From NCBI GenBank assembly GCA_002699025.1, contig PABA01000060.1:1-64000 (forward strand): 64,000 bases of DNA, written 5' to 3'. Origin of the DNA: Sandaracinus sp. (GTDB taxonomy: Bacteria > Myxococcota_A > Polyangia > Polyangiales > Houyiibacteriaceae). The notes under the pieces were generated by a model. The model had not been told where the DNA came from. It made no database searches and worked only from the letters and a program-made list of their open reading frames with translations. This document shows, piece by piece, positions 1-64,000 of this stretch. Positions within the stretch are counted from its first letter, which is position 1. The number at the start of each line of letters is the position of its first letter. The position numbers and the translations under genes were made by a program.

Positions 1-91
1 CCGCAGGACTCCCGGAGCGCGTCCGCAGGACGCCCCGAGCGCGCGTCCGCAGCACGCCCCGAGCGCGTTCGCTGGACTCCCCGGAGAGCGT
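1..91. repeat. imperfect ~23 bp tandem repeat at left edge
   Basis: About four imperfect copies of a 22-24 bp unit built on CCGCAGGACGCCCCGAGCGC lie at the extreme left of the window, before the 3' end of the DUF1343 gene. The copies differ by point changes and by one or two bases in length. No coding frame in it looks real. It may continue to the left of the window. Confidence 0.6.
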
Positions 92-126
92 ACGGGGCGG
101 ATGGATCCGCTCTCGGCGGACGAGGC

Positions 127-1289
127 TCAGTAGCGCAGCACGGCCTGGCGGGCCTCGGCGAAGCGGGCTGCGCCCTCCGCGTCCTTCGCCAGATAGGCCT
201 CGAGGTCGGCGCCGGCGTTCACCAGCTGCCGGTACTCGGGACCGCCGGTCAGGAGATCGATGGCGGGCCGGCTCGTCTCGTACTCGTACTCTTCGGTGCG
301 CCACGGAAACACGTCGTCCGGCCGCTGCTGGAGCGCCGCCGCGATCCACCGCAGGTACGCCTGGTAGCTCCGAAACCGCTCCCGGTCGCTCACGTGCACC
401 TGCACCCCGCCGCAGGTCGCCTTCGCGTGCTTCTGGAAGGTCGGCTCGAAGGCCAGCGGACGCAACGTCGCGCCCTCCACCTCGATCTCGGCCAGCTCGG
501 CCCCAGCGACGCCGGGCGCGCCCCAGATCTCGAAGGGCCGCGTCGTCCCCCGCCCCTCGCTCAGCGTCGTCCCCTCGATCACGCAGCCGCCCGGGTACAC
601 GGTCGCCGTGTCGAGCGTCGGCATGTTCGGCGAGGGCAACACCCAGGGCAGCCCGGTCTCGTCGAACCACATGCGCCGCTCCCAGCCGCGCAGCTCGACC
701 ACCCGCAGCGCCGCCTCGTCGATGCCCTCCCGGCACCGCACCCACTCGCACATCTCGCCGATCGTCAGCCCATGCCGCACGGCCACGTCGTAGAGCCCGA
801 CGAACGACCGGTACCCCGGCCGCTGTGGCATCCCCTCCACCACGGCCCCACCGATCGGGTTCGGCCGGTCGAGCACCACGGTCTCGACCCCGGCCTTCGC
901 CGCCACGCGCAGCATGAACGCCGCCGTCCACACGAAGGTGTAGTAGCGGCTCCCCACGTCCTGCAGGTCGACCACCACCGCGTCGAGCCCCTCGAGGTCG
1001 CTCGCCTTCGGGTGGAGCTCGGCCGCCGTCGACCCGTAGAGGCTCACCACCCGCAGCGCCGCCTCCGCGGAGCCCTCGACCCCGGCCATGTCCTGCGCCG
1101 TGCCGGCCCAGCCGTGCTCGGGCCCGAAGAGCACCCGGACCTCCGCCAGCTCCTGGAGCAGCGGCAGCGCGTGCCGAAGCCGCCGGTCCACGCTCGCCGG
1201 GTGCGCCAGGAGCCCGATGCGCTTGCCCGCGATCGCCTCCCGCACCCCGCCGTCGTCGGCGACGATCCGGTCGAGCCCGGTCGCGACGC

Positions 1290-1293
<4 letters not shown>
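127..1293 (-). CDS. DUF1343 / NamZ-like exo-beta-N-acetylmuramidase family protein
   Basis: The 388-residue protein has family hallmarks of DUF1343 (Pfam PF07075): an N-terminal [12 protein letters not shown] segment, FGPEHG near residue 55, [12 protein letters not shown] near residue 95, LDRPNPIGG and the SPNMPT block near residue 190. Characterised members (NamZ) release terminal MurNAc from peptidoglycan fragments, so a role in wall recycling is likely. No signal peptide is visible, so cytoplasmic action is inferred, unlike the secreted Bacillus enzyme. The chosen start is a GTG at 1293 that overlaps the pyrB stop (GTGA), so translation is probably coupled to the pyr genes. A longer frame upstream only shadows pyrB. 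Pairing a wall-recycling enzyme with pyrimidine genes could reflect supply of UDP-sugars, but that is speculation. Confidence 0.85.
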
Positions 1294-2239
<946 letters not shown>

Positions 2240-2243
<4 letters not shown>

Positions 2244-2767
2244 TCGATGATCGCGGCGTCCTCGTCGCTCGGCGCCCCGCCGATCTCCACGGCGACCTTG
2301 GCGCCGGCCGGCACCTCGACGGTCTTGCCGACGAAGTCCGCCGCGATCGGGAGCTCGCGTCCCCCCCGGTCGAGCAGCACCGCGAGCCAGACGCGGCGCG
2401 GGCGGCCGAAGTCCATCAGGCAGTCGATCGCCGCGCGGATCGTGCGCCCGGTCTGGAGCACGTCATCGACGAGGACGACGTCGCGGCCGTGGGGATCGAA
2501 GGGCACGACGCTCGGGCCGATCTTCGGGTCCGGCAGGGCGGTCGCCGCGTCGTCCCGGTAGAGGGCGATGTCCACGGTCCCGACGGGCACCTCGCGCCCC
2601 TCGGCCTCGCGAATCGCCGCCGCCAGCCGCTCGGAGAGGCCGACGCCGCCGCGCCGCACGCCCACGAGGGCCACGGACTCGGCGCCCCGCGTCGCCTCGA
2701 CGATCTCGGAGGCGATGCGACGAATGGCCCGGCCGACCGCGTCGGCGTCGAGGAGCACCTCGCTCAC
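2240..2767 (-). CDS. pyrR: bifunctional pyr regulator / uracil phosphoribosyltransferase
   Basis: The 175-residue type I phosphoribosyltransferase carries the PRPP motif [14 protein letters not shown] at about residues 96-109 and a VGVRRGG loop near residue 36, as in PyrR. In Bacillus, PyrR binds pyr leader RNA with UMP and causes attenuation; in mycobacteria it acts at the ribosome binding site. It also has uracil phosphoribosyltransferase activity. Here it opens the operon. The start is GTG at 2767, only 7 nt after a good -10 hexamer, so the message seems to have no leader. A second in-frame GTG three codons on is possible. Lack of leader RNA means classical attenuation in front of pyrR is unlikely; the RNA target, if any, must be elsewhere. 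Confidence 0.93.
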
Positions 2768-2774
2768 GCCGCCC

Positions 2775-2804
2775 GAGATACGCCGAACCGCCCCACCCCG
2801 TCAA
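2775..2804 (-). promoter_or_regulatory. sigma-70-type promoter of the pyrR operon
   Basis: On the minus strand TTGACG (2804-2799) is followed by an 18 bp spacer and TATCTC (2780-2775). The GTG of pyrR begins 7 nt after the -10, so transcription should start at or next to the first codon. Confidence 0.6.
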
Positions 2805-2894
2805 CGCGAGCGCGCGACCCCCCGCGAAGCGGATGGCTGGGAACCGCGACGAGTGGACTCCCCTGGAGTCTTCTTCAGCGCGAGGCCGAAGGGC

Positions 2895-3473
2895 TCAGCT
2901 CGGCTCGGGCATCTCGCCGGCGATCGGCCCGTTCGCCGGATCGCCGTGGGGCATCTCCTCGCCGGACTCGAGCCGCTCCTGCATCTCGTACTTCGAGGGG
3001 CAGCGCGGCACGAGCTCGCTCGCGAGGAAGGTCCCGTCGGCCTGCAGCTGACCCTGCACGGTCACGGAGATCCCGAAGTCGTCGCGGAAGGTGTCGGGCA
3101 CCACGCACTCGGGGAAGGTGACGGGCATCTCCGCGTCTTCCTTCTCGAGCACGAAGCGCCACTCGCAGGGGTCCTCCCGGAACTGGATCGACCCCTGCCG
3201 CAGATCGCCCTCCACGCGCAGGTTCCGCCCCTGGAACTGCTCCGGGGACTCCACCACCTGGTGGATGGGCGTCGAGTAGGCGAAGGCGTCGCCGGCGTCG
3301 CTGTTCAGCAGCAGGAAGACCACGCCGCCGACCAGCAGGCCGAGCACCAGCCCGATCTTCGCCCAGGGGGGGACGCCGCCGCTCCGCTCCTCGTCGTCCT
3401 CGATGGCCGTCGCCTCGCGCGGCTCGGGGGCCGGGGGCAGCTCGTCCTCGTACTCGTCGTCGCGGGCGCTCAC
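2895..3473 (-). CDS. ccmE: CcmE-type heme chaperone, cysteine variant
   Basis: The 192-residue protein has an acidic cytoplasmic N-terminus (1-35), one membrane helix (about 38-56) and a periplasmic OB-fold domain typical of CcmE, which carries heme from CcmC to the CcmF/H ligase during c-type cytochrome maturation. The usual HxxxY heme-attachment site is replaced by C158-P-S-K-Y162, the CxxxY form known from Desulfovibrio and some archaea. Two further cysteines (C103, C123) lie in the domain. I chose GTG at 3473 because the in-frame ATG at 3569 lies inside the terminator hairpin of the atp operon. No other ccm gene is adjacent. It sits 127 bp upstream of pyrR on the same strand. Confidence 0.85.
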   Translation of the reverse strand: MSARDDEYEDELPPAPEPREATAIEDDEERSGGVPPWAKIGLVLGLLVGGVVFLLLNSDAGDAFAYSTPIHQVVESPEQFQGRNLRVEGDLRQGSIQFREDPCEWRFVLEKEDAEMPVTFPECVVPDTFRDDFGISVTVQGQLQADGTFLASELVPRCPSKYEMQERLESGEEMPHGDPANGPIAGEMPEPS

Positions 3474-3542
3474 GAGACAATTATGTAGCGCCAATCGGCG
3501 CGGAGGGAAGCGCCCGAGAGCAAAACCCCCGCACGCGACGCC

Positions 3543-3587
3543 AAAAAAAGACGAACGCGGCGCCCCCATCTCGGGGACGCCGCGTTC
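3543..3587 (-). terminator. rho-independent terminator after atpE
   Basis: On the minus strand an almost perfect hairpin (arm GAACGCGGCG plus CCCC pairing with GGGG-A-CGCCGCGTTC, one bulged base) is followed by CG and seven consecutive U residues (3549-3543). It lies 51 bp beyond the atpE stop and isolates the Fo genes from ccmE. Confidence 0.85.
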
Positions 3588-3637
3588 AACGACCGTCGCG
3601 CGCGGCCGGTTCCGCGGACTATCCGCGGAGGGGCCGC

Positions 3638-3964
3638 TCAGCCGAGCGGACCAACCCAGCCCGCGGCGATGAGCAGCGCGTAGATGACCAGCGACTCGAT
3701 GAGCGCGAGGCTCAGGAGGAGCGGCGTCTGCAGCTTGTCGGCGGCGTTGGGGTTACGGGCGATGCCCTCGAGGGCGGCGGTCGCGGCGCGGCCCTGGCCG
3801 AGCGCGCCACCGAAGGCGGCGATGCCGATGGCGAGACCGGCGGCGATGGCCTTGAACATCGCGACGTCGTTCTCGTTCGAGGCGGCGACGTCCTGCGCGA
3901 AGGCGGTGCCGGCAACGAAGAGGGTGCCGAAGAAACCGAACGAGCGAAGAATCAGCTTTTTCAT
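3638..3964 (-). CDS. atpE: ATP synthase Fo subunit c
   Basis: The 108-residue proteolipid has two membrane hairpin helices preceded by a signal-peptide-like extension (residues 1-23, ending AFA), so it is longer than the usual 75-90 residues. The ion-carrying carboxylate is E90 in LALIESLVIY; the polar loop is R70-N71-P72. Q57, E90, S91 and Y95 have the same spacing as the sodium ligands Q32, E65, S66 and Y70 of the Ilyobacter tartaricus ring, although the Thr after Ser is Leu here. It is the last gene of the Fo operon and is followed by a terminator. The F1 genes are not in the window. Confidence 0.96.
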   Translation of the reverse strand: MKKLILRSFGFFGTLFVAGTAFAQDVAASNENDVAMFKAIAAGLAIGIAAFGGALGQGRAATAALEGIARNPNAADKLQTPLLLSLALIESLVIYALLIAAGWVGPLG

Positions 3965-4096
3965 GAGGGAGGCTCCTGAATGTGTCTCTCGGGGGTGTGC
4001 GCGACGGTCGGCGGCGGGTGACCCGCCTCGGTGAAAACCGTCGAAAACAGCGTGGGCGCGAGGCCCGGTTCGAGCGGGCCACGAGGGCCCGCGGAA

Positions 4097-4933
4097 TCAA
4101 TGGTGCTCGTGCTCCTCGATGGCGGCGCCGATGTAGACCATCGAGAGCAGGCAGAACACGAGGGTCTGCACGCTGACGACGATGATCCCGAGGAAGTAGA
4201 CGGCCACCGGGAAGGGCAGGAAGAAGGCGCTGGCCGAGAGGCCGAGGAAGGCGCCGAGCACGGCATGGTCGGCGAACATGTTCGCCGTGAGCCGGATGGA
4301 GAGCGTCACCGGGCGCACGATGTGCGAGATGACCTCGATGATGAAGATGAGCGGGGCGAGGAAGATGATCGGCCCCATGAAGTGCTTCAGGTAGTTGCCG
4401 ACGCCCTGCTTCTTGATGCCGTACACGTGCGTGGCGACGAAGATGATGATCGCCATCGCCGCGGTCGTGTTGAGGTTGTCGGTCGGCGGCAGGAAGCCGG
4501 GGAAGAGGCCGAGCGCGTTCGAGAAGAAGATCACGAAGGCGCAGGTCCCGATGAGCGGCAGGAAGTACTTCGCCGCCTCCTTGCCCATCACCGAGGACAT
4601 GAGGTTCAGCACCCCGCCGGTGAAGAGCTCGGTGAAGGTCGGGAGCGTGAGCCGGTCCTCCGGCACGATCGCCTGCTTGGTGTCGCCGAAGCGCGCCTTC
4701 GCCCGGAAGCCCACCCAGAGGAGGAGCAGGAGGACGAAGATGAAGCCCCAGATGTGGAGGACGTCGAAGCGGCCTCCGAAGAACCACTTCTCGTCCGGCG
4801 AGCCGCCGAGGCTCTCGGCGATCGGGGCGTTGATGCCGACCACCGCCTGGCGCAGGCCCTCGTGCAGGCTCTCCGGGAGGAGGCTGAACCAGGACCAGTG
4901 CTCGGGCAGGGCTTCGGCGTGCGTGTCCGCCAT
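4097..4933 (-). CDS. atpB: ATP synthase Fo subunit a
   Basis: The 278-residue integral membrane stator subunit forms the two ion half-channels next to the c-ring. The conserved helix with the essential arginine is visible as RPVTLSIRLTANMFADH (Arg in SIRL, about residue 237), and the last helices end in an EEHEHH tail. The periplasmic/cytoplasmic N-terminus is long, as in many Deltaproteobacteria-type sequences. The gene follows atpI at a 1 bp gap and precedes atpE by about 130 bp, a spacer with no recognisable gene. It completes the membrane sector with atpE; subunit b and F1 must be encoded elsewhere. Confidence 0.96.
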   Translation of the reverse strand: MADTHAEALPEHWSWFSLLPESLHEGLRQAVVGINAPIAESLGGSPDEKWFFGGRFDVLHIWGFIFVLLLLLWVGFRAKARFGDTKQAIVPEDRLTLPTFTELFTGGVLNLMSSVMGKEAAKYFLPLIGTCAFVIFFSNALGLFPGFLPPTDNLNTTAAMAIIIFVATHVYGIKKQGVGNYLKHFMGPIIFLAPLIFIIEVISHIVRPVTLSIRLTANMFADHAVLGAFLGLSASAFFLPFPVAVYFLGIIVVSVQTLVFCLLSMVYIGAAIEEHEHH

Positions 4934-4934
4934 C

Positions 4935-5324
4935 TCAGCTTTCCTCCGGCTGGGCGTCGTGGGGGGCGTTCTCGACCGGGCCCATGAGCTTGGGCCCGAC
5001 GAGCACGCCGAGCACCAGAGCGCCGATGCCGACCGTGAATCCGTCGAAAGAGAGCCCCCAGCGCGTGATCGCGATCCAGCAGAGCGTCATCACGCCGGCC
5101 GTCTTCATACCGGTCATCGCGAGGAACTGGCCGCGCGTCACCTTCCCGGCGGCCATGCCGCGGGAGAGGAAACGCATGATGGTCCAGTTCAGCACGGCGA
5201 CGCCGGCACCGGCCGCCGCGCCGAGGGCCGCGGCGCCGCCCCAGATCGCGTACGCCAGGCCCACGAGCAGGAGGCCCGTGGCGGCGGTCGCGAGGAGGAT
5301 GCGGTCGGTGAGCTGGGGGTTCAT
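4935..5324 (-). CDS. atpI: ATP synthase subunit I-like membrane protein
   Basis: The 129-residue protein has four predicted membrane helices (about 10-30, 36-54, 72-90, 96-112) and no signal peptide, matching the ATP synthase I chain family (PF03899). AtpI homologues help c-ring assembly or act with AtpZ in divalent cation handling. The start ATG at 5324 lies 10 bp after the atpZ stop, and the stop falls 1 bp before the atpB ATG. Longer upstream frames only shadow atpZ. Identification rests on size, topology and position rather than strong motifs. Confidence 0.75.
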   Translation of the reverse strand: MNPQLTDRILLATAATGLLLVGLAYAIWGGAAALGAAAGAGVAVLNWTIMRFLSRGMAAGKVTRGQFLAMTGMKTAGVMTLCWIAITRWGLSFDGFTVGIGALVLGVLVGPKLMGPVENAPHDAQPEES

Positions 5325-5334
5325 GGGGAAGGGA

Positions 5335-5694
5335 TCACTTCGTCGGGGACGTGTCGTCGCTCGCGATGCGCTCTCGCGCGGAGTGTGGGGTCGCGCCGGC
5401 GCCGCGAGAAGCAGCGTCGGTCTCGGTGCGATCACCGTCCGCGGGGTCGTCCGAGGTCGGCGAGGAGCGGGGCCGCGTGTACTTCCACAAGAGGTAGAAG
5501 CCCGCGAAGATCCCCCAGGCGACACCGATGCGCTCGAAGATGGGCGCCGTATCGAAGCGCCCGTCGAGCCACTGACCGCCCTTCACTCCGATCAGGAGGA
5601 AGACGGCCATCTCGATGCCGATTCCGCCGACCCGGCCGAGCGCGCGAACGGACTCGGTGCGGGGCGAGGACACGGTTACCTGACGAGGTGTCAA
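5335..5694 (-). CDS. atpZ: AtpZ-like (AtpI/ATPase gene 1 family) protein
   Basis: The 119-residue protein has two short membrane helices (about 27-45 and 56-74) separated by a GGQWLDGRF loop. This is the layout of the AtpZ / ATPase_gene1 family (PF09527) that opens atp operons and cooperates with AtpI. A hydrophilic, Ser/Thr/Asp-rich tail of about 45 residues follows. The start is uncertain: a TTG at 5694 gives the full length, whereas a GTG at 5673 would lose seven residues. It is the first gene after the promoter at 5730-5758. Confidence 0.7.
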   Translation of the reverse strand: MTPRQVTVSSPRTESVRALGRVGGIGIEMAVFLLIGVKGGQWLDGRFDTAPIFERIGVAWGIFAGFYLLWKYTRPRSSPTSDDPADGDRTETDAASRGAGATPHSARERIASDDTSPTK

Positions 5695-5729
5695 AGAGGC
5701 CGCCGAACCAACGGCGGCAGTCGCGCGGG

Positions 5730-5758
5730 CGTTTAGCGGGCGGCCCCTACCCTGTCAA
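5730..5758 (-). promoter_or_regulatory. putative sigma-70 promoter of the atpZIBE operon
   Basis: On the minus strand a perfect TTGACA (5758-5753) is followed by a 17 bp spacer and TAAACG (5735-5730; 3 of 6 consensus bases). It lies about 36 bp upstream of the atpZ start. Confidence 0.5.
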
Positions 5759-5884
5759 GCGGCCGAGCCCCCTCGCGCGCCTTTCGGGACGGCACGGCCG
5801 AGGCGTCGCCGAACCCCCCGAAGATACGGGCCTCTCGGAGAGCGGCCGGGGCATCGAGGCGAAGCGCCCGCTGCGCCGAAGCGC

Positions 5885-5920
5885 GAAGGCCCGCGACGCC
5901 GAAAAGCGTCGCGGGCCTTC
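5885..5920 (-). terminator. 15 bp GC-rich hairpin beyond glgP, no T-run
   Basis: GAAGGCCCGCGACGC and GCGTCGCGGGCCTTC form a perfect 15 bp stem with a six-base loop, 88 bp past the stop of the minus-strand glgP gene. Neither side has a U-tract, so it may be a Rho-assisted or 3'-end-protecting structure rather than a classical intrinsic terminator. Strand assignment follows the nearest gene end. Confidence 0.5.
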
Positions 5921-6008
5921 GAGAGAACCGGGGCGCGCGCACGGGGCGAGTCCCTCGCGGAACGCGCTCCGAGGAGGCCTTCCGCGATGCCCGGATCGCG
6001 CGCGGCGG

Positions 6009-8192
6009 TCAGCGATGGTCGGCGAGCTGGACGCCGGCGGCCGGGAAGTAGCTGCCGACGGCGTAGTCGCGGACCATCCGATCCGAGTTGAAGCGCCAGG
6101 CGAGCGTCGCGAAGCCGCGCTTGACCCGATGGAGCCACTCCAGCGGCAGGCCGTGCTCGCGCGTATAGAAGAGGGGCTTCACCTCGTCGCGCAGCACGGC
6201 GACCAGCGCCTCGTGGTCGCGGGCGTCCTGGAGCCGGATGTCCTTGTGGACCTCCCCGTCCCCGATCGCGAAGCCGTTCTCCCCGTCCCAGCCCTCGGCC
6301 CACCAGCCGTCCAGGATGGAGCAGTTCAGGCCGCCGTTGAGCACGACCTTCTGGCCGCTGGTCCCGGAGGCCTCGAGCGGGCGCCGCGGGTTGTTCAGCC
6401 AGACGTCCACGCCCCGGGTCAGCCCCCGGCCCACGCCGATGTCGTAGTCGGAGAGCAGGATCACCTTGCCGAGGAAGCGCGGATCGCGCCCCACCTCGAA
6501 GACGCGCTGGATGAGCTTCTTGCCCCCCTCGTCCTTCGGGTGCGCCTTCCCCGCGAAGACGACGCGCATCGGCCGCTCCGGGTCGTTCACCAGCTCGTCG
6601 AGGGCGTCGAGGTCCTTCAAGAGGAGCGCCGCGCGCTTGTAGGTGGCGAAGCGGCGCGCGAAGCCGACGAGGAGCGCGTCCTCGTCCAGGGCCTCCTCGA
6701 GGGCGGCGACCACCTCGGCGCTCTCGCCCCGCTCCCGCGCCTCGGTGGACGCGCGGAGCCGCACGAAGGCGCAGAGGTCGCGCTTGAGCCCGTGACGGAT
6801 CTCCCAGAGGGCGCGGTCGTCGAGCTCGAGGGCCGCCTGCCAGACCTCCGGGTCCCAGGCGCGGTGCGCCCAGCCCGTCGGGAGCACGCCATCGAGGAGC
6901 GTCCGCATGCGCGGCGCCATGAAGGTCGGCAGGTGCACGCCGTTGGTGACGTGCCCGATCGGGATCTCGTGGCGCTTCCGCGCGGGCCAGAGCTCGGCCC
7001 ACATCTCGCGGCTGACGCGCCCGTGCAGGAAGGAGACGCCGTTGACCCGGTGCGCGAAGCGGAGCGCGAGCACCGTCATGCAGAAGGTCTCCTCCTCGTC
7101 CTCGGCGTCGACCCGGCCGAGCGCGAGGAGCGCGTCGTCGTCGAGCCCGAGGCGCTCCGCGAGGGGGCGCAAGTGCGCGAGGACCAGCTCCGGCTCGAAG
7201 CGGTCGTGGCCCGCCGGCACCGGCGTGTGGGTCGTGAAGATCGTCCGGCTCGCCACCTCGTGGCGAGCCTCCTCGATCGAGAGCCCCTCGCGCTCGACGC
7301 GCCGGGCGGCGGCCTCGAGGGCGGCGAAGGCGCTGTGCCCCTCGTTCAGGTGCAGGACGCCCGGGCGGATGCCCGCCGCCTCGAGGGCTCGGAGGCCGCC
7401 GACGCCGAGCAGGAGCTCCTGCCGGATGCGCATCGCGTGGCCGCCCCCATAGAGACGGGCGGTGAGGCGGCGCGTCTCGGCGTCGTTCTCCTCCACGTCC
7501 GTGTCGAGGAGCAGCAGGCGCACGCGGCCGACGCGGGCCTCCCAGACCTGCGCGTGGATCGTCCCCTCCTCGTGCTCGACGGCGACCCGCACGGGCGCGC
7601 CCGCCAGGTCGCGGACGGGGCTGAGGCCCTCGTCGGCGGGATCGACGGCCGGGTAGGTCTCGGTCTGGCGCCCTTCGCCGTCCAGGGCCTGCCGGAAGTA
7701 GCCCTCCCTATAGAAGAGGCCCACGCCGACGAGCGGCAGGCCGAGATCGGAGGCGCTCTTCAGGTGGTCGCCGGCGAGCACGCCGAGGCCGCCCGAGTAG
7801 ATCGCGAGCGACTCGTGCACGCCGAACTCGGCGGAGAAGTAGGCGATGGGCTCGCGGTGGAGCGTGCCCGCCCGGCCCTCGGCCCAGCTGTCCTCGGCGT
7901 CCAGGTAGGCGTGGAGCGCCCGGACGGCCTCGTCGATGGCCCGCTCCAGACCCGTGCGCGCGACCGCGTCGGCCAGCGCGTCGTCGTCCATGCCGTCGAG
8001 CAGGGCGTGCGGGTCGTGGTTCGTGGCCTCCCAGCGGGCCGGATCGAGCGCGCGGAAGATCGTCGCGCCGTCCACGCCCGTGCCCTTCGAGAACCAAGAC
8101 CAGAAGAGGTTGCCGGCGAGCTCTTCGAGCTGCGCGCGCAGTCGCGTCGCCTCGTCGGAGCGCACCTTGGGGTCCCGCCGTTTCGCGTCCAT
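6009..8192 (-). CDS. glgP: alpha-glucan (glycogen/maltodextrin) phosphorylase, GT35
   Basis: The 727-residue enzyme releases glucose-1-phosphate from alpha-1,4-glucans in the cytoplasm. It belongs to the short GT35 branch with a DUF3417-like N-terminus (family TIGR02094): the opening NLFWSW segment, YFSAEFGVHESLAIYSGGLGVLAGDH, LNEGHSAF, THTPVPAGHD and TNGVHLPTF are all visible. The PLP-binding lysine lies in SGTSGQKVVLNGGLN. Start ATG 8192 is preferred over upstream in-frame Mets because GGGGAGAG lies about 6 nt before it. The gene stands alone, with a long spacer upstream that contains palindromes (8318-8345), so operator control is possible. Confidence 0.92.
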   Translation of the reverse strand: MDAKRRDPKVRSDEATRLRAQLEELAGNLFWSWFSKGTGVDGATIFRALDPARWEATNHDPHALLDGMDDDALADAVARTGLERAIDEAVRALHAYLDAEDSWAEGRAGTLHREPIAYFSAEFGVHESLAIYSGGLGVLAGDHLKSASDLGLPLVGVGLFYREGYFRQALDGEGRQTETYPAVDPADEGLSPVRDLAGAPVRVAVEHEEGTIHAQVWEARVGRVRLLLLDTDVEENDAETRRLTARLYGGGHAMRIRQELLLGVGGLRALEAAGIRPGVLHLNEGHSAFAALEAAARRVEREGLSIEEARHEVASRTIFTTHTPVPAGHDRFEPELVLAHLRPLAERLGLDDDALLALGRVDAEDEEETFCMTVLALRFAHRVNGVSFLHGRVSREMWAELWPARKRHEIPIGHVTNGVHLPTFMAPRMRTLLDGVLPTGWAHRAWDPEVWQAALELDDRALWEIRHGLKRDLCAFVRLRASTEARERGESAEVVAALEEALDEDALLVGFARRFATYKRAALLLKDLDALDELVNDPERPMRVVFAGKAHPKDEGGKKLIQRVFEVGRDPRFLGKVILLSDYDIGVGRGLTRGVDVWLNNPRRPLEASGTSGQKVVLNGGLNCSILDGWWAEGWDGENGFAIGDGEVHKDIRLQDARDHEALVAVLRDEVKPLFYTREHGLPLEWLHRVKRGFATLAWRFNSDRMVRDYAVGSYFPAAGVQLADHR

Positions 8193-8317
8193 GTCGTCTC
8201 TCCCCGTCATGGTCGTGCGCACGACGATGGGCCGCCGCGCCTCGTCTCGCCCGCGCGCGGCACCGCGCCGCGCTTCCACGCGCCCCGTGGCGCGCCCGGT
8301 CGAGACCGACCGTCATG

Positions 8318-8345
8318 AGTGACTCTAATCAGAGTTACTAACTCT
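8318..8345. promoter_or_regulatory. nested palindromes upstream of glgP, operator-like
   Basis: AGTGACTCT-AATC-AGAGTTACT (8318-8339, one mismatch) overlaps the perfect 15-mer AGAGTTA-C-TAACTCT (8331-8345). GAGT/ACTC recurs four times in 30 bp. This nested dyad structure is typical of TetR- or GntR-type operator sites. The regulator is not in the window. Confidence 0.45.
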
Positions 8346-8843
8346 CCGAAGGAGCCAGCGCAAGGGGTCGGCGCCAATCGGGGGCAGGCCCGGTCGCCTC
8401 CGCGAGGCTGGCGCACGCGCGCTCGAGCGCCCCGCCTTCGAGCGAGCTCGGCGCGCAAAGGAGGTGGCTCGCCGCCGCCGACGACCAGACCCCGGCCCTC
8501 GACCCACCGCCGCCGGCCTCTTCGACCGGAGCCGGTCCGGGTCCGACGCGACGCGCCCCCCGGCCCGCTTGCCCCCGCCCCGCCGCGCCGAGTAGTACCT
8601 CGGTCCGGAGCTTCTTCCAGGAGGGAGCCGGGCGTCCGAACATGGGCGCGCGGCGCGAAAGGCGAAGAGCGCCGGAGACGGATTGAAGTTCCAGGGAGAG
8701 GTACTAGTACAGCAGGCCGCGACATGAATCCGGGGCTCGGCGCGCCCGTCTTCCCGCGTCCACCGTCCTCACCGCTCCGCGCGGGGGGCGGCGGGGCGAG
8801 GTGGAGCGGGTCACGGCGAAACCCCGATCCATTTCTCGGACAG

Positions 8844-8856
8844 GTGTACTAGACAC
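8844..8856. promoter_or_regulatory. GTGTACTAGACAC dyad before RND exporter
   Basis: A GTGT-ACTAG-ACAC inverted repeat lies about 50 bp before the exporter start, where a promoter would be expected. It shares the TACTAG core with the perfect palindrome at 8701-8710. Confidence 0.35.
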
Positions 8857-8906
8857 AGGGCGCGGCGGGACGGCTCGAGGCCGCTTCGCCGCGCGGAGAC
8901 CCGGAT

Positions 8907-11603
8907 TTGCTGGACTGGCTCGCGAGATTGGTGACGACGCGGCGCGCACTCGTGCTCGCCGTGTTGGTCCTCGTGACGGCGGGGCTCGGGAGCCAGATCC
9001 CCAAGATCCAGGTCGACCCGTCGGTGGAGAACCTGATCTCCTCCTACGAGGGCGGCGGGCAGGACGTCTCGGCGCGCTTCGAAGAGGACTTCGGCGACAC
9101 CGATCGGGTCATGGTGCTCCTGGTGGAGGCGGACGACGTGCTCCAGACGGAGCCGCTCCAGCACCTGCACGATCTCACGGAGCACCTCGACCAGCTGGAG
9201 TGGATCGAGCGGGTCGTGAGCCTGACCCACACGCCCATGCCGCGGCGCATCGACGCCGACGAGGCCGGGGCGGAGGCGCCCTCCTCCTTCGACGATCTCG
9301 AGCAGGAGCTCTTCGACGACGAGGAGCTCGACGGCGAGGGCGAGGGCGATCTCGAGGGCGAAGGGGAGCCCGGGGAGGACGACGGCGGCCTCGCGGCCCT
9401 CGAGGCCGAGATGTTCGGCGAGGGCGAGGGCGACGGCGATCTCGGCGGCGAGGACGACTTCCGGCCCGAGGTGGTCGACGCGCTCGTGTCGCTCGTCGAA
9501 GCCGACCCGGACCGCTTCCCCGGGGGCTTCCGCGAGCTCGGCCCCCAGCTCCAGCGCGAGCTGAAGGCCGACCCGATCGTCGAGGGCGAAGCGGTCACGG
9601 AGGAAGACGTCGAGGAGCTCCGCGAGTCGCTCGCGCAGAGCGATCTCGTCGAAGGGCGCCTGCTCAGCGAAGACCACAGCCTCGCCGTGAGCGCCCTCTT
9701 CCTGGCGCCGCTCGAGGCCAAGGAGATGCGCCAGCGGGTGGGCGAGCTCCGCGAGTACCTCGCCGCGAACCCGCCGCCGGAGGGCGTCGAGGTGCACCTC
9801 GGCGGGCTGCCCTACCTGCGCAGCGCGATCGTCGAGAACATCCGCTCGGACCAGATCATCCTGGTCCCGCTCACGCTCCTCGTCTGCGTGCTCCTGCTCG
9901 GCATCGCCCTCCGCTGGCTGCCGGGCGTGCTCCTGCCGATCGGCGCGGTCGGGCTGACGGCGGTGATGGTGGTCGGCGCGATGGCGCTCGCGGGCGAGCC
10001 CTTCAACGTCCTCAACAACATCATCCCGACGTTGCTGATCATCATCGGCATCAGCGACTCGATCCATCTGATCGGGCGCTACCGGGAGGAGCTCCATCGG
10101 GCCGGCGAGGACCAGGACGAGCCGGCGAAGGGGAGCGCGGAGCAGGAAGCCTCGGCCGCCGCGAGCAAGGCCGCCGCGGGGCGCCTGACCGTGCGCTCGA
10201 TGGCGGTCGCCTGCCTGCTCACCTCGGTGACGACGGCCGTGGGCCTGGCCTCGCTGCTGGTCTCGAAGACCGTGATGCTGCGCCACTTCGGCGTGACCTC
10301 GGCCCTCGGCGTGATGGCGGCCTACGTCGTCACGATCACCTTCCTGCCGGCCATCCTGACCTGGGTGAAGAAGCCCTCGAAGGCCGCGCGGAAGGCGGGC
10401 GGGGGCCTCGAGGTCGGCATCATGAAGATGACGGCCTGGGTGCTGAAGCGGCCCTGGCAGATCCTCGCGCTCACGGCCGTGCTGCTCGGCCTGTCCATCT
10501 GGGGCGCCACGGCGCTGCAGGTCGACCACGCGCTCCTCGACCAGTTCGACGCCGACGATCCGGTCGCGCGGACGACGCGCCTGCTCGAGGAGAAGCTCGA
10601 CGGCGTGCGCCCGCTCGAGGTGAGCCTCCGCGCCGACGAGGCCGGGCGCTTCTACGATCCCGAGCTGCTCGCAGCCGTGGACGAGGTCGCCGCCTGGGCG
10701 CGGGGGCGGGACGAGGTGCTCGCGACGATGAGCCAGAACGACATGCTGCGGCAGTCGCTCTATCTGCTCAGCGAGGACCCGATGGCGCGGGAGGAGCGCT
10801 TCCGGAACCGGGAGCAGGTGCGCGCGCTCTCGGACCTGCTCGAGGCCGGAGACGGCACCAGCCCGCTCGCGACCTGGGTGACGGAGGACCGGAAGCACAT
10901 GCGCTTCCAGATCAAGGTCCGGGACGTGGGCGCGCAGGCGACCATGCGCTTCATCGAGGACCTCGAGGGGCAGCTCGAGGGGGCGCTCGGCGAGGGCTCG
11001 GGCGTGCGCTTCGCGTTCACGGGCGAGGCCTACGACGGATCCATCGGCATGGACGCGGTGGTGGGCGACCTGCTGAACAGCCTGCTCACGGCCGTCGTGA
11101 TCATCTTCGTGCTGCTCACCCTGCTCTTCCGGAGCATCCGGCTGGGGCTGCTGAGCATCCCGCCGAACGTGATCCCGCTGGTGTTCACGATGGCCTACAT
11201 GGTCTGGCGGCAGATCCCGCTGAACGCGGCGACGGTGATCATCTTCTCGATCAGCCTGGGCCTCGCGGTGGATGGATCGATCCACGTGCTGGCGCGCTTC
11301 CGAGAGGAGACGCGGGAGCGGCACTTCCGCGCGCACCCGGCGCTGATCCGCGCGGCGCGCGGGACCGGTCGGGCGATCGTCGTGAGCTGCGTGACGCTGA
11401 TGGCGGGCTTCGGCGTGCTCCTGATGAGCAACTTCGTGCCCGTGCGGCGCTTCGGCGAGCTGATCGCCGTGACCGTGGGCGGGACGCTCTTCGCGACGCT
11501 GGTGGTGCAGCCGGCGCTCTTGCAGATCGCGGGCATCTCGCGGCGGGTAGCGCGGCGGCAGCGGGACCAGGCGCGGCAGCCGGCACCGCAGGACGCCGAG
11601 TAG
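8907..11603 (+). CDS. RND/MMPL-family exporter with acidic insertion
   Basis: The 898-residue inner-membrane protein has the duplicated RND layout: one N-terminal helix (about 13-29), a large periplasmic loop, five helices around residues 310-490 including GISDSIHLIGRY, then a second helix, loop and five helices with GLAVDGSIHVLARFREE. Such proteins use the proton gradient to export lipids, hopanoids or hydrophobic compounds; the substrate is unknown. Residues about 117-186 of the first periplasmic loop are an unusual, almost purely Asp/Glu/Gly-rich insertion. The start is a TTG with GGAG about 9 nt upstream; the next in-frame GTG would cut into the first helix. It is a single-gene unit followed by a tandem repeat. 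Confidence 0.85.
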   Translation: MLDWLARLVTTRRALVLAVLVLVTAGLGSQIPKIQVDPSVENLISSYEGGGQDVSARFEEDFGDTDRVMVLLVEADDVLQTEPLQHLHDLTEHLDQLEWIERVVSLTHTPMPRRIDADEAGAEAPSSFDDLEQELFDDEELDGEGEGDLEGEGEPGEDDGGLAALEAEMFGEGEGDGDLGGEDDFRPEVVDALVSLVEADPDRFPGGFRELGPQLQRELKADPIVEGEAVTEEDVEELRESLAQSDLVEGRLLSEDHSLAVSALFLAPLEAKEMRQRVGELREYLAANPPPEGVEVHLGGLPYLRSAIVENIRSDQIILVPLTLLVCVLLLGIALRWLPGVLLPIGAVGLTAVMVVGAMALAGEPFNVLNNIIPTLLIIIGISDSIHLIGRYREELHRAGEDQDEPAKGSAEQEASAAASKAAAGRLTVRSMAVACLLTSVTTAVGLASLLVSKTVMLRHFGVTSALGVMAAYVVTITFLPAILTWVKKPSKAARKAGGGLEVGIMKMTAWVLKRPWQILALTAVLLGLSIWGATALQVDHALLDQFDADDPVARTTRLLEEKLDGVRPLEVSLRADEAGRFYDPELLAAVDEVAAWARGRDEVLATMSQNDMLRQSLYLLSEDPMAREERFRNREQVRALSDLLEAGDGTSPLATWVTEDRKHMRFQIKVRDVGAQATMRFIEDLEGQLEGALGEGSGVRFAFTGEAYDGSIGMDAVVGDLLNSLLTAVVIIFVLLTLLFRSIRLGLLSIPPNVIPLVFTMAYMVWRQIPLNAATVIIFSISLGLAVDGSIHVLARFREETRERHFRAHPALIRAARGTGRAIVVSCVTLMAGFGVLLMSNFVPVRRFGELIAVTVGGTLFATLVVQPALLQIAGISRRVARRQRDQARQPAPQDAE

Positions 11604-11636
11604 CGGCCCAGCGGGCCCGGTGGCCCGACGAGCCCG

Positions 11637-11721
11637 GTCGGCAGGCGAGCGCGGCCGGCTGGCGAGCGCGGTCGGCTGACGCGCGCGGCCGGCTGGCGAG
11701 CGCGGTCGGCTGACGAGCGCG
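11637..11721. repeat. 17 bp tandem repeat, five copies
   Basis: Five head-to-tail copies of a 17 bp unit, G(T/C)CGGCTGGCGAGCGCG, fill the gap between the exporter and the next gene. Copies alternate T and C at position 2, giving a 34 bp higher-order period. Confidence 0.75.
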
Positions 11722-11749
11722 GGGCGGGGATCTCCGGCATCTTGGCTTC

Positions 11750-13216
11750 GTGGACCCGAGGCCTCGCTCCCGACCCCGCTCGCCCGCGCACGCGGCGTCG
11801 CGGCGGATCGCGCAGGGGGCCGCGCTCGCCCTCGGGGCCCTCGCCTTCCTCCGCGCTCCGCTCGGCCCGGCTCTGAGCCCCGGCCCCGCCTGGCCCCCCG
11901 CGACCGAGCCGCGCGCCCACGCCGCGAGCCAGCCCGCGCCCGCACCGGCGGTCGTCGCCTTCGCCCTCGCCACGCCCCCGCCCCCGCGCCGCCGATCGCC
12001 CGAGCCCCCCGCCTGGCGCGGCCCCTACCGCGCCTTCGGGCCGGTCGAGCCCCGGCTCCATCCGGTGGGCTGGACGGCCGCGGAGCTGGCCGACGCGGTG
12101 GATGAGCGCCTGGTCTCGCTCGAGGATCTGGGCGACGACGAGGCCGGCCGCGACGTCCTCTTCCTCCTCGGGGCCGAGCATCAGGCGCAGGGCGACTTCC
12201 TCGGCGCCGCCGAGTACTACGAGGCCTTCGCGGCTCACTCGCGCTGCGCCCCCGGCCGCGATCGGGACGCGCGCTGCGACGCCGAGGTGGTCGCGCTCGA
12301 GAACGCGGCCCTCTTCCGCGAGGCGCTCGGCCAGCCGGGCCAGAGCCAGGCGAACGCCGCCCTCCTCGCCGCCCGCCACGCACAGGCGCACCCGCGCGCC
12401 GCGACCCGCCTCGCGCTCCGCGTCGGCGACGGGCTGCCCCGCTCGGCGCGGGCCGCCCACCTCGAGACTCTCCGCCGGCGCCGCCTGCCCCCGGCGGAGG
12501 CGATCCTGGCGGAGCTCCGGCTGGGGCGGGCGCGCGAAGGGCGGGCCGGCCGGGCGGCGTTCCGGCGGGCGGACCGGCTCTGGGAGCGGCACGGGGGTCC
12601 GCTCATGGCCGCCTCGCCGGGGCTCGCCCCGACCGAGTGGGCGCGGCAGCTCGGCCAGGCGCGGGAGGCGGTGGCCGAGGCGCGCTTCGAGCTCGCCCAG
12701 CGGGCCGTGCGGCGCGCCCTCGGCCCGCGCGCGCCGCGCTTCGAGGGCGCGCCCACCGAGCGCCGGGTGGCGCGCTGGGTGAGCCGGCGCCTCGCGCCCT
12801 GGCTGCAGCGCCGCCTCGCCGCGCTCCGGCGCGCGGAGGCCGCCCTCGACCGGGTGGACGCTCTCGGGCTCTCGCAGCAGTCGGTGGCGACGGCGGCCCA
12901 GCGGGGCGACCTGCATCAGCGCCTCGCCGACGACCTGGCCTCCGTCGCGCTCCCCGAGCGCATCGACGTGGACGACGAGCTCATCGCCTCGGTGGGGCAG
13001 CCGGAGGAGCCGCTCGGGCGCCGCTGGGCCCGCTCAGCCGTCGAGGGCTACCGCGCCTGCATGGAGGCGGCCCGGGAGACGGGCGGCTACGGCCCCTGGT
13101 CGGAGCGCTGCGCCGATGGGCTGGCGCGTCACGACCCGGCCTACGCGCCGCGCGCCGAGCTCGCGCCGGAGGAGCAGCTTCGCCGCCCGGCTCACGCGCT
13201 CTCGAGCGCCAGGTAG
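11750..13216 (+). CDS. secreted/anchored TPR-like protein of unknown function
   Basis: The 488-residue protein starts with a basic stretch and hydrophobic segment (about 20-45) that could be a signal or anchor, then a Pro/Ala-rich linker. An alpha-helical region follows with helix-turn-helix repeat spacing (LLGAEHQAQGDFLGAAEYYEAF near residue 145 is TPR-like). The last 70 residues (YRACMEAARETGG.GPWSERCADGL, then an acidic end) resemble the C-terminal segment of myxobacterial gliding-motility TPR proteins such as AgmK/GltE-type; this is a similarity impression, not proof. The start is a GTG at 11750 with little Shine-Dalgarno match, so it could be later. The 3' end overlaps the convergent AstE-family gene by 25 bp. 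Confidence 0.7.
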   Translation: MDPRPRSRPRSPAHAASRRIAQGAALALGALAFLRAPLGPALSPGPAWPPATEPRAHAASQPAPAPAVVAFALATPPPPRRRSPEPPAWRGPYRAFGPVEPRLHPVGWTAAELADAVDERLVSLEDLGDDEAGRDVLFLLGAEHQAQGDFLGAAEYYEAFAAHSRCAPGRDRDARCDAEVVALENAALFREALGQPGQSQANAALLAARHAQAHPRAATRLALRVGDGLPRSARAAHLETLRRRRLPPAEAILAELRLGRAREGRAGRAAFRRADRLWERHGGPLMAASPGLAPTEWARQLGQAREAVAEARFELAQRAVRRALGPRAPRFEGAPTERRVARWVSRRLAPWLQRRLAALRRAEAALDRVDALGLSQQSVATAAQRGDLHQRLADDLASVALPERIDVDDELIASVGQPEEPLGRRWARSAVEGYRACMEAARETGGYGPWSERCADGLARHDPAYAPRAELAPEEQLRRPAHALSSAR

Positions 13217-14142
13217 AGGTAGGGCTTGCCGAGCGGGACCTCGTCGTTGGGCATGAGCGCGACGCAGTCGATGGGGCAGCGCACCTCACGCTCGCCGTCC
13301 GAGCCGAGCGGCTGGCCGGCCTCGAGGCGCTCGAAGCCGCGCAGCGGGCGGAGGAAGCGGAAGGCCCGGCTCGGCTTGCCGAGGATGCTGTGGACGCGGA
13401 GCACGCGCGGCGGGCGCTCGGCCGAGGGCGCGGGCCCCTCCCAGAGGCCGAGGGCGCGCAAGAAGCGCGGCACCACGGCGATGGCCACCTGCTCCGGCGT
13501 GCCGCGCACCGCGGGCCCCTCGGCCTGGGCGAGCTCGCCGTGGCCGCCGCACTCGACGGCGACGGCCGGGCGGCCCCGCTCGGACACGCGCGCGAGCGCC
13601 ACGCCCGAGCCCACGTCCGAGGCCTCCTCCCAGCCATGGGTGACCCAGTCCACGCCCAGCTGGCGGGCGACCTCGAGCGAGCCCTCGAGCGCGATGGCGA
13701 AGGGCTCGGTGGGCGCGTGCGCCGAGTGGAGATCCAGGCCCGCGTCGAGCGCGCAGAGCAGCGGGTGGAGCGCCCGCGCCCGGTGGTGCTCGTAGCCCCA
13801 CTCGGCCTCGGGCAGCGTCTCCATGAAGGCCAGGTCGCAGATGCGGTTCAGGTCGTAGCCGTCGGGCGTGTAGCGGACGCCGAGGCGCGTCGCCTCGAGG
13901 TTGCCGTGGACGAGGACCAGCGTGCCGCCGGTGAAGGCCAGCGTGCCGGCGCGGGCGTGCTCCAGGAGCCACTCGTGCGCCCGCAGCCCGCAGGGCTCGT
14001 CCCCGTGGAGCGCGGCGAGCACCCCGACCCGCGGCCCCGGCAGCTCGGCCGTGGGCAGGGCGTCCTGTTCGGGCCGGCCGGCGCGGACGACCCGGACGAC
14101 GCCCGGGAGGTCGGGGTCCGGGTGGATGCGGAACGTCGGCAT
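13192..14142 (-). CDS. succinylglutamate desuccinylase/aspartoacylase-family zinc hydrolase
   Basis: The 316-residue protein has the zinc-carboxypeptidase fold signature of the AstE/ASPA family: LAALHGDEPCG (first His and Glu ligands, about residues 44-50), a DLNR substrate-arginine segment, DLHSAH (second His) and the catalytic glutamate in VECGGHG near residue 200. Family members cleave acyl groups from amino acids or remodel small ligands; the substrate here is unknown. Length is normal. Its ATG is preceded by TATTAG 11 nt upstream and lacks a Shine-Dalgarno. It is convergent with the TPR-like gene, overlapping it by 25 bp, and divergent from the vWA lipoprotein. Confidence 0.85.
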   Translation of the reverse strand: MPTFRIHPDPDLPGVVRVVRAGRPEQDALPTAELPGPRVGVLAALHGDEPCGLRAHEWLLEHARAGTLAFTGGTLVLVHGNLEATRLGVRYTPDGYDLNRICDLAFMETLPEAEWGYEHHRARALHPLLCALDAGLDLHSAHAPTEPFAIALEGSLEVARQLGVDWVTHGWEEASDVGSGVALARVSERGRPAVAVECGGHGELAQAEGPAVRGTPEQVAIAVVPRFLRALGLWEGPAPSAERPPRVLRVHSILGKPSRAFRFLRPLRGFERLEAGQPLGSDGEREVRCPIDCVALMPNDEVPLGKPYLYLALESA

Positions 14143-14355
14143 CGGGGCGCAGGCTAATACTCCTGCCGGGAAATTCGAGCCGGCGGCGTCCGCGACGGGT
14201 CGGGCAGCGCTTGCTGCTCCGACGCGGGGACGCCGGGGGGCCGGTTCTTCTTCCCGGGTCCGCGCGAGGAGGGAGTCTGGTGACCTCGCATCGCCCTCCG
14301 CTCACGCCCCCCGCGGTCGTGACGCGACGGTGAAGGCTCTTCCGTCGGGGGGCCG

Positions 14356-15633
14356 GTGGCCGCGAACGTGCTAAGGAAGGGTGTGCTTCGACGACTCGCC
14401 CTCGCTTGCTTGTTCCTGGTCGCCTGCGGCGACGACCGCCGCCCGGGCCGGGACGGTGGCTTCGACGCGGGCTCGCCCGACGGTTCGACCGAGCTAGATG
14501 CCATGCGCCCGGACGCGCCCTTCTCGTCCGACGCCGCCTGCGCCACGGCGAGCTCGATGGCGGAAGTCTCGCTGCGCCCCGTCGACATCATCTGGATGGT
14601 CGACAACTCCACGAGCATGGAGCCGGCCATCCGCGAGGTGCAGGCCGGCCTGAACGACTTCGCCTCCCGCGTGGGCACGACCGGCCTCGACTATCGCGTC
14701 ATCATGCTCTCGCTGCAGGGGACGAGCGCATCGGACCGCTACCCGGTCTGCATCCCTCCGCCCCTCGCCGGCGACGGGAGCTGCGGCGACGGTGACCGCT
14801 TCTTCCACGTGAGCGTCGACATCCGGAGCACGCAGCCGGTCGAGCAGTTCCTCGGCACGCTGGCGCAGACGAGCGGCTACTCGGAGGGCGAGGCCCGGGG
14901 CAGCGCGCCCTGGCGGGAGCTCCTCCGGGACGACGCCACCAAGACCATCGTCGTCGTCACCGACGACAACTCGCGCACCTGCGATGAGCCCGGCGGCGGC
15001 ACCTGCAGCCCCAGCGAGCCGCCGCTCACCGTGACCTCCCTCGAGGACTTCCCCGGTGGGGGCAACCCCTTCAGCAGCCGCGAGCTCGGCCCGGGCATCC
15101 TCACCGACACCTACGGCGATCTCTTCGAGGGCTACACCTTCAACGCCATCTACGGCTGGGGCTCGGAGACGAACCCGGACGCCGTCTGCACCTACCCCGA
15201 CTCGAGCGAGCCGCCGAGCCCGGGCCCGACCTACACGGCGCTCGTGGAGCGGACCGACGGGGTGCGCGCCCAGATCTGCGACCAGGCGGACTCGAGCGCC
15301 TGGGACGACTTCTTCGAGGCGATCGCGACCCGCGTCGAGGAGACGGCGCGGCTCGACTGCACGCTCGCGCTTCCGCCGCCCCCCGATGGGATGATGCTCA
15401 ACCCGAGCAAGGTGAACGTCTTCCTGGAGGCGGACGGCGACGCGCAGCCCTTCTTCAAGGTCACGGACGAGTCGGCCTGCGGCGCGCTCGGCGGCTGGTA
15501 CTACGACGACGACACCAGCCCGACCGAGGTGAACCTCTGCCCGGCGAGCTGCGAGATGGCGCAGGACGTCCTCCGCGAGGCGGGGGCGGCCAACATCTCG
15601 GTCCAGTTCGGCTGCGACACGCTGCTCATCTGA
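14356..15633 (+). CDS. vWA-domain lipoprotein
   Basis: The 425-residue protein has a lipoprotein signal ending in LVAC (C24), followed by an Asp/Gly/Ser-rich linker. A von Willebrand factor A-like domain begins at PVDIIWMVDNSTSM (about residue 75) with a complete DxSxS metal site; VVVVTDD is the later beta-strand aspartate site. The C-terminal part has paired cysteines and a WYYDDD segment typical of surface-exposed myxobacterial proteins. It is probably anchored to the outer membrane and binds a partner through the MIDAS. GTG at 14356 is used; an alternative GTG at 14383 has AAGGAAGG only 2 nt away, too close for good initiation. Confidence 0.8.
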   Translation: MAANVLRKGVLRRLALACLFLVACGDDRRPGRDGGFDAGSPDGSTELDAMRPDAPFSSDAACATASSMAEVSLRPVDIIWMVDNSTSMEPAIREVQAGLNDFASRVGTTGLDYRVIMLSLQGTSASDRYPVCIPPPLAGDGSCGDGDRFFHVSVDIRSTQPVEQFLGTLAQTSGYSEGEARGSAPWRELLRDDATKTIVVVTDDNSRTCDEPGGGTCSPSEPPLTVTSLEDFPGGGNPFSSRELGPGILTDTYGDLFEGYTFNAIYGWGSETNPDAVCTYPDSSEPPSPGPTYTALVERTDGVRAQICDQADSSAWDDFFEAIATRVEETARLDCTLALPPPPDGMMLNPSKVNVFLEADGDAQPFFKVTDESACGALGGWYYDDDTSPTEVNLCPASCEMAQDVLREAGAANISVQFGCDTLLI

Positions 15634-15657
15634 GGGCTCCGCTGCTCGGCGGAGCCC
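15634..15657 (+). terminator. hairpin directly after vWA gene stop, no T-run
   Basis: GGGCTCCGC and GCGGAGCCC form a 9 bp stem with a 6-base loop starting at the base after the TGA stop. No U-tract follows, so termination activity is uncertain. Confidence 0.45.
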
Positions 15658-15714
15658 GCTCCTCCGGGGAGGGGCGCCGAGACGATCACCGGGACTGCGC
15701 CCCCATGCTCGCGC

Positions 15715-15804
15715 CGCTCGGCGATGGGCTCGGACGCGATCGGCCGCTCGGCGATGGGCTCGGAGGCGATCGGCCGCTCGGCGATGGGCTCGGAGGCGAT
15801 CGGC
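15715..15804. repeat. 30 bp tandem repeat, three copies
   Basis: Three consecutive 30 bp units (CCGCTCGGCGATGGGCTCGG then A(C/G)GCGATCGG) fill the space between the vWA gene and dapA. Copies 2 and 3 are identical in the shared part. Each unit holds two related halves built around GCGATGG/GCGATCGG. It does not look coding. Confidence 0.8.
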
Positions 15805-15895
15805 TCGAATGCGCTCCGCGGACCGCGTCCGGGCACCGGATCCCTCCCGAGCGGGCTCGCGGAGGCCTTCGGGGCCCTCCCGAGGCTGCGAGGCG

Positions 15896-15925
15896 TTGAC
15901 CGGAACGATCGGGTCTGCCATTCCA
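15896..15925 (+). promoter_or_regulatory. weak candidate promoter of dapAB
   Basis: TTGACC (15896-15901) is followed by 18 bp and ATTCCA (15920-15925), a poor -10. The dapA ATG follows 6 nt later and has no Shine-Dalgarno, so a leaderless start would fit. Confidence 0.3.
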
Positions 15926-15931
15926 CCGCCG

Positions 15932-16840
15932 ATGAAGCTCGAGGGGGCCTATACGGCGCTGGTGACGCCCTTCGCGCAGGGCGAGGTCGACCTCGACGCG
16001 CTGCGGGCGCTGGTGGAGCGACAGATCGCCGGCGGCGTCCACGGCCTGATCCCCTGCGGCACGACCGGCGAAAGCGTGACCCTCTCCCTCGGCGAGTTCG
16101 AGGCCGTCGTCCGCGCCGTGGTCGAGCAGGCGCGCGGCCGGGTGCCCGTGCTGGCGGGCGCCGGCACCCACGCCACGCGCAAGACCATCGAGCTCGCGCG
16201 CCTCGCCCGGAGCGCCGGCGTCGACGGGCTGATGCTCGTCTGCCCGTACTACAACAAGCCCACCCAGCGCGGCCTCGAGGCCCACTTCCGCGCCGTCTGC
16301 GAGGCCGTGCCCCTGCCGGCGATGCTCTACAACATCCCGGGGCGGACGGGCGTGGACCTGCAGGTCGACACGCTCGCGCGCATGGCCGACGTGCCCAGCC
16401 TGGTGGCCATCAAGGAGGCCACCGGCAGCGTCATCCGCGCCCAGCAGATCCTCGCCCGCTGCGGCGAGCGCTTCCAGGTCTTCGCCGGCGACGACGCCCT
16501 GACCCTGGCGGTCATGGCGGTCGGCGGGCGGGGCGTGGTGAGCGTGACGGCGAACCTCCTCCCCGAGGCGGTCGCCCAGACCCTCGACGCGATGCTCGCG
16601 GGGCGCTGGGACGAGGCGCGGGAGCGGCACCTCCGCCTGGTCCCGGTGCACGATGCGATGTTCGTCGAGACCAACCCGGGGCCGGTGAAGGCGCTGATGG
16701 CCGAGGCCGGGCTGCTCCGCGCCGAGCTCCGGCCGCCGCTGGTGCCGCCCGAGGAGGCCAACCTGGCGCGCTCGCGCGCGGCCCTCGCGGCGGCGGGCTT
16801 CGCGCTCGGCGACGGAGCGAAGGCGGGAGAGACGGCATGA
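15932..16840 (+). CDS. dapA: 4-hydroxy-tetrahydrodipicolinate synthase
   Basis: The 302-residue TIM-barrel enzyme condenses pyruvate with aspartate semialdehyde, opening the diaminopimelate/lysine branch. The pyruvate-binding GTTGES (about residues 42-47), the catalytic tyrosine region YYNKP, LYNIPGRTG, and the Schiff-base lysine in VAIKEATGS (about residue 164) are present. The start is the ATG giving MKLEGAYTALVTPF, the usual N-terminus of the family; longer upstream frames run through the tandem repeat. The stop overlaps the dapB ATG (ATGA), so both enzymes of consecutive steps are made together. Confidence 0.97.
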   Translation: MKLEGAYTALVTPFAQGEVDLDALRALVERQIAGGVHGLIPCGTTGESVTLSLGEFEAVVRAVVEQARGRVPVLAGAGTHATRKTIELARLARSAGVDGLMLVCPYYNKPTQRGLEAHFRAVCEAVPLPAMLYNIPGRTGVDLQVDTLARMADVPSLVAIKEATGSVIRAQQILARCGERFQVFAGDDALTLAVMAVGGRGVVSVTANLLPEAVAQTLDAMLAGRWDEARERHLRLVPVHDAMFVETNPGPVKALMAEAGLLRAELRPPLVPPEEANLARSRAALAAAGFALGDGAKAGETA

Positions 16841-17631
16841 GCGACGCGACCCTCGAGCGGATCGGCATCCTCGGCGCCGCGGGGCGCATGGGGCGGAGCA
16901 TCGCCCAGGTCGCGGGCGAAGCGGGCGTCGAGGTGGTCGCGGCCGTGGACCGGGGCGAGAGTGTCGGCCGCGACCTCGGCGAGCTGGCGGGCGTCGGGAA
17001 GCTCGGGGTCGAGGTGAGCCCGGAGCTGGACGCGCTCGAGGCGGCCCAGGTGATCATCGACTTCAGCCTGCCGGCGGCGGCCGGGGAGCTCTTCGCGAAG
17101 GCGGCGTCCTGGGGGCGGCCGGTCGTCACGGGGACGACGGGGCTCGACGCGGCGGCGATGGAGGCCCTCGAGGCGCTGACGAAGGCGGCGCCGGTCGTGG
17201 CGGCGCCGAACTTCAGCCAGGGCGTCACGCTCCTGTTTCACCTCGCGGCCGAGGCGGCGCGGCGGCTCGGGCCCGGCTTCGACGCGGAGATCGTCGAGAT
17301 GCACCACCGCCGGAAGGTCGACGCGCCGAGCGGGACGGCGGTGCGGCTCGGCGAGGTGGTCGCGGAGGCGAAGGGGCTCGACACGACGCTCCACGGCCGG
17401 AGCGGGCACGTCGGCGCCCGGACCGACGACGAGATCGCCGTGCTCGCGCTGCGCGGCGGCGACGTGGTCGGGGAGCACACGCTCTTCCTCGCCGGCATGG
17501 GCGAGCGCCTCGAGCTGACGCACCGGGCGACGGATCGGCAGATCTTCGCGCGGGGCGCCGTGCGGGCCGCGGGCTGGGTGCTCGGGCAGGGCCCGGGCCG
17601 CTACGACATGACGCACGTGATGGGGCTCTGA
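16837..17631 (+). CDS. dapB: 4-hydroxy-tetrahydrodipicolinate reductase
   Basis: The 264-residue NAD(P)H enzyme reduces the product of DapA to tetrahydrodipicolinate. The N-terminal Rossmann motif GILGAAGRMGRSI (about 9-21), the GTTG loop near residue 98, PNFSQGV, and the family signature with catalytic His/Lys, EMHHRRKVDAPSGTA (about 149-163), are intact. Length is normal. The start ATG overlaps the dapA stop by 4 bases. The product feeds DAP for peptidoglycan and lysine for protein. The stop lies inside the first bases of a hairpin. Confidence 0.97.
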   Translation: MSDATLERIGILGAAGRMGRSIAQVAGEAGVEVVAAVDRGESVGRDLGELAGVGKLGVEVSPELDALEAAQVIIDFSLPAAAGELFAKAASWGRPVVTGTTGLDAAAMEALEALTKAAPVVAAPNFSQGVTLLFHLAAEAARRLGPGFDAEIVEMHHRRKVDAPSGTAVRLGEVVAEAKGLDTTLHGRSGHVGARTDDEIAVLALRGGDVVGEHTLFLAGMGERLELTHRATDRQIFARGAVRAAGWVLGQGPGRYDMTHVMGL

Positions 17632-17657
17632 GCTCGCGGCGCTCTCCGCCGCGGCTC
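17630..17657 (+). terminator. bulged hairpin over dapB stop, no T-run
   Basis: GAGC-T-CGCGGCG pairs with CGCCGCG-GCTC around a 5-base loop (11 pairs, one bulge). It begins within the dapB stop codon. There is no U-tract. Confidence 0.4.
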
Positions 17658-17742
17658 GGGCGCGGTGCTTCGACGGCGGGCCGTCCAGAAGCGGGCGCCG
17701 TTCGAGAAGAGCCGCGCTGAAACCACCCGCTCCGGGAAACGC

Positions 17743-17866
17743 CTCTTCGAGAACGGCCTCTTCGAGAACGGCCTCTTCGAGAACGGCCTCTTCGAGAACG
17801 GCCGCTGCGACGACGCCCCTTCGAGATCGGCCTCTTCGAGAACGGCCGCTGCGACGACGCCCCTTC
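17743..17866. repeat. 15 bp tandem repeat plus a duplicated 21 bp block
   Basis: Four perfect copies of CTCTTCGAGAACGGC (17743-17802) are followed by CGCTGCGACGACGCCCCTTCG, a diverged unit, a fifth perfect 15-mer (17831-17845) and a second copy of the 21 bp block (17846-17866). The array fills the space between dapB and the convergent downstream gene. In one frame it would encode LFENG pentapeptides, but no gene supports that frame. Confidence 0.85.
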
Positions 17867-17931
17867 GCAGAGACGGACCGGGCGCGGCGTCTCGGGAGAG
17901 CTCCGTTTCTCGCGCTCACCGGGGAACCCGC

Positions 17932-19398
17932 TCAGCCCCGCGCTTCGTCCACCGGGTCGAGCTCGGCCGCGGCGAGGGCGCGGAGCCACTCGAGGAGCTC
18001 ACGAGCCGCCGGGGGCTCCGCGGGGCGCAGCTCGAGGTGGGCGCCCCGCGCGTCCCGGCGCACGGCCGCGAGCGGGACCTCCTCCCCCACGAGCCCCCGC
18101 GCCCACGCCTCCCGTGCCGCCTCCTCCCGCCGCGCGGCGGGCGAGAGACGCAGCCGCACCCAGCGCGCCAACCGGAGGAGGCTCGACGCGGGGGGCGCGC
18201 CGCTGCCGTCGCCCGTCGCCAGCGTCAGGCGACAGGGCTCGCCCTCGCGCACCTCGAGCCGCACGGCGACCTCCCGCTCGGCGCCGCGGAAGCGCCCCTC
18301 GAGCGCGCGCGGGTCGATCCCCGCGGCCCCCCGCGCGTCCCGGTAACCGACCCCGGCGAGCAGATCGCGGAGCCGCTCGAAGCAGTCCCGGGCCTCCACC
18401 ACGCGCCGCCGGTGCGCCTCGTCGGCCGGCGTGCACTCGACCTCGTGCGCCAGCGCCCCGGCCCCATCGACGCCCTGCTTTCGGAGCGCGAGCCGATCCC
18501 GGACCCCGCCCTCCCCGGGCCGGGATCGGAGCGTCGCCAGGAGGACGCTCCCCTGACCGTAGGCCCAGCCCGCCGGCGCCCCGACGTCCTCGAAGCCCGC
18601 GTGGGGCCGCCCATCCAAGCGCACGGCGCGCAGCGCGCCGGCCCCGGCGTCGCGCCCCGCCACGGCGAAGGCGTCGTCGGCCCAATAGGCCGTCGGCTCG
18701 ACGAAGGGCCCGCTCCCCCGGAGCACCACGTGCGCGCGCTCCCGCATGCGCCCCTCCCCGTCGACCACCGCCGCCCGGAGCGCCGCGCTCCCGTCCGCGA
18801 GCGCGAGCACGGCGCGCGTCCCCGCCGCACGCGCGTCGAGATCCCGCACCGGCCGCTCGAGCGCGTGCCGCACGTCGCGGATGGCCTCGCCGGTCCCCGC
18901 CGCGACCCCGAGCAGGGGGTCGGCCAACCCGTAGGCCACCAGCGGGCCCGTCCTCAGCTCGGCGAGAGCCAGGGCGCGCACGTCCGCGCGCTCGTGCACC
19001 ACCTCGCGCGCCTCCTCCTCCAGGTCGACGAGCCGGCGCCGGCTGAGCACGAGCCCCTCGGCGCCCGCGGCGGCCACCCAGAGTCGATCGCCCCGCCCGT
19101 CGACGGACGCGGCCGTGGCGCCGCGGAGCACGCATCGGGCGTCCTGCCCCTCCGTCCAGACCCAGGCGCCGACCGGATCGACCCAGGCCACCACCGGGCG
19201 CCCGCCGACCCAGCGCGGCGTCGGACAGGCGAGCGCCCGATCGCTGCCGAGGTAGGTCGACCAGCGCGGCGCGAGCGCCCGCGGCGTGTCCAGGAGAGCG
19301 ACGGCCGGCCCCCAACGCCCCGCCCAGGCGACGAGGAGCCCGTGCCCCCGCAGGGCCACGCGACAGCGGGCGACGCTCTCCGCCCGGGCCCCGCTCAA
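17932..19398 (-). CDS. unknown protein, coupled to the SRAP gene
   Basis: This 488-residue protein is not recognised. Its first ~300 residues are rich in short beta strands with repeated WVDP, GDRLWVAA and YGLADPLLG-like segments, suggesting a propeller-like fold. The last ~150 residues are alpha/beta with a paired-cysteine region (EVECTPAD, EARDCFERL). No signal peptide is apparent. The probable start is TTG at 19398, which overlaps the SRAP stop (TTGA), the same kind of junction as the other operons here; a GTG a few codons later is also possible. The coupling suggests co-expression with the DNA-damage protein, but no function can be assigned. Confidence 0.65.
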   Translation of the reverse strand: MSGARAESVARCRVALRGHGLLVAWAGRWGPAVALLDTPRALAPRWSTYLGSDRALACPTPRWVGGRPVVAWVDPVGAWVWTEGQDARCVLRGATAASVDGRGDRLWVAAAGAEGLVLSRRRLVDLEEEAREVVHERADVRALALAELRTGPLVAYGLADPLLGVAAGTGEAIRDVRHALERPVRDLDARAAGTRAVLALADGSAALRAAVVDGEGRMRERAHVVLRGSGPFVEPTAYWADDAFAVAGRDAGAGALRAVRLDGRPHAGFEDVGAPAGWAYGQGSVLLATLRSRPGEGGVRDRLALRKQGVDGAGALAHEVECTPADEAHRRRVVEARDCFERLRDLLAGVGYRDARGAAGIDPRALEGRFRGAEREVAVRLEVREGEPCRLTLATGDGSGAPPASSLLRLARWVRLRLSPAARREEAAREAWARGLVGEEVPLAAVRRDARGAHLELRPAEPPAARELLEWLRALAAAELDPVDEARG

Positions 19399-20126
19399 TC
19401 GCCTGCCTCCGCGATCGTGACCTCCTCGATCGCGGAGGGGTCGTCGTGCCGGACGTCGTTCACGTGGGTCGAGACGCGCACGATCTCGAAGCCTTCGGGG
19501 AGACCGGCGGCCAGGAGCGCGGGCCGTGGATCGTCGGCGGCCGGATCCACCGTCGGGTCGAGCCAGCGGGCGCGCAGCTCCGGGGGAACCACGACGGGCA
19601 TGCGCGGGTGGAGGGCCTCGAGCGGGCCCACGGCGTCGCGGGTGAGGATCGCGAAGCCGAAGCAGACCTCCTCCTCGCCCTTCCAGCGGTCCCAGATCCC
19701 GGCGAGGGTGAAGAGCCCCCGATCGGCGCGCCGCACCAGATGGGGGACCTTCGTGCCCCCCTCCCCTTTCCGCCACTCGAACCAGCCATCGGCCGGCACC
19801 AGGCAGCGCCGCCGCTCGAAGGGGCCCCGGAAGGTGTTGCGCGCGTGGACGGTCTCGATGCGCGCGTTGATGGGCTTTCGCGCCTTCGCGCTCTCCGCCC
19901 AGAAGGGCAAGAGCCCCCAGCGAAACCAGGCGAGCGCCGGCGGCCGGAGCTCCCCCTCCTTCGCGCGCTGGCCGATCACGGGCACCGGCTGCGAGGGGGC
20001 GACGTTGTAGCGCGGGCGGCACCACTCGGGCTCGGCCGCGAAGAAGGCCTCCTCGGGGCGCTCGAGCCAGTCGAAGGCGTCGAAGATCTCCTCCGGATCC
20101 ACGGTGAGCGTGTAGCGACCGCACAT
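19395..20126 (-). CDS. SRAP-domain abasic-site protein (YedK/HMCES family)
   Basis: The 243-residue protein crosslinks to abasic sites in single-stranded DNA, shielding them during replication. All catalytic residues are in place: C2 exposed after Met removal (MCGRYT), N41 in RYNVAPSQ, E117 in GWFEWR and H173 in HPRMPVVV. The start ATG at 20126 is dictated by C2; an upstream extension would bury the nucleophile. It is the first gene of a two-gene minus-strand unit and is divergent from the Ser/Thr kinase across a 94 bp gap. Confidence 0.95.
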   Translation of the reverse strand: MCGRYTLTVDPEEIFDAFDWLERPEEAFFAAEPEWCRPRYNVAPSQPVPVIGQRAKEGELRPPALAWFRWGLLPFWAESAKARKPINARIETVHARNTFRGPFERRRCLVPADGWFEWRKGEGGTKVPHLVRRADRGLFTLAGIWDRWKGEEEVCFGFAILTRDAVGPLEALHPRMPVVVPPELRARWLDPTVDPAADDPRPALLAAGLPEGFEIVRVSTHVNDVRHDDPSAIEEVTIAEAGD

Positions 20127-20205
20127 GGGCCGGAGCTTGGCGGAGCAGACCGGCGCTGGGAAGGCCGCCCCGCGGGAAGGGGAGGCGGAGGGCGGCATTT
20201 TTCGG

Positions 20206-20211
20206 TAGCAT
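20206..20211 (+). promoter_or_regulatory. -10-like TAGCAT before the kinase gene
   Basis: TAGCAT ends 9 nt before the kinase ATG. No convincing -35 is seen at 16-18 bp. The nine bases between (CGGAGTTCC) also contain GGAG, so either a leaderless or a minimal-leader message is possible. Confidence 0.3.
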
Positions 20212-20220
20212 CGGAGTTCC

Positions 20221-21540
20221 ATGCCCGGGGACCCCCCCAACCTTCCTTCCTTCTTCGACGACGACGGCGACGACTACGGCGAAGAGAGCACGGTCGTCGA
20301 TCTCGGCATCGACGAGGCGCCGGAGATCCCGCACTACCCGGCCCTCGCGCGCTTCGGCCCCTTCGAGATCCTGGGGCGCATCGCGCGCGGCGGCATGGCG
20401 GAGATCTACCTGGCCCGCGAGCCGGGGAGCGACGGGCGCGCGCGGCACGTCGTGCTGAAGCGCGTGCTGCCCGAGCGCGAGGACGACGCCGCCTTCCTGC
20501 AGATGTTCCGGGACGAGGCCGCGATGGCGACGCGCCTCTACCACCCGAACATCTGCCACGTGTACGAGTGCGGCGAGATCGAGTCGCACACCTTCATGAC
20601 CCTCGAGTGGGTCTACGGCGCGACGCTCCGCAAGCTCATCCGCCGGGCCGCCCGCGCCGACGGAATCCCCGTGCGCATCGCGTGCCACCTCATCGCGCGC
20701 ATCGCCGGCGCCCTCGACTACGTGCACGGCGCGACCGGCGTGGACGGGCGGGCGCTCGACATCATCCACCGCGACGTCAGCCCCCACAACATCATGCTCG
20801 GCTGGGACGGGCGGGTGAAGCTGCTCGACTTCGGCATCGCGAAGACCAGCAGCGACGAGACCGACACCGAAGACGGCGTGCTCAAGGGCAAGTACGCCTA
20901 CCTCGCGCCCGAGCAGGCGCGCGGCGAGCGCCTCGACAAGCGCGTGGACATCTTCGCGCTCGGGGTCGTCTTCTACGAGACGCTGACCTGCCGGCCCCTC
21001 TACCACCGCGGCGGCGTGCTCCCGACGCTGGACGCGATCCTCAACGAGCCGGTCCCTTCGGCGCGAGCCGTCGCGCCGCACGTGCCCCCGCAGGTCGACG
21101 CCATCCTCCACCGCGCCCTGCGCAAGCGGGCGAGCGACCGCTACACGAGCGCGGGCGAGATGCGCGACGCGCTGGACGATTACCTGCGGCGCCACGGCGG
21201 CGCGGTGACGCCGGACGAGGTGTCGAGCTTCATGGAGCAGATCTTCGGGCAGGAGGATCGCAACCCGCTGCCCGAGAACGCCGCGAAGCTGACCGGCTCC
21301 TTCCAGTCGCTGACGGGCTCCCTCTCGATGGTGTCGGGCTCGTTCGGGCCGTTCGGGCAGGGAGGCGCGCGGCCCACGTCGGAGCGCGCCCCGCAGCAAA
21401 CGGTGACCATCCCGCAGCCACGCCCACGCGCGGCGGCGGAGGAAGAGGAGAGCACGGCCCCGCTCTGGCCCTGGCTGGTGCTGGCGGTCACGGCGGCGAG
21501 CGCGGCGGCGGGCGGCCTCACCTGGTGGCTCCTCCGCTGA
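20221..21540 (+). CDS. membrane-anchored Ser/Thr protein kinase
   Basis: The 439-residue Hanks-type kinase has a glycine loop GRIARGGMAEIY (52-63), catalytic lysine K80 (VVLK), alpha-C glutamate near 99, HRDVSPHN (183-190), DFG (203-205) and APEQ (229-232), so it should be active. A low-complexity Ser/Gly/Pro segment (about 290-415) with repeated LTGSFQSLTGSLSMVSGSF leads to one C-terminal membrane helix (about 418-437), placing the catalytic domain in the cytoplasm with almost no outside domain. An acidic 40-residue N-terminus precedes the kinase. This design is common in Myxococcota. GGAG lies about 6 nt before the ATG. Confidence 0.95.
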   Translation: MPGDPPNLPSFFDDDGDDYGEESTVVDLGIDEAPEIPHYPALARFGPFEILGRIARGGMAEIYLAREPGSDGRARHVVLKRVLPEREDDAAFLQMFRDEAAMATRLYHPNICHVYECGEIESHTFMTLEWVYGATLRKLIRRAARADGIPVRIACHLIARIAGALDYVHGATGVDGRALDIIHRDVSPHNIMLGWDGRVKLLDFGIAKTSSDETDTEDGVLKGKYAYLAPEQARGERLDKRVDIFALGVVFYETLTCRPLYHRGGVLPTLDAILNEPVPSARAVAPHVPPQVDAILHRALRKRASDRYTSAGEMRDALDDYLRRHGGAVTPDEVSSFMEQIFGQEDRNPLPENAAKLTGSFQSLTGSLSMVSGSFGPFGQGGARPTSERAPQQTVTIPQPRPRAAAEEEESTAPLWPWLVLAVTAASAAAGGLTWWLLR

Positions 21541-21695
21541 CGGGGGGCTCGGCCCGCGCACGTCGCGAGCGGGTCGCCAGAGGGTGCGGGCGGGCAGCCG
21601 CACGCGCAGATGGCTGGGCGGATGACCGGGCGGATGACTGGGCGGGTGGCCATGCGCACGGAGGACCGGCTGGGGAGCCGTTCGGCGGGGCCGGG

Positions 21696-21725
21696 TTGAC
21701 GCGGCGCGTCACGACCTCCTATCCT
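21696..21725 (+). promoter_or_regulatory. sigma-70-type promoter of the Cys-rich lipoprotein gene
   Basis: TTGACG (21696-21701), an 18 bp spacer and TATCCT (21720-21725) lie upstream of the lipoprotein. The leader would be about 70 nt and contains GGGGAG before the ATG. The elements match those before pyrR closely. Confidence 0.6.
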
Positions 21726-21802
21726 GACCCGTTCGCTTGGATTGGAGAGCACGCGGCGGGCCCCTCGGGGGCGCGCAGGGCGCGCTCGCCGGGGAGACGA
21801 GG

Positions 21803-23014
21803 ATGAGCCGGAAGGTCGAGAGCTTCGCGTCGCCCGCGCTGCTGTGCATCGCGGGCTTGCTGTTCGCCGGATGCGCCAGCGGCGGTGGTGGCGGCGGTAC
21901 GGACGCCGGCGGCGGCGGCACGGATGCCGGAGGGGGCACGGACGCGCAGATCGACCGGCCGGACGTCGGACCCGGCACGGACGGTGGCGGGGTGGACGCC
22001 GGCCCGGATGTGGACGCCGGCCCGGGCACCGACGCGGGCCCCGGGGTGGACGCCGGCCCGGGCACCGACGCGGGCGGGGACGAGGACGCGGGCTCGAGCG
22101 CGGACGCCGGCCCGGGCACCGACGCGGGCGCGGGCGAAGACGCCGGCCCGGACGTCGACGCCGGCTGCAGCAGCCCCGCCGACTGCGACGACGGCGACGC
22201 CTGCAACGGCATGGAGACCTGCGTGGGCGGCGCCTGCATGGACGGGACGCCCGTCGACTGCGACGACGGCGTCACCTGCACGGTCGACACCTGCGACTCC
22301 GCGACGGGCGCGTGCACGAACACGCCCGACGACAGCATGTGCGTGATGCCGCTCACCTGCGACGCCGTCGCCGGCTGCACGGACGCCAGCTGCGCCGAGT
22401 CCCCCTGCCGCCTCGTGAGCCCGCAGTGCGGCTGCGCGAGCGGCGAGGGATGCTACCTGAACGGTACCACCGGCGAGCGCGTCTGCGCCCCCGCGGGCAC
22501 CTCCGCGGAGGGCGAGCGCTGCGACATGGACCTCTGCTCGGCCGGCAACACCTGCGTCAACGTCTCGTCGACGGCGACCGAGGTTCCGATGTGCAAGCGC
22601 TTCTGCAACGGCGACGGCGACTGCACGGGCGGCGCCGGGTCGCTCTGCATCATCACCCTCGGGATGACCACGCAGCAGATCTGCACGACGAACTGCGAGC
22701 CGGCGAGCCAGACCGGCTGCCCGAGCGGCACCTTCTGCTCGATCTACGAGGAGATGGGCACGGGGCGGCGGCTGACCGACTGCCAGGGCCCGGTCGGGAC
22801 CGGCGGCCAGGGCACGCCCTGCGCCGAGGACGAGGACTGCCAGCGCGGCTTCGCGTGCATCGACACCGGCGCGAGCGGGACCCAGTGCCTGCGCTGGTGC
22901 CGCCGCTCCCCGGCCGGGGGCGAGTGCGGCAGCTTCCTCGGGACGAGCTGCGTGCGCCTCGGCGACGCGCCCGGGCTGGTCTTCAACGGCACCGAGTACG
23001 GCGTCTGCTTCTGA
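21803..23014 (+). CDS. Asp/Ala/Gly-repeat, cysteine-rich surface lipoprotein
   Basis: The 403-residue protein has a lipoprotein signal (lipobox FAGC, C24), then about 100 residues of GTDAG/VDAG/EDAG repeats that act as a flexible spacer. A cysteine-rich region follows with DCDDGDACNGMETC-type units and further CxxxxC pairs to the end (about 40 Cys in total by eye). Such layouts are common in Sandaracinus-like myxobacteria and are thought to be exported to the cell surface; function is unknown. ATG 21803 with GGGGAG 6 nt upstream is clearly better than the TTG at 21737. The last 270 bp overlap, on the opposite strand, the open frame of the next gene. Confidence 0.85.
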   Translation: MSRKVESFASPALLCIAGLLFAGCASGGGGGGTDAGGGGTDAGGGTDAQIDRPDVGPGTDGGGVDAGPDVDAGPGTDAGPGVDAGPGTDAGGDEDAGSSADAGPGTDAGAGEDAGPDVDAGCSSPADCDDGDACNGMETCVGGACMDGTPVDCDDGVTCTVDTCDSATGACTNTPDDSMCVMPLTCDAVAGCTDASCAESPCRLVSPQCGCASGEGCYLNGTTGERVCAPAGTSAEGERCDMDLCSAGNTCVNVSSTATEVPMCKRFCNGDGDCTGGAGSLCIITLGMTTQQICTTNCEPASQTGCPSGTFCSIYEEMGTGRRLTDCQGPVGTGGQGTPCAEDEDCQRGFACIDTGASGTQCLRWCRRSPAGGECGSFLGTSCVRLGDAPGLVFNGTEYGVCF

Positions 23015-24525
23015 AGGAGGGGGCCCTCGGCGTGCGTCTTCGCGCAAAGCGAAGAGCGGCGCCCGGGGGGCGGCGTCCCTCGAGGCCCTGAGGGCTCGAG
23101 GGCGGCGAGGTCGGCCCAGAGGCGCGCTCGGCGAGCCTGCTCGGTGACGTCGGAGAGGCCAGCGCGCGCTCGCGCGAGGGCCGCGGCGCGCCCCTCTCCT
23201 TCGCGGGCCGCGGCGAGGGCGAGCCAGAGGTCGACGCGCTCCCAGCCGGGCGGCATGTGGGCCGCGCGCTCCGCCGCGCCTTCGTCGTCTCCGCAGGCGA
23301 GCTGCGCCGCGCCGAGCGCGCGGTCCCGGTGCGCCTCGAAGCGCGGCTCCCCTTCCAGGGCGAGCGCGCTCCGCCGCGCCTCGGCCGACGCCTCGGGCGC
23401 CTCGCAGCAGCGCCCCAGCACGTCCCCCAGGGCCGTGGCGAGCACGTAGCTCCAGCGCGGATGCGCGGGCCACTCCGGATCCGCGAGGATGGCCACGGCG
23501 TCCGCGCAGGCTCCGTCCTCGGCGCGCGCCCGGGCGAGGAGCACGGCCGCGTCGGCCCGCTGGCTCGGGTCCTCGACGCTCGTCTGCCGGGCCCGCGCCG
23601 TCATCGGATCCACGCGGCTGAGGGCGGCGAGCGCGCGCGGCCGGAGCGTCGGCACGGGCGCCGCCGCGGCCTCCCAGCGCCGGAGCGTGCGGGCGAGCCC
23701 TTCGGGGAAGGCCTCGCCGACGAAGCGCGCGACGGCCGTCTCGAGCAGCACCAGGTACGCCCAGAAGCGCGCCTCGCCCTCGATCGCCTCCGCGCAGCGC
23801 TCGGCCCCCTCGAGGTCCTCGTCGGCGAGGACGGCGAGCGCGCAGCGGCGTCCGAGGAGGACCGGCGCGTCGTCCTGCGCCGCGAGGCGATCGAGCCAGG
23901 CGCGCGCGAGCTCGACCCGGCCAGCGCGCGCCAGGAGCGTCGCCGCCTCGCTCGCCCCGATCGCCTCCGGCCTCCCCTCGACCGCTCCCTCGGCGAGGGG
24001 CGCGAGGAGCTCCGCCGCCTCGTCGGCGCGACCCGCGGCGAGCAGGCGCTCGGCGAGCTGCCCGGCCGCGGCCAGGCGCGCCCAGCCCCCCTCCTCGGCC
24101 GGCTCGGCGTGCTCGCGCGCGAGCCGGAGCGCGAGGTCGAGCTCCTCCCCGTCGAGCAGGGCACCGATCGCGAGCACGTGAGCCTCCCAGGGCGCGCGGG
24201 CGCCCGCGAGGGCCTCCGCCCCGCTCGCCCCCGCCCGGAGCCGGCGGAGCGCACGCGCCGCCTCGGCCGCCGCCGCGTGCGTCGGCGGCAGCGTCGCCGC
24301 GAGCGCCGCCCCCTCCTCCTCGCGCCCGGCCTCGATGAGCCGCCGCGCCAGGTGCCCGAGCGCGCGTGGGCGGGCCTCCTCGCCGAGCCCCTCCGCGATG
24401 GCCCGCGCCCGGGTGAAGGCGTCGACCGGCCCCTGGGCCGGCTCGGGCGTGGAGGGCCCCGGCGCGGACGCGCCCCCGCAGGCGAGCAGGAGCCCGAGGA
24501 GCCCGCCGGCGAGGGCGCGGCTCAT
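22744..24525 (-). CDS. TPR-like helical lipoprotein, overlapping antisense end
   Basis: The predicted 593-residue protein has a short lipoprotein signal (LLAC, C16) and then an Ala/Leu/Arg-rich all-helical body with TPR-like spacing (for example the [16 protein letters not shown] and AWLDRLAAQ helices) and a few paired cysteines. It is coupled to purF by an ATGA overlap, but no link to purine synthesis is evident. The helical body ends near nt 23100; the frame then stays open for about 115 more codons of Pro/Arg/Ser-rich sequence, 90 of them antisense to the Cys-rich lipoprotein. Either the real stop was lost, a frameshift hides it, or the tail is real. The body is secure, the end is not. Confidence 0.7.
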
Positions 24526-25943
24526 ACGCCGACGAGCGGGAGCTGGCGACGCCCCGACTCGCGGTCGAGCTCCACCGGCACCGGGTACTCGCCGCTGAAG
24601 CAGGCGTCGCAGTAGCCGTCCCCGCCGACGGCGCTCCGCAGCCCCTCGATCGAGAGGTAGCCGAGGCTGTCCGCCGTCACGTAGCGCGCGATGTCCTCGG
24701 GCGTGTGCCGCGCGGCGATGAGCTCGTCCCGGGTCGGCGTGTCGATCCCGTAGAAGCAAGGCCAGCGCGTCGGCGGCGAGCTGATGCGGAGGTGCACCTC
24801 GGCCGCGCCCGCGTCGCGGATCATCTTCACGATCTTGCGGCTGGTCGTGCCCCGCACGATCGAGTCGTCCACGACGGCGACGCGCTTGCCCCGCAGGAGC
24901 TCCGCCACCGGGTGCAGCTTGAGGCGCACGCCGAAGTGCCGGATCGACTGCGAGGGCTCGATGAAGGTCCGCCCGACGTAGTGGCTCCGGATGAGCCCCA
25001 TCTCGTAGGGCAGCCCGGCCTCCCGGGAGAAGCCGAGCGCCGCGGCCACGCCGCTGTCGGGCACGGGCAGGACGAGGTCCGCGTCCACCGGGTTCTCCCG
25101 CGCGAGCATCTCGCCCATGCGCTGGCGCGCCCGGTACACGCCGATGTCGTCGAAGCTCGCGTCCGGCCGCGCGAAGTAGACGTGCTCGAAGATGCACATC
25201 CGCCGCGGGCGCTCCTCGAAGGGGAAGAGCGAGCGCATGCCGAACTGGTTCATGACGATCATCTCGCCCGGCTCGATGTCGCGCACGTACTCGCCCCCGA
25301 TGAGCCCGAAGGCCGGCGGCTCGGAGGCCACCATGAAGGCGTCGCCGACCTGCCCCAGGCAGAGCGGCCGGAAGCCGAAGGGGTCGCGCACGGCGACGAG
25401 CTCCTCCGGCGAGAGGAAGACCAGCGAATAGGCGCCGGCGACCTGCCGGAGCGCGTCGGCGACCCGGTCGACCATCTGCTCCTCGCGGGAGCGCGCGATG
25501 AGGTGCACGAGCACCTCCGTGTCGCTCGAGGAGGAGAAGATGGACCCCTCGGCCTCGAGCTTGCGCCGGAGCGCCTCGCCGTTGGTCAGGTTGCCGTTGT
25601 GGGCGACGGCGATGCTGCCGTGGCCGCAGTCGACGGCGATCGGCTGCGCGTTCTTGATGTGGCTGCCGCCGGCCGTGGAGTAGCGCACGTGGCCGATGGC
25701 CCGGTTGCCGGGGAGCCGGTCCAGCACGGCGGCGCTGAACACGTCCTGCACCAGCCCGAGGCCGCGGTGCACGAAGAGCTGCTCGCCGTTGGAGCTGACG
25801 ATGCCGCAGGCCTCCTGGCCGCGGTGCTGAAGCGAGTGCAGGCCGAGGTAGGTGAAGTTGGCGGCCTCGGCCGCGCCGAAGACGCCGAATACACCGCACT
25901 CGTCGTGGAAGTGATCGTCGAGGAGGTCGTCGGGGGAGGCCAC
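24522..25943 (-). CDS. purF: amidophosphoribosyltransferase
   Basis: The 473-residue enzyme makes phosphoribosylamine from PRPP and glutamine, the first step of purine synthesis. The N-terminal nucleophile glutaminase domain begins at C16 (DECGVFG) after a short propeptide; RYSTAG and GNLTN of the glutaminase site follow. The PRPP loop [13 protein letters not shown] is near residue 345. Four cysteines match the Fe-S ligands of the Bacillus-type enzyme (in RMCIFEH, RWPCFYG and GYCDAC). Start is a GTG at 25943, 69 bp from the divergent HupE-like gene. The downstream lipoprotein overlaps by 4 bases. Confidence 0.97.
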
Positions 25944-26012
25944 GGGGCCTTTTTACGGAGGATCGCCCGGCGGCGCCAGCGAGGGCGTTCGCCCCCGTGA
26001 TATGGGAACGCC

Positions 26013-27128
26013 ATGCGCTCCCGAACCCCCTGGCGCGTGACGGCCCTCCTGGGCGCGGTGGCGATCGCGGCGGCGATCGTCGGCGCCCCGGCGAACGCCC
26101 GCGCCCACCTCGGCAGCCGGAAGTACCTGCGCGCCGAGGTCACGGACGCCGGCGTGGTGGTCGAGGCCGAGGTGGAGGCCGTGGACGCCTCCATGGAGCT
26201 CGGCCTCGGGCCGGAGGTGGACGAGGCGGCGCTCCGGGCGCGGGCTCCCCAGCTCGCGCGCTGGCTGCGGGAGGGGCTCCGCGTTCGGGCCGGGGACGCG
26301 CCCTGCGAGGCGGAGGCCGAGGCGCCCGAGCTGGTCACCCGGGACGCGCTCCGCTTCGTGCGCGTGGTGCTCTCCTACCGCTGCGCGGGAGAGGGCGCCC
26401 GCGTGCTCCGCGACGAGACCGTCTTCCCCGACGACCCGCAGCACGAGGCGATCGTGCAGGTCGCCTGGGCCGCCGAGTCCGAGCGCGACGCGCAGATCCT
26501 CCGGCGCGGCCGGCAGGAGGTCGAGCTCGGCGCCCCGGCGGGAGCGGCGACGCTGACGGGGCGCTTCCTCTGGGAGGGCATGCTCCACTTCGCGACCGGC
26601 TACGACCACGTGCTCTTCCTGCTCTCGCTGGTGCTCGCGGCCGGCTTCGTCACGCGCAAGAAGGGCCTCCGGCCGACGCTGAAGGACGTCGCCTGGCTCG
26701 TGACGGCCTTCACCCTCGGGCACAGCGTCACGCTGATCGCGGCGGCGCTCGGGGTGGTCGTCTTGCCCTCGCAGCCGGTCGAGATCGCGATCGCCGCGTC
26801 CATCGTGATCGTCGCGACGCTGAACGTGTGGCGGCCCGAGCAGCGGGGGCCCATGCCCTGGCTGGCGCTCGGCTTCGGGCTCATCCACGGCTTCGGCTTC
26901 TCGTCCGTGCTCGCCGAGCTCGGGCTGCCGCGGGACCAGACCGTGCTCGCGCTGGTCGCCTTCAACGTCGGCATCGAGCTGGCGCAGCTCGCCTTCGTCG
27001 CGGTGGTGCTCGGGCCGATCGCCTGGGCCGCCCGTCAGCGCGGCTACCGGCACCTGGTCCGCGGGGGCTCGGTGCTCATCGGGCTGCTCGCGATCTTCTG
27101 GGTCGTCGAGCGCATCGCGGGGGCCTGA
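26013..27128 (+). CDS. HupE/UreJ_2-family membrane protein
   Basis: The 371-residue protein has a signal segment (1-31), a periplasmic domain of about 150 residues with two Cys (C99 and C129 by count), and a C-terminal membrane domain of six or seven helices. The latter carries HupE/UreJ signatures: GYDHVLFLLSL, FTLGHSVTL, LIHGFGF and FNVGIELAQL. Family members are proposed nickel/cobalt permeases linked to hydrogenase or urease; the conserved His/Asp residues are present. No hydrogenase or urease genes lie in the window, so the metal role here is open. Start ATG 26013 follows TATGGG by 6 nt, with no Shine-Dalgarno. Confidence 0.8.
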   Translation: MRSRTPWRVTALLGAVAIAAAIVGAPANARAHLGSRKYLRAEVTDAGVVVEAEVEAVDASMELGLGPEVDEAALRARAPQLARWLREGLRVRAGDAPCEAEAEAPELVTRDALRFVRVVLSYRCAGEGARVLRDETVFPDDPQHEAIVQVAWAAESERDAQILRRGRQEVELGAPAGAATLTGRFLWEGMLHFATGYDHVLFLLSLVLAAGFVTRKKGLRPTLKDVAWLVTAFTLGHSVTLIAAALGVVVLPSQPVEIAIAASIVIVATLNVWRPEQRGPMPWLALGFGLIHGFGFSSVLAELGLPRDQTVLALVAFNVGIELAQLAFVAVVLGPIAWAARQRGYRHLVRGGSVLIGLLAIFWVVERIAGA

Positions 27129-27181
27129 GTCGAGCGCGGGCGTGGAAAAGGCCGCGCCCCCCGCGCTACCTTCCGCCCGCC

Positions 27182-27559
27182 ATGGCCTCGCGCGTCCGCC
27201 GCCGCCCCCTCTACGCCCTCGCCCTCGCGGGCCTCCTCGCCGCCCTCTCCCCCGGCTGCGGCGACGAGGGCTGCGGCGAGCCCCTCCGCATCGTCGCCCC
27301 GGAGGACGGCGCGACGGTCAGCGGGGAGTCCCTCGAGCTCGCCATCGACGCCTGCGGCCTCGAGCGGGACACGCTGATCGTCGCCCAGCTCGTGAGCCCG
27401 GTGGAGAGCGACTACGCGAGCTGGGTCTTCCTCGCCGACGACGTCTACACCGAGAGCGTCCCCACCCTCCCCGGCGAGATGTGCTTCCAGCTCGTCACGC
27501 GGAGCGACGAGGGAGACGGCCCGCCGACGCCCCAGACCTGCGTCACGGTGGAACGATGA
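27182..27559 (+). CDS. small lipoprotein of unknown function
   Basis: The 125-residue protein has a basic N-terminus, a hydrophobic segment and a cysteine at C26 (LSPGC, a weak lipobox). About 95 residues follow with an Ig-like beta pattern (IVAPEDGATVSGESLEL). Four more cysteines could form two disulfides. Start ATG 27182 follows TACCTT by 9 nt. The stop overlaps the next gene's ATG. It is probably a periplasmic or surface protein; the partner is unknown. Confidence 0.65.
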   Translation: MASRVRRRPLYALALAGLLAALSPGCGDEGCGEPLRIVAPEDGATVSGESLELAIDACGLERDTLIVAQLVSPVESDYASWVFLADDVYTESVPTLPGEMCFQLVTRSDEGDGPPTPQTCVTVER

Positions 27560-28455
27560 GCGGAGCGCGGAGCCGCGCGACGAGCGCCCCGGAGCGCCGC
27601 CGCGTCGGGCGCCTCGAGGTCGTCCTCCGCGGCCCCGAGGAGGCCCCGCTCGTCCTCTGCCTCCACGGCTTCCCCGACCTGCCGGGCAGCTTCGCGCCGG
27701 TCGCCGAACGCCTCGTCGCCGCCGGCTACCGCGTCGCCGCCCCCTTCATGCCCGGCTACGCGCCCTCCTCCCTCGAGGGCCCCTTCGATCTCGACTCGGT
27801 CGCCGACGCGCTCGCCGCCCTCCTCGCCGCGCTCTCCCCCCGCCGCCCGGCCCGCGTCGTCGGCCACGACTGGGGCGCCGCCGTCACCTACCCGCTCCTG
27901 ACCCGCCACCCGGAGCGCGTCGCCGCCGCCGCCGCCCTCTCCGTCCCGCACCCGCTGACCTTCCTCGGAGGCCTGATGCGCTCGCCGGCCCAGCTCGGCC
28001 GGAGCGCCTACATGGGCTTCTTCCAGCTCCCCTTCCTCCCCGAGCGGGTCCTGCGGGCCAACGACCAGGCCTTCGTCGAGGCCCTCTGGCGCCGCTGGTC
28101 CCCCGGCCTCGAGCCGCCGGCCGAGCACCTCCGCGACCTGCGCGCCTGCTTCGCCGAGAGCCTCCCGGCGCCCCTCGCCTACTACCGCGCCATGTTCCGC
28201 CCGCCCGCCGCCTTCCTGCAGCGCCTCCGCGAGGCCCGCGGGCATCGCATCGAGACGCCGCTCCTCTATCTCCACGGCGCGGACGACGGCTGCATCGGGC
28301 CGGAGATCGCCGAGGGCCAGGAGAGGTGGCTCGCCGGCCCCTTCGAGAGCGCGGTGCTCGCCGGCTGCGGCCACTTCCTGCAGCTCGAGCGCCCGGACGC
28401 CGTCGCGGAGCGCCTCGTGGCCTTCTTCGCCGAGCACGCCCCGCCCGCGGCGTAG
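27556..28455 (+). CDS. alpha/beta hydrolase, epoxide hydrolase-like
   Basis: The 299-residue protein has the alpha/beta-hydrolase layout: oxyanion motif LHGFPDLPGSF near residue 40, nucleophile elbow GHDWGAA (Asp nucleophile, about residue 103) as in epoxide hydrolases and haloalkane dehalogenases, the acid near LHGADDGCIGPE, and the base His in GCGHFLQLERP near residue 275. The ATG overlaps the upstream stop (ATGA). The substrate is unknown. An Asp rather than Ser nucleophile argues against an esterase. It is convergent with the TrkA-N gene with a 31 bp gap. Confidence 0.85.
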   Translation: MSGARSRATSAPERRRVGRLEVVLRGPEEAPLVLCLHGFPDLPGSFAPVAERLVAAGYRVAAPFMPGYAPSSLEGPFDLDSVADALAALLAALSPRRPARVVGHDWGAAVTYPLLTRHPERVAAAAALSVPHPLTFLGGLMRSPAQLGRSAYMGFFQLPFLPERVLRANDQAFVEALWRRWSPGLEPPAEHLRDLRACFAESLPAPLAYYRAMFRPPAAFLQRLREARGHRIETPLLYLHGADDGCIGPEIAEGQERWLAGPFESAVLAGCGHFLQLERPDAVAERLVAFFAEHAPPAA

Positions 28456-28486
28456 CGGCGCCGAGCAGCGCAGAGCAGCGCGGAGC

Positions 28487-29755
28487 TCAGCGGCGGCGGA
28501 ACCAGCGCCCGGCCCGCTCGCGCACGGCGGCCCGGAGGAGCTCGGCGATGGGGAGCACCCGGAAGTCGAAGCGCTCCCCGAGGGCGCGCGTGAAGCTGCT
28601 CGGCGCGAAGACCCGCGCCACGATGTGGCAGTGGGCCCCGCGCACGGCCACGAGCTCGCCCTCGCCGACCTCCCCCTCGCGCCGCAGCGCCATCGCCACC
28701 CGCAGGTTCAGCGCGTCGTCGTCCGTGCCGAGCACGTAGAAGGGCGGCGCCGTGGCCTCGAGCCCGCCGAGCGCCTCGCTCACGCGCCGCCAGGTGTCCG
28801 GATCGGCGACGTCGCCGTCCACGGCGCGCACGGGCGGGTGCGCCTCGCCGACCTCGTCCGTGAAGAAGCGGAGGAGCTTCGCGGCCTGCCGGTCGACGAC
28901 CACCACGGCGCGGAGCTCGTCGGCGATCTCTCGGTGCGTGCGCAGCTCCTCGAGGATGGTCTGGCCGAAGCGCCCGAAACCGACGAGGACCAGCACGTCC
29001 TTCTCCGCGGTCTCGCGCAGCCGCTCGGCCAGCCCCGTCTCGAAGAGGTGCCGCGCCGCCAGCCGATGCGCGTTGAAGGTGCCGTCCTCCTCGCCGAGCT
29101 CCGCCAGCCGGCGCCGGAGCCCGAGGTCCGCCACGTGCGCGACGACCGGCAGCTTCGGGTGCGCGTCGCGGATGGCGGACGCCGCCTCGAGGTTCACGAG
29201 GTCGTCGCCCGTCAAGAGCACGACGCCCCGCGCGCGGCCGAGCGCGAGCGCGAGGAGCGTCGCCGGCTTGCGCACGTCCCCGCGAATCCAGAGCACGCCG
29301 AGCCGCTCGCGGAGCTCCGCCGCCAGGCTCTCGGGGCGCTCCTGGTCGACGACGACGATGGGCCGCCGGCGGTCGCGCGGGAGGCCCTCGAGGAAGAGCA
29401 GGCCGAGGCGCCCCGCGCCGACGACGACCAGGTGGTCGCGCATGCGCCAGCGGAGCCACCAGTCGGGGCGGAGGAGGCGCACGACCCCCTCGGCGACGGC
29501 GCCCGTCGTGATCAACGGGGCGGCGAAGTAGCTCAGCCAGAGGACCCGCTGCGCCCAGAGCGGTCCGCCGGTCGGCGTGCCGAGGTCGAGGCCCCCGAGC
29601 ACGAAGAGGCCGAGCGCGTAGTAGACGTGGACGTGGAGGGGCGCGCCCGCGAGGTCCCGATCGGAGACCACGGCGCCGGCCCGGAAGGCGACGAGGGCCG
29701 CCACGAAGGCGAGGAGGAGCAGGCCTCCCCGCCAGAGCCATCCGCGAGCGCGCAT
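28487..29755 (-). CDS. TrkA-N (RCK)-domain membrane protein, channel-like without K+ filter
   Basis: The 422-residue protein has about three N-terminal membrane helices (about 9-28, 48-63, 72-94) with a re-entrant-looking loop GGLDLGTPTGGP between the last two. Two NAD-binding TrkA-N/RCK domains follow (VVVGAGRLGLLFLEGL near residue 110 and VLVGFGRFGQTILEEL near residue 252). The layout is that of RCK-gated ion channels, but no TVGYG-type selectivity filter is present, so ion choice is unknown. Start ATG 29755 follows TAGCTT by 7 nt and lies 28 bp after the DUF262 gene. Confidence 0.75.
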   Translation of the reverse strand: MRARGWLWRGGLLLLAFVAALVAFRAGAVVSDRDLAGAPLHVHVYYALGLFVLGGLDLGTPTGGPLWAQRVLWLSYFAAPLITTGAVAEGVVRLLRPDWWLRWRMRDHLVVVGAGRLGLLFLEGLPRDRRRPIVVVDQERPESLAAELRERLGVLWIRGDVRKPATLLALALGRARGVVLLTGDDLVNLEAASAIRDAHPKLPVVAHVADLGLRRRLAELGEEDGTFNAHRLAARHLFETGLAERLRETAEKDVLVLVGFGRFGQTILEELRTHREIADELRAVVVVDRQAAKLLRFFTDEVGEAHPPVRAVDGDVADPDTWRRVSEALGGLEATAPPFYVLGTDDDALNLRVAMALRREGEVGEGELVAVRGAHCHIVARVFAPSSFTRALGERFDFRVLPIAELLRAAVRERAGRWFRRR

Positions 29756-29783
29756 GGGGCGGAAGCTAGCCCAAGCCAGCCCG

Positions 29784-31571
29784 CTAGCTCTCGTCGAATC
29801 GGCCGAGCACCGCGCGGGTCTGGGCAAGGCCATTCACCTTGAGCGTCGACGGTCCCTCCCGGACGAAGACGGCGTCGTTCACCGACGATGCTTGGGTCTG
29901 CCCTGGGACCCAGAGGCAGACAACGGAGAGCCCCCGATACGTGGCGCAATCCAGTTTCGAGAGCACGTCTGATTTGAGCGGCTCGGAGAGGCCAGAGTTC
30001 TTGATGTGCGTTGCGATTTGCTGGATGTAGCCCTCGAGCCCGATGCCCTGGATTGCTGCCTCGCGGTCCACACCAACGACAAAGCGACTCGCGATCTGGG
30101 CGGCCTGTATGCCGTCGAGCTGCTCCACCCGCCGCTTGTCGGCCTCATTGTCGCAGACCCCGATGAACAGGCCGCCATCGGCGTCGGGGCCGATGTTCGC
30201 GATACCGCAGAGGGTCTCGACGATGCGATCGAGCAGACCATCTGAGACGTCACGGTTCGGACCGAGTGAAAGAAGTCCCTGCTTGCACTCGAAGGCCGCG
30301 GTCTCGATCCGGGACCTGCGCAGAGCGTTCTCAAGCTCAATTGCGACGCCGTGTCCGTGCTCGAGTGCAGGGGGCTCAGCGTCGACGAAATGGTCCTGGA
30401 CCAGACCTTTCGTGATCGACACATTGCGACGCCTCTGCTCAGCTCGAATCGCTCCGGCACTAATCTCAAGATGCGCCTGGAGGTTTCGAAGGGCGCCCCA
30501 GACGTCAGTCGGGGGACCGGGCGTTTTCCTCTGTTTGACACACAGATCAAAGAACGCCATGAACACTGCATAGAATGCCGTCTTGATCGGATTGGAACCA
30601 GCCTTTGGGTGAACGATTCTGCGCATCGCATTCGCAGAATCATCGAACTCCTCAAGGGAACCCTTGATGACCGAGAGGGTCCCGACGATATGGTGCTTGA
30701 GTAGGGTAGCTCCATAGGCCTTGAGAGCGACATCAACCTTGGAGCTCTCCTCGGAGTCAGGGTCGTAGTGCTGATCTAAGAGCTTCCCACTGAATCCCTG
30801 CGGTTCTCCCATGAGGACCGAGATCGACAGGTCTGCTAGTAGTTGTTCATCCTCCGAGTCACGCAGCATCCCTCTGCGCAATATTCCCTGCTTGCACCAG
30901 AACGTCTCATCCGCCTTGATCGCGTTCTCCGGCGATTCGCCGGCGACGTCGATGCTGATCGCAGGCATGACTGCAAGGTCCAGAGTCTCTCTCGAAACGT
31001 CTCCGCGAATCTCCGCGGACATCTCACGAACCACCGTGGCAAAAGATGAAACCACGCCTGCCTGCCGCTTTTCCTGGCTGCTGAGCTGTCGGCCCGAAGA
31101 GTTGATTCGACCGAAGATGTCGTTCACCGCTGCTTCGTCGACGGATGGAAACTCCGAAACGGCGAGTGTGTAGTCTAGGAAGTTGGCACAAAGGGAGGGG
31201 TCTAGAAGCTTCTCTGCGTCGGTGCAGGCCTCGAAGACGCCTTCGTCTGCAAGCTGCTTCGCGCGGGAAAGTTGGTTCACATCGAACATCCTTCCGCGCC
31301 AGCTAAAGCGATTCTCGACGTAGGAGAACAGGGCGTTGAGCCTCTGCATGCCGTCAAGGATCTCGAATCGTTTCGATCCATCAGGCTGCGCCTCGTACGC
31401 CAGGAGGATCAGTGGGATAGGGTACCCGCTGAGTACACTATCGATCAGCGCCTGCTTCTCCTCGACCGTCCACACCAGCTTCCGCTGATACCTGCGGTTG
31501 ACCTGAAAGTTCCCGCTCCTATACGCGCGGTACGCTTCCTGGATACTCATTCCACGGGGTGTGACGGACAT
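29784..31571 (-). CDS. DUF262 (ParB-like nuclease)-AlbA_2 fusion, candidate defence effector
   Basis: The 595-residue protein starts with a DUF262/GmrSD-N-like domain: NRRYQRKLVWTVEEKQALIDS, DGMQR (73-77; DGQQR in GmrS/ParB-like members) and FGRINSSGRQLSSQEKR (153-169). About residues 415-580 form an AlbA_2/Schlafen-type DNA-binding domain: ETAAFECK (423-430), a NIG..DGGLFIGV strand (459-471) and FVREGPST (569-576). DUF262 proteins are NTP-dependent nucleases in modified-DNA restriction (GmrSD, BrxU, SspE). Here the usual DUF1524 HNH partner is missing and AlbA_2 takes its place. The gene is visibly less GC-rich than its neighbours, a sign of transfer. An Xre-type frame lies 70 bp upstream in the same direction. 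GCGAGG precedes the ATG; a second Met at codon 8 is possible. Confidence 0.85.
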   Translation of the reverse strand: MSVTPRGMSIQEAYRAYRSGNFQVNRRYQRKLVWTVEEKQALIDSVLSGYPIPLILLAYEAQPDGSKRFEILDGMQRLNALFSYVENRFSWRGRMFDVNQLSRAKQLADEGVFEACTDAEKLLDPSLCANFLDYTLAVSEFPSVDEAAVNDIFGRINSSGRQLSSQEKRQAGVVSSFATVVREMSAEIRGDVSRETLDLAVMPAISIDVAGESPENAIKADETFWCKQGILRRGMLRDSEDEQLLADLSISVLMGEPQGFSGKLLDQHYDPDSEESSKVDVALKAYGATLLKHHIVGTLSVIKGSLEEFDDSANAMRRIVHPKAGSNPIKTAFYAVFMAFFDLCVKQRKTPGPPTDVWGALRNLQAHLEISAGAIRAEQRRRNVSITKGLVQDHFVDAEPPALEHGHGVAIELENALRRSRIETAAFECKQGLLSLGPNRDVSDGLLDRIVETLCGIANIGPDADGGLFIGVCDNEADKRRVEQLDGIQAAQIASRFVVGVDREAAIQGIGLEGYIQQIATHIKNSGLSEPLKSDVLSKLDCATYRGLSVVCLWVPGQTQASSVNDAVFVREGPSTLKVNGLAQTRAVLGRFDES

Positions 31572-31641
31572 GGTGGGCCTCGCTGCGATCAGGAGTGACG
31601 GAGGGTCGCTGTCTGCCCTTCGAAGTTCAAGTGCAACCCGA

Positions 31642-31906
31642 TCACGTCGAGGCTCCGACGATGGTTCGGAGGGAAAGCCCGTACACGATCGAGAACGTAA
31701 GGGTCGCGAGGGTCACGTTCGCCTTGCCGAGCTCGATCCGCCGGAGGTGCTTCTCGCTGAGCCCTACGCGCTCGGCCGCTTGCTTCTGAGTCAGCTCGCG
31801 CTCGGTCCGCAGTTCGCGAAGCCGGCGCCCGAGGCGCTCCCTCTCGCGCTCGAACGCCTCGACGAACCCCCGTCGACGCGCCCTCGCACGATCCTTCGGG
31901 CCCGCG

Positions 31907-31932
<26 letters not shown>
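31642..31932 (-). pseudogene. Xre-type HTH frame without a recognisable start codon
   Basis: An open frame of 96 codons encodes a clear helix-turn-helix of the Xre/Cro family: GRRLRELRTERELTQKQA, then AERVGLSEKHLRRIELGKAN and TLATLTFSIVYGLSL, ending at TGA 31644-31642. The frame is closed upstream by stops at 31933-31941, and between them and the HTH there is no ATG, GTG or TTG. Either the 5' end was lost on insertion, a frameshift or sequencing error separates it from its start, or it uses a rare start. It overlaps the acyl-CoA dehydrogenase end by 26 bp and would sit as regulator just upstream of the DUF262 gene. Confidence 0.6.
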
Positions 31933-33052
<1,120 letters not shown>

Positions 33053-33112
33053 GACTCCATACCTCCACGGCGCCCTCCCCCGGGCGCCGGTCGTCGCTGA
33101 CTGAATCATCAT

Positions 33113-33126
33113 TCACCAACTGGTGA
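33113..33126. promoter_or_regulatory. TCACCA-AC-TGGTGA palindrome upstream of acyl-CoA dehydrogenase
   Basis: A perfect 6+6 bp dyad lies about 60 bp upstream of the dehydrogenase start, next to GAATCATCATTC. TetR-family regulators of beta-oxidation genes often bind such sites; the regulator is not in the window. Confidence 0.45.
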
Positions 33127-33180
33127 GCTTGCCGCAACCGTCGCCGTCCCCGCCGCTTCGCGGCGTCGTCGGCGGCGGCG

Positions 33181-33224
33181 GTGCGCTCGCTTCGCTCGCT
33201 GGGGGTGCGCTCGCTTCGCTCGCT
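33181..33224. repeat. 20 bp direct duplication with self-complementary core
   Basis: GTGCGCTCGCTTCGCTCGCT occurs twice at a 24 bp period. Each copy holds the AGCGAGCGAAGCGAGCG complement, so it can also fold on itself. Confidence 0.6.
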
Positions 33225-33425
33225 CTGGGGGTCGGGGAACTGGGCCGCGTCCGACGTGCCTTCGAGCTCGTCGGGGTTCGGCTCGACCTACGGGCTTCGG
33301 CTGCCGCCCGGGCTCCACGCTCGGCTCACTGGGCACGCGCAGACCCGCGACGCGAGGCGCGACGCCGCGGCCTCCACCCCCTATCCTCGAAACGCGCGCC
33401 CTCGCCGCGCGACCGATCGACTGCG

Positions 33426-34412
33426 ATGGCCCTGTTCGACGCTCCCCCGTATCGCGGCCCGAAGAGCGACCACTTCGACGGCCGCCGCTTCTTCAACCCG
33501 GCCCCCGAGGTGCACCACGCCTCCGGCGGCGACCTCCTCAAGTGGATGCTCTCGCGCAAGCGCGGTCCCTGGCGCCGCGTCCATGCCGAGCCCGGCCCGC
33601 CGCCCCCGCGCCGCGTCGAAGGCGACGCCCTCCGCGTGACCCTGGTCGGCCACGCGACGCTCCTCGTGCAGATGGACGGGCTCAACCTGCTCACGGATCC
33701 GGTCTGGGCACCCCGCGTCTCCCCGGTCGGCTTCGCCGGCCCCAAGCGCTTCCGGCCGCCCGGCGTGCGTTTCGAGGACCTGCCCCCGATCGACCTCGTC
33801 CTCCTCAGCCACAACCACTACGACCACTGCTGCCTCCCCACGCTGAGGCGCCTCGCCGCGGCGCACGACGCGCCGCCGATCGTCACCGGCCTGGGCAACG
33901 CGGCCCTCCTCGAGAAGCACGGCATCCCGGGCGCCGTGGAGCTCGACTGGTGGGAGGACACGCGCGTCGGCGAGGCCCGCGTCGTCGGCGTGGAGATGCA
34001 GCACTTCAGCGGCCGCGGCCCGCGCGACCGGGACCGGACGCTCTGGCTCGGTCTCGTCGTCGAGCACCCGCGCGCCGGCCGCGTGCTCTTCTGCGGCGAC
34101 ACCGGCTACGGCCCGCACTTCGAGCGCATCCGCGAGCGCGTCGGCGTGCCCCGGCTCGCGCTGATCCCCATCGGCGCCTACCGGCCGCGCTGGTTCATGA
34201 AGTGGGTCCACGTCGACCCGGACGAGGCCGTGCGCGCCCACCTCGACCTCGGCGCGATGACGAGCGTGGGGATGCACTACGGCACCTTCGCCCTCGCCGA
34301 CGACGGCATGGACGAGCCGATCGCGGACCTGGAGACGGCGCGGGCGACCCACGCAGTGCACCCGGACGCCTTCCGCCTCCTCGCCCACGGCGTCGGTGAA
34401 GACATCCCCTGA
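33426..34412 (+). CDS. NAPE-PLD/UlaG-like metallo-beta-lactamase-fold hydrolase
   Basis: The 328-residue protein has the metal-binding HNHYDH motif (LLSHNHYDHC, about residue 127), GHATLLVQMDGLNLLTDPVWAPR near 77, GDTGYGPHF near 225, and a late GMHYGTF histidine. This pattern and the GPKRFRPPGV segment match bacterial relatives of N-acylphosphatidylethanolamine phospholipase D, so a phosphodiester lipid or sugar-phosphate lactone substrate is likely but unproven. No signal peptide. The ATG at 33426 gives the normal family N-terminus (PYRGPKSDHFDGRRFFNP). It stands alone on the plus strand. Confidence 0.85.
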   Translation: MALFDAPPYRGPKSDHFDGRRFFNPAPEVHHASGGDLLKWMLSRKRGPWRRVHAEPGPPPPRRVEGDALRVTLVGHATLLVQMDGLNLLTDPVWAPRVSPVGFAGPKRFRPPGVRFEDLPPIDLVLLSHNHYDHCCLPTLRRLAAAHDAPPIVTGLGNAALLEKHGIPGAVELDWWEDTRVGEARVVGVEMQHFSGRGPRDRDRTLWLGLVVEHPRAGRVLFCGDTGYGPHFERIRERVGVPRLALIPIGAYRPRWFMKWVHVDPDEAVRAHLDLGAMTSVGMHYGTFALADDGMDEPIADLETARATHAVHPDAFRLLAHGVGEDIP

Positions 34413-34420
34413 GCCGCTTT

Positions 34421-34469
34421 GGGACGCGGGACACGGGACGCGGGACGCGGGACACGGGACGCGGGATGC
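34421..34469. repeat. 7 bp tandem repeat, seven copies
   Basis: Seven head-to-tail copies of GGGACGC, two of them GGGACAC and one GGGATGC, begin 8 bp after the hydrolase stop. Strongly G/C-skewed on one strand. Confidence 0.75.
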
Positions 34470-34658
34470 GGGGGCGCGGCGCCCTCGGCTTCGGCGCCCT
34501 CGGCTCGCGCGAGCTCGCGGAGCGCCCCCCTCGAGGCTCCGTGTCGAGGTCGGGCCCGGTCGCCCCGCCGGCTCCTCGGCCCCGCGCCCGGCGCGCGTCC
34601 CCGGCGCGTAGATCCTTCCGCGCCCCCAGCCGTCCGACCCTCCACACGAGGAGGAGAC

Positions 34659-36269
34659 ATGACGACGAGGACGACGCTCCCTCGGCACGCGGCGACGTGC
34701 GCCCTCTTGGCCACCGCGCTCGTCGCCTGCGAGCGCACGCCATCCACCGAGACCGCCCGGGCGACCCCGGCCAGCGCCGGCGACGAGCACGCCGCGCCGC
34801 CGCCCTCGCGCCCGGCCGGCCCCCCATGGCTCACGCTCGGTGAAGACGTGAGCGCGCGGGCCCGCGAGCGGAACGCCGAGCGCTTCCGCCCGCCGCCCTC
34901 CGTCTTCCGCTCCATCGAGGTGCACCCGATGGAGCCGCCCCGGGTCGAGCGCTTCGATGGCGGCTGGCGCGCCCACCTGCCGAGCCGCGCGCCGGTCACG
35001 ACGCCCACGGTGCACGGCGGCCGGCTCATCGCCAGCGGCGGCTTCCGGAGCCGCCACATGTTCGCCTTCGACGCGCGGAGCGGGGAGCCCATCTGGTCCA
35101 TCGGCCTCGGTGACGACGGGCCCTCCGCGCCGGCCTGCGCGGGCGAGACCTGCGTCTTCAACACCGAGTCCTGCACGCTCTTCGCCGTCGACGCCGCCAC
35201 CGGCGAGAAGAAGTGGGCCTGGTACATCGGCGACCCGCTCATGAGCGCGCCGGCCATCGCGGACGGCAAGGTGCTCGCCGCCTACCCGATCCGCGGCGGC
35301 GGCACCTGGCCCGAGGGCGAGGACCGGCCGCTGCCCGAGGACGCGACCCACGCGCTCGGCGCCTTCGACCTCGAGACGGGCGAGCTCCTCTGGGCGCGCT
35401 GGATCGACGCGGACGTGATCTCCGCGCCGGTCGTCGTCATGGGGCACGTCTACGCGGCGACCTTCGGCGGCACGCTCTACCACCTGCTCCTGGAGGACGG
35501 CGCCGTGCTCGAAGCCCGCGTCGCGCGCGCCACCTCGGCGCCGGCGCTGGTCGACGGCGCGCTCTACTTCGCCCGCCGCGAGAACGAGGGGAACGAGGCC
35601 TGGGAGCGCATCGTCCGCGGCGCCGAGCCGCCGCCCCTCGAACGGCCCGAGCGCGCCGGCAAGCCCGACGACCCGCCCGCCCAGGCGACCCCGCGACGCC
35701 GCGCGGCCTACCTCGAACGGGAGTTCCAGGCGCGGACCCGGTACAGCTTCGACTCGGAGCAGCTCGACGCGGCCAACGGCTTCGCGGACGGAGCGCCGGC
35801 GGCGGCCAACGCGCAGGTGGCGCTCGGGTTGATCGGCCGCGCGACCGTGCACGGCCTGCAGGAGTACCAGGGCAGCTGGGTCCTCGGCGCGGGCGCGCAC
35901 AACCTCGCGACCATGGGCACGGCGCTCGTCGGCTACGACCGGCGGAGCGGGCGCGAGGCCTGGACCGTGCCGCTCCCCGGCGACCTCGCGCAGCAGGGCG
36001 GCGCGCTGGCCGCGCCCCCGGCGCGGGCGGGCGGGCGCGCCGTGCTCGCGACGCTCTCGGGCGAGGTGCTGATCGTCGACCCGAGCGATGGCGAGGTGGA
36101 GCGCCGCCTCGACGCCGGCGCGCCGCTCCGCACGCAGGCCGTGGTGGAGGGAGGGCGGGTCTTCGTCGGCACGGCGAACGGGCAGGTCGTGGCGCTGGAG
36201 ACCGGCGACGCGAGCCTGACCGGCTGGCCCACCTGGGCGGGCGACGCGGCGCGCACCGGCGCGCCCTGA
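34659..36269 (+). CDS. PQQ-type beta-propeller lipoprotein
   Basis: The 536-residue protein has a lipoprotein signal (LVAC, C24), an Ala/Pro/Thr-rich linker, and a PQQ-like propeller. Repeats with the FDARSGEPIWS, VDAATGEKKWAW, FDLETGELLWARW, YDRRSGREAWTV and ALETGD motifs mark its blades. There is no PQQ-dehydrogenase catalytic set, so it resembles BamB-like scaffolds. It may serve an envelope assembly complex or sense a ligand. A GAGGAGGAGAC ribosome site directly precedes the ATG. One blade region (about residues 300-390) carries a long insertion with PP-rich and RRR stretches. Confidence 0.8.
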   Translation: MTTRTTLPRHAATCALLATALVACERTPSTETARATPASAGDEHAAPPPSRPAGPPWLTLGEDVSARARERNAERFRPPPSVFRSIEVHPMEPPRVERFDGGWRAHLPSRAPVTTPTVHGGRLIASGGFRSRHMFAFDARSGEPIWSIGLGDDGPSAPACAGETCVFNTESCTLFAVDAATGEKKWAWYIGDPLMSAPAIADGKVLAAYPIRGGGTWPEGEDRPLPEDATHALGAFDLETGELLWARWIDADVISAPVVVMGHVYAATFGGTLYHLLLEDGAVLEARVARATSAPALVDGALYFARRENEGNEAWERIVRGAEPPPLERPERAGKPDDPPAQATPRRRAAYLEREFQARTRYSFDSEQLDAANGFADGAPAAANAQVALGLIGRATVHGLQEYQGSWVLGAGAHNLATMGTALVGYDRRSGREAWTVPLPGDLAQQGGALAAPPARAGGRAVLATLSGEVLIVDPSDGEVERRLDAGAPLRTQAVVEGGRVFVGTANGQVVALETGDASLTGWPTWAGDAARTGAP

Positions 36270-36620
36270 GCGCGCGCTCGGTCCGAGCCGTTCGCGTTCG
36301 GCGGACGCGCGACGTGGGCGATCCATGCCGCCCGCGGCATCCCTCGGAGGTGGAGCTCTCGGCGCGGTCGGGCAGCCCAACCGCTCGCGTGGTTCGCCGC
36401 GAGCTCACGGCGCGCTCGGGCAGCCAACCGCTCGCGTCATTCGCGGCGAGCTGCCCCCCTCCGCCGCGGCCGAGGGTCCGGCTCCGGAACGAGGGCGGGC
36501 TTGCGAGGGGATGGCGCGTGCTTAGGGTGCGCGCCGTCATGGACGAACGACGCCGCTCCTGAGCCGCGCCCTCGCGCCGCGCGTGGGTGCCCTCCCCTCC
36601 TCTCGCCCTGCCCTTCGTCC
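36270..36620. other. 351 bp spacer with an imperfect ~52 bp direct repeat
   Basis: No credible gene. It holds two imperfect copies of a ~52 bp block at 36351-36403 and 36404-36455 (GCGCGGTCGGGCAGCC and AACCGCTCGCGT cores), and nothing else recognised. Confidence 0.55.
36351..36455. repeat. imperfect 52 bp direct repeat, two copies
   Basis: Two adjacent blocks share the TCGGGCAGCC(C)AACCGCTCGCGT core and a flanking GCGAGCT. They differ by several substitutions and two short indels. Confidence 0.6.
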
Positions 36621-37082
36621 ATGTCTTCTCCGCTGCTCCTGCGGCTCACCCGCCCGGTCGACTGCCGCCCCGATCGCTTCCGCCGCCGCGTCCGCCGCCT
36701 CGCCGAGGCTCACCGGGCCGACCCGGCGCGCCTGCTCCCACGCTTCGCCTTTCGCTGCGACGAGCGCGCCTTCGCCGAGGCCCTCCTGCGCGAGCGCACG
36801 CACTGGTGGCTCTTCCGCACACACCAGGCCGCCGCCTGCGGGGACTTCGTCGTCGTCGACCTCTCCTCGCCGCGCCCCGTGGGCCGGCGCGTCGTCGGCC
36901 TCGACCTCAAGCTCGGCGGCCGACTCCGCACGGCGAGCCACCAGCTCCGCCACCTCCCCCGCGCCGTACGCCTCCTCGAGGCGCGCGGCCTGGTCGAGGC
37001 TCCTCGCGTCGAGCGCTACACGGGCGACGCGCGCCTGCTCGAGTCGGTCCTCGGCGGGAAGGGCGAGCGCGCCGCGCCGTAG
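36621..37082 (+). CDS. small conserved-looking hypothetical protein
   Basis: The 153-residue protein is not recognised. It is basic and Arg/Leu-rich, with a central HWWLFRTHQAAACGDFVVVDL segment and a GLDLKLGG strand, suggesting a small alpha/beta fold. No signal or membrane helix. It is followed 9 bp later by the next gene on the same strand, so the two may be co-transcribed. The ATG at 36621 gives a compact protein; the ribosome site is poor. Confidence 0.55.
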   Translation: MSSPLLLRLTRPVDCRPDRFRRRVRRLAEAHRADPARLLPRFAFRCDERAFAEALLRERTHWWLFRTHQAAACGDFVVVDLSSPRPVGRRVVGLDLKLGGRLRTASHQLRHLPRAVRLLEARGLVEAPRVERYTGDARLLESVLGGKGERAAP

Positions 37083-37091
37083 ACGAGCAGC

Positions 37092-37961
37092 ATGGGATCC
37101 GTGCTCGTCTGGATCGCCGCGCTCGCCCTCCTGAGCCTCGCGCTCGCCCTCACCGTTCGCCGCTACCGGCGCCGGGCCTACCGGCGCGCGCAGCTCCGCG
37201 CGCTCGGCCCCCTCTTCGTCACCCTGACCCTGCTCCTCGCGCTCCTCGACGCGCTGCTGCCGCCGGTCGGCCGCTGGGTGGCCTTCGGCGCCGGGGCGCT
37301 CTTCCTCCTCGCCGCCGTGCTGGGAGGCCACGCCCTCCGCCGGCTGCGCGCCGACCTCGCCGACGTCGCCGACCCCGAGCGCCGCGCCGCCGCCCTCGAG
37401 CGCCTCCACGCCTACGTCGCCGCCCGCGAGGCCAAGCGCGCGACGCGCGCGCAGTTCGTCGCCATCGAGCTACTCGATCGGCGACAGCACGAAGCCGCTC
37501 GCGCCTTCTTCGAGGCGATGGAGGGCCCTCGGCTGAGCCCGCTGCAGCGGGCCACGCGGGAGCTCGGGCTGGTGGTCGTGGCGCTCCGCGAGGGCGACCT
37601 GGACGAAGGACGAAGGCGCCTCGACGAGCTCCCGACCACGGACCACCCGAGCGTGCGCTCGATCGTCCAGCAGCTCCGGGCGGCGCTGCTCGCGCTCGCA
37701 GGCGACGGCGCGCGGGCCCTCGAGATGCTCGAGGGCGCCCGCCGCCCCGCCCAATCCGGCGCCGCCTGGGATCAGCGCGACCTCCTCGTCCGCGCCCACG
37801 CGTACGCGGCCCTCGGTCGCGAGCGCGAAGGCCGGGAGGCGCTGGAGGCGTTCCTCGCCCGATGGGGTGTCGACGCGCTGGCCCTGGCCGTCCACCAGCC
37901 CGCCGGCCCCGCCACCCCGCTCGCGGACGCCCTCCTTCGAGGCGCCAGCGCCTACCGCTGA
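37092..37961 (+). CDS. membrane-anchored helical (TPR-like) protein, unknown function
   Basis: The 289-residue protein begins with three membrane helices (about 4-22, 40-60, 65-84) joined by an Arg-rich loop RRYRRRAYRRAQLR. A soluble domain of about 190 residues with TPR-like helices follows (for example QFVAIELLDRRQHEAARAFFEAM, LGLVVVALREGDLDEGRRRL and LVRAHAYAALGREREGREALEAFL). The domain should face the cytoplasm. It is probably co-transcribed with the small protein upstream. No specific family recognised. Confidence 0.65.
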   Translation: MGSVLVWIAALALLSLALALTVRRYRRRAYRRAQLRALGPLFVTLTLLLALLDALLPPVGRWVAFGAGALFLLAAVLGGHALRRLRADLADVADPERRAAALERLHAYVAAREAKRATRAQFVAIELLDRRQHEAARAFFEAMEGPRLSPLQRATRELGLVVVALREGDLDEGRRRLDELPTTDHPSVRSIVQQLRAALLALAGDGARALEMLEGARRPAQSGAAWDQRDLLVRAHAYAALGREREGREALEAFLARWGVDALALAVHQPAGPATPLADALLRGASAYR

Positions 37962-38289
37962 CGCCCCCGACCGCGAGAGCCCCCTCGCGAGGCGGAGCAG
38001 CCGGCCGCGGAGGGACACCATCGCGGAGGCACACCATCGCGGCGGCACACCATCGCGGCGGCACACCATCGCGGCGGCACACCATCGCGGCGGCACACCA
38101 GCGCAGCGGCACACCATCGCGGAGGCACACCAGCGCGGCGGCGCACCATCGCGGAGGGGCACCATCGCGGAGGGAGAGCCGCGTCGGCCGCGAAGCGACG
38201 AAGCCGCGCGGCGGCGAACGGCGGCGCTCCGCCCGCGAAGGGAAAGCCCCCGGGCCCGCTGGGGAGCCCGAGATGGCGAGGGAGACCGG
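37962..38289. other. 328 bp spacer dominated by a 16 bp minisatellite
   Basis: Apart from the tandem array at 38008-38175 the spacer has no gene or terminator that could be recognised. It separates two convergent genes. Confidence 0.6.
38008..38175. repeat. 16 bp tandem repeat, about ten copies
   Basis: A 16 bp unit (GGCACACCATCGCGGC) is repeated about ten times, with perfect copies in the middle and point changes (CAGC for CATC, GGAG for GGCG) toward the ends. Because 16 is not a multiple of 3, every reading frame cycles through a 16-residue repeat; none belongs to a gene. Confidence 0.85.
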
Positions 38290-38928
38290 CTACGGGAAGG
38301 GCAGGCCGCCGTCGAGGCCGCCCGCGTCGAAGGGCGGCAGGCAGTAGGTGCTGCTCCCGCCCCCGACCATCAGCGGCGGCGCCTGGCAGCTGTACCCGTC
38401 CTCGATCCGGCAGTCGGCGTCGCTCGAGCACGTCTTCGCGCAGAAGCTCGCGCCGAAGCCGCCGAAGCCCACCGACACGCACTCCGCGCCCGCGCCGCAC
38501 TCGGCGCTCCCGCTCATCGCCGTGCACTCCGCCGTGCAGTAGCCGCCCGGGAACTCGTAGCTGAACATCCCCGAGCCCACCGTCGTCTGGCAGGTCGCAT
38601 CCGCCGGCTCCGTGCACTCGGTGTCCATCGTGCACGCGGACCCGATGGCCCCCGGCCGCGTCGGCATCGCCGCGTCCACCGGATCCATCGTGCCCGCGTC
38701 CTCGCTCGGCGTCGTCCCCGAGTCCATGCCCGGCAGCGTCCCCGAGTCCGTCTCCGGCAGCGTCCCCGAGTCCGTCCCCGGCAGCGTCCCCGAGTCCGCG
38801 CCGCCGCCGCCCGCGTCGACGCCCCCGGCGTCCTCGCCATCGACCGTCGGTCCATCGTCATCACCGCACGCCGGCGTCATCGCGCCGAGCGAAGCGGCGA
38901 GCATCCATCCCAACCAAGCTCGCTTCAT
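38290..38928 (-). CDS. Asp/Ser/Gly/Thr-repeat, cysteine-rich lipoprotein
   Basis: The 212-residue protein has an export signal ending near C21 (MTPAC, an imperfect lipobox). Repeats DSGTLPGT/DSGTLPET/DSGTLPGM (about 45-70) act as a spacer, then a C-terminal domain of about 115 residues carries ten or so cysteines. It resembles the lipoprotein at 21803-23014 in design. The ATG lies 7 nt after TAGGGT. The C-terminus contains SYEFPGGYC and SFCAKTCSSDADC-type pairs. Probably surface-exposed; function unknown. Confidence 0.8.
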   Translation of the reverse strand: MKRAWLGWMLAASLGAMTPACGDDDGPTVDGEDAGGVDAGGGGADSGTLPGTDSGTLPETDSGTLPGMDSGTTPSEDAGTMDPVDAAMPTRPGAIGSACTMDTECTEPADATCQTTVGSGMFSYEFPGGYCTAECTAMSGSAECGAGAECVSVGFGGFGASFCAKTCSSDADCRIEDGYSCQAPPLMVGGGSSTYCLPPFDAGGLDGGLPFP

Positions 38929-38935
38929 GGCGCGT

Positions 38936-38964
38936 ACCCTACCGAAAGCGTCGAGAACACCCAA
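38936..38964 (-). promoter_or_regulatory. promoter of the 38290-38928 lipoprotein
   Basis: On the minus strand TTGGGT (38964-38959), a 17 bp spacer and TAGGGT (38941-38936). The ATG follows 7 nt later, implying a leaderless message. The GGTAGGGT element is the same as the one before gpsA. Confidence 0.45.
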
Positions 38965-39122
38965 ACGCCCCGGCGGAGCTCCGTGTTTTCACGGCGCTTT
39001 CGCCTCCCGGCGGCGCTTGCGAGCCCCGTCCTCTCGCTCTACGGTCCGGCCGGCCTCGCCCGTAACCTCCCGGCGCCCTCGCCGACGTAGAGCGCGTGCC
39101 TCCCGGCCGCTCCCCCCGCCGC

Positions 39123-40475
39123 ATGACCCACCCTCGCCCGCGCCTGCTCCGAGCCTTCCTCGTCCTGGTCGCCATCGCGCTGCCGGTCACGGCCCACGCG
39201 AGCGGCGGCGGCCACGGGCCCGGGCCCGAGGTCTGGCTCTCGATCGCCGGCATCCTCATCGTCGCGAAGATCGGCGGCGAGCTCGCCGTGCGCATCAAGC
39301 AGCCGCCGGTCCTGGGCGAGCTCTGCGCGGGCATCCTCCTCGGGAACCTCGACCTGATGGGGGTGCACGCCTTCGACCACGCGGCGGAGCTGCCGTCCGT
39401 GGAGTTCCTCGCGAACCTCGGCGTGGTGCTCCTCCTCTTCGAGGTCGGCCTCGAGTCGACGCTCACGGAGATGCGCAAGGTCGCGCCGCAGTCGGGGCTC
39501 GTCGCGATCATCGGCGTCGTCGCGCCCATGGCCTTCGGCTACGGCGCGGCCGCCTGGCTGGTCCCGGAGGGCGGGAGCACGCTCCACCTCTTCGTCGGCG
39601 CGACGCTCTGCGCGACCTCCGTCGGCATCACCGCCGCCGTGCTCCAGAGCCTCGGCGCCATGGACCGGGTCGAGACGCGGGTCATCCTCGGCGCCGCCGT
39701 CATCGACGACGTGCTCGGCCTGGTGATCCTCGCCGTCGTCGCCGGCCTCGCCTCGAGCGGCCACGTCGACGCCAAGCAGCTCGGCATCATCAGCGGCCTC
39801 GCCGGCGGCTTCCTGGTCGGCGCGCTCCTGCTCGGCGCCTACGTCATGCCCGGCGTCTTCAAGGCGGCCTCGCGCCTCCGGAGCCCGGGCGTCCTCGCCG
39901 CCCTCGCCATCGGCCTCTGCCTGCTCCTCGCCGGCGCCAGCGCCGCCGCCGGCCTCGCGCCCATCGTCGGCGCGTTCGCCGCGGGCCTCATCCTCGACGA
40001 GGTCCACGTCCGGCCCTTCGGCAAGAAGAACAAGCACGACCTGGCGCCGATCGTCGCGCCCATCGTGGCGATCATGACGCCGATCTTCTTCGTGCGGACC
40101 GGCATGATGGTCGACCTTGAGGGCGTGAGCGTGGACCCGCTGCTCCTCGCCGGCGCCCTCACGGTCGTCGCCATCCTCGGCAAGCTCCTCAGCGGCCTCG
40201 GCGTCCGCGGCAAGGTCGACCGCATGACCGTCGGCATCGGCATGGTGCCGCGGGGCGAGGTCGGCCTGATCTTCGCCGACGTCGGCCGCGCCATCGAGGT
40301 GGACGGGCACCCGCTGATCCAGCCCGACGTCTACATGGCCGTCGTGCTCATGGTCATGCTCACCACGGTCGTGGCCCCGCCCTGGCTCTCCTGGCAGCTC
40401 AAGCGCCTCCTGAAGAAGAAGGGCCCCGCGGAGCCGCCGAGCCCCGACGACGGCGAGCCCGCCAGCGGCCACTGA
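39123..40475 (+). CDS. Kef/CPA2-type cation:proton antiporter
   Basis: The 450-residue protein has a cleavable-looking signal (1-26), a His/Gly-rich segment, and 12 or so membrane helices. The CPA2 double aspartate is in AVIDDVLGL (about residue 200); QPPVLGELCAGILLG, LFEVGLESTL and FFVRTGMMVDLEGV are typical of the family. It exchanges a monovalent cation (K+ or Na+) for protons across the inner membrane. There is no C-terminal RCK domain, which ends instead in a short Lys/Pro tail. ATG 39123 is preferred; an earlier in-frame ATG would only add nine residues. Monocistronic. Confidence 0.9.
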   Translation: MTHPRPRLLRAFLVLVAIALPVTAHASGGGHGPGPEVWLSIAGILIVAKIGGELAVRIKQPPVLGELCAGILLGNLDLMGVHAFDHAAELPSVEFLANLGVVLLLFEVGLESTLTEMRKVAPQSGLVAIIGVVAPMAFGYGAAAWLVPEGGSTLHLFVGATLCATSVGITAAVLQSLGAMDRVETRVILGAAVIDDVLGLVILAVVAGLASSGHVDAKQLGIISGLAGGFLVGALLLGAYVMPGVFKAASRLRSPGVLAALAIGLCLLLAGASAAAGLAPIVGAFAAGLILDEVHVRPFGKKNKHDLAPIVAPIVAIMTPIFFVRTGMMVDLEGVSVDPLLLAGALTVVAILGKLLSGLGVRGKVDRMTVGIGMVPRGEVGLIFADVGRAIEVDGHPLIQPDVYMAVVLMVMLTTVVAPPWLSWQLKRLLKKKGPAEPPSPDDGEPASGH

Positions 40476-40714
40476 AGGGCCGTCGACGCCGCGCTGGCAT
40501 GCCGCCCCAGATGACCTAGACCGGAGGAGTCACCCCGGGCGTGATGATCGTGCGAGGTTTCGGGTTCGCAGTGGATTCTCGCGGAGCAAGGAATACAGGC
40601 GGTGTTTCGGCGAAGCGCGAATCCGCCGCGGGCCCGAAGGATTGTACGAGGGCGCGTCGACTGGTGACGAATCCGGGCTAGACCCAGGGTCCCCCCGAAG
40701 CTCCCCTCGCCCCC

Positions 40715-43700
40715 ATGGAAGACGCGGCCCTCCAATCCCTCCACGCCGGCCTCGCCCGCGCCGACGCGCGCCGCGACGAGGTCCTCGCGCGCATCGCAGC
40801 GTCCGCCCGCACGGACCTCGCCGGCCTCCCCCCGGGCGCCGCGGCGCTCCTCCTCTCCCGCGGCGAGCTCGGACCCACGCTCGTGCTCACCGGCGACGGC
40901 GACAAGGCCGTCCGGGCCGCGGAGGACCTCCGCTTCTTCCTCGGCGGCGACCGCGATCAGGTCCTCCTCTACCCCTCCCTCGACACCACGCCCTTCCTCG
41001 ACGTCGCCCCGGACCGGCGCACGGCGATGGACCGGCTCGCGACCCTCTTCCACCTCACCCGCGAGCTCCCCTGGCGCTTCCTCGTCGCGCCCGCGCCCGC
41101 CGTCCTCCGGCGCGTCCCGCCGAAGGCCGCCGTCGACGCCCGCTCCCTCCTCATCGAGGCCGAGGGGGAGCTCGAGCGCGACGACCTCATCGACGTGCTC
41201 ACGGCGGGCGGCTACCTCCGCGTCCCGGTCGCCGAGGATCCGGGCACCTTCGCCGTACGCGGCGGGATCATCGACGTCTACCCGCCGCACGCGCAGTACC
41301 CGGCGCGCATCGAGCTCGACGACTGGCTCGTCCTCTCCATCAAGCTCTTCGACCCAGACGACCAGCGCACGGTCGAGAGCGTCGACCGCATCTTCGTCCA
41401 CCCGGCCCGCGACACGGTGCTCACGGCCGCCGATCGGGACCGCGCGCTGACGCGCATCCGGGACCTCTGCGACGAGGCCAACGTGCCGACCAAGAAGCGC
41501 AACCAGCTCCTCGAGGACCTCGAGGCCGGCCGCGCGTTCTACGGCGTCGAGGGCTTCCTCCCGGCCTTCTACGACCACCTCGAGACCCTCCTCGACTACA
41601 TCCCGGCCGAGGCGCCGGTCGTCCTCCTCGACCCGACGGACATCACGAAGAGCCTCGACCTCGAGCTCACCCGGGCCATCGAGGATCGCGCGGCGAAGGC
41701 CGAGGACGGCGCCCCGGTCTACCCGCTCGACGCCCTCTACGCGGACGAGGGCGAGCTCGTCGCGCGCCTCGAGGAGCGCAAGCGCGTCGTCGTCCACGAG
41801 CTGGCCATCGTCGGCGCGCCCTCGTACGAGGAGTCGCCGACGGCCCTCTACGAGAGCGTCGGCGAGGACGACGTCATCCAGCTCGGCGCCGAGGATCAGC
41901 GCCCGCTCGTCGCCGAGCTCAAGGCCCGGCGCCAGGCCGGCAGCGACGAGGGCCTCCAGCCGGTGGTCGACCGGGCGAAGCGCTGGCTCGACATGGGCCT
42001 CCGCGTCGTCTTCACGGCGCGCACGCACACGCAGGCCGAGCGACTGGTCTCGCTCCTGAAGGGCTACGACGTGCCCGTCCTGGCGACGGGCCCGAAGGGG
42101 CACCCGGCCGCCTTCGATCCGGCGATCCTCGAGGGCCCGCCGCCCGCCGCCGTGCAGATCGTCGTCGGCGAGCTGAACGACGGCTTCGCCTGGGCCACCG
42201 AGGGCCTGGTCGTCGTCACCGAGCAGGAGATCTTCGGCACGCGCACGCGCCGCCGGCGACAGAAGCGCCGGCGGCGGAAGCAGAAGACGGCGCAGGCTTT
42301 CCTCGAGGATCTCCGCGAGCTGAAGCCGGGCGACTACATCGTCCACGCGGACCACGGCGTCGGCGTCTACCTCGGCATCGAGCGCAAGCCCATGGCGCTC
42401 ACGCCGATGCAGCGGCTCCAGGGCGAAGAGCCGCGCATGGTCGAGACGCTCATCGTCGAGTACCACGGCAAGGACAAGCTCTTCCTGCCGGTCACGCGCC
42501 TGAACCAGCTGCAGAAGTTCGCGGGCAAGGAGGGCTCGAAGCCGAAGCTCGACCGGCTCGGCGGCACGACCTTCGCCAAGAAGAAGCAGAAGGTCCGCAA
42601 GGCCGTCCGGAAGCTCGCCGACGACCTGATCAAGCTCTACGCCGAGCGCGCCGCGAGCCGCCGTGACCCCCTCCCGGCGCCAGACCGCACCTACGCGGAG
42701 TTCGAGGCCACGTTCCCGTTCGAGGAGACGCCGGACCAGGCGCGCGCGATCGAGGAGGTCCTCGAGGATCTCGAGGCGCCGCGCCCCATGGACCGGCTGG
42801 TCTGCGGCGACGTGGGCTTCGGCAAGACCGAGGTGGCCATCCGCGCCGCGTTCCGGGTGGCCATGGAGGGGCGCCAGGTCGCGATCCTCTGTCCGACGAC
42901 GGTGCTCGCGCAGCAGCACTACCAGAACCTGAAGCAGCGCTTCGAGGGCTACCCGATCGAGGTCGGCACGCTCAGCCGCTTCGTGGGCCGGGACGAATCC
43001 ACGAAGACGCTCCGCGGCCTGAAGGAAGGCACCGTCGACGTGGTCGTGGGCACGCACCGGCTGCTCTCGAAGGACGTGCACTTCGACCGGCTCGGGCTGC
43101 TCGTCGTCGATGAGGAGCAGCGCTTCGGCGTCGCCCACAAGGAGCGCATCAAGACGCTGAAGACCGACGTGGACGTACTGACGCTGACGGCGACGCCCAT
43201 CCCGCGGACGCTCCAGCTCGCCATCGGCGGCCTGCGGGAGCTCAGCCTGATCACGACGGCCCCGATCGACCGCCGCGCCGTGCGCACCTTCGCGTGCCGA
43301 TGGGACGACCACACGCTGAAGGAGGCCATCCGCCGCGAGCTCGACCGGGGCGGTCAGTGCTTCTTCGTCTACAACCGGATCGAGGGCCTCTACGAGCGGG
43401 CGCAGCGGCTCCAGGAGCTCCTCCCGCAGGCTCGTTTCATCGTCGCGCACGGACAGATGAAGGAGGGCGAGCTCGAGCGGGCCATGACCGACTTCGTGGC
43501 CGGCGAGTACGACGTGCTCTGCTCGACGGCCATCATCGAGAGCGGCCTCGACATCCCGCGAGCGAACACGATGATCGTCGACCGGGCGGACATCTTCGGC
43601 CTGGCGCAGCTCTACCAGCTCCGCGGGCGCGTGGGCCGATCGAAGGAGCGCGCGTACTGCTACCTGGTGACGCCGCCGCCGACCGTGATGACCGACGAGG

Positions 43701-44365
43701 CGCGGCAGCGGATCCAGGCCCTCGAGCGGTTCACGGAGCTCGGGAGCGGCTTCCAGGTGGCCAGCCTCGACATGGAGCTCCGCGGCGTGGGCGACCTGCT
43801 CGGGGCGGAGCAGTCGGGGAACGTGGCGCTCGTCGGCTTCGACCTCTTCGTGCACATGCTCGAGGAGGCCGTGGCACAGCTCCGCGGCGAAGAGGTGGTC
43901 CAGGAGATCGACCCGGAGATCACCATCGACGTCGAGCACTACCTGCCGGAGGAGTACATCGACGACGTCGGCATCCGGCTCAGCTTCTACAAGCGCTTCG
44001 CGACGCTCGAGGACGAGGACTCGATCGAGGATCTGGCCATCGAGATGGAGGACCGCTTCGGCCCGCCGCCCGAGCCCGCGCGGCAGCTCGTGCGTGTGAT
44101 GTCGTTGCGGCCGCTGCTGCGGCACTTCCGGGCGCTCGGCTGCGAGGCGACCGAGCGGCGGGTGACGCTGCACCTCCGCGAGGACACGCCGCTCGACCCG
44201 GCGAAGGTGATCGCGTTGGTCGGCGAGCCGCGGAGCCCGTGGAAGCTGACGCCGGACATGAAGCTGACGCGGCGCTTCGACGAGGACGAGGCGGCGGAGG
44301 ACGCGATCGAGAACGTGCGCGCCCTCTTCCGGATGCTGCGTCCGCTGCAGAAGGGCATCAGCTGA
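40715..44365 (+). CDS. mfd: transcription-repair coupling factor
   Basis: The 1216-residue translocase removes stalled RNA polymerase and recruits UvrA. The N-terminal UvrB-like part includes YPSLDTTPFLDVAPD and RGGIIDVYPP; the RNA polymerase-interaction domain (about 535-600) begins with GDYIVHADHGVGVYLGI. The helicase has Walker A GDVGFGKTEVA, DEEQ in VVDEEQRFGV, LTATPIPRTL and the QLRGRVGRS motif. The C-terminal TRCF domain is complete. A notable basic run (TRTRRRRQKRRRRKQK) joins the UvrB-like part to the interaction domain. A 239 bp upstream spacer lacks a clear promoter. The initiating ATG has no strong Shine-Dalgarno. Confidence 0.97.
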   Translation: MEDAALQSLHAGLARADARRDEVLARIAASARTDLAGLPPGAAALLLSRGELGPTLVLTGDGDKAVRAAEDLRFFLGGDRDQVLLYPSLDTTPFLDVAPDRRTAMDRLATLFHLTRELPWRFLVAPAPAVLRRVPPKAAVDARSLLIEAEGELERDDLIDVLTAGGYLRVPVAEDPGTFAVRGGIIDVYPPHAQYPARIELDDWLVLSIKLFDPDDQRTVESVDRIFVHPARDTVLTAADRDRALTRIRDLCDEANVPTKKRNQLLEDLEAGRAFYGVEGFLPAFYDHLETLLDYIPAEAPVVLLDPTDITKSLDLELTRAIEDRAAKAEDGAPVYPLDALYADEGELVARLEERKRVVVHELAIVGAPSYEESPTALYESVGEDDVIQLGAEDQRPLVAELKARRQAGSDEGLQPVVDRAKRWLDMGLRVVFTARTHTQAERLVSLLKGYDVPVLATGPKGHPAAFDPAILEGPPPAAVQIVVGELNDGFAWATEGLVVVTEQEIFGTRTRRRRQKRRRRKQKTAQAFLEDLRELKPGDYIVHADHGVGVYLGIERKPMALTPMQRLQGEEPRMVETLIVEYHGKDKLFLPVTRLNQLQKFAGKEGSKPKLDRLGGTTFAKKKQKVRKAVRKLADDLIKLYAERAASRRDPLPAPDRTYAEFEATFPFEETPDQARAIEEVLEDLEAPRPMDRLVCGDVGFGKTEVAIRAAFRVAMEGRQVAILCPTTVLAQQHYQNLKQRFEGYPIEVGTLSRFVGRDESTKTLRGLKEGTVDVVVGTHRLLSKDVHFDRLGLLVVDEEQRFGVAHKERIKTLKTDVDVLTLTATPIPRTLQLAIGGLRELSLITTAPIDRRAVRTFACRWDDHTLKEAIRRELDRGGQCFFVYNRIEGLYERAQRLQELLPQARFIVAHGQMKEGELERAMTDFVAGEYDVLCSTAIIESGLDIPRANTMIVDRADIFGLAQLYQLRGRVGRSKERAYCYLVTPPPTVMTDEARQRIQALERFTELGSGFQVASLDMELRGVGDLLGAEQSGNVALVGFDLFVHMLEEAVAQLRGEEVVQEIDPEITIDVEHYLPEEYIDDVGIRLSFYKRFATLEDEDSIEDLAIEMEDRFGPPPEPARQLVRVMSLRPLLRHFRALGCEATERRVTLHLREDTPLDPAKVIALVGEPRSPWKLTPDMKLTRRFDEDEAAEDAIENVRALFRMLRPLQKGIS

Positions 44366-44426
44366 CCCGATTGGGCTCGTGTCCGGGACGGTTTCGAGTC
44401 CCGGTTGGGAGCGCGTCGACGGGCCC

Positions 44427-45179
44427 TCAGCGAGGCGAGGCGACGGGGAGGCGGTGGGGGGCGGCGCGGTGGGCCGCGGCGAGGGCGCGGAGCTCGACCA
44501 GGGCCTGCAGCACGACCCGCGGGTGCGCGCCCGTGGCTCGGCCTCGAACGCGGGGCCGGTGACTCACGGGGACCTCGTCGATGCCATAGCCGAGGCGCCG
44601 CGCACCGGCGAGGAGCTCGGCGTCGATGGCGGCCCCGACGCTCGCCATCGGCACCCGCTCGAGGAGGCTCTTGGGGAAGAGCTTGAACGCGCAGTTCACG
44701 TCCCGAACCCCCACACCCAGGAGCGCGTCGACCAGCCGCGTCCACACGAAGCCGTTCAGCACGCGCATGGGCGGGTCCGAGCGCGGCGCGCGAAACCCGA
44801 CGATCACGCGATCGGAGCGCAGCCGCGGGAGCAGCGGGAGCAGCTCGGCCGGGTCGAACTGCCCGTCCCCGTCCGTGTAGAACACCCACGCGCCCCGGGC
44901 CGCGCGGAAGCCCGAGGCGAGCGCCGCCCCGTAGCCGAGGTTCGCGGCGTGACGCACGATGCGCAGCTCGGGCAGCTCCGCCGCGAGCCCCTCGAGCAGC
45001 TGGGGCGTGCGATCGCGGCTCCCGTCGTCGACGACCACCACCTCCGGCGAGCGCGCCGCCGCCCGCGCGACGGCCACCGCCTCGCGCACCACCCGCTCCA
45101 CGTTCGCCTCCTCGTCGTAGCAGGGCAGCACGACGCTGAGGGCCTCGAGGGGCGGGCCGTCGGGGAAGACAGAAGCCAT
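44427..45179 (-). CDS. GT2 glycosyltransferase, dolichol-phosphate mannosyltransferase-like
   Basis: The 250-residue protein has the GT2 fold: VVLPCYDEEANVERVV (about 16-31), VVVDDGSRDRT near 50, the nucleotide-metal motif YTDGDGQFDP near 101, and a DVNCAFKLFPKSLL acceptor segment near 160. It has no C-terminal membrane helix, so it is a soluble or peripheral enzyme. It probably makes polyprenyl-phosphate sugar donors for the GT-C membrane enzymes that follow. An ATG at 45179 follows TTGCCC-N17-TAGGCT by 12 nt. Confidence 0.9.
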   Translation of the reverse strand: MASVFPDGPPLEALSVVLPCYDEEANVERVVREAVAVARAAARSPEVVVVDDGSRDRTPQLLEGLAAELPELRIVRHAANLGYGAALASGFRAARGAWVFYTDGDGQFDPAELLPLLPRLRSDRVIVGFRAPRSDPPMRVLNGFVWTRLVDALLGVGVRDVNCAFKLFPKSLLERVPMASVGAAIDAELLAGARRLGYGIDEVPVSHRPRVRGRATGAHPRVVLQALVELRALAAAHRAAPHRLPVASPR

Positions 45180-45191
45180 GAGGGTCGGGCG

Positions 45192-45220
45192 AGCCTACGG
45201 GCCCGCTCGTGCCCGGGCAA
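45192..45220 (-). promoter_or_regulatory. promoter of the GT2 gene
   Basis: On the minus strand TTGCCC (45220-45215), 17 bp, TAGGCT (45197-45192). The ATG lies 12 nt further. Confidence 0.45.
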
Positions 45221-45343
45221 CGGCGCCAGGCCGTCGAATCCTTCCCGCGACCCACAGACCACCGAATTCTCCCCCCGCGCCCCTCCTCCAGCCGCGCGCG
45301 AGGCGATCGCGACGCGCCCCGCCCCCTCTGCTACACCCCCCGC

Positions 45344-47320
45344 GTGAACGGTCCCGCCGACCCGCGCGCCCCCGAGCCGACCGAGGCGACCGCCGGGCCC
45401 CGCCCTGCCCCGCCGCGCGCCCCCGGGTCCCGCCCCGCCCCCGAGCCCGAAGACCCCGCCCGCGCCCTCCCCTCGCGTCGCCGCCGCCTCGCCGCCGTCG
45501 CCTTCTTCGCCCTCGCCTGGCTCTGGGCCTTCCCCGTCTACCCGGACCTCAACAACCCGAACGAGAACGTCCGCATCCACATGACGGCCGCCCTCGCCGA
45601 GGACGGCACCTACGAGATCTCCGGCATGCGCCGCCGCTGGGGCTGGGTGAACGACGCCGCCTGCGTCGAATGGACCCCCGAGGACGAGCCCATCCCCTGC
45701 GAGGGCGCCCGCGCCCCCGCCGGCCACACGCGCCGCTACTACAGCGTCAAGGCCCCCCTCTCGAGCTGGCTCGGCCTCCCCGGCTACCTCCTCGCCCAGG
45801 CCCTCAAGGGCACCGAAGGCCCGCCCGCGTCCCCGACCTCCCCCGCCCACCTCTGGGCCATGCGCCTCTTCGCCAGCGGCCTGCCGATGATGCTCTTCTT
45901 CGGCTTCTTCTACGGCTGGCTCGGCGCCCGCGTCCGCTCCGCCGTCATCCGCGACGCCGTCTACGTCGCCACGGCCCTCGGCTCCTGCCTCCTCGGCTAC
46001 GCCTACCTCTTCGCCAGCCACTCCACGAGCGCCGCCGCCGCCTTCACCGCCTTCGCGCTCCTCTTCGACGCCCAGCGCGCGCCCCCCCACGCGCGCGGCC
46101 CCCGCCCCGCCCTCCGCGCCTTCGCCGCCGGCCTCCTCGCCGCGAGCGCCTCCGCCCTCGAGTACCCCTGCTTCGTCGCCACCTTCGCCCTCTGCGTCTA
46201 CGCCCTCGTCGCCCTCCGCCCCTGGCCGCGCATCCTCCTCTTCGGCGCCGGCGCCCTCCTCCCGACGCTCCTCGTGATGCACTTCCAGGCCTCCGCCTAC
46301 GGCAACCCGCTCACGCCCGGACACCTCTTCGTCGAGAACGCCGCCTTCCGCGCCGGCCACGAGAGTGGCTTCTTCGGCGCCGACGCCTTCCACGCCGACG
46401 CCGCCTGGCGCCTCCTCGTCGACCCGCGCCTCGGCGCCTTCAGCCTCACGCCCACCTTCGCCTTCGCCTTCGGCGCCCTCCCGGCGCTCTGGGCCCGGCG
46501 CCGCGACCGCACGGTCCGCGCCCCCGCCCTGACCGCCCTCTTCCTGGTCGCCGGCATGTACGGCGTCATCTGCCTCATGAACAACTGGGAGGGCGGCTGG
46601 TCCCTCGGCCCGCGCTACCTCGTCGTCACCCTCCCCTTCCTCGCCGTCGCCGCCGCCATCGCCCTCGACCGCATGGCGCATCACCACGCGCGCGCCGCCC
46701 ACGCCCTCGCCCTCGGCACGGCCCTCGCCTCCCTCGTCGCCGCCGGCCTCCCGAGCGCCTACTACCCGCACCTCCCGCCGGAGATCGACTGGCCTCTGGT
46801 GCACCTCTTCCCGGCCGTCTTCGAGGCCGGCGCCGCCCCCCACAACGCCGGCGCGCTCCTCTTCGGCCTCGAGGGCAACCTCGCCATGCTCCCCCTCGCC
46901 CTCCTGGCCCTCGGCAGCCTGGTCTGGGCGAGCGCGCCGCTCCGCGATCCGCGCCTCTTCGCCCGCGCCCTCCTCGTCGCCCTCGCCTGCCTCGCCCCCC
47001 GCTGGGCCCTGGCCCCGGAGCCGGACGCCCAGATCCGTCAGAGCGTGGGCTTCATCCTGGAGCACTGGTCGCCGCGGCCGGCGGCCTGGCGCGCCGACGC
47101 CTCCGACGAAGCCGCGCCGGCGAGGGCCACCACGCGACGAAGAGCGTCGCGAGCAGCCCCGTCCCGCCGAGCGCCGACGCCAGCGCGAGATCGTCGGGCA
47201 CGTAGCGCAGCCGCACGCGGCGCCGCCCCGACGGCACGCCACGCACCACGATCAGCCCCCGATCGCCCTGCTCGACCCGGCCCACGTCGCTCGACCAGCC
47301 CCGCGCCCAGGTCTGGTTGA
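45344..47320 (+). CDS. polytopic GT-C-like membrane protein
   Basis: The 658-residue protein has about ten membrane helices beginning near residue 50 after a Pro/Arg-rich cytoplasmic tail. YPDLNNPNENVRIHMTAALAEDG near residue 66 and YSVKAPLSSWLGLPGYLL resemble the first-loop and PxSS segments of GT-C glycosyltransferases that use polyprenyl-phosphate sugars. A cytoplasmic Arg-rich tail of ~70 residues closes it. The start is a GTG at 45344. The 3' end overlaps the convergent next gene by 269 bp and the overlapping part is low-complexity, so the true stop may be earlier. Codon usage is extreme: almost all third positions are C. Confidence 0.6.
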   Translation: MNGPADPRAPEPTEATAGPRPAPPRAPGSRPAPEPEDPARALPSRRRRLAAVAFFALAWLWAFPVYPDLNNPNENVRIHMTAALAEDGTYEISGMRRRWGWVNDAACVEWTPEDEPIPCEGARAPAGHTRRYYSVKAPLSSWLGLPGYLLAQALKGTEGPPASPTSPAHLWAMRLFASGLPMMLFFGFFYGWLGARVRSAVIRDAVYVATALGSCLLGYAYLFASHSTSAAAAFTAFALLFDAQRAPPHARGPRPALRAFAAGLLAASASALEYPCFVATFALCVYALVALRPWPRILLFGAGALLPTLLVMHFQASAYGNPLTPGHLFVENAAFRAGHESGFFGADAFHADAAWRLLVDPRLGAFSLTPTFAFAFGALPALWARRRDRTVRAPALTALFLVAGMYGVICLMNNWEGGWSLGPRYLVVTLPFLAVAAAIALDRMAHHHARAAHALALGTALASLVAAGLPSAYYPHLPPEIDWPLVHLFPAVFEAGAAPHNAGALLFGLEGNLAMLPLALLALGSLVWASAPLRDPRLFARALLVALACLAPRWALAPEPDAQIRQSVGFILEHWSPRPAAWRADASDEAAPARATTRRRASRAAPSRRAPTPARDRRARSAAARGAAPTARHAPRSAPDRPARPGPRRSTSPAPRSG

Positions 47321-48833
47321 CGACCAGGTCCCCCGGCACGCTCAGCTCCACGTCCGCCGTGATCGTGTTCGCCGTGCGCTCCACGCCGTGCACCTCGCCG
47401 CCCGGCCGGAGGCGCACCTGCGCCCGCTGCCCCTCCCAGAGCCCGGGCGCGGCCGGATAGGTCATCCCCGTGTAGCAGCCGACGTTGCTCACGCCGCGCG
47501 CCGGGAAGCTCGCGTAGGCGCCGTACTGGTGCCGGGAGATCAGGTGGTATTCGGCGTCGTGATCCACCGGCGGCAGCGGCGGCCCGCGCCAGCGATCGAT
47601 GACGGCCCCGTTGCCCCAGGCGAGGTGCCCGGCGATGGCGAGGAGCAGCACCCAGGGCAGCGCCCCGCGCAGGAAGTCGAGGTCGTGGCGCCAGCGCCGC
47701 CGCGCGAGCCAGCCCACCGCCGCCTGGAGCGCGATCGCCGCGCCGAGGCCGAGGTAGAAGGTCATCAGCACGGCGAAGCGCGACGGCACGCGGAGCGAGC
47801 CGTAGACCGGGAGCGCGTGGAGCAGCGCCCAGGGGTGGAAGGGCGTGACGCGGCCGAGCATGAGCCCGCCGAAGAGGAGGAAGCCGGCGAGCACCCAGCG
47901 CTGGCGGCGCGCCGCGAGGACGACACCGACGAGGCCGAGGGCGAGCGCGATCCAGCCGATGAAGGTCCCGTACTCGGCCCAGACGTACTCGTGCCCCGGG
48001 AAGCCGTAGTCGTACTCCTTGGAGGTGAGCATGGCGATCACCTCCGGGATGGAGAGCGCGTCGTCGCCGGCCGTGGGCCGCGGGTAGCGCGACATGGTGT
48101 TCAGCACGGGCACGAGCCGGAAGCCACCGAGCAGCAGCATGAGCGGCAAGGCGACGGCGCCGGCGCGGAAGACGGCGAGCCGGCCCGCCCGATCGGGGGC
48201 GCGGGCGATCTGCACCACGCCGTCGAAGGCGAGGAGCAGGCAGAAGTAGGGGAAGGGGTAGACGCCCCCCTCGAGCAGGACGAGGGCCATGATCCCGGCC
48301 ACGGCTGCCGCGTAGCGGAGGTCGGTCGCCGCCTTGCGCCAGGCGAGCAACAGCCAGGGCGCGAAGTAGAAGGGCAGGAAGGCGCTATGACCGCCCGAGC
48401 CGTGCCAGGCGAAGAAGCCCGAGCCGGCCCAGAGGAGCGCCGCCGCCCAGCTCGCCGCCGGCCCCACGCCGAGGTGTCGCCGCGCGAAGAGCACCATGCC
48501 CGCCCAGCCGAAGGCCGTGTGGAGCACCAGGAAGATCTTCAGGCCCGCCGCCGTGCCGAAGGGGAGCAGCAGCCAGAAGAGGGGCGAGTAGGCCTGCGCC
48601 TGCGGGTCCCCGAAGAGGATCACGCCCCCGCAATGCCAGGGGTTCCACAGCGGGAGCTCGCCGTAGCGGACCACGGAGACGTAGGCGGCCTCCCACTGGT
48701 GCTGGAACTGCTGCCAGTCGCCGAAGCCCGTGGCCTCCCAGAAGACGAGCGCCGGGGACCAGTAGACCAGGGCGGCGGCCAGCGCGGCGAGGGCGAGGGG
48801 CAGCCACCGGCCCGTACGGGGCAGCCGGCGCAT
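47052..48833 (-). CDS. YfhO-like polytopic membrane protein
   Basis: The 593-residue protein has 10-12 membrane helices, a first loop FGDWQQFQHQWEAAYVSVVRYGELPLWNPWHCGGVILFGDPQAQ (split for family recognition: WNPW, GDPQAQ) typical of YfhO/GT-C-type lipid-sugar transferases, and a C-terminal soluble beta domain (about 470-560; LVVNQTWARGW). YfhO family members glycosylate lipoteichoic acid in Firmicutes; in Gram-negatives related proteins act on envelope lipids. The last 20 residues are Arg/Ala/Pro-rich and lie in the 269 bp overlap with the convergent GT-C gene. Divergent from the next plus-strand gene. Confidence 0.75.
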   Translation of the reverse strand: MRRLPRTGRWLPLALAALAAALVYWSPALVFWEATGFGDWQQFQHQWEAAYVSVVRYGELPLWNPWHCGGVILFGDPQAQAYSPLFWLLLPFGTAAGLKIFLVLHTAFGWAGMVLFARRHLGVGPAASWAAALLWAGSGFFAWHGSGGHSAFLPFYFAPWLLLAWRKAATDLRYAAAVAGIMALVLLEGGVYPFPYFCLLLAFDGVVQIARAPDRAGRLAVFRAGAVALPLMLLLGGFRLVPVLNTMSRYPRPTAGDDALSIPEVIAMLTSKEYDYGFPGHEYVWAEYGTFIGWIALALGLVGVVLAARRQRWVLAGFLLFGGLMLGRVTPFHPWALLHALPVYGSLRVPSRFAVLMTFYLGLGAAIALQAAVGWLARRRWRHDLDFLRGALPWVLLLAIAGHLAWGNGAVIDRWRGPPLPPVDHDAEYHLISRHQYGAYASFPARGVSNVGCYTGMTYPAAPGLWEGQRAQVRLRPGGEVHGVERTANTITADVELSVPGDLVVNQTWARGWSSDVGRVEQGDRGLIVVRGVPSGRRRVRLRYVPDDLALASALGGTGLLATLFVAWWPSPARLRRRRRRARPPAAATSAPG

Positions 48834-48896
48834 CGCCGCGAGGCTGCCGCGAATCGGGCCCGCGCGCCAGCGGCGACCGCGAGGGGTGCCGGGCGC

Positions 48897-48924
48897 TTGT
48901 GGAGGCCCGCGAGATCGCTAAGCT
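48897..48924 (+). promoter_or_regulatory. promoter of the GT39-like gene
   Basis: TTGTGG (48897-48902), 16 bp, TAAGCT (48919-48924). The TTG start codon follows 9 nt later with GCGGAG between them, so the leader is at most a few bases. Confidence 0.45.
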
Positions 48925-48933
48925 CGCGGAGCT

Positions 48934-51027
48934 TTGGAGCCCGCCCCCGAGAGCCCGACGCCGCCGGCGCGCCCGCCCTCGCGCCCGCCTTCGCGCCCCG
49001 GGCGGCCCGCCCTCGGTCGCGTGGCCGCCGCCGCCCTGATGGGCCTGGTCGTGCTCGGGGGGCTCGTCGGCGCGGACCACCTGCTCCGCCACGGCGTGGC
49101 CGCGCGCTGGGAGGCGCAGCTCGGCGAGGAAGACGAAGGGGCCGAGTGGGTCGAGGTGACCCGCACGGTCGAGCACCGCGCGCAGTTCCCCAACGAGCGC
49201 CGCGCCCTCTCGCGCTACGTGCAGGGCTGGGACTTCGAGGCGCTCGGCATCCCGCCCGACCTCTTCCCCTTCCGCGCGACGATCCGCACGCGCCTCCACC
49301 TCCCGCGCCCGGGCTACCAGCTCCGCGTCGACGCCCTCGGCCCGGCCCGCGTCCGCGTCGACGGCGCCCCCCACGACCCGCGCGCGAACCTCGCCGCCGG
49401 CGATCACGACCTCGACATCGTGTGGAGCGGCGACTTCGAGCGGCGCGCCCAGCACCTCCGGCTCGAGCTCTGCCGCGGAGCCCGCTGCGACCCGGTCCCC
49501 GCGAGCTGGACCACCCCACCCCACCCCTGGACCCGCGGCCGCGTCGCCCTCTGGGCCCTCGGGCTCCCGCTCGCGCTCGGCCTCGCCGCGCTCCTCTTCT
49601 GGGCCCTCGGGGGCGGCCTGGCCCGCCGCCGACGCACCTTCGGCGCCCTGGCCTTCGCCGCCGTCCTCGCCCTCGGGCTCGGCCTCCGCCTCGTCGACTA
49701 CGACGTGATGCCCGACTTCCGGGAGAACGGCGACGAGCTCTTCGCGACCTGGAACGGCTGGCAGCTCCTCGAGAGCGGCGAGACGCGTGGCTGGTCGCTC
49801 TGGGCGCCGGTCTACGGCAGCCGCGTCCAGCACTCCCGGCTCGAGTACTTCGGCATGGACTGGTCGATCATCCAGCCGTACTTCGAGCACCCGCCGGCCA
49901 CGCACCTCCTCGTCGGCGCCGCGGCCCACCTCGGCGGCGCCGAGCACTTCGCGCACGCCAAGCTCAAACACACGCGGCTCGTCCCGATCCTGCTCGCGGC
50001 CCCCTGCCTGATCCTGATGTTCCTCATCGGGCGCCGCCTCGACCCGGTCGGCCCGGGGCCCTGGCTGGCCTGCCTGCTCTACGCGACGCTGCCGACCATC
50101 GTCCTCCAGACGCGCGTCATCAAGGAGGAGGCGCTCCTCGGCCCGCTCAGCCTGGGCGCCGTCTACGCCTTCCTCCGCTGGAAGGAGGGCGGCGGCACCA
50201 AGGCGCTCGTCGCGACCGGGATCCTCGCCGGCCTCGCGACGCTCGCGAAGGTCACGGGCTTCGCCTTCGTGCCGGCGGTCGTGATGCTCGTTCTGGCCGA
50301 GCGGAAGTGGCGCGAGGGCGTGCTCGTGGGCGTCATCGGCGTGGCGACGAGCGCGCTCCTGCTCCTCTACGGCGCCGTCATCGACTGGGACACCTTCGTG
50401 TTCGCCACCGAGCGCCAGGGCACGCGCCCGGTGCACTTCAACATCTTCCTCCGCTGGTTCGACGTCACGCTGATCAACCACAGCGTCATCGGGCGCGGCT
50501 GGGTGCTCTTCCTCTGGCTCGGCACCGTCGCCTCGCACGTGCAGCGGAGCTGGGCGCGCTCGGCGCTGGTCGCGGCGCCGCTCGTCTTCTACCTGGCCGC
50601 CATCACCATCGGCACCGGCAACTGGACCTTCGGCTGGTACGCCGTGCCGCTCTACCCCTGGCTCTGCCTCGGCTGCGGGCGCTTCCTCGCGGACTGCTGG
50701 CAGAAGCCCGACCTCCTCAAGGGCACGCTCTTCTCGGTGGTCCTGGTGATGTACACGCTGAACTTCGCCGTCGACCCGGCGGACATGAAGAACCCCGAGC
50801 ACTGGTCGATGCTGCGCTACGTCATCTCGGGCATCGTCTTCCTGCTGCTCGCCCCGTGGGCGCTGGTGCAGATCTGGCCCGAGCGCTTCTTCCGGCGCCT
50901 CGCCCGCGGCGCCTTCGCCTTCGGCCTCGCGGTGGTGGTCGTCCTCAGCGCCCGCTTCGTGGCGGGCTACGAGACGAACTACGAGACGTACAAGGACTTC
51001 GACCGGGACGTCTACTTCGACCGCTGA
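48934..51027 (+). CDS. GT39/PMT-like membrane glycosyltransferase
   Basis: The 697-residue protein has a Pro/Arg-rich N-terminus, one helix (about 29-47), a periplasmic beta-rich domain (about 85-200) and then about ten helices. The catalytic-type first loop is DYDVMPDFRENGDELFATWNGWQLL near residue 255 (paired acidic residues as in GT39/ArnT enzymes), followed by FEHPPATHLLVG and RVIKEEALLGPL. It should transfer a sugar from a polyprenyl-phosphate donor to a lipid or protein on the outer face. TTG start with GCGGAG 3 nt upstream. The upstream divergent YfhO-like gene shares the intergenic region. Confidence 0.75.
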   Translation: MEPAPESPTPPARPPSRPPSRPGRPALGRVAAAALMGLVVLGGLVGADHLLRHGVAARWEAQLGEEDEGAEWVEVTRTVEHRAQFPNERRALSRYVQGWDFEALGIPPDLFPFRATIRTRLHLPRPGYQLRVDALGPARVRVDGAPHDPRANLAAGDHDLDIVWSGDFERRAQHLRLELCRGARCDPVPASWTTPPHPWTRGRVALWALGLPLALGLAALLFWALGGGLARRRRTFGALAFAAVLALGLGLRLVDYDVMPDFRENGDELFATWNGWQLLESGETRGWSLWAPVYGSRVQHSRLEYFGMDWSIIQPYFEHPPATHLLVGAAAHLGGAEHFAHAKLKHTRLVPILLAAPCLILMFLIGRRLDPVGPGPWLACLLYATLPTIVLQTRVIKEEALLGPLSLGAVYAFLRWKEGGGTKALVATGILAGLATLAKVTGFAFVPAVVMLVLAERKWREGVLVGVIGVATSALLLLYGAVIDWDTFVFATERQGTRPVHFNIFLRWFDVTLINHSVIGRGWVLFLWLGTVASHVQRSWARSALVAAPLVFYLAAITIGTGNWTFGWYAVPLYPWLCLGCGRFLADCWQKPDLLKGTLFSVVLVMYTLNFAVDPADMKNPEHWSMLRYVISGIVFLLLAPWALVQIWPERFFRRLARGAFAFGLAVVVVLSARFVAGYETNYETYKDFDRDVYFDR

Positions 51028-51047
51028 CCCCGCGGGCGAAGGACAGG

Positions 51048-51138
51048 GCCCGAAGCACAGGCCCGAAGCACAGGCCCGAAGCACAGGCCCGAAGCACAGG
51101 CCCGAAGCACAGGCCCGAAGCACAGGCCCGAAGCACAG
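51048..51138. repeat. 13 bp tandem repeat, seven copies
   Basis: Seven perfect or nearly perfect copies of GCCCGAAGCACAG follow the GT39-like gene, ending before the convergent sulfatase-fold gene. Lower in GC than its surroundings. Confidence 0.85.
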
Positions 51139-51195
51139 AGCCCTGCCCGTGCCCTCGCCCCTGCCCGCAGGCGTCGAGGAGACGAAGAGGCCGCC

Positions 51196-53838
51196 CTACC
51201 GGATCCTCAGCTCCCCCAGCTCCACCTTCGTCCCGCGCTCCCCCTCCCGCGTGAACTCGAGCGGATGCGTCCGCGCCTCGTTCAGCACCTGGAAGCTCGC
51301 CTCCATCTCCACGCCCCGCCGCACGTCCCGCGGCACCACGATCTCCACCGCGTCCCGCAGCACCTCGCCGCTCCGCCACTCGTCCGTGTGGTAGTTCCCG
51401 TTCAGCGGGTAGTGCTGCGCGTGGAAGTCCTGCACCCGGTACTGGCCGGGCCCGACCAGGTCGACGTAGAAGAAGAGGTCCTCGTCCATCTCCCGGTCGA
51501 CCCGGTAGTAGAAGGTCATGGGGATCACGTCCCCCGGCGCGACCTCCGTCACCGGCATGTCGTAGCCGAGGAAGGTGAACCCCGGGTAGCGCGCGTCCAC
51601 CCGATGCTCCATCGCCGGCGCCCGCTCGAGCACGTTCGCCGCGATCACGTCCCGCCGCCGGTTCGTCGCCCGCGCCGTCGCCATCCACGCGCGCAACAGC
51701 CCGTGGAGCCGCGCCACGTCGTCGGGCCGGTCGTCGCTCAGGTCCTCCTGCTCGCCCGGGTCGCGCGCCAGGTCGAAGAGCTGCAGCGTGCCGTCGCGCA
51801 CCCACCAGATCAGCTTCTCGTCGCCGACGCGCACCGTCTTCTGATCGAAGGGGAAGAGCCCGTCGGGCAGGAGCTCGCTGAAGAGGGGCCGCTCGAACCA
51901 GTCCTCGCCCGCCTCGTCCCGCGTCATGAAGGGCACGAGGCTCCGCGCGGGCATCGGGTGCGGCGCCTCGATGCCCGTCAGGTTCAGCAGCGTCGGGAAG
52001 AGGTCCATGAGGCTGACCGGCACGTGCACGGTCCGCGGCGCGGCCCCCGGCGGGTCGATCATCAGCACGCTGAGGACCTCCTCCTCGTAGAGCGTGAAGC
52101 TGTGGCCGCGGTTGTTGTGCTCGAGGAAGGCCTCCCCGTGGTCGCTCGCCACGACGACGATCGTGTCCTCCCGCAGCCCCTGCTCCTCGAGCGCCCCCAT
52201 CAGCCGCCCGAACTGCGCGTCCGCGAGCTGGATCTCCGTGTCGTACTGATCCATCGGCGCCTCGCCGAAGGCCGAGGGGTGCCCGTCCGGGAGGTAGGGC
52301 AGGTGCACGTTGAAGAGGTGCACCCAGAGAAGCCACGGCGCCTCGCTCTCGCCGAGCCGCTCGAGGCGGGCGATGGCGTCGTCGACGGGCGCCTCGCGCA
52401 GCGCGTGGGCGGGCTGCTGGACCTGGTCGAAGCCCTGGAAGAAGCCGCGCACCCGCGAGAAGTAGTCCGTGCCGAGCGTCGCCTCCGTGCGGTAGCCGTG
52501 GCGCTTCAGCACCTCCGCGAGGAGCGTGTTCTCCTCCTGGACGCCCGGGTAGAGGTACTCGCTCCCGTAGGCGATCTGCGACGGGTAGAGCCCCGTGAGC
52601 ATCGAGGGGATGGAGCGCACGGAGCGCGAGGAGGTCGCGACGGCGCGCCGGAAGACGACGGCCTCCTCGGCGAAGGCGTCGAGGTGGGGCGAGGTCGGGC
52701 GCCGATAGCCGGCGTGGCCGAGGTGGTCCGGGCGGAGCGCGTCGACCATCACCAGGAGCACGTTCGCGCGCCGCGAGGCCTCCGGCGCCTCCGCGTAGCG
52801 CCCGTCTCCCTCGTAGCCCTCGAGGGTGCGCGTGCCGTCGCCGTCGAAGCAGTCCGCGTCCACGCCGTCGCCGGGCACGTCGATGGCGCCCGGGTAGACC
52901 GCCGGGTCCGAGTCGTCGCAGTCCGCGCCACCGAAGGCGAAGGCGTGCCCGTCGCCGTCCCGATCGGTCCAGCGGGCGTAGAGGCGCACGAGGCGCTGAC
53001 CGGCGACGGCGCGCTGCTCGACGAGATCGCGCACCCGGTTGAGCTGCCCGTAGCGTGCCCCGGCGAAGGTGACGAGCGCGGCGCCGAGGACGATGGCCGC
53101 GAGGGCGCCGCGGTTCAGGCGCCGCGGCCGCCCGAGAAAACGCACCGCGAGGGCGACGAGGACGTAGAGCACGCCGACCGCCGGGCCCCAGACGTAGGCG
53201 AGCACGTCGATGCCCTCGAGGACCCCCTCGGCGCGCCGGGCGACGAAGGGGACCACGCCGAGGGCGGCGCCGAAGAGGAAGAGGAGCGCGCCGAGGGGCG
53301 AGGCGGCGCGGCCGAGGAGGCGCGCCAGCCGCCGGAGGATCGCGTGGGCCGCGGCGGCGAGGACCAGGGCGGCGCCGGCCAGAGCCACCAGCGCGACGGC
53401 GAGGGCCCAACCGATGAGGTCCGCGTCGTGATAACGGGTCGTGAAGAAGACGAACGCCTGCCGCGCCCCGAGGACGAAGCCGAGGACGCCGAGCGGCGCC
53501 GCGAGCGTGAGCCCGAAGGCGTCCGCATCGGCGGCGCGGAGCCGGCGCCAGGTGAGCGCGCGGCGCGGTCGCTCGAGCCAGGGGGTGTCGCGGAGGAGCG
53601 CGAGGGCGAGCCCGGCCGCGAGCCCCACGAGCAGGCCGAGGGGGAGGTAGAGCCCCAGCAGGTGGAGCGTGGCCCGCAGCATGGCGCCGAGGGCCGGGGT
53701 CTCGTCGCTCCGCAGACGCGCGACCACGGCGTCGGCGAGGGCCGCCGTACCGGCCGTCGCGGCGCCCACACAGAGCTGCTCCGCGACGGGCGCCACCAGG
53801 CGGCTCCGCAGGGAGCGGACGAGAGCGCGCGGGCCCAT
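51196..53838 (-). CDS. membrane sulfatase-fold enzyme with MopE-type metal motif
   Basis: The 880-residue protein has about six membrane helices in residues 20-260, then a periplasmic part. Residues 291-335 hold a DRDGDG..ADCDDSDPAVYPGA..DGVDADCFDGD stretch, the MopE-type (PF11617-like) Ca/Cu-binding motif, inserted just before an alkaline-phosphatase/sulfatase-superfamily domain (VMVDALRPDHLG, D366; SDHGEAFLEHNN later). The FGly sulfatase signature CxPxR is not present: at that position is SSRSVRSIPSMLTG, with Ser instead of Cys. It therefore resembles phosphoethanolamine/phosphoglycerol transferases rather than true sulfatases. Start ATG 53838. It may modify the glycans made by the neighbouring enzymes. 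Confidence 0.8.
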   Translation of the reverse strand: MGPRALVRSLRSRLVAPVAEQLCVGAATAGTAALADAVVARLRSDETPALGAMLRATLHLLGLYLPLGLLVGLAAGLALALLRDTPWLERPRRALTWRRLRAADADAFGLTLAAPLGVLGFVLGARQAFVFFTTRYHDADLIGWALAVALVALAGAALVLAAAAHAILRRLARLLGRAASPLGALLFLFGAALGVVPFVARRAEGVLEGIDVLAYVWGPAVGVLYVLVALAVRFLGRPRRLNRGALAAIVLGAALVTFAGARYGQLNRVRDLVEQRAVAGQRLVRLYARWTDRDGDGHAFAFGGADCDDSDPAVYPGAIDVPGDGVDADCFDGDGTRTLEGYEGDGRYAEAPEASRRANVLLVMVDALRPDHLGHAGYRRPTSPHLDAFAEEAVVFRRAVATSSRSVRSIPSMLTGLYPSQIAYGSEYLYPGVQEENTLLAEVLKRHGYRTEATLGTDYFSRVRGFFQGFDQVQQPAHALREAPVDDAIARLERLGESEAPWLLWVHLFNVHLPYLPDGHPSAFGEAPMDQYDTEIQLADAQFGRLMGALEEQGLREDTIVVVASDHGEAFLEHNNRGHSFTLYEEEVLSVLMIDPPGAAPRTVHVPVSLMDLFPTLLNLTGIEAPHPMPARSLVPFMTRDEAGEDWFERPLFSELLPDGLFPFDQKTVRVGDEKLIWWVRDGTLQLFDLARDPGEQEDLSDDRPDDVARLHGLLRAWMATARATNRRRDVIAANVLERAPAMEHRVDARYPGFTFLGYDMPVTEVAPGDVIPMTFYYRVDREMDEDLFFYVDLVGPGQYRVQDFHAQHYPLNGNYHTDEWRSGEVLRDAVEIVVPRDVRRGVEMEASFQVLNEARTHPLEFTREGERGTKVELGELRIR

Positions 53839-54197
53839 CCTGCCCGCAGATAGCAGTCTCCCGGGAAAAGGGCACGAATTCCGGCCGGATTCGCGGTTGC
53901 GGGGACGGTCGCCAGCTCGGGGCGAGGCCGCACCGACGCCCACGCTTCGAGCGGGGGCTCCCCGCTCGCGCTCGGGCTCCACGCTCACTCTCGGGCTCCT
54001 CGCTCGCGCTGACGCTCCACGCTCCCGCTTACGCTCCCTCGCTCCCGCTCGGGCTCCCGCTCCCGCTTACGCTCCCCGCTCCCGCTCGGGCTCCTCGCTC
54101 GCGCTGACGCTCCCCGCTCCCGCTCGGGCTCCACGCTCCCGCTGACGCTCCCCGCTCCCGCTCGCCGGCGCGCTCCACCCGACGCCCCCCACGACCG
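53839..54197. other. 359 bp spacer with C-rich degenerate repeats
   Basis: No gene. The first ~100 bp could carry the promoter of the sulfatase-fold gene (minus) but no clear -35/-10 was found. The rest is the repeat at 53940-54175. Confidence 0.55.
53940..54175. repeat. degenerate CGCTCC/CGGGCT repeat
   Basis: A roughly 235 bp C-rich tract of CGCTCC-like hexamers arranged in longer blocks (about 36-39 bp, GCTCCCCGCTCCCGCTCGGG then CTCC(A/T)CGCTC). One strand is strongly pyrimidine-rich. Copies are too diverged for one clean unit. Confidence 0.6.
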
Positions 54198-56009
54198 TTG
54201 CGCCCCGCCCCCACAGCGGGTACGGCCAAGCCTTCCGCCGAGCCGCCCGTGCCGCCCGCCCCCGACGACCCCCGCGATCCGCTCGCGCCCTACGGCGAGC
54301 GCCAGGCCCGCCGCGGCCGCTTCGGGCTCGTCGGCCGCCCCCCCGCCGCCGGCCCGCGCCCCCGCCGCCGCGCCATCCTCGCCGCGGCCGCCCTGGTCAC
54401 CCTCGCCTTCTCGGCCCTCCTCCTGAGCTGGCCCGCCCGCGCCCCCGAAGGCCTCCACCTCTCGGGCTTCTACCAGGGCGACATGCCCACCTACGTCTGT
54501 TACGCGCGCATGACCCAGCGGAGCGCCACCACGCTCGGCTACGCGAGCCCGCACGACGTGCGCGACGACGCCCCGCCGCTCCTCGTGAACCTCCCGATCA
54601 GCGCCATGGGCTGGCTCCTCTCCGCGGGCGTCCCGGCCGGCGCCGTCGGCCACGTCTTCCGCCTCGTCTTCGGCGTGCTGATGCTCTTCGCCCTCGGCGC
54701 CTACCTGCGCGTGGTCTTCCCCCGCCGCCGCTGGTTCTGGCCCGCCTTCGTCCTCGTCGGCCTCGGTGGCGGCGTCGCCTGGGTCGCCGCGCTCTGGGCC
54801 CTCCCCGAGGACCTCGCCGAGGGCCAGACCCTCGACTGGCTCGCCGGCGAGGTGCGGAGCCTCGAGAACGCCTACTACTGGTGGTTCCTCGACGTCTTCC
54901 GGAACCTCACCTACCCGCTCGAGGCCGTCTACCACGCGCTCGTCTTCGGCCAGCTCTGGGCCCTCGGCACCGGCCGCCATCGCCCGGCCCTCGCCTTCCA
55001 CGCCCTCGGCTGCCTCTCGAACCCCTTCGTCGGCATCCAGATGAGCGGCGTCCAGCTCGCCGTCCTCGGCCTCGAGGCCCTCCCGAAGGGCCGCGCCCGC
55101 GCCCGCCGCGCCTTCGCCGCCAGCGCCGCCATCGCCTTCGCCTTCGTCGTCCACTACGCCCTGGTACTCCCCACGGACCCGGCCATCGCCAGCCTCCAGG
55201 CCCAGCACGCGGACACCCTCGCCGAGCCCCTCGGCCTCGAAGAGCTCCTCCTCGGCTACGGCCCGGCCCTCCTCGGCCCCCTGGCGCTCCTCCTCGACCG
55301 CCCCTTCGGCCGCCACGTCTTCACGGCCCAGCGCGCGCTCGTCCCGGCCGCCGTCCTCGCGCTCTGGACGGCCGCCCTCGCTCAGAACAGCCGCCTCCCC
55401 TTCGACCAGCAGCTCATGCCGCTCCACTTCACGCGCGGCTACTTCCACGCCGGCGCCTGGATCCTCACCCTCGCCTGGCTCCGCCACCTCGCCGGCCGCG
55501 CGCCCCGCTTCGCCCGGCTGGCCCCCCCCCTCGCCGCGGCCCTCGCGCTGCTCCTCCTCCCGGACAACCTCTTCTACGCCCGCGCCCGCTACGCGGAGCT
55601 CCCGCAGCAGCCGCACCTCGCCTGGGGCGACGACCAGGAGGCCGTGCTCGCCTGGCTCCGCGCCGCGCCCCCCGACCGCCACGTCGTCGCCATGGACGAG
55701 GCCCTCGGCCGGCTGGTCTGCGCGCTCACGCCGCACCGCTCGGCCTTCGGCACGGCGCTCACGACGCCGCACCACTTCGCCCGGCGCGAGCAGATGGAGG
55801 GCTTCCAGGGCGCCGGCGAGGAGCCGCCCCTCGTGGCCTGGGCCGACGTGCTGGTCCTCGCCCGCCACGACGGCCGCCGCCGCGCGCTCGTCGAGGGCGG
55901 AGCCTGGGAGGAGGCGCTCTGCGCCGGGCGCCTCTGCGTGCTCGAGCGGCGCGGGGCACGCCGGCCGGCGGCCGACTCGGTCCCCACGGCTTCGACCCCC
56001 GCTCGCTGA
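54198..56009 (+). CDS. large polytopic membrane protein, GT-C/DUF2079-like
   Basis: The 603-residue protein has a Pro/Arg-rich N-terminus and about ten membrane helices (first near residue 58). The periplasmic part after the first helix contains FYQGDMPTYVCYARM and RDDAPPLLVNLPISAMGWLL, resembling acidic first loops of GT-C enzymes. No firm family assignment. The C-terminal soluble tail (about 490-600) has an alpha/beta look (RHVVAMDEALGRLVCALTP). The start is uncertain: TTG at 54198 or GTG at 54249; neither has a strong ribosome site. It follows a repeat tract and sits in the glycan block. Confidence 0.6.
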   Translation: MRPAPTAGTAKPSAEPPVPPAPDDPRDPLAPYGERQARRGRFGLVGRPPAAGPRPRRRAILAAAALVTLAFSALLLSWPARAPEGLHLSGFYQGDMPTYVCYARMTQRSATTLGYASPHDVRDDAPPLLVNLPISAMGWLLSAGVPAGAVGHVFRLVFGVLMLFALGAYLRVVFPRRRWFWPAFVLVGLGGGVAWVAALWALPEDLAEGQTLDWLAGEVRSLENAYYWWFLDVFRNLTYPLEAVYHALVFGQLWALGTGRHRPALAFHALGCLSNPFVGIQMSGVQLAVLGLEALPKGRARARRAFAASAAIAFAFVVHYALVLPTDPAIASLQAQHADTLAEPLGLEELLLGYGPALLGPLALLLDRPFGRHVFTAQRALVPAAVLALWTAALAQNSRLPFDQQLMPLHFTRGYFHAGAWILTLAWLRHLAGRAPRFARLAPPLAAALALLLLPDNLFYARARYAELPQQPHLAWGDDQEAVLAWLRAAPPDRHVVAMDEALGRLVCALTPHRSAFGTALTTPHHFARREQMEGFQGAGEEPPLVAWADVLVLARHDGRRRALVEGGAWEEALCAGRLCVLERRGARRPAADSVPTASTPAR

Positions 56010-56093
56010 CCCCCGCCCCGGAATCCGCGGCGCCTCCGGGCCGGACGCTCTCGGGAGGCGCGCGCGGCGGACCTGTGGTAATGACGCGGCTCC

Positions 56094-57278
56094 ATGTCGA
56101 TGGTCGCCCGCGTCCGCGAGTACTACTTGCTGAGCGACGCCGCGGAGGACGCCCGGCGGCGCCCTGCGGCCGAGCGGGACGCCGTCGCGGCGGCGCTGGC
56201 CCTCGGGAGACAGCGCGCCGACGCGGCGGAGGCCCTCTGGTCCAACGGCCACGCCGCCGAGGGGCTGCGCCTCGCCGTAGACGCGCTCGAGCAGACGCTC
56301 GACGCGGCCTCCGTGCTCGCCGCCGACGCCCCCGTCTCCCCGGCGCCCGCCGATCCGCCTCGCGCCACCGGAGGCGACGCCGAGCCGGATCGGGAAGACG
56401 ACGCGGATCCGCCCGAGAGCGACCCGGCCGGCGCGGAAGAGAGGGACGCCGCAGAGAAGGACGCCGCCGAGGAGAGCGGCGACGCCGAGGGCGGCGCCGA
56501 GAAGAGCGCCGCCGCGGAGAGCCCGGGGGACCAGAGCGCCGAGGACACTGCTGAGGACACCGCCCCGCCCCCGACCGGCGCCTGGCGCGCGCTCCTCGCC
56601 GCCCGCCTCTCCGAGGAGCGCTTCGAGCGCCTCGTCACCGCCCTCCGCGCCGCGCACCCGCCCCTCCCGGCCCTCGACGCCTCCGTCAGCGCGACCCACG
56701 CCGAGCTCTACAAGGACCTCGCCCGCGCCCGCGTCGACGTCGACCGCGCCGTCGCCCCCGCGGCCCTCACGCCCGGCCAGATCCGCGTCCGCCGCTTCTC
56801 GCGCTGGGCGGTCACCGCCCTCGCCCTCGTGCTCGTCGCCGTCGGCCTCTACTTCACGCTCCGCACCCCCGATCGGGTCTACGCGAGCGCCAGCGCCTTC
56901 TACCGGAACGACCGCCAGTTCGAGCCGGAGAACGCCTTCGACGACGATCCACGCACCGAGTGGCTCCTCAACGATCGCCAGACCGGCTGGATCGAGGGCC
57001 GCCTCAGCCCGCCCCGGGATCTCTCGGCCATCCGTCTCCTCAACGGCCACAACCGCCACTACAACGACCGCGCCGTGCGCGGCTACAAGCTCGAGGTCTT
57101 CGACGCGAGCGGCGAGAAGGTCCACGAGGAAGAGGGGGAGTTCGAGCAGCTCGAGCCGAGCCCGCAGTGGGTCGAGCACCCCGTCGATCTGAACGACGTG
57201 GAGCGCATCCGGGTCACGGTCACGAGCAGCCACCGCCTCGGCGGCGCGCTCTCGGAGATCGGCTGGGACGAGAAGTAG
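56094..57278 (+). CDS. single-pass membrane protein with C-terminal discoidin-like domain
   Basis: The 394-residue protein has an N-terminal helical region (1-75), a long acidic low-complexity stretch (about 90-160, rich in AEE/DAE/ESP), a second helical region, a membrane helix (about 238-257; AVTALALVLVAVGLYF) and an outside domain of about 135 residues. That domain (AFYRNDRQFEPENAFDDDPRTEWLL..., then LLNGHNRHYNDRAVRGYKLEVFD) resembles the F5/8-type-C/discoidin galactose-binding fold. The N-terminus should be cytoplasmic. ATG 56094 (a second Met follows at codon 3). It is probably a glycan-binding surface or envelope protein, in keeping with the neighbouring GT genes. Confidence 0.7.
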   Translation: MSMVARVREYYLLSDAAEDARRRPAAERDAVAAALALGRQRADAAEALWSNGHAAEGLRLAVDALEQTLDAASVLAADAPVSPAPADPPRATGGDAEPDREDDADPPESDPAGAEERDAAEKDAAEESGDAEGGAEKSAAAESPGDQSAEDTAEDTAPPPTGAWRALLAARLSEERFERLVTALRAAHPPLPALDASVSATHAELYKDLARARVDVDRAVAPAALTPGQIRVRRFSRWAVTALALVLVAVGLYFTLRTPDRVYASASAFYRNDRQFEPENAFDDDPRTEWLLNDRQTGWIEGRLSPPRDLSAIRLLNGHNRHYNDRAVRGYKLEVFDASGEKVHEEEGEFEQLEPSPQWVEHPVDLNDVERIRVTVTSSHRLGGALSEIGWDEK

Positions 57279-57347
57279 CGCCGCCCCCGCTCGCGCGACC
57301 CTTCGACCCGCCCCTCGCGGCCCCCTTTTTCCGCCGTGACGGCGGTG

Positions 57348-57376
57348 TTGCACCGAATTCGGCGCGTGACTATGTT
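57348..57376 (+). promoter_or_regulatory. promoter of lon
   Basis: TTGCAC (57348-57353), a 17 bp spacer and TATGTT (57371-57376) lie 144 bp before the lon ATG. A short GC dyad (CCGCCGTGACGGCGG) is just upstream. Whether it is a heat-shock-responsive site is unknown. Confidence 0.55.
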
Positions 57377-57520
57377 CGGCGGCGTGGGCGTGCCTCCTGC
57401 ACGCCCTTTTCCGCACGGGGCCGCCGCCGCCCCACCCACCTTCCGGGCTCCCCGACCGCGCCGCCTCTGCGGCCCGCCCGAGGGGCCCCCGACATCGGCT
57501 CCCGCCGACCCTGACGGTCC

Positions 57521-59935
<2,415 letters not shown>

Positions 59936-59962
59936 GCTCCTGCTCCATCCCACGCCGAAACG

Positions 59963-59991
59963 GGGCGCGCCTTTCCGGGCGCGCCCTTTTT
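59963..59991 (+). terminator. rho-independent terminator after lon
   Basis: GGGCGCGCC pairs with GGCGCGCCC (9 bp) around a six-base TTTCCG loop, followed by five T residues. It starts 28 bp after the lon stop and ends just before the gpsA promoter. Confidence 0.85.
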
Positions 59992-59997
59992 CGTGCG

Positions 59998-60026
59998 TTT
60001 TCAGCGCCGCTCCGCTCCGGTAGGGT
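59998..60026 (+). promoter_or_regulatory. promoter of gpsA
   Basis: TTTTCA (59998-60003), 17 bp, TAGGGT (60021-60026), with the gpsA ATG 6 nt later. The position argues for a leaderless message. The element directly abuts the lon terminator. Confidence 0.45.
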
Positions 60027-60032
60027 CGCGCC

Positions 60033-61049
60033 ATGAGCGAAGAGCACCCCGTCGTGGCGGTCCTGGGCGCCGGCTCCTGGGGCACGGCCCTCGCGAAGCT
60101 CATGGCCGACCAGGGTTTCGAGACGCGGCTCTGGGCGCGGCGCGAAGAGCAGGCCCAGGCCATCAACGAGACGCGCCACAACCCGCGCTACCTGAAGGAG
60201 TTCGCGCTGCCGGAGAGCCTCCGCGCGACGAGCGACCTGAAGGCGGCGGTGGAGGGGGCGGACCTGATCCAGGTGGTCGTGCCGACCGAGGCGAACCGGA
60301 CCGTCCTCGATGCGCTGGCGCCGATGGTGCCCGAGCACACGCCGCTGGTGAGCGCGACGAAGGGCATCGAGGTGGAGACGCTGAAGCTCGTCTCGCAGAT
60401 CTTCGAGGACCACTTCCCCGAGTCGCGGCACGGCTTCCTCACCTACCTCGGCGGGCCCTCCTTCGCGAAGGAGGTCGCCGCGGGCGTGCCGACGGCGGTG
60501 TGCATCGCCGGCAAGAACGAGGCGGTGCGGCAGCGGGTGCAGCGCTACTTCAACACCGAGCGCTTCCGCGTCTACACGACCGACGACGTGATCGGCGTGG
60601 AGGTGGGGGGCGCGCTGAAGAACGTGATCGCGATCGCCGCGGGCATCGCCGACGGGATGAGCCTCGGCCACAACACGCGCGCGGCGCTGATCACGCGCGG
60701 GCTCGCGGAGCTGAGCCGGCTGGCGCTCCGCATGGGGGCGCACCCGCTGACGATGGCCGGGCTCGCGGGGATGGGGGACCTGGTGCTGACGTGCACGGGG
60801 GACCTCTCGCGGAACCGGCGCGTGGGCATCGGGCTCGGCCAGGGGAAGAAGCTGCAGGACATCCTCGACGAGCTCGGCATGGTCGCCGAGGGCGTCAAGA
60901 CCTCGAAGAGCGCGCATGCCCTGGCGGCGAAGCTCGGCGTGGACATGCCGATCACCGATCAGGTCTACGAGGTCCTCTACGAGGAGAAGCCCGCGGCGGC
61001 GGCGCTGCAGGACCTGATGACGCGACCCCTGAAGGAAGAGCGCGAGTAG
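60033..61049 (+). CDS. gpsA: glycerol-3-phosphate dehydrogenase [NAD(P)+]
   Basis: The 338-residue cytoplasmic enzyme makes sn-glycerol-3-phosphate for phospholipid synthesis. N-terminal Rossmann motif VAVLGAGSWGTALA (about 7-20), KGIE near residue 110, the GGPSFAKEV loop (about 136-144), and catalytic Lys in GGALKNVIAIAAG (about 193) are intact. The C-terminal GLAGMGDLVLTCTG segment is typical. Length is normal. The start at 60033 gives the standard N-terminus. Followed by a 283 bp spacer with diverged G-rich direct repeats. Confidence 0.97.
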   Translation: MSEEHPVVAVLGAGSWGTALAKLMADQGFETRLWARREEQAQAINETRHNPRYLKEFALPESLRATSDLKAAVEGADLIQVVVPTEANRTVLDALAPMVPEHTPLVSATKGIEVETLKLVSQIFEDHFPESRHGFLTYLGGPSFAKEVAAGVPTAVCIAGKNEAVRQRVQRYFNTERFRVYTTDDVIGVEVGGALKNVIAIAAGIADGMSLGHNTRAALITRGLAELSRLALRMGAHPLTMAGLAGMGDLVLTCTGDLSRNRRVGIGLGQGKKLQDILDELGMVAEGVKTSKSAHALAAKLGVDMPITDQVYEVLYEEKPAAAALQDLMTRPLKEERE

Positions 61050-61332
61050 GCGCGTCGCCGCGGCGGCGAAGCGCGGGGCGCTCGCGGTCGGGGGTCGGGG
61101 GTCGAACCGAGGCGCGTCGAGCGCGGGGGAGCGCGGGGAGCGCGTCGCCCAGGCCGACGGGGCGTTCGCTGTCGGGGTCGGCGAACCGAGGCGCGCCGAG
61201 CGCGCAGGAACACGCCGGCGACGGGGCGCTCGGGGCGTCGGGACCGACCTGCGCCGGGCGAGAACACGAGCCGCCTGCTTCGAGCGGGTCAGGCCGCAGC
61301 TTCCCGGGGATGCGTGCAGGCGGCCCTCGCCC
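61050..61332. repeat. G-rich spacer with diverged direct repeats
   Basis: Between gpsA and the FAD enzyme the plus strand holds GTCGGGGGTCGGGGGTCG and a repeated (GAACCGAGGCGCG(T/C)CGAGCGCG) block, at about 61100-61130 and 61175-61205. No gene or terminator was recognised. G-quadruplex formation is conceivable. Confidence 0.45.
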
Positions 61333-62682
61333 TCAGGGGAGGTGGACCCGGGCGCGGGTCTTCGGGGTCGGGCCGACGAGGCGCTCGACGACGGGCTCGA
61401 CCTGGTCGACGGGCGCGAGCGCGAGGAGGGGCTCGAGGGCGAGGGAGCGGGCGACGGCTGGGAGCATGCGCCGGGCGACGTCCGGACGCTGCGCCAGGCG
61501 CTTCGCAGCGCGGACGAGCCAGGCGGGGTCGAGGGCCGGGGGCTGCTGGCGGAGGCCGGCCTCGACGAGGTGCGGGTCGAGCAGGCCGCTGCCGAAGAGG
61601 GTCGCGACGCCCTCGCGGTCGAGGCCCTGGGCGAAGCGGCGGAAAGCGTCCGCGCCGGCGAGGCGCCCGCCCCAGCGGCGCTGCCAGCTCCGCTCCCAGC
61701 GGCGAAGCGCCCGCGCGCTCCCCGGGTCGGCTGCCCCACGGAGCGCCTCGGCGAGCATGCGCGCCGCGATGAGGCCCATGCCGACGCCGCTCCCGTGCGA
61801 GGCGTAGACCATGCACCCGGCGTCACCGAGGAGCGCGACCCCCGGCGCGGCGAGGCGCGCGTAGGGGCGACGGATGGGGATGCCCGCCTGGCCGCCGAAG
61901 ACGCGCGCGCCGATCCACGGCTGGGCCTCGACGAAGCGCTCGAGGAGCCCGAGGCCGCTCGGGGCCCCCGCCGCCGGCACGGTGCCCGTGAGCACGCCGA
62001 CCTGCGCGAGGTCCGGCTCGGTGAAGAGGCTCAGGGTCGAGTAGCCCCCGGCCACGCCGAGGAGGCTGATCGACTCGCCGGGGGCGGCGCCGTAGCGCGC
62101 GAGGAAGGCGCGGGCGCCCTCCCGGTCGGCCACCTCGTGCACGTGCTGGGAGGCCGAGCAGACGTCGAGGGGCGCCGGATCGCCGGCCGCGGCGAGGGCC
62201 GGGACGCGCTGCCGGACGACCCCGGCGAGACCGGAGGCGTCGACGACGAGCGCCGGGCGGACCCGCCGATCCGCGAGCTTCACGGCGCGCACGCGATCGC
62301 CCTCGCGCTCCACGTCGACGAGCCGGTTCCGCTCGAAGCGCGCCCCCGCCCGCTCGGCGCGCTCCTGCAGCCGAGCGACGAGCAGGCGCATGTCCACGTG
62401 GTCGGTGCAGGCCGCCTCGATGCGCACCCTCGGACCGCCCCCCGCGATGGCCACGACCGAGGCATGCTCCCCTTCGCCGCCCCAGCGCTCGGGCGCGCGC
62501 GGCCGGCCCAGGCCCGCCTCCTCGAAGCACCAGGGCGGGACGGCGTTGAGCCAGCGCGCGCCGGCCTCCCGCGGCGCGCGCCGGTCGACGGCGAGCACAT
62601 CGAAGCCGGCCTCCGCGAGAAACGCGGCCGCGGCCGCCCCCGTGCTCCCCGCACCCACGATCAGGACGTCGACGTCAGCCAT
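61333..62682 (-). CDS. FAD-dependent oxidoreductase, geranylgeranyl reductase/halogenase-like
   Basis: The 449-residue flavoprotein has the FAD dinucleotide fold VDVLIVGAGSTGAAAAAFL (about 3-21), an acidic end of strand 2 (VDRR), and the second FAD motif GVALLGDAGCMVYASHGSGVGMGL near residue 293. This pattern fits group A flavin monooxygenases / geranylgeranyl reductase-like enzymes. The substrate is unknown. Start ATG 62682 gives the canonical N-terminus; longer frames just extend into the upstream gap. It is a single minus-strand unit with TACACG 7 nt before the ATG. Confidence 0.82.
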   Translation of the reverse strand: MADVDVLIVGAGSTGAAAAAFLAEAGFDVLAVDRRAPREAGARWLNAVPPWCFEEAGLGRPRAPERWGGEGEHASVVAIAGGGPRVRIEAACTDHVDMRLLVARLQERAERAGARFERNRLVDVEREGDRVRAVKLADRRVRPALVVDASGLAGVVRQRVPALAAAGDPAPLDVCSASQHVHEVADREGARAFLARYGAAPGESISLLGVAGGYSTLSLFTEPDLAQVGVLTGTVPAAGAPSGLGLLERFVEAQPWIGARVFGGQAGIPIRRPYARLAAPGVALLGDAGCMVYASHGSGVGMGLIAARMLAEALRGAADPGSARALRRWERSWQRRWGGRLAGADAFRRFAQGLDREGVATLFGSGLLDPHLVEAGLRQQPPALDPAWLVRAAKRLAQRPDVARRMLPAVARSLALEPLLALAPVDQVEPVVERLVGPTPKTRARVHLP

Positions 62683-62803
62683 GCGGAGCCGTGTAGCGAA
62701 CGCCCCTCGCTCCGTCCACTCCACGACCGGGACGGCTGACCCAGCACGGCCCCGGCGCTCGGGACCGCTCCCGGCGATTCGAGCCGGGCTCCGACGAGCT
62801 GCG

Positions 62804-63445
62804 TCAGTCCGGCGCCATGAACGACGCCACCCAGCGCCCGTCGAGCCCCCGCTCCTCCGCGAGCGCCCCCAGCCGCCGCCGCACCGACGCCTTCGTCGCC
62901 GCCGCCGTCTCGCGCCAGGCCTCGATGCGCGCCTCGAGCCGCCCGAGGGCCGCGTAGGCCTCCGCCCGATCGCTCAGCGCCACGTTCCCGAGGCGCACGG
63001 CCTGCTGGACCCCGGGCGCGTGCGCGCGCAGCGCCTCCGAGCAGCTCTCTTCGTCGGCGAGCAGCTCGGCGATCAGCGTCGCCACCGGCAGCTCGGCGTC
63101 GAGCCCGAGCGCGATCACGTCCTCGTGCGGCTCCGGGAAGAAGCGCACGTAGCCCTCCGAGCCCGGCTCGGACTCCCTCACGAGCGCCTTCGCGAAGCGC
63201 GCGAGCTGGTGATCGAGGGCCGCGTCGGCCACGGCCACCCGCGCCCGCGCCGCGATGGCCTGCGCCCGGAGCCGTTGCCGGTCCGCGTCCACCGCGCGCT
63301 GCTCCGCGAGCGCCGCCTCGACGCGCTGGAGGAGCGGAGCGAGCGCCGGATCGTCCGCCTGCGTGGCGAGGGCCGCCGCCGTGAAGAGGAGGTCCTCGAA
63401 GACGTCGTCCCAGCCGGCGTCGCGCGTCGAGCCCGGGAGCCTCAC
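62804..63445 (-). CDS. unknown helical protein coupled to the Gly/Ala-rich gene
   Basis: The 213-residue protein is not recognised. It is mostly alpha-helical with Ala/Arg/Leu-rich coiled-coil stretches (about 30-95 and 150-200). No signal peptide or membrane helix is seen. The GTG start overlaps the stop of the upstream Gly/Ala-rich gene (GTGA), so the two are coupled. They may be cytoplasmic partners. The stop precedes the divergent start of the FAD enzyme region by about 120 bp. Confidence 0.6.
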   Translation of the reverse strand: MRLPGSTRDAGWDDVFEDLLFTAAALATQADDPALAPLLQRVEAALAEQRAVDADRQRLRAQAIAARARVAVADAALDHQLARFAKALVRESEPGSEGYVRFFPEPHEDVIALGLDAELPVATLIAELLADEESCSEALRAHAPGVQQAVRLGNVALSDRAEAYAALGRLEARIEAWRETAAATKASVRRRLGALAEERGLDGRWVASFMAPD

Positions 63446-64000
63446 TGCCCACCTCCGAAGAGGGACGCGATGGTCGCCACCGCGCCCCCCGCCGCTCCAG
63501 CCGCGGCCCCGGGCCCCGACGCGCCTCCGGCCGCTCCACCGGCCGGCGCGCCCCCGCCACCGAAGAGGCTTCCGAGCGCCCCCAGGGGGCTCGAGGCCAC
63601 CTGGCCAGGCACCTGCGCCGGCCCGGCCACGGGAGCCCCGGCGGCTCCCGGAGCGACCTGCCCCGGCACCTGCGCGGGGCCGGCGACCATGCCGCCGCCC
63701 TGCATCGCCGAGGCGGCCGCGCCGAGCAGTCCGCCGAGGCCGCCTGCCGCGCCGCCGGCCGCGCCGCCGCCTGCGCCTCCCATCACGCCGCCGAGGAGCC
63801 CGCCGAGCACGCCCCCGGGCCCGCTGGGCGCACCGGACGCCGCGCCCGCGGGCGTCCCGAAGCCGCCGGGCGCCGCGCCCGCCGCGCCCGCGGGGGTCCC
63901 GAAGCCGCCCATCGCCGGCGCTCCACCACCGGTCGGCGCGCCCATGCCGGGCGGTGAGCCCATGCCCGGCGGCGCGCTCATCGCCGGCGCGCCCATGCCG
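63442..64000 (-). CDS. Gly/Ala/Pro-rich low-complexity protein, 5' end cut by window edge
   Basis: At least 185 residues, open to the right edge, so the real start is outside the window. The visible part consists of PGMGAP/PAMG and GFGTPAGAAGA repeats, a Gly-rich LGGLLGGVMGG core, and twice AGPAQVPGQVA, and ends in SLFGGGQ. It contains no charged clusters apart from a few acids. Gly/Ala/Met repeats like these occur in myxobacterial surface, fibre or phase-separating proteins, but none can be named. Coupled by GTGA to the helical protein that follows. Confidence 0.6.
   Translation of the reverse strand, partial: GMGAPAMSAPPGMGSPPGMGAPTGGGAPAMGGFGTPAGAAGAAPGGFGTPAGAASGAPSGPGGVLGGLLGGVMGGAGGGAAGGAAGGLGGLLGAAASAMQGGGMVAGPAQVPGQVAPGAAGAPVAGPAQVPGQVASSPLGALGSLFGGGGAPAGGAAGGASGPGAAAGAAGGAVATIASLFGGGQ

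Follow-up and report, generated by a model that had tools for sequence, protein, structure and literature searches.

The PyrR systems closest to the locus described here are of two kinds. In the Bacillus-type pyr operons (Bacillus and relatives, RNA family RF00515), PyrR acts by attenuation. In mycobacteria, PyrR acts on translation, and its loop is located in the 5' untranslated region. The window, that is the whole stretch of 64,000 nucleotides analysed here, comes from a Sandaracinus genome of the order Polyangiales and shares with the Bacillus type a PyrR homologue encoded in a pyrR-pyrB gene pair. However, it has no leader, terminator-like site or binding loop, and residues H140 and R146 of its PyrR are changed. 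With the mycobacterial system it shares a PyrR without a terminator-based switch. Unlike the nine actinobacterial loci with a strict loop, where the loop lies 78-88 nt upstream of pyrR in eight and 35 nt upstream in one, the loci of the window's order have none.

Leaderless genes form another point of comparison. The main text of Zheng et al. 2011 (PMC3160421) reports such genes in 8 of 33 delta-proteobacterial genomes, where they account for 15.8% of genes on average, and it contains neither of the words Myxococc- and Sorangium. The signal given there, TANNNT about 12 bp before the start codon, has a counterpart in the window genome, where a TA-like signal is found at the same distance; pyrR differs from it by a C in place of the last T of the -10 and by a good -35. 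We consider it likely that pyrR-pyrB is expressed as a leaderless message in a style that is widespread in this genome, that pyrC-carA is built in the same way, and that PyrR is most likely only an enzyme and not an attenuator.

The pyrR locus and its promoter

On the minus strand, the gene order is atpE (named by eye), a terminator-like hairpin, a ccmE-like gene, a gap of 127 bp, pyrR, pyrB and a NamZ-type gene. The pyrR gene (2240..2767) encodes 175 aa of the PyrR/uracil phosphoribosyltransferase family, and the protein scores above the cut-off of the curated PyrR model NF003549 (185.9 bits, cut-off 138), which makes it a member of the PyrR family. The listed frame of pyrB, the gene for aspartate carbamoyltransferase (1290..2243; NF002032, 405.7 bits, cut-off 263), overlaps the end of pyrR by four bases. 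Directly 3' of pyrB lies a co-directional gene for a NamZ-type exo-beta-N-acetylmuramidase (127..1290; Pfam NamZ_N and NamZ_C over cut-off), an odd partner in a pyrimidine operon; it sits inside a longer frame (127-1956) and its start is not fixed. Upstream of pyrR, the ccmE-like gene (2895..3472, start placed by eye) was recognised by Pfam CcmE (69 bits, cut-off 24.6), while the NCBIfam CcmE models stayed below their cut-offs. The hairpin that separates it from the atpE-looking gene (3588-3552) is strong, with 17 pairs and a T run.

The promoter elements that the first-pass annotation had proposed for pyrR are borne out by the sequence. A -35 element TTGACG (2804-2799) is followed, after a spacer of 18 nt (2798-2781), by the -10 element TATCTC (2780-2775), which ends 7 nt before the GTG start codon (2767-2765), all on the minus strand. 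By itself, the -10 is a poor match (3 of 6 positions, with C as the last), and a sigma-70 consensus scan over 1500-5500 returned no promoters and missed TTGACG/TATCTC as well. The match is nevertheless more than chance because the -35/-10 layout recurs in relatives. The GTG at 2767 is also a plausible start: in an alignment to five solved PyrRs the residue numbers differ by 1-3. The M. tuberculosis protein in entry 1w30 has 11 additional residues.

The distance between -10 and GTG agrees with that of leaderless genes, in which the -10 lies about 6 nt before the start codon. A sigma-70-type polymerase would start at or next to the G of the GTG, the predicted first or near-first transcribed base. 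Given the gap of 7 nt, the 5' end is possibly this G or a base 1-2 nt earlier, and leaderless therefore means a leader of at most about 3 nt. The pyrR-pyrB mRNA would most likely begin at the GTG or within about 3 nt of it and be translated as a leaderless message. Both this layout and its recurrence in relatives support the earlier proposal that the promoter leaves no room for a classical attenuation leader. Without a leader, PyrR cannot act via the classical anti-antiterminator. In line with this proposal, no terminator or antiterminator was found ahead of pyrR, and the four terminator-like sites of region 1500-5500 are all located outside 2768-2894.

The gap itself offers little structure. 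Rfam gave no matches in 2768-2894, and the fold of the 130 nt at 2768-2897 is less stable than those of shuffled copies (z = +1.82). After the ccmE stop, there is a perfect hairpin of 15 nt, GACTCCAGGGGAGTC (2870-2856, minus strand), with a 6-bp stem, a 3-nt loop and no T run. This hairpin could be part of a regulatory leader if pyrR were expressed mainly as a downstream gene of a ccmE-pyrR-pyrB transcript, with the 127-nt gap as its leader and TTGACG/TATCTC in a minor role. The ccmE-like gene is indeed co-directional and 127 bp upstream, read-through from it into a leadered pyrR mRNA is possible, and 16 of the 42 loci retrieved from the order contain a ccmE-like stretch, which in 8 of the 42 ends at most 150 nt from pyrR. 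However, the hairpin is confined to the window's own locus and is absent from the other 41 (at up to 300 nt from pyrR, the closest sequence elsewhere is that of L022, with 3 mismatches), and the fold of the gap and the lack of a terminator-like site in it argue against a leader as well. Among the 16 regions that fit the promoter layout (see below), a ccmE-like end lies within 150 nt in only 6 and is farther away or not in the locus in 10, counts that include some loci that are short at their ends, for example L028. Expression of pyrR mainly from a ccmE transcript is therefore regarded as unlikely.

Two sequences with some likeness to a PyrR loop were also discarded. The hairpin at 2870-2856 resembles the loop consensus in part, and it was rejected for its absence from the 41 other loci. 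A loop-like 14-mer inside the end of ccmE (2 mismatches) was taken as chance; it is not found at the matching place in L004 and L005, as judged by eye.

Recurrence of the layout at pyrR and pyrC in the order

We examined the region upstream of pyrR in all 42 of the 57 genomes of the order that had a match at E <= 1e-20, the window's included; removal of near-identical upstream regions left 28 non-redundant ones, the window's own among them. For pyrC, 54 genomes had a match and 50 were used (G029, G042, G047 and G056 were left out), giving 36 regions after near-copy removal. To count as having the layout, a region had to contain a hexamer starting in TTGAC (one mismatch tolerated), a second hexamer starting in TA after a spacer of 16-19 nt, and an in-frame ATG or GTG separated from the latter by 5-9 nt. 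Candidate starts were all in-frame ATG and GTG codons between 60 nt ahead of the aligned first residue and 6 nt past it, and the gap was counted to the nearest of them. Expected numbers were obtained from upstream DNA shuffled within 20-nt blocks, which does not keep dinucleotides.

The layout recurs in the order at both operons. It was found in 16 of 28 pyrR regions, against 0.25 expected, and in 25 of 36 pyrC regions, against 0.26 expected, with four pyrC rows that have no in-frame ATG or GTG counted as misses. When the window's own genome was left out, 15 of 27 and 24 of 35 regions fitted, respectively. The distance to the start is similarly constrained. Exact TTGAC/TA pairs were searched within 200 nt upstream of pyrR with the distance left free, and all 12 of them lie 6-9 nt from a candidate start (16 of 21 with one mismatch allowed); for pyrC, 21 of 25 exact pairs lie 6-9 nt before the nearest candidate start. 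In the window genome, the pyrC start reads TTGACT-N17-TAACCC-N7-ATG and carA sits after pyrC, so that a second pyr operon, pyrC-carA, would have the same leaderless build.

The remaining 12 of 28 pyrR and 11 of 36 pyrC regions do not fit. As for pyrR, these include i) genus g2, the most sampled one, whose regions carry TTGAA and lack a TA at the proper distance (rows L010, L018 and L025 were kept), and ii) L004, L023 and L121, which have a TA hexamer 6-7 nt before the pyrR start but two mismatches in the -35. Upstream of pyrR in L003, at about 1280-1340, we also noted a tandem repeat (gagctgagctgagct...).

The -10 itself departs from the TANNNT form: it is TATCTC in the window, and its last base is C in 15 of 19 pyrR regions; these 19, like the 25 pyrC regions examined with them, were preselected for a -35 with at most two mismatches. 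In some relatives, for example L017, L003 and L193, inverted repeats of 5-7 bp are centred on the TA of the -10. These repeats might be operators that bind a protein or respond to nucleotides, so that pyrR-pyrB and pyrC-carA would be controlled jointly from promoter and operator. Of the 44 pyrR and pyrC regions, 10 have an inverted repeat of at least 5 bp centred near the TA, where 4.1 would be expected (1 of 200 shuffles reached this number), and 5 have one of at least 6 bp, where 1.2 would be expected (0 of 200 shuffles). However, 34 of the 44 regions have no such repeat, the two sets taken separately are not significant (pyrR at 6 bp, 1 against 0.7; pyrC at 5 bp, 4 against 2.2), off-centre places gave 3, 4 and 5, and the scan of the centre was marginal. 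Moreover, the arms at pyrR and pyrC of the window genome reach at most 2 bp, and the count was made after examples had been noticed by eye, which makes it a lead and not a result. We therefore think joint control through such an operator quite unlikely.

A broader reading concerns the order as a whole. Both pyr operons might have dropped RNA-level control throughout the order, with PyrR reduced to a plain enzyme by the loss of its RNA-binding surface, and pyrR-pyrB and pyrC-carA might now share a leaderless promoter type that senses nucleotides at initiation. This promoter type would have a strong TTGAC, a -10 without the last T and, in some genomes, a short inverted repeat over the -10. In this order-wide form, the proposal appears rather unlikely to us.

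PyrR-binding loops and PyrR residues

The first-pass annotation had argued that a PyrR that still regulates RNA must bind inside coding sequences or elsewhere in the genome, and had called for a search of the other pyr genes. Nothing in the window reached the gathering score of RF00515, and at E <= 10 neither positions 1-4000 of the window nor the genome gave a match. The same kind of genome search gave matches in 9 of 14 control genomes, 2 of them over the cut-off. The model is narrow, as among 20 loci scanned the gathering score was reached only in Listeria (L054). A looser scan was made with what we take to be the loop consensus, with four stem pairs. It covered 120 loci with at least 100 nt upstream each (122 less L082, which has no upstream sequence, and L084, whose protein was truncated on extraction), a number that holds duplicates, several of L031-L036 being the same records as loci of the pyrR set. 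The four-pair loop was found at most 300 nt upstream of pyrR in 24 of the 120 loci (Nitrospirota, Chloroflexota, Actinomycetota and Listeria) and in 0 of the 42 loci of the order.

The search of the other pyr genes gave a similar outcome. In the window genome, no loop with all four pairs of the consensus was found in the ccmE-pyrR-pyrB stretch or at pyrC-carA, pyrD, pyrE, pyrF and upp. Matches with three of the four pairs were seen once in the carA locus, twice in the pyrD locus and once in the pyrF locus. In the 64-kb window, the four-pair pattern occurs five times on one strand and not at all on the other. The 12-base loop core was counted 108 times in 9.2 Mb and its reversed pattern 71 times; this 1.5-fold excess, in a genome rich in G+C, points to no gene in particular. 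With no full-stem loop, no RF00515 match and changed residues in the protein, the idea of PyrR binding elsewhere in the RNA is not supported.

As for the protein, its residues were compared with those that we take to be the RNA-binding positions of B. subtilis PyrR. R19, R141 and K152 are kept in the window's PyrR, while T18R, H22S, R27A, H140G and R146A are changed; its G136 and A142 stand at positions that have H and R/K in loop-bearing relatives. R19, H140, R141 and R/K146 are present in 24 of 24 of these relatives, and H22 in 22 of 24. In the order, by comparison, 38 of 42 proteins have Gly at 140, 38 of 42 have Ala at 146, and one of the 42 retains H22. A stretch of 12 residues, presumably the PRPP loop, is intact in the alignment. 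The strict loop was found in 0 of 51 loci with the G-R-A set and 0 of 37 mixed loci; the H-R-R/K set also occurs in eight loci that lack a strict loop, and four of these have a near-loop. Mapped on a tree of 91 rows with no more than 90% identity, the loop requires four changes and the residue set two. The link between loop and residues is thus at clade level, with about one independent contrast, and it was rejected as independent proof, being not statistically testable.

Since there is no leader and the residues that go with the loop in relatives are changed, we read PyrR as a uracil phosphoribosyltransferase only. This role is predicted, and part of the RNA-binding surface, most likely together with RNA binding itself, would have been lost. 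The pyr genes would then be controlled at transcription initiation or by enzyme feedback. A PyrR that still binds RNA in this order, through an undescribed type of loop and a different surface, seems very unlikely to us. It would agree with the retention of R19 (40 of 42) and R141 (42 of 42), with the Arg at position 18 (34 of 42), and with pyrR still adjoining pyrB in the window. Yet the pyr loci searched hold no full-stem loop of the known type, H140 and R/K146 are changed, and so is H22 in 41 of 42. The name that NF003549 gives to PyrR, 'pyr operon transcriptional regulator', is probably wrong for much of the order; promoter layout, absence of the loop and residue changes all point this way.

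PyrR was also considered as the sole uracil phosphoribosyltransferase of the window genome. This was rejected: a separate upp scores over its cut-off, and PyrR is therefore not the only candidate for this activity. In genus g2 (G001, G011, G016-G032), upp gave a match at E <= 1e-10 in 0 of 19 genomes, and PyrR is present in 17 of the 19. There, judging from these matches, PyrR may be the only such enzyme.

Leaderless-looking starts across the genome

In 461,886 bases of the window genome, 215 genes were called by a simple procedure, and their candidate ATG/GTG starts number 852. TANNNT was found 23 times at a gap of 6 nt and 42 times at gaps of 5-9 nt, against 0.70 per position at gaps of 12-51 nt. 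Counted by gene, TANNNT lies 5-9 nt before a candidate start in 42 of the 215 called genes, with about 3.5 expected in these 462 kb, so that about a fifth of the called genes look leaderless. TTGAC with at most one mismatch accompanies only 5 of these 42 starts; the pyr promoters are set apart by their good -35 and by a -10 without the last T. The initial view, which was limited to pyrR, held as to the leaderless layout, whereas the spread over the genome and the sharing with pyrC-carA go beyond it. For studies of leaderless translation beyond Actinobacteria and Deinococcus, this genome seems well suited.

Strict promoter patterns matched the genome at nine GTG-type and nine ATG-type places (one place belongs to both), against five and four for the reversed patterns, and the counts are thus only about twice those of the reversed patterns. 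The frames behind ten strict matches include pyrC and, each over its cut-off, lexA (start uncertain), ribF, hemL and an encapsulin-associated ferritin-like gene; of the others, two have matches below cut-off and three have none. A regulon specific to pyr genes was rejected, since the strict patterns also occur at lexA, ribF, hemL and the ferritin-like gene, and the promoter type is therefore general.

The other pyr genes of the window genome are more varied. No TA is found at the right place at pyrF, and pyrE comes after another gene. By eye, TAGAGC lies 7 nt upstream of the ATG of pyrD, where the -35 is poor, and TATGCT lies 9 nt upstream of the ATG of upp. On the minus strand of L129, genes that look bactofilin-like by eye precede pyrE, and the next gene beyond pyrE has a leaderless-looking start, with TATGCT 7 nt before the ATG.
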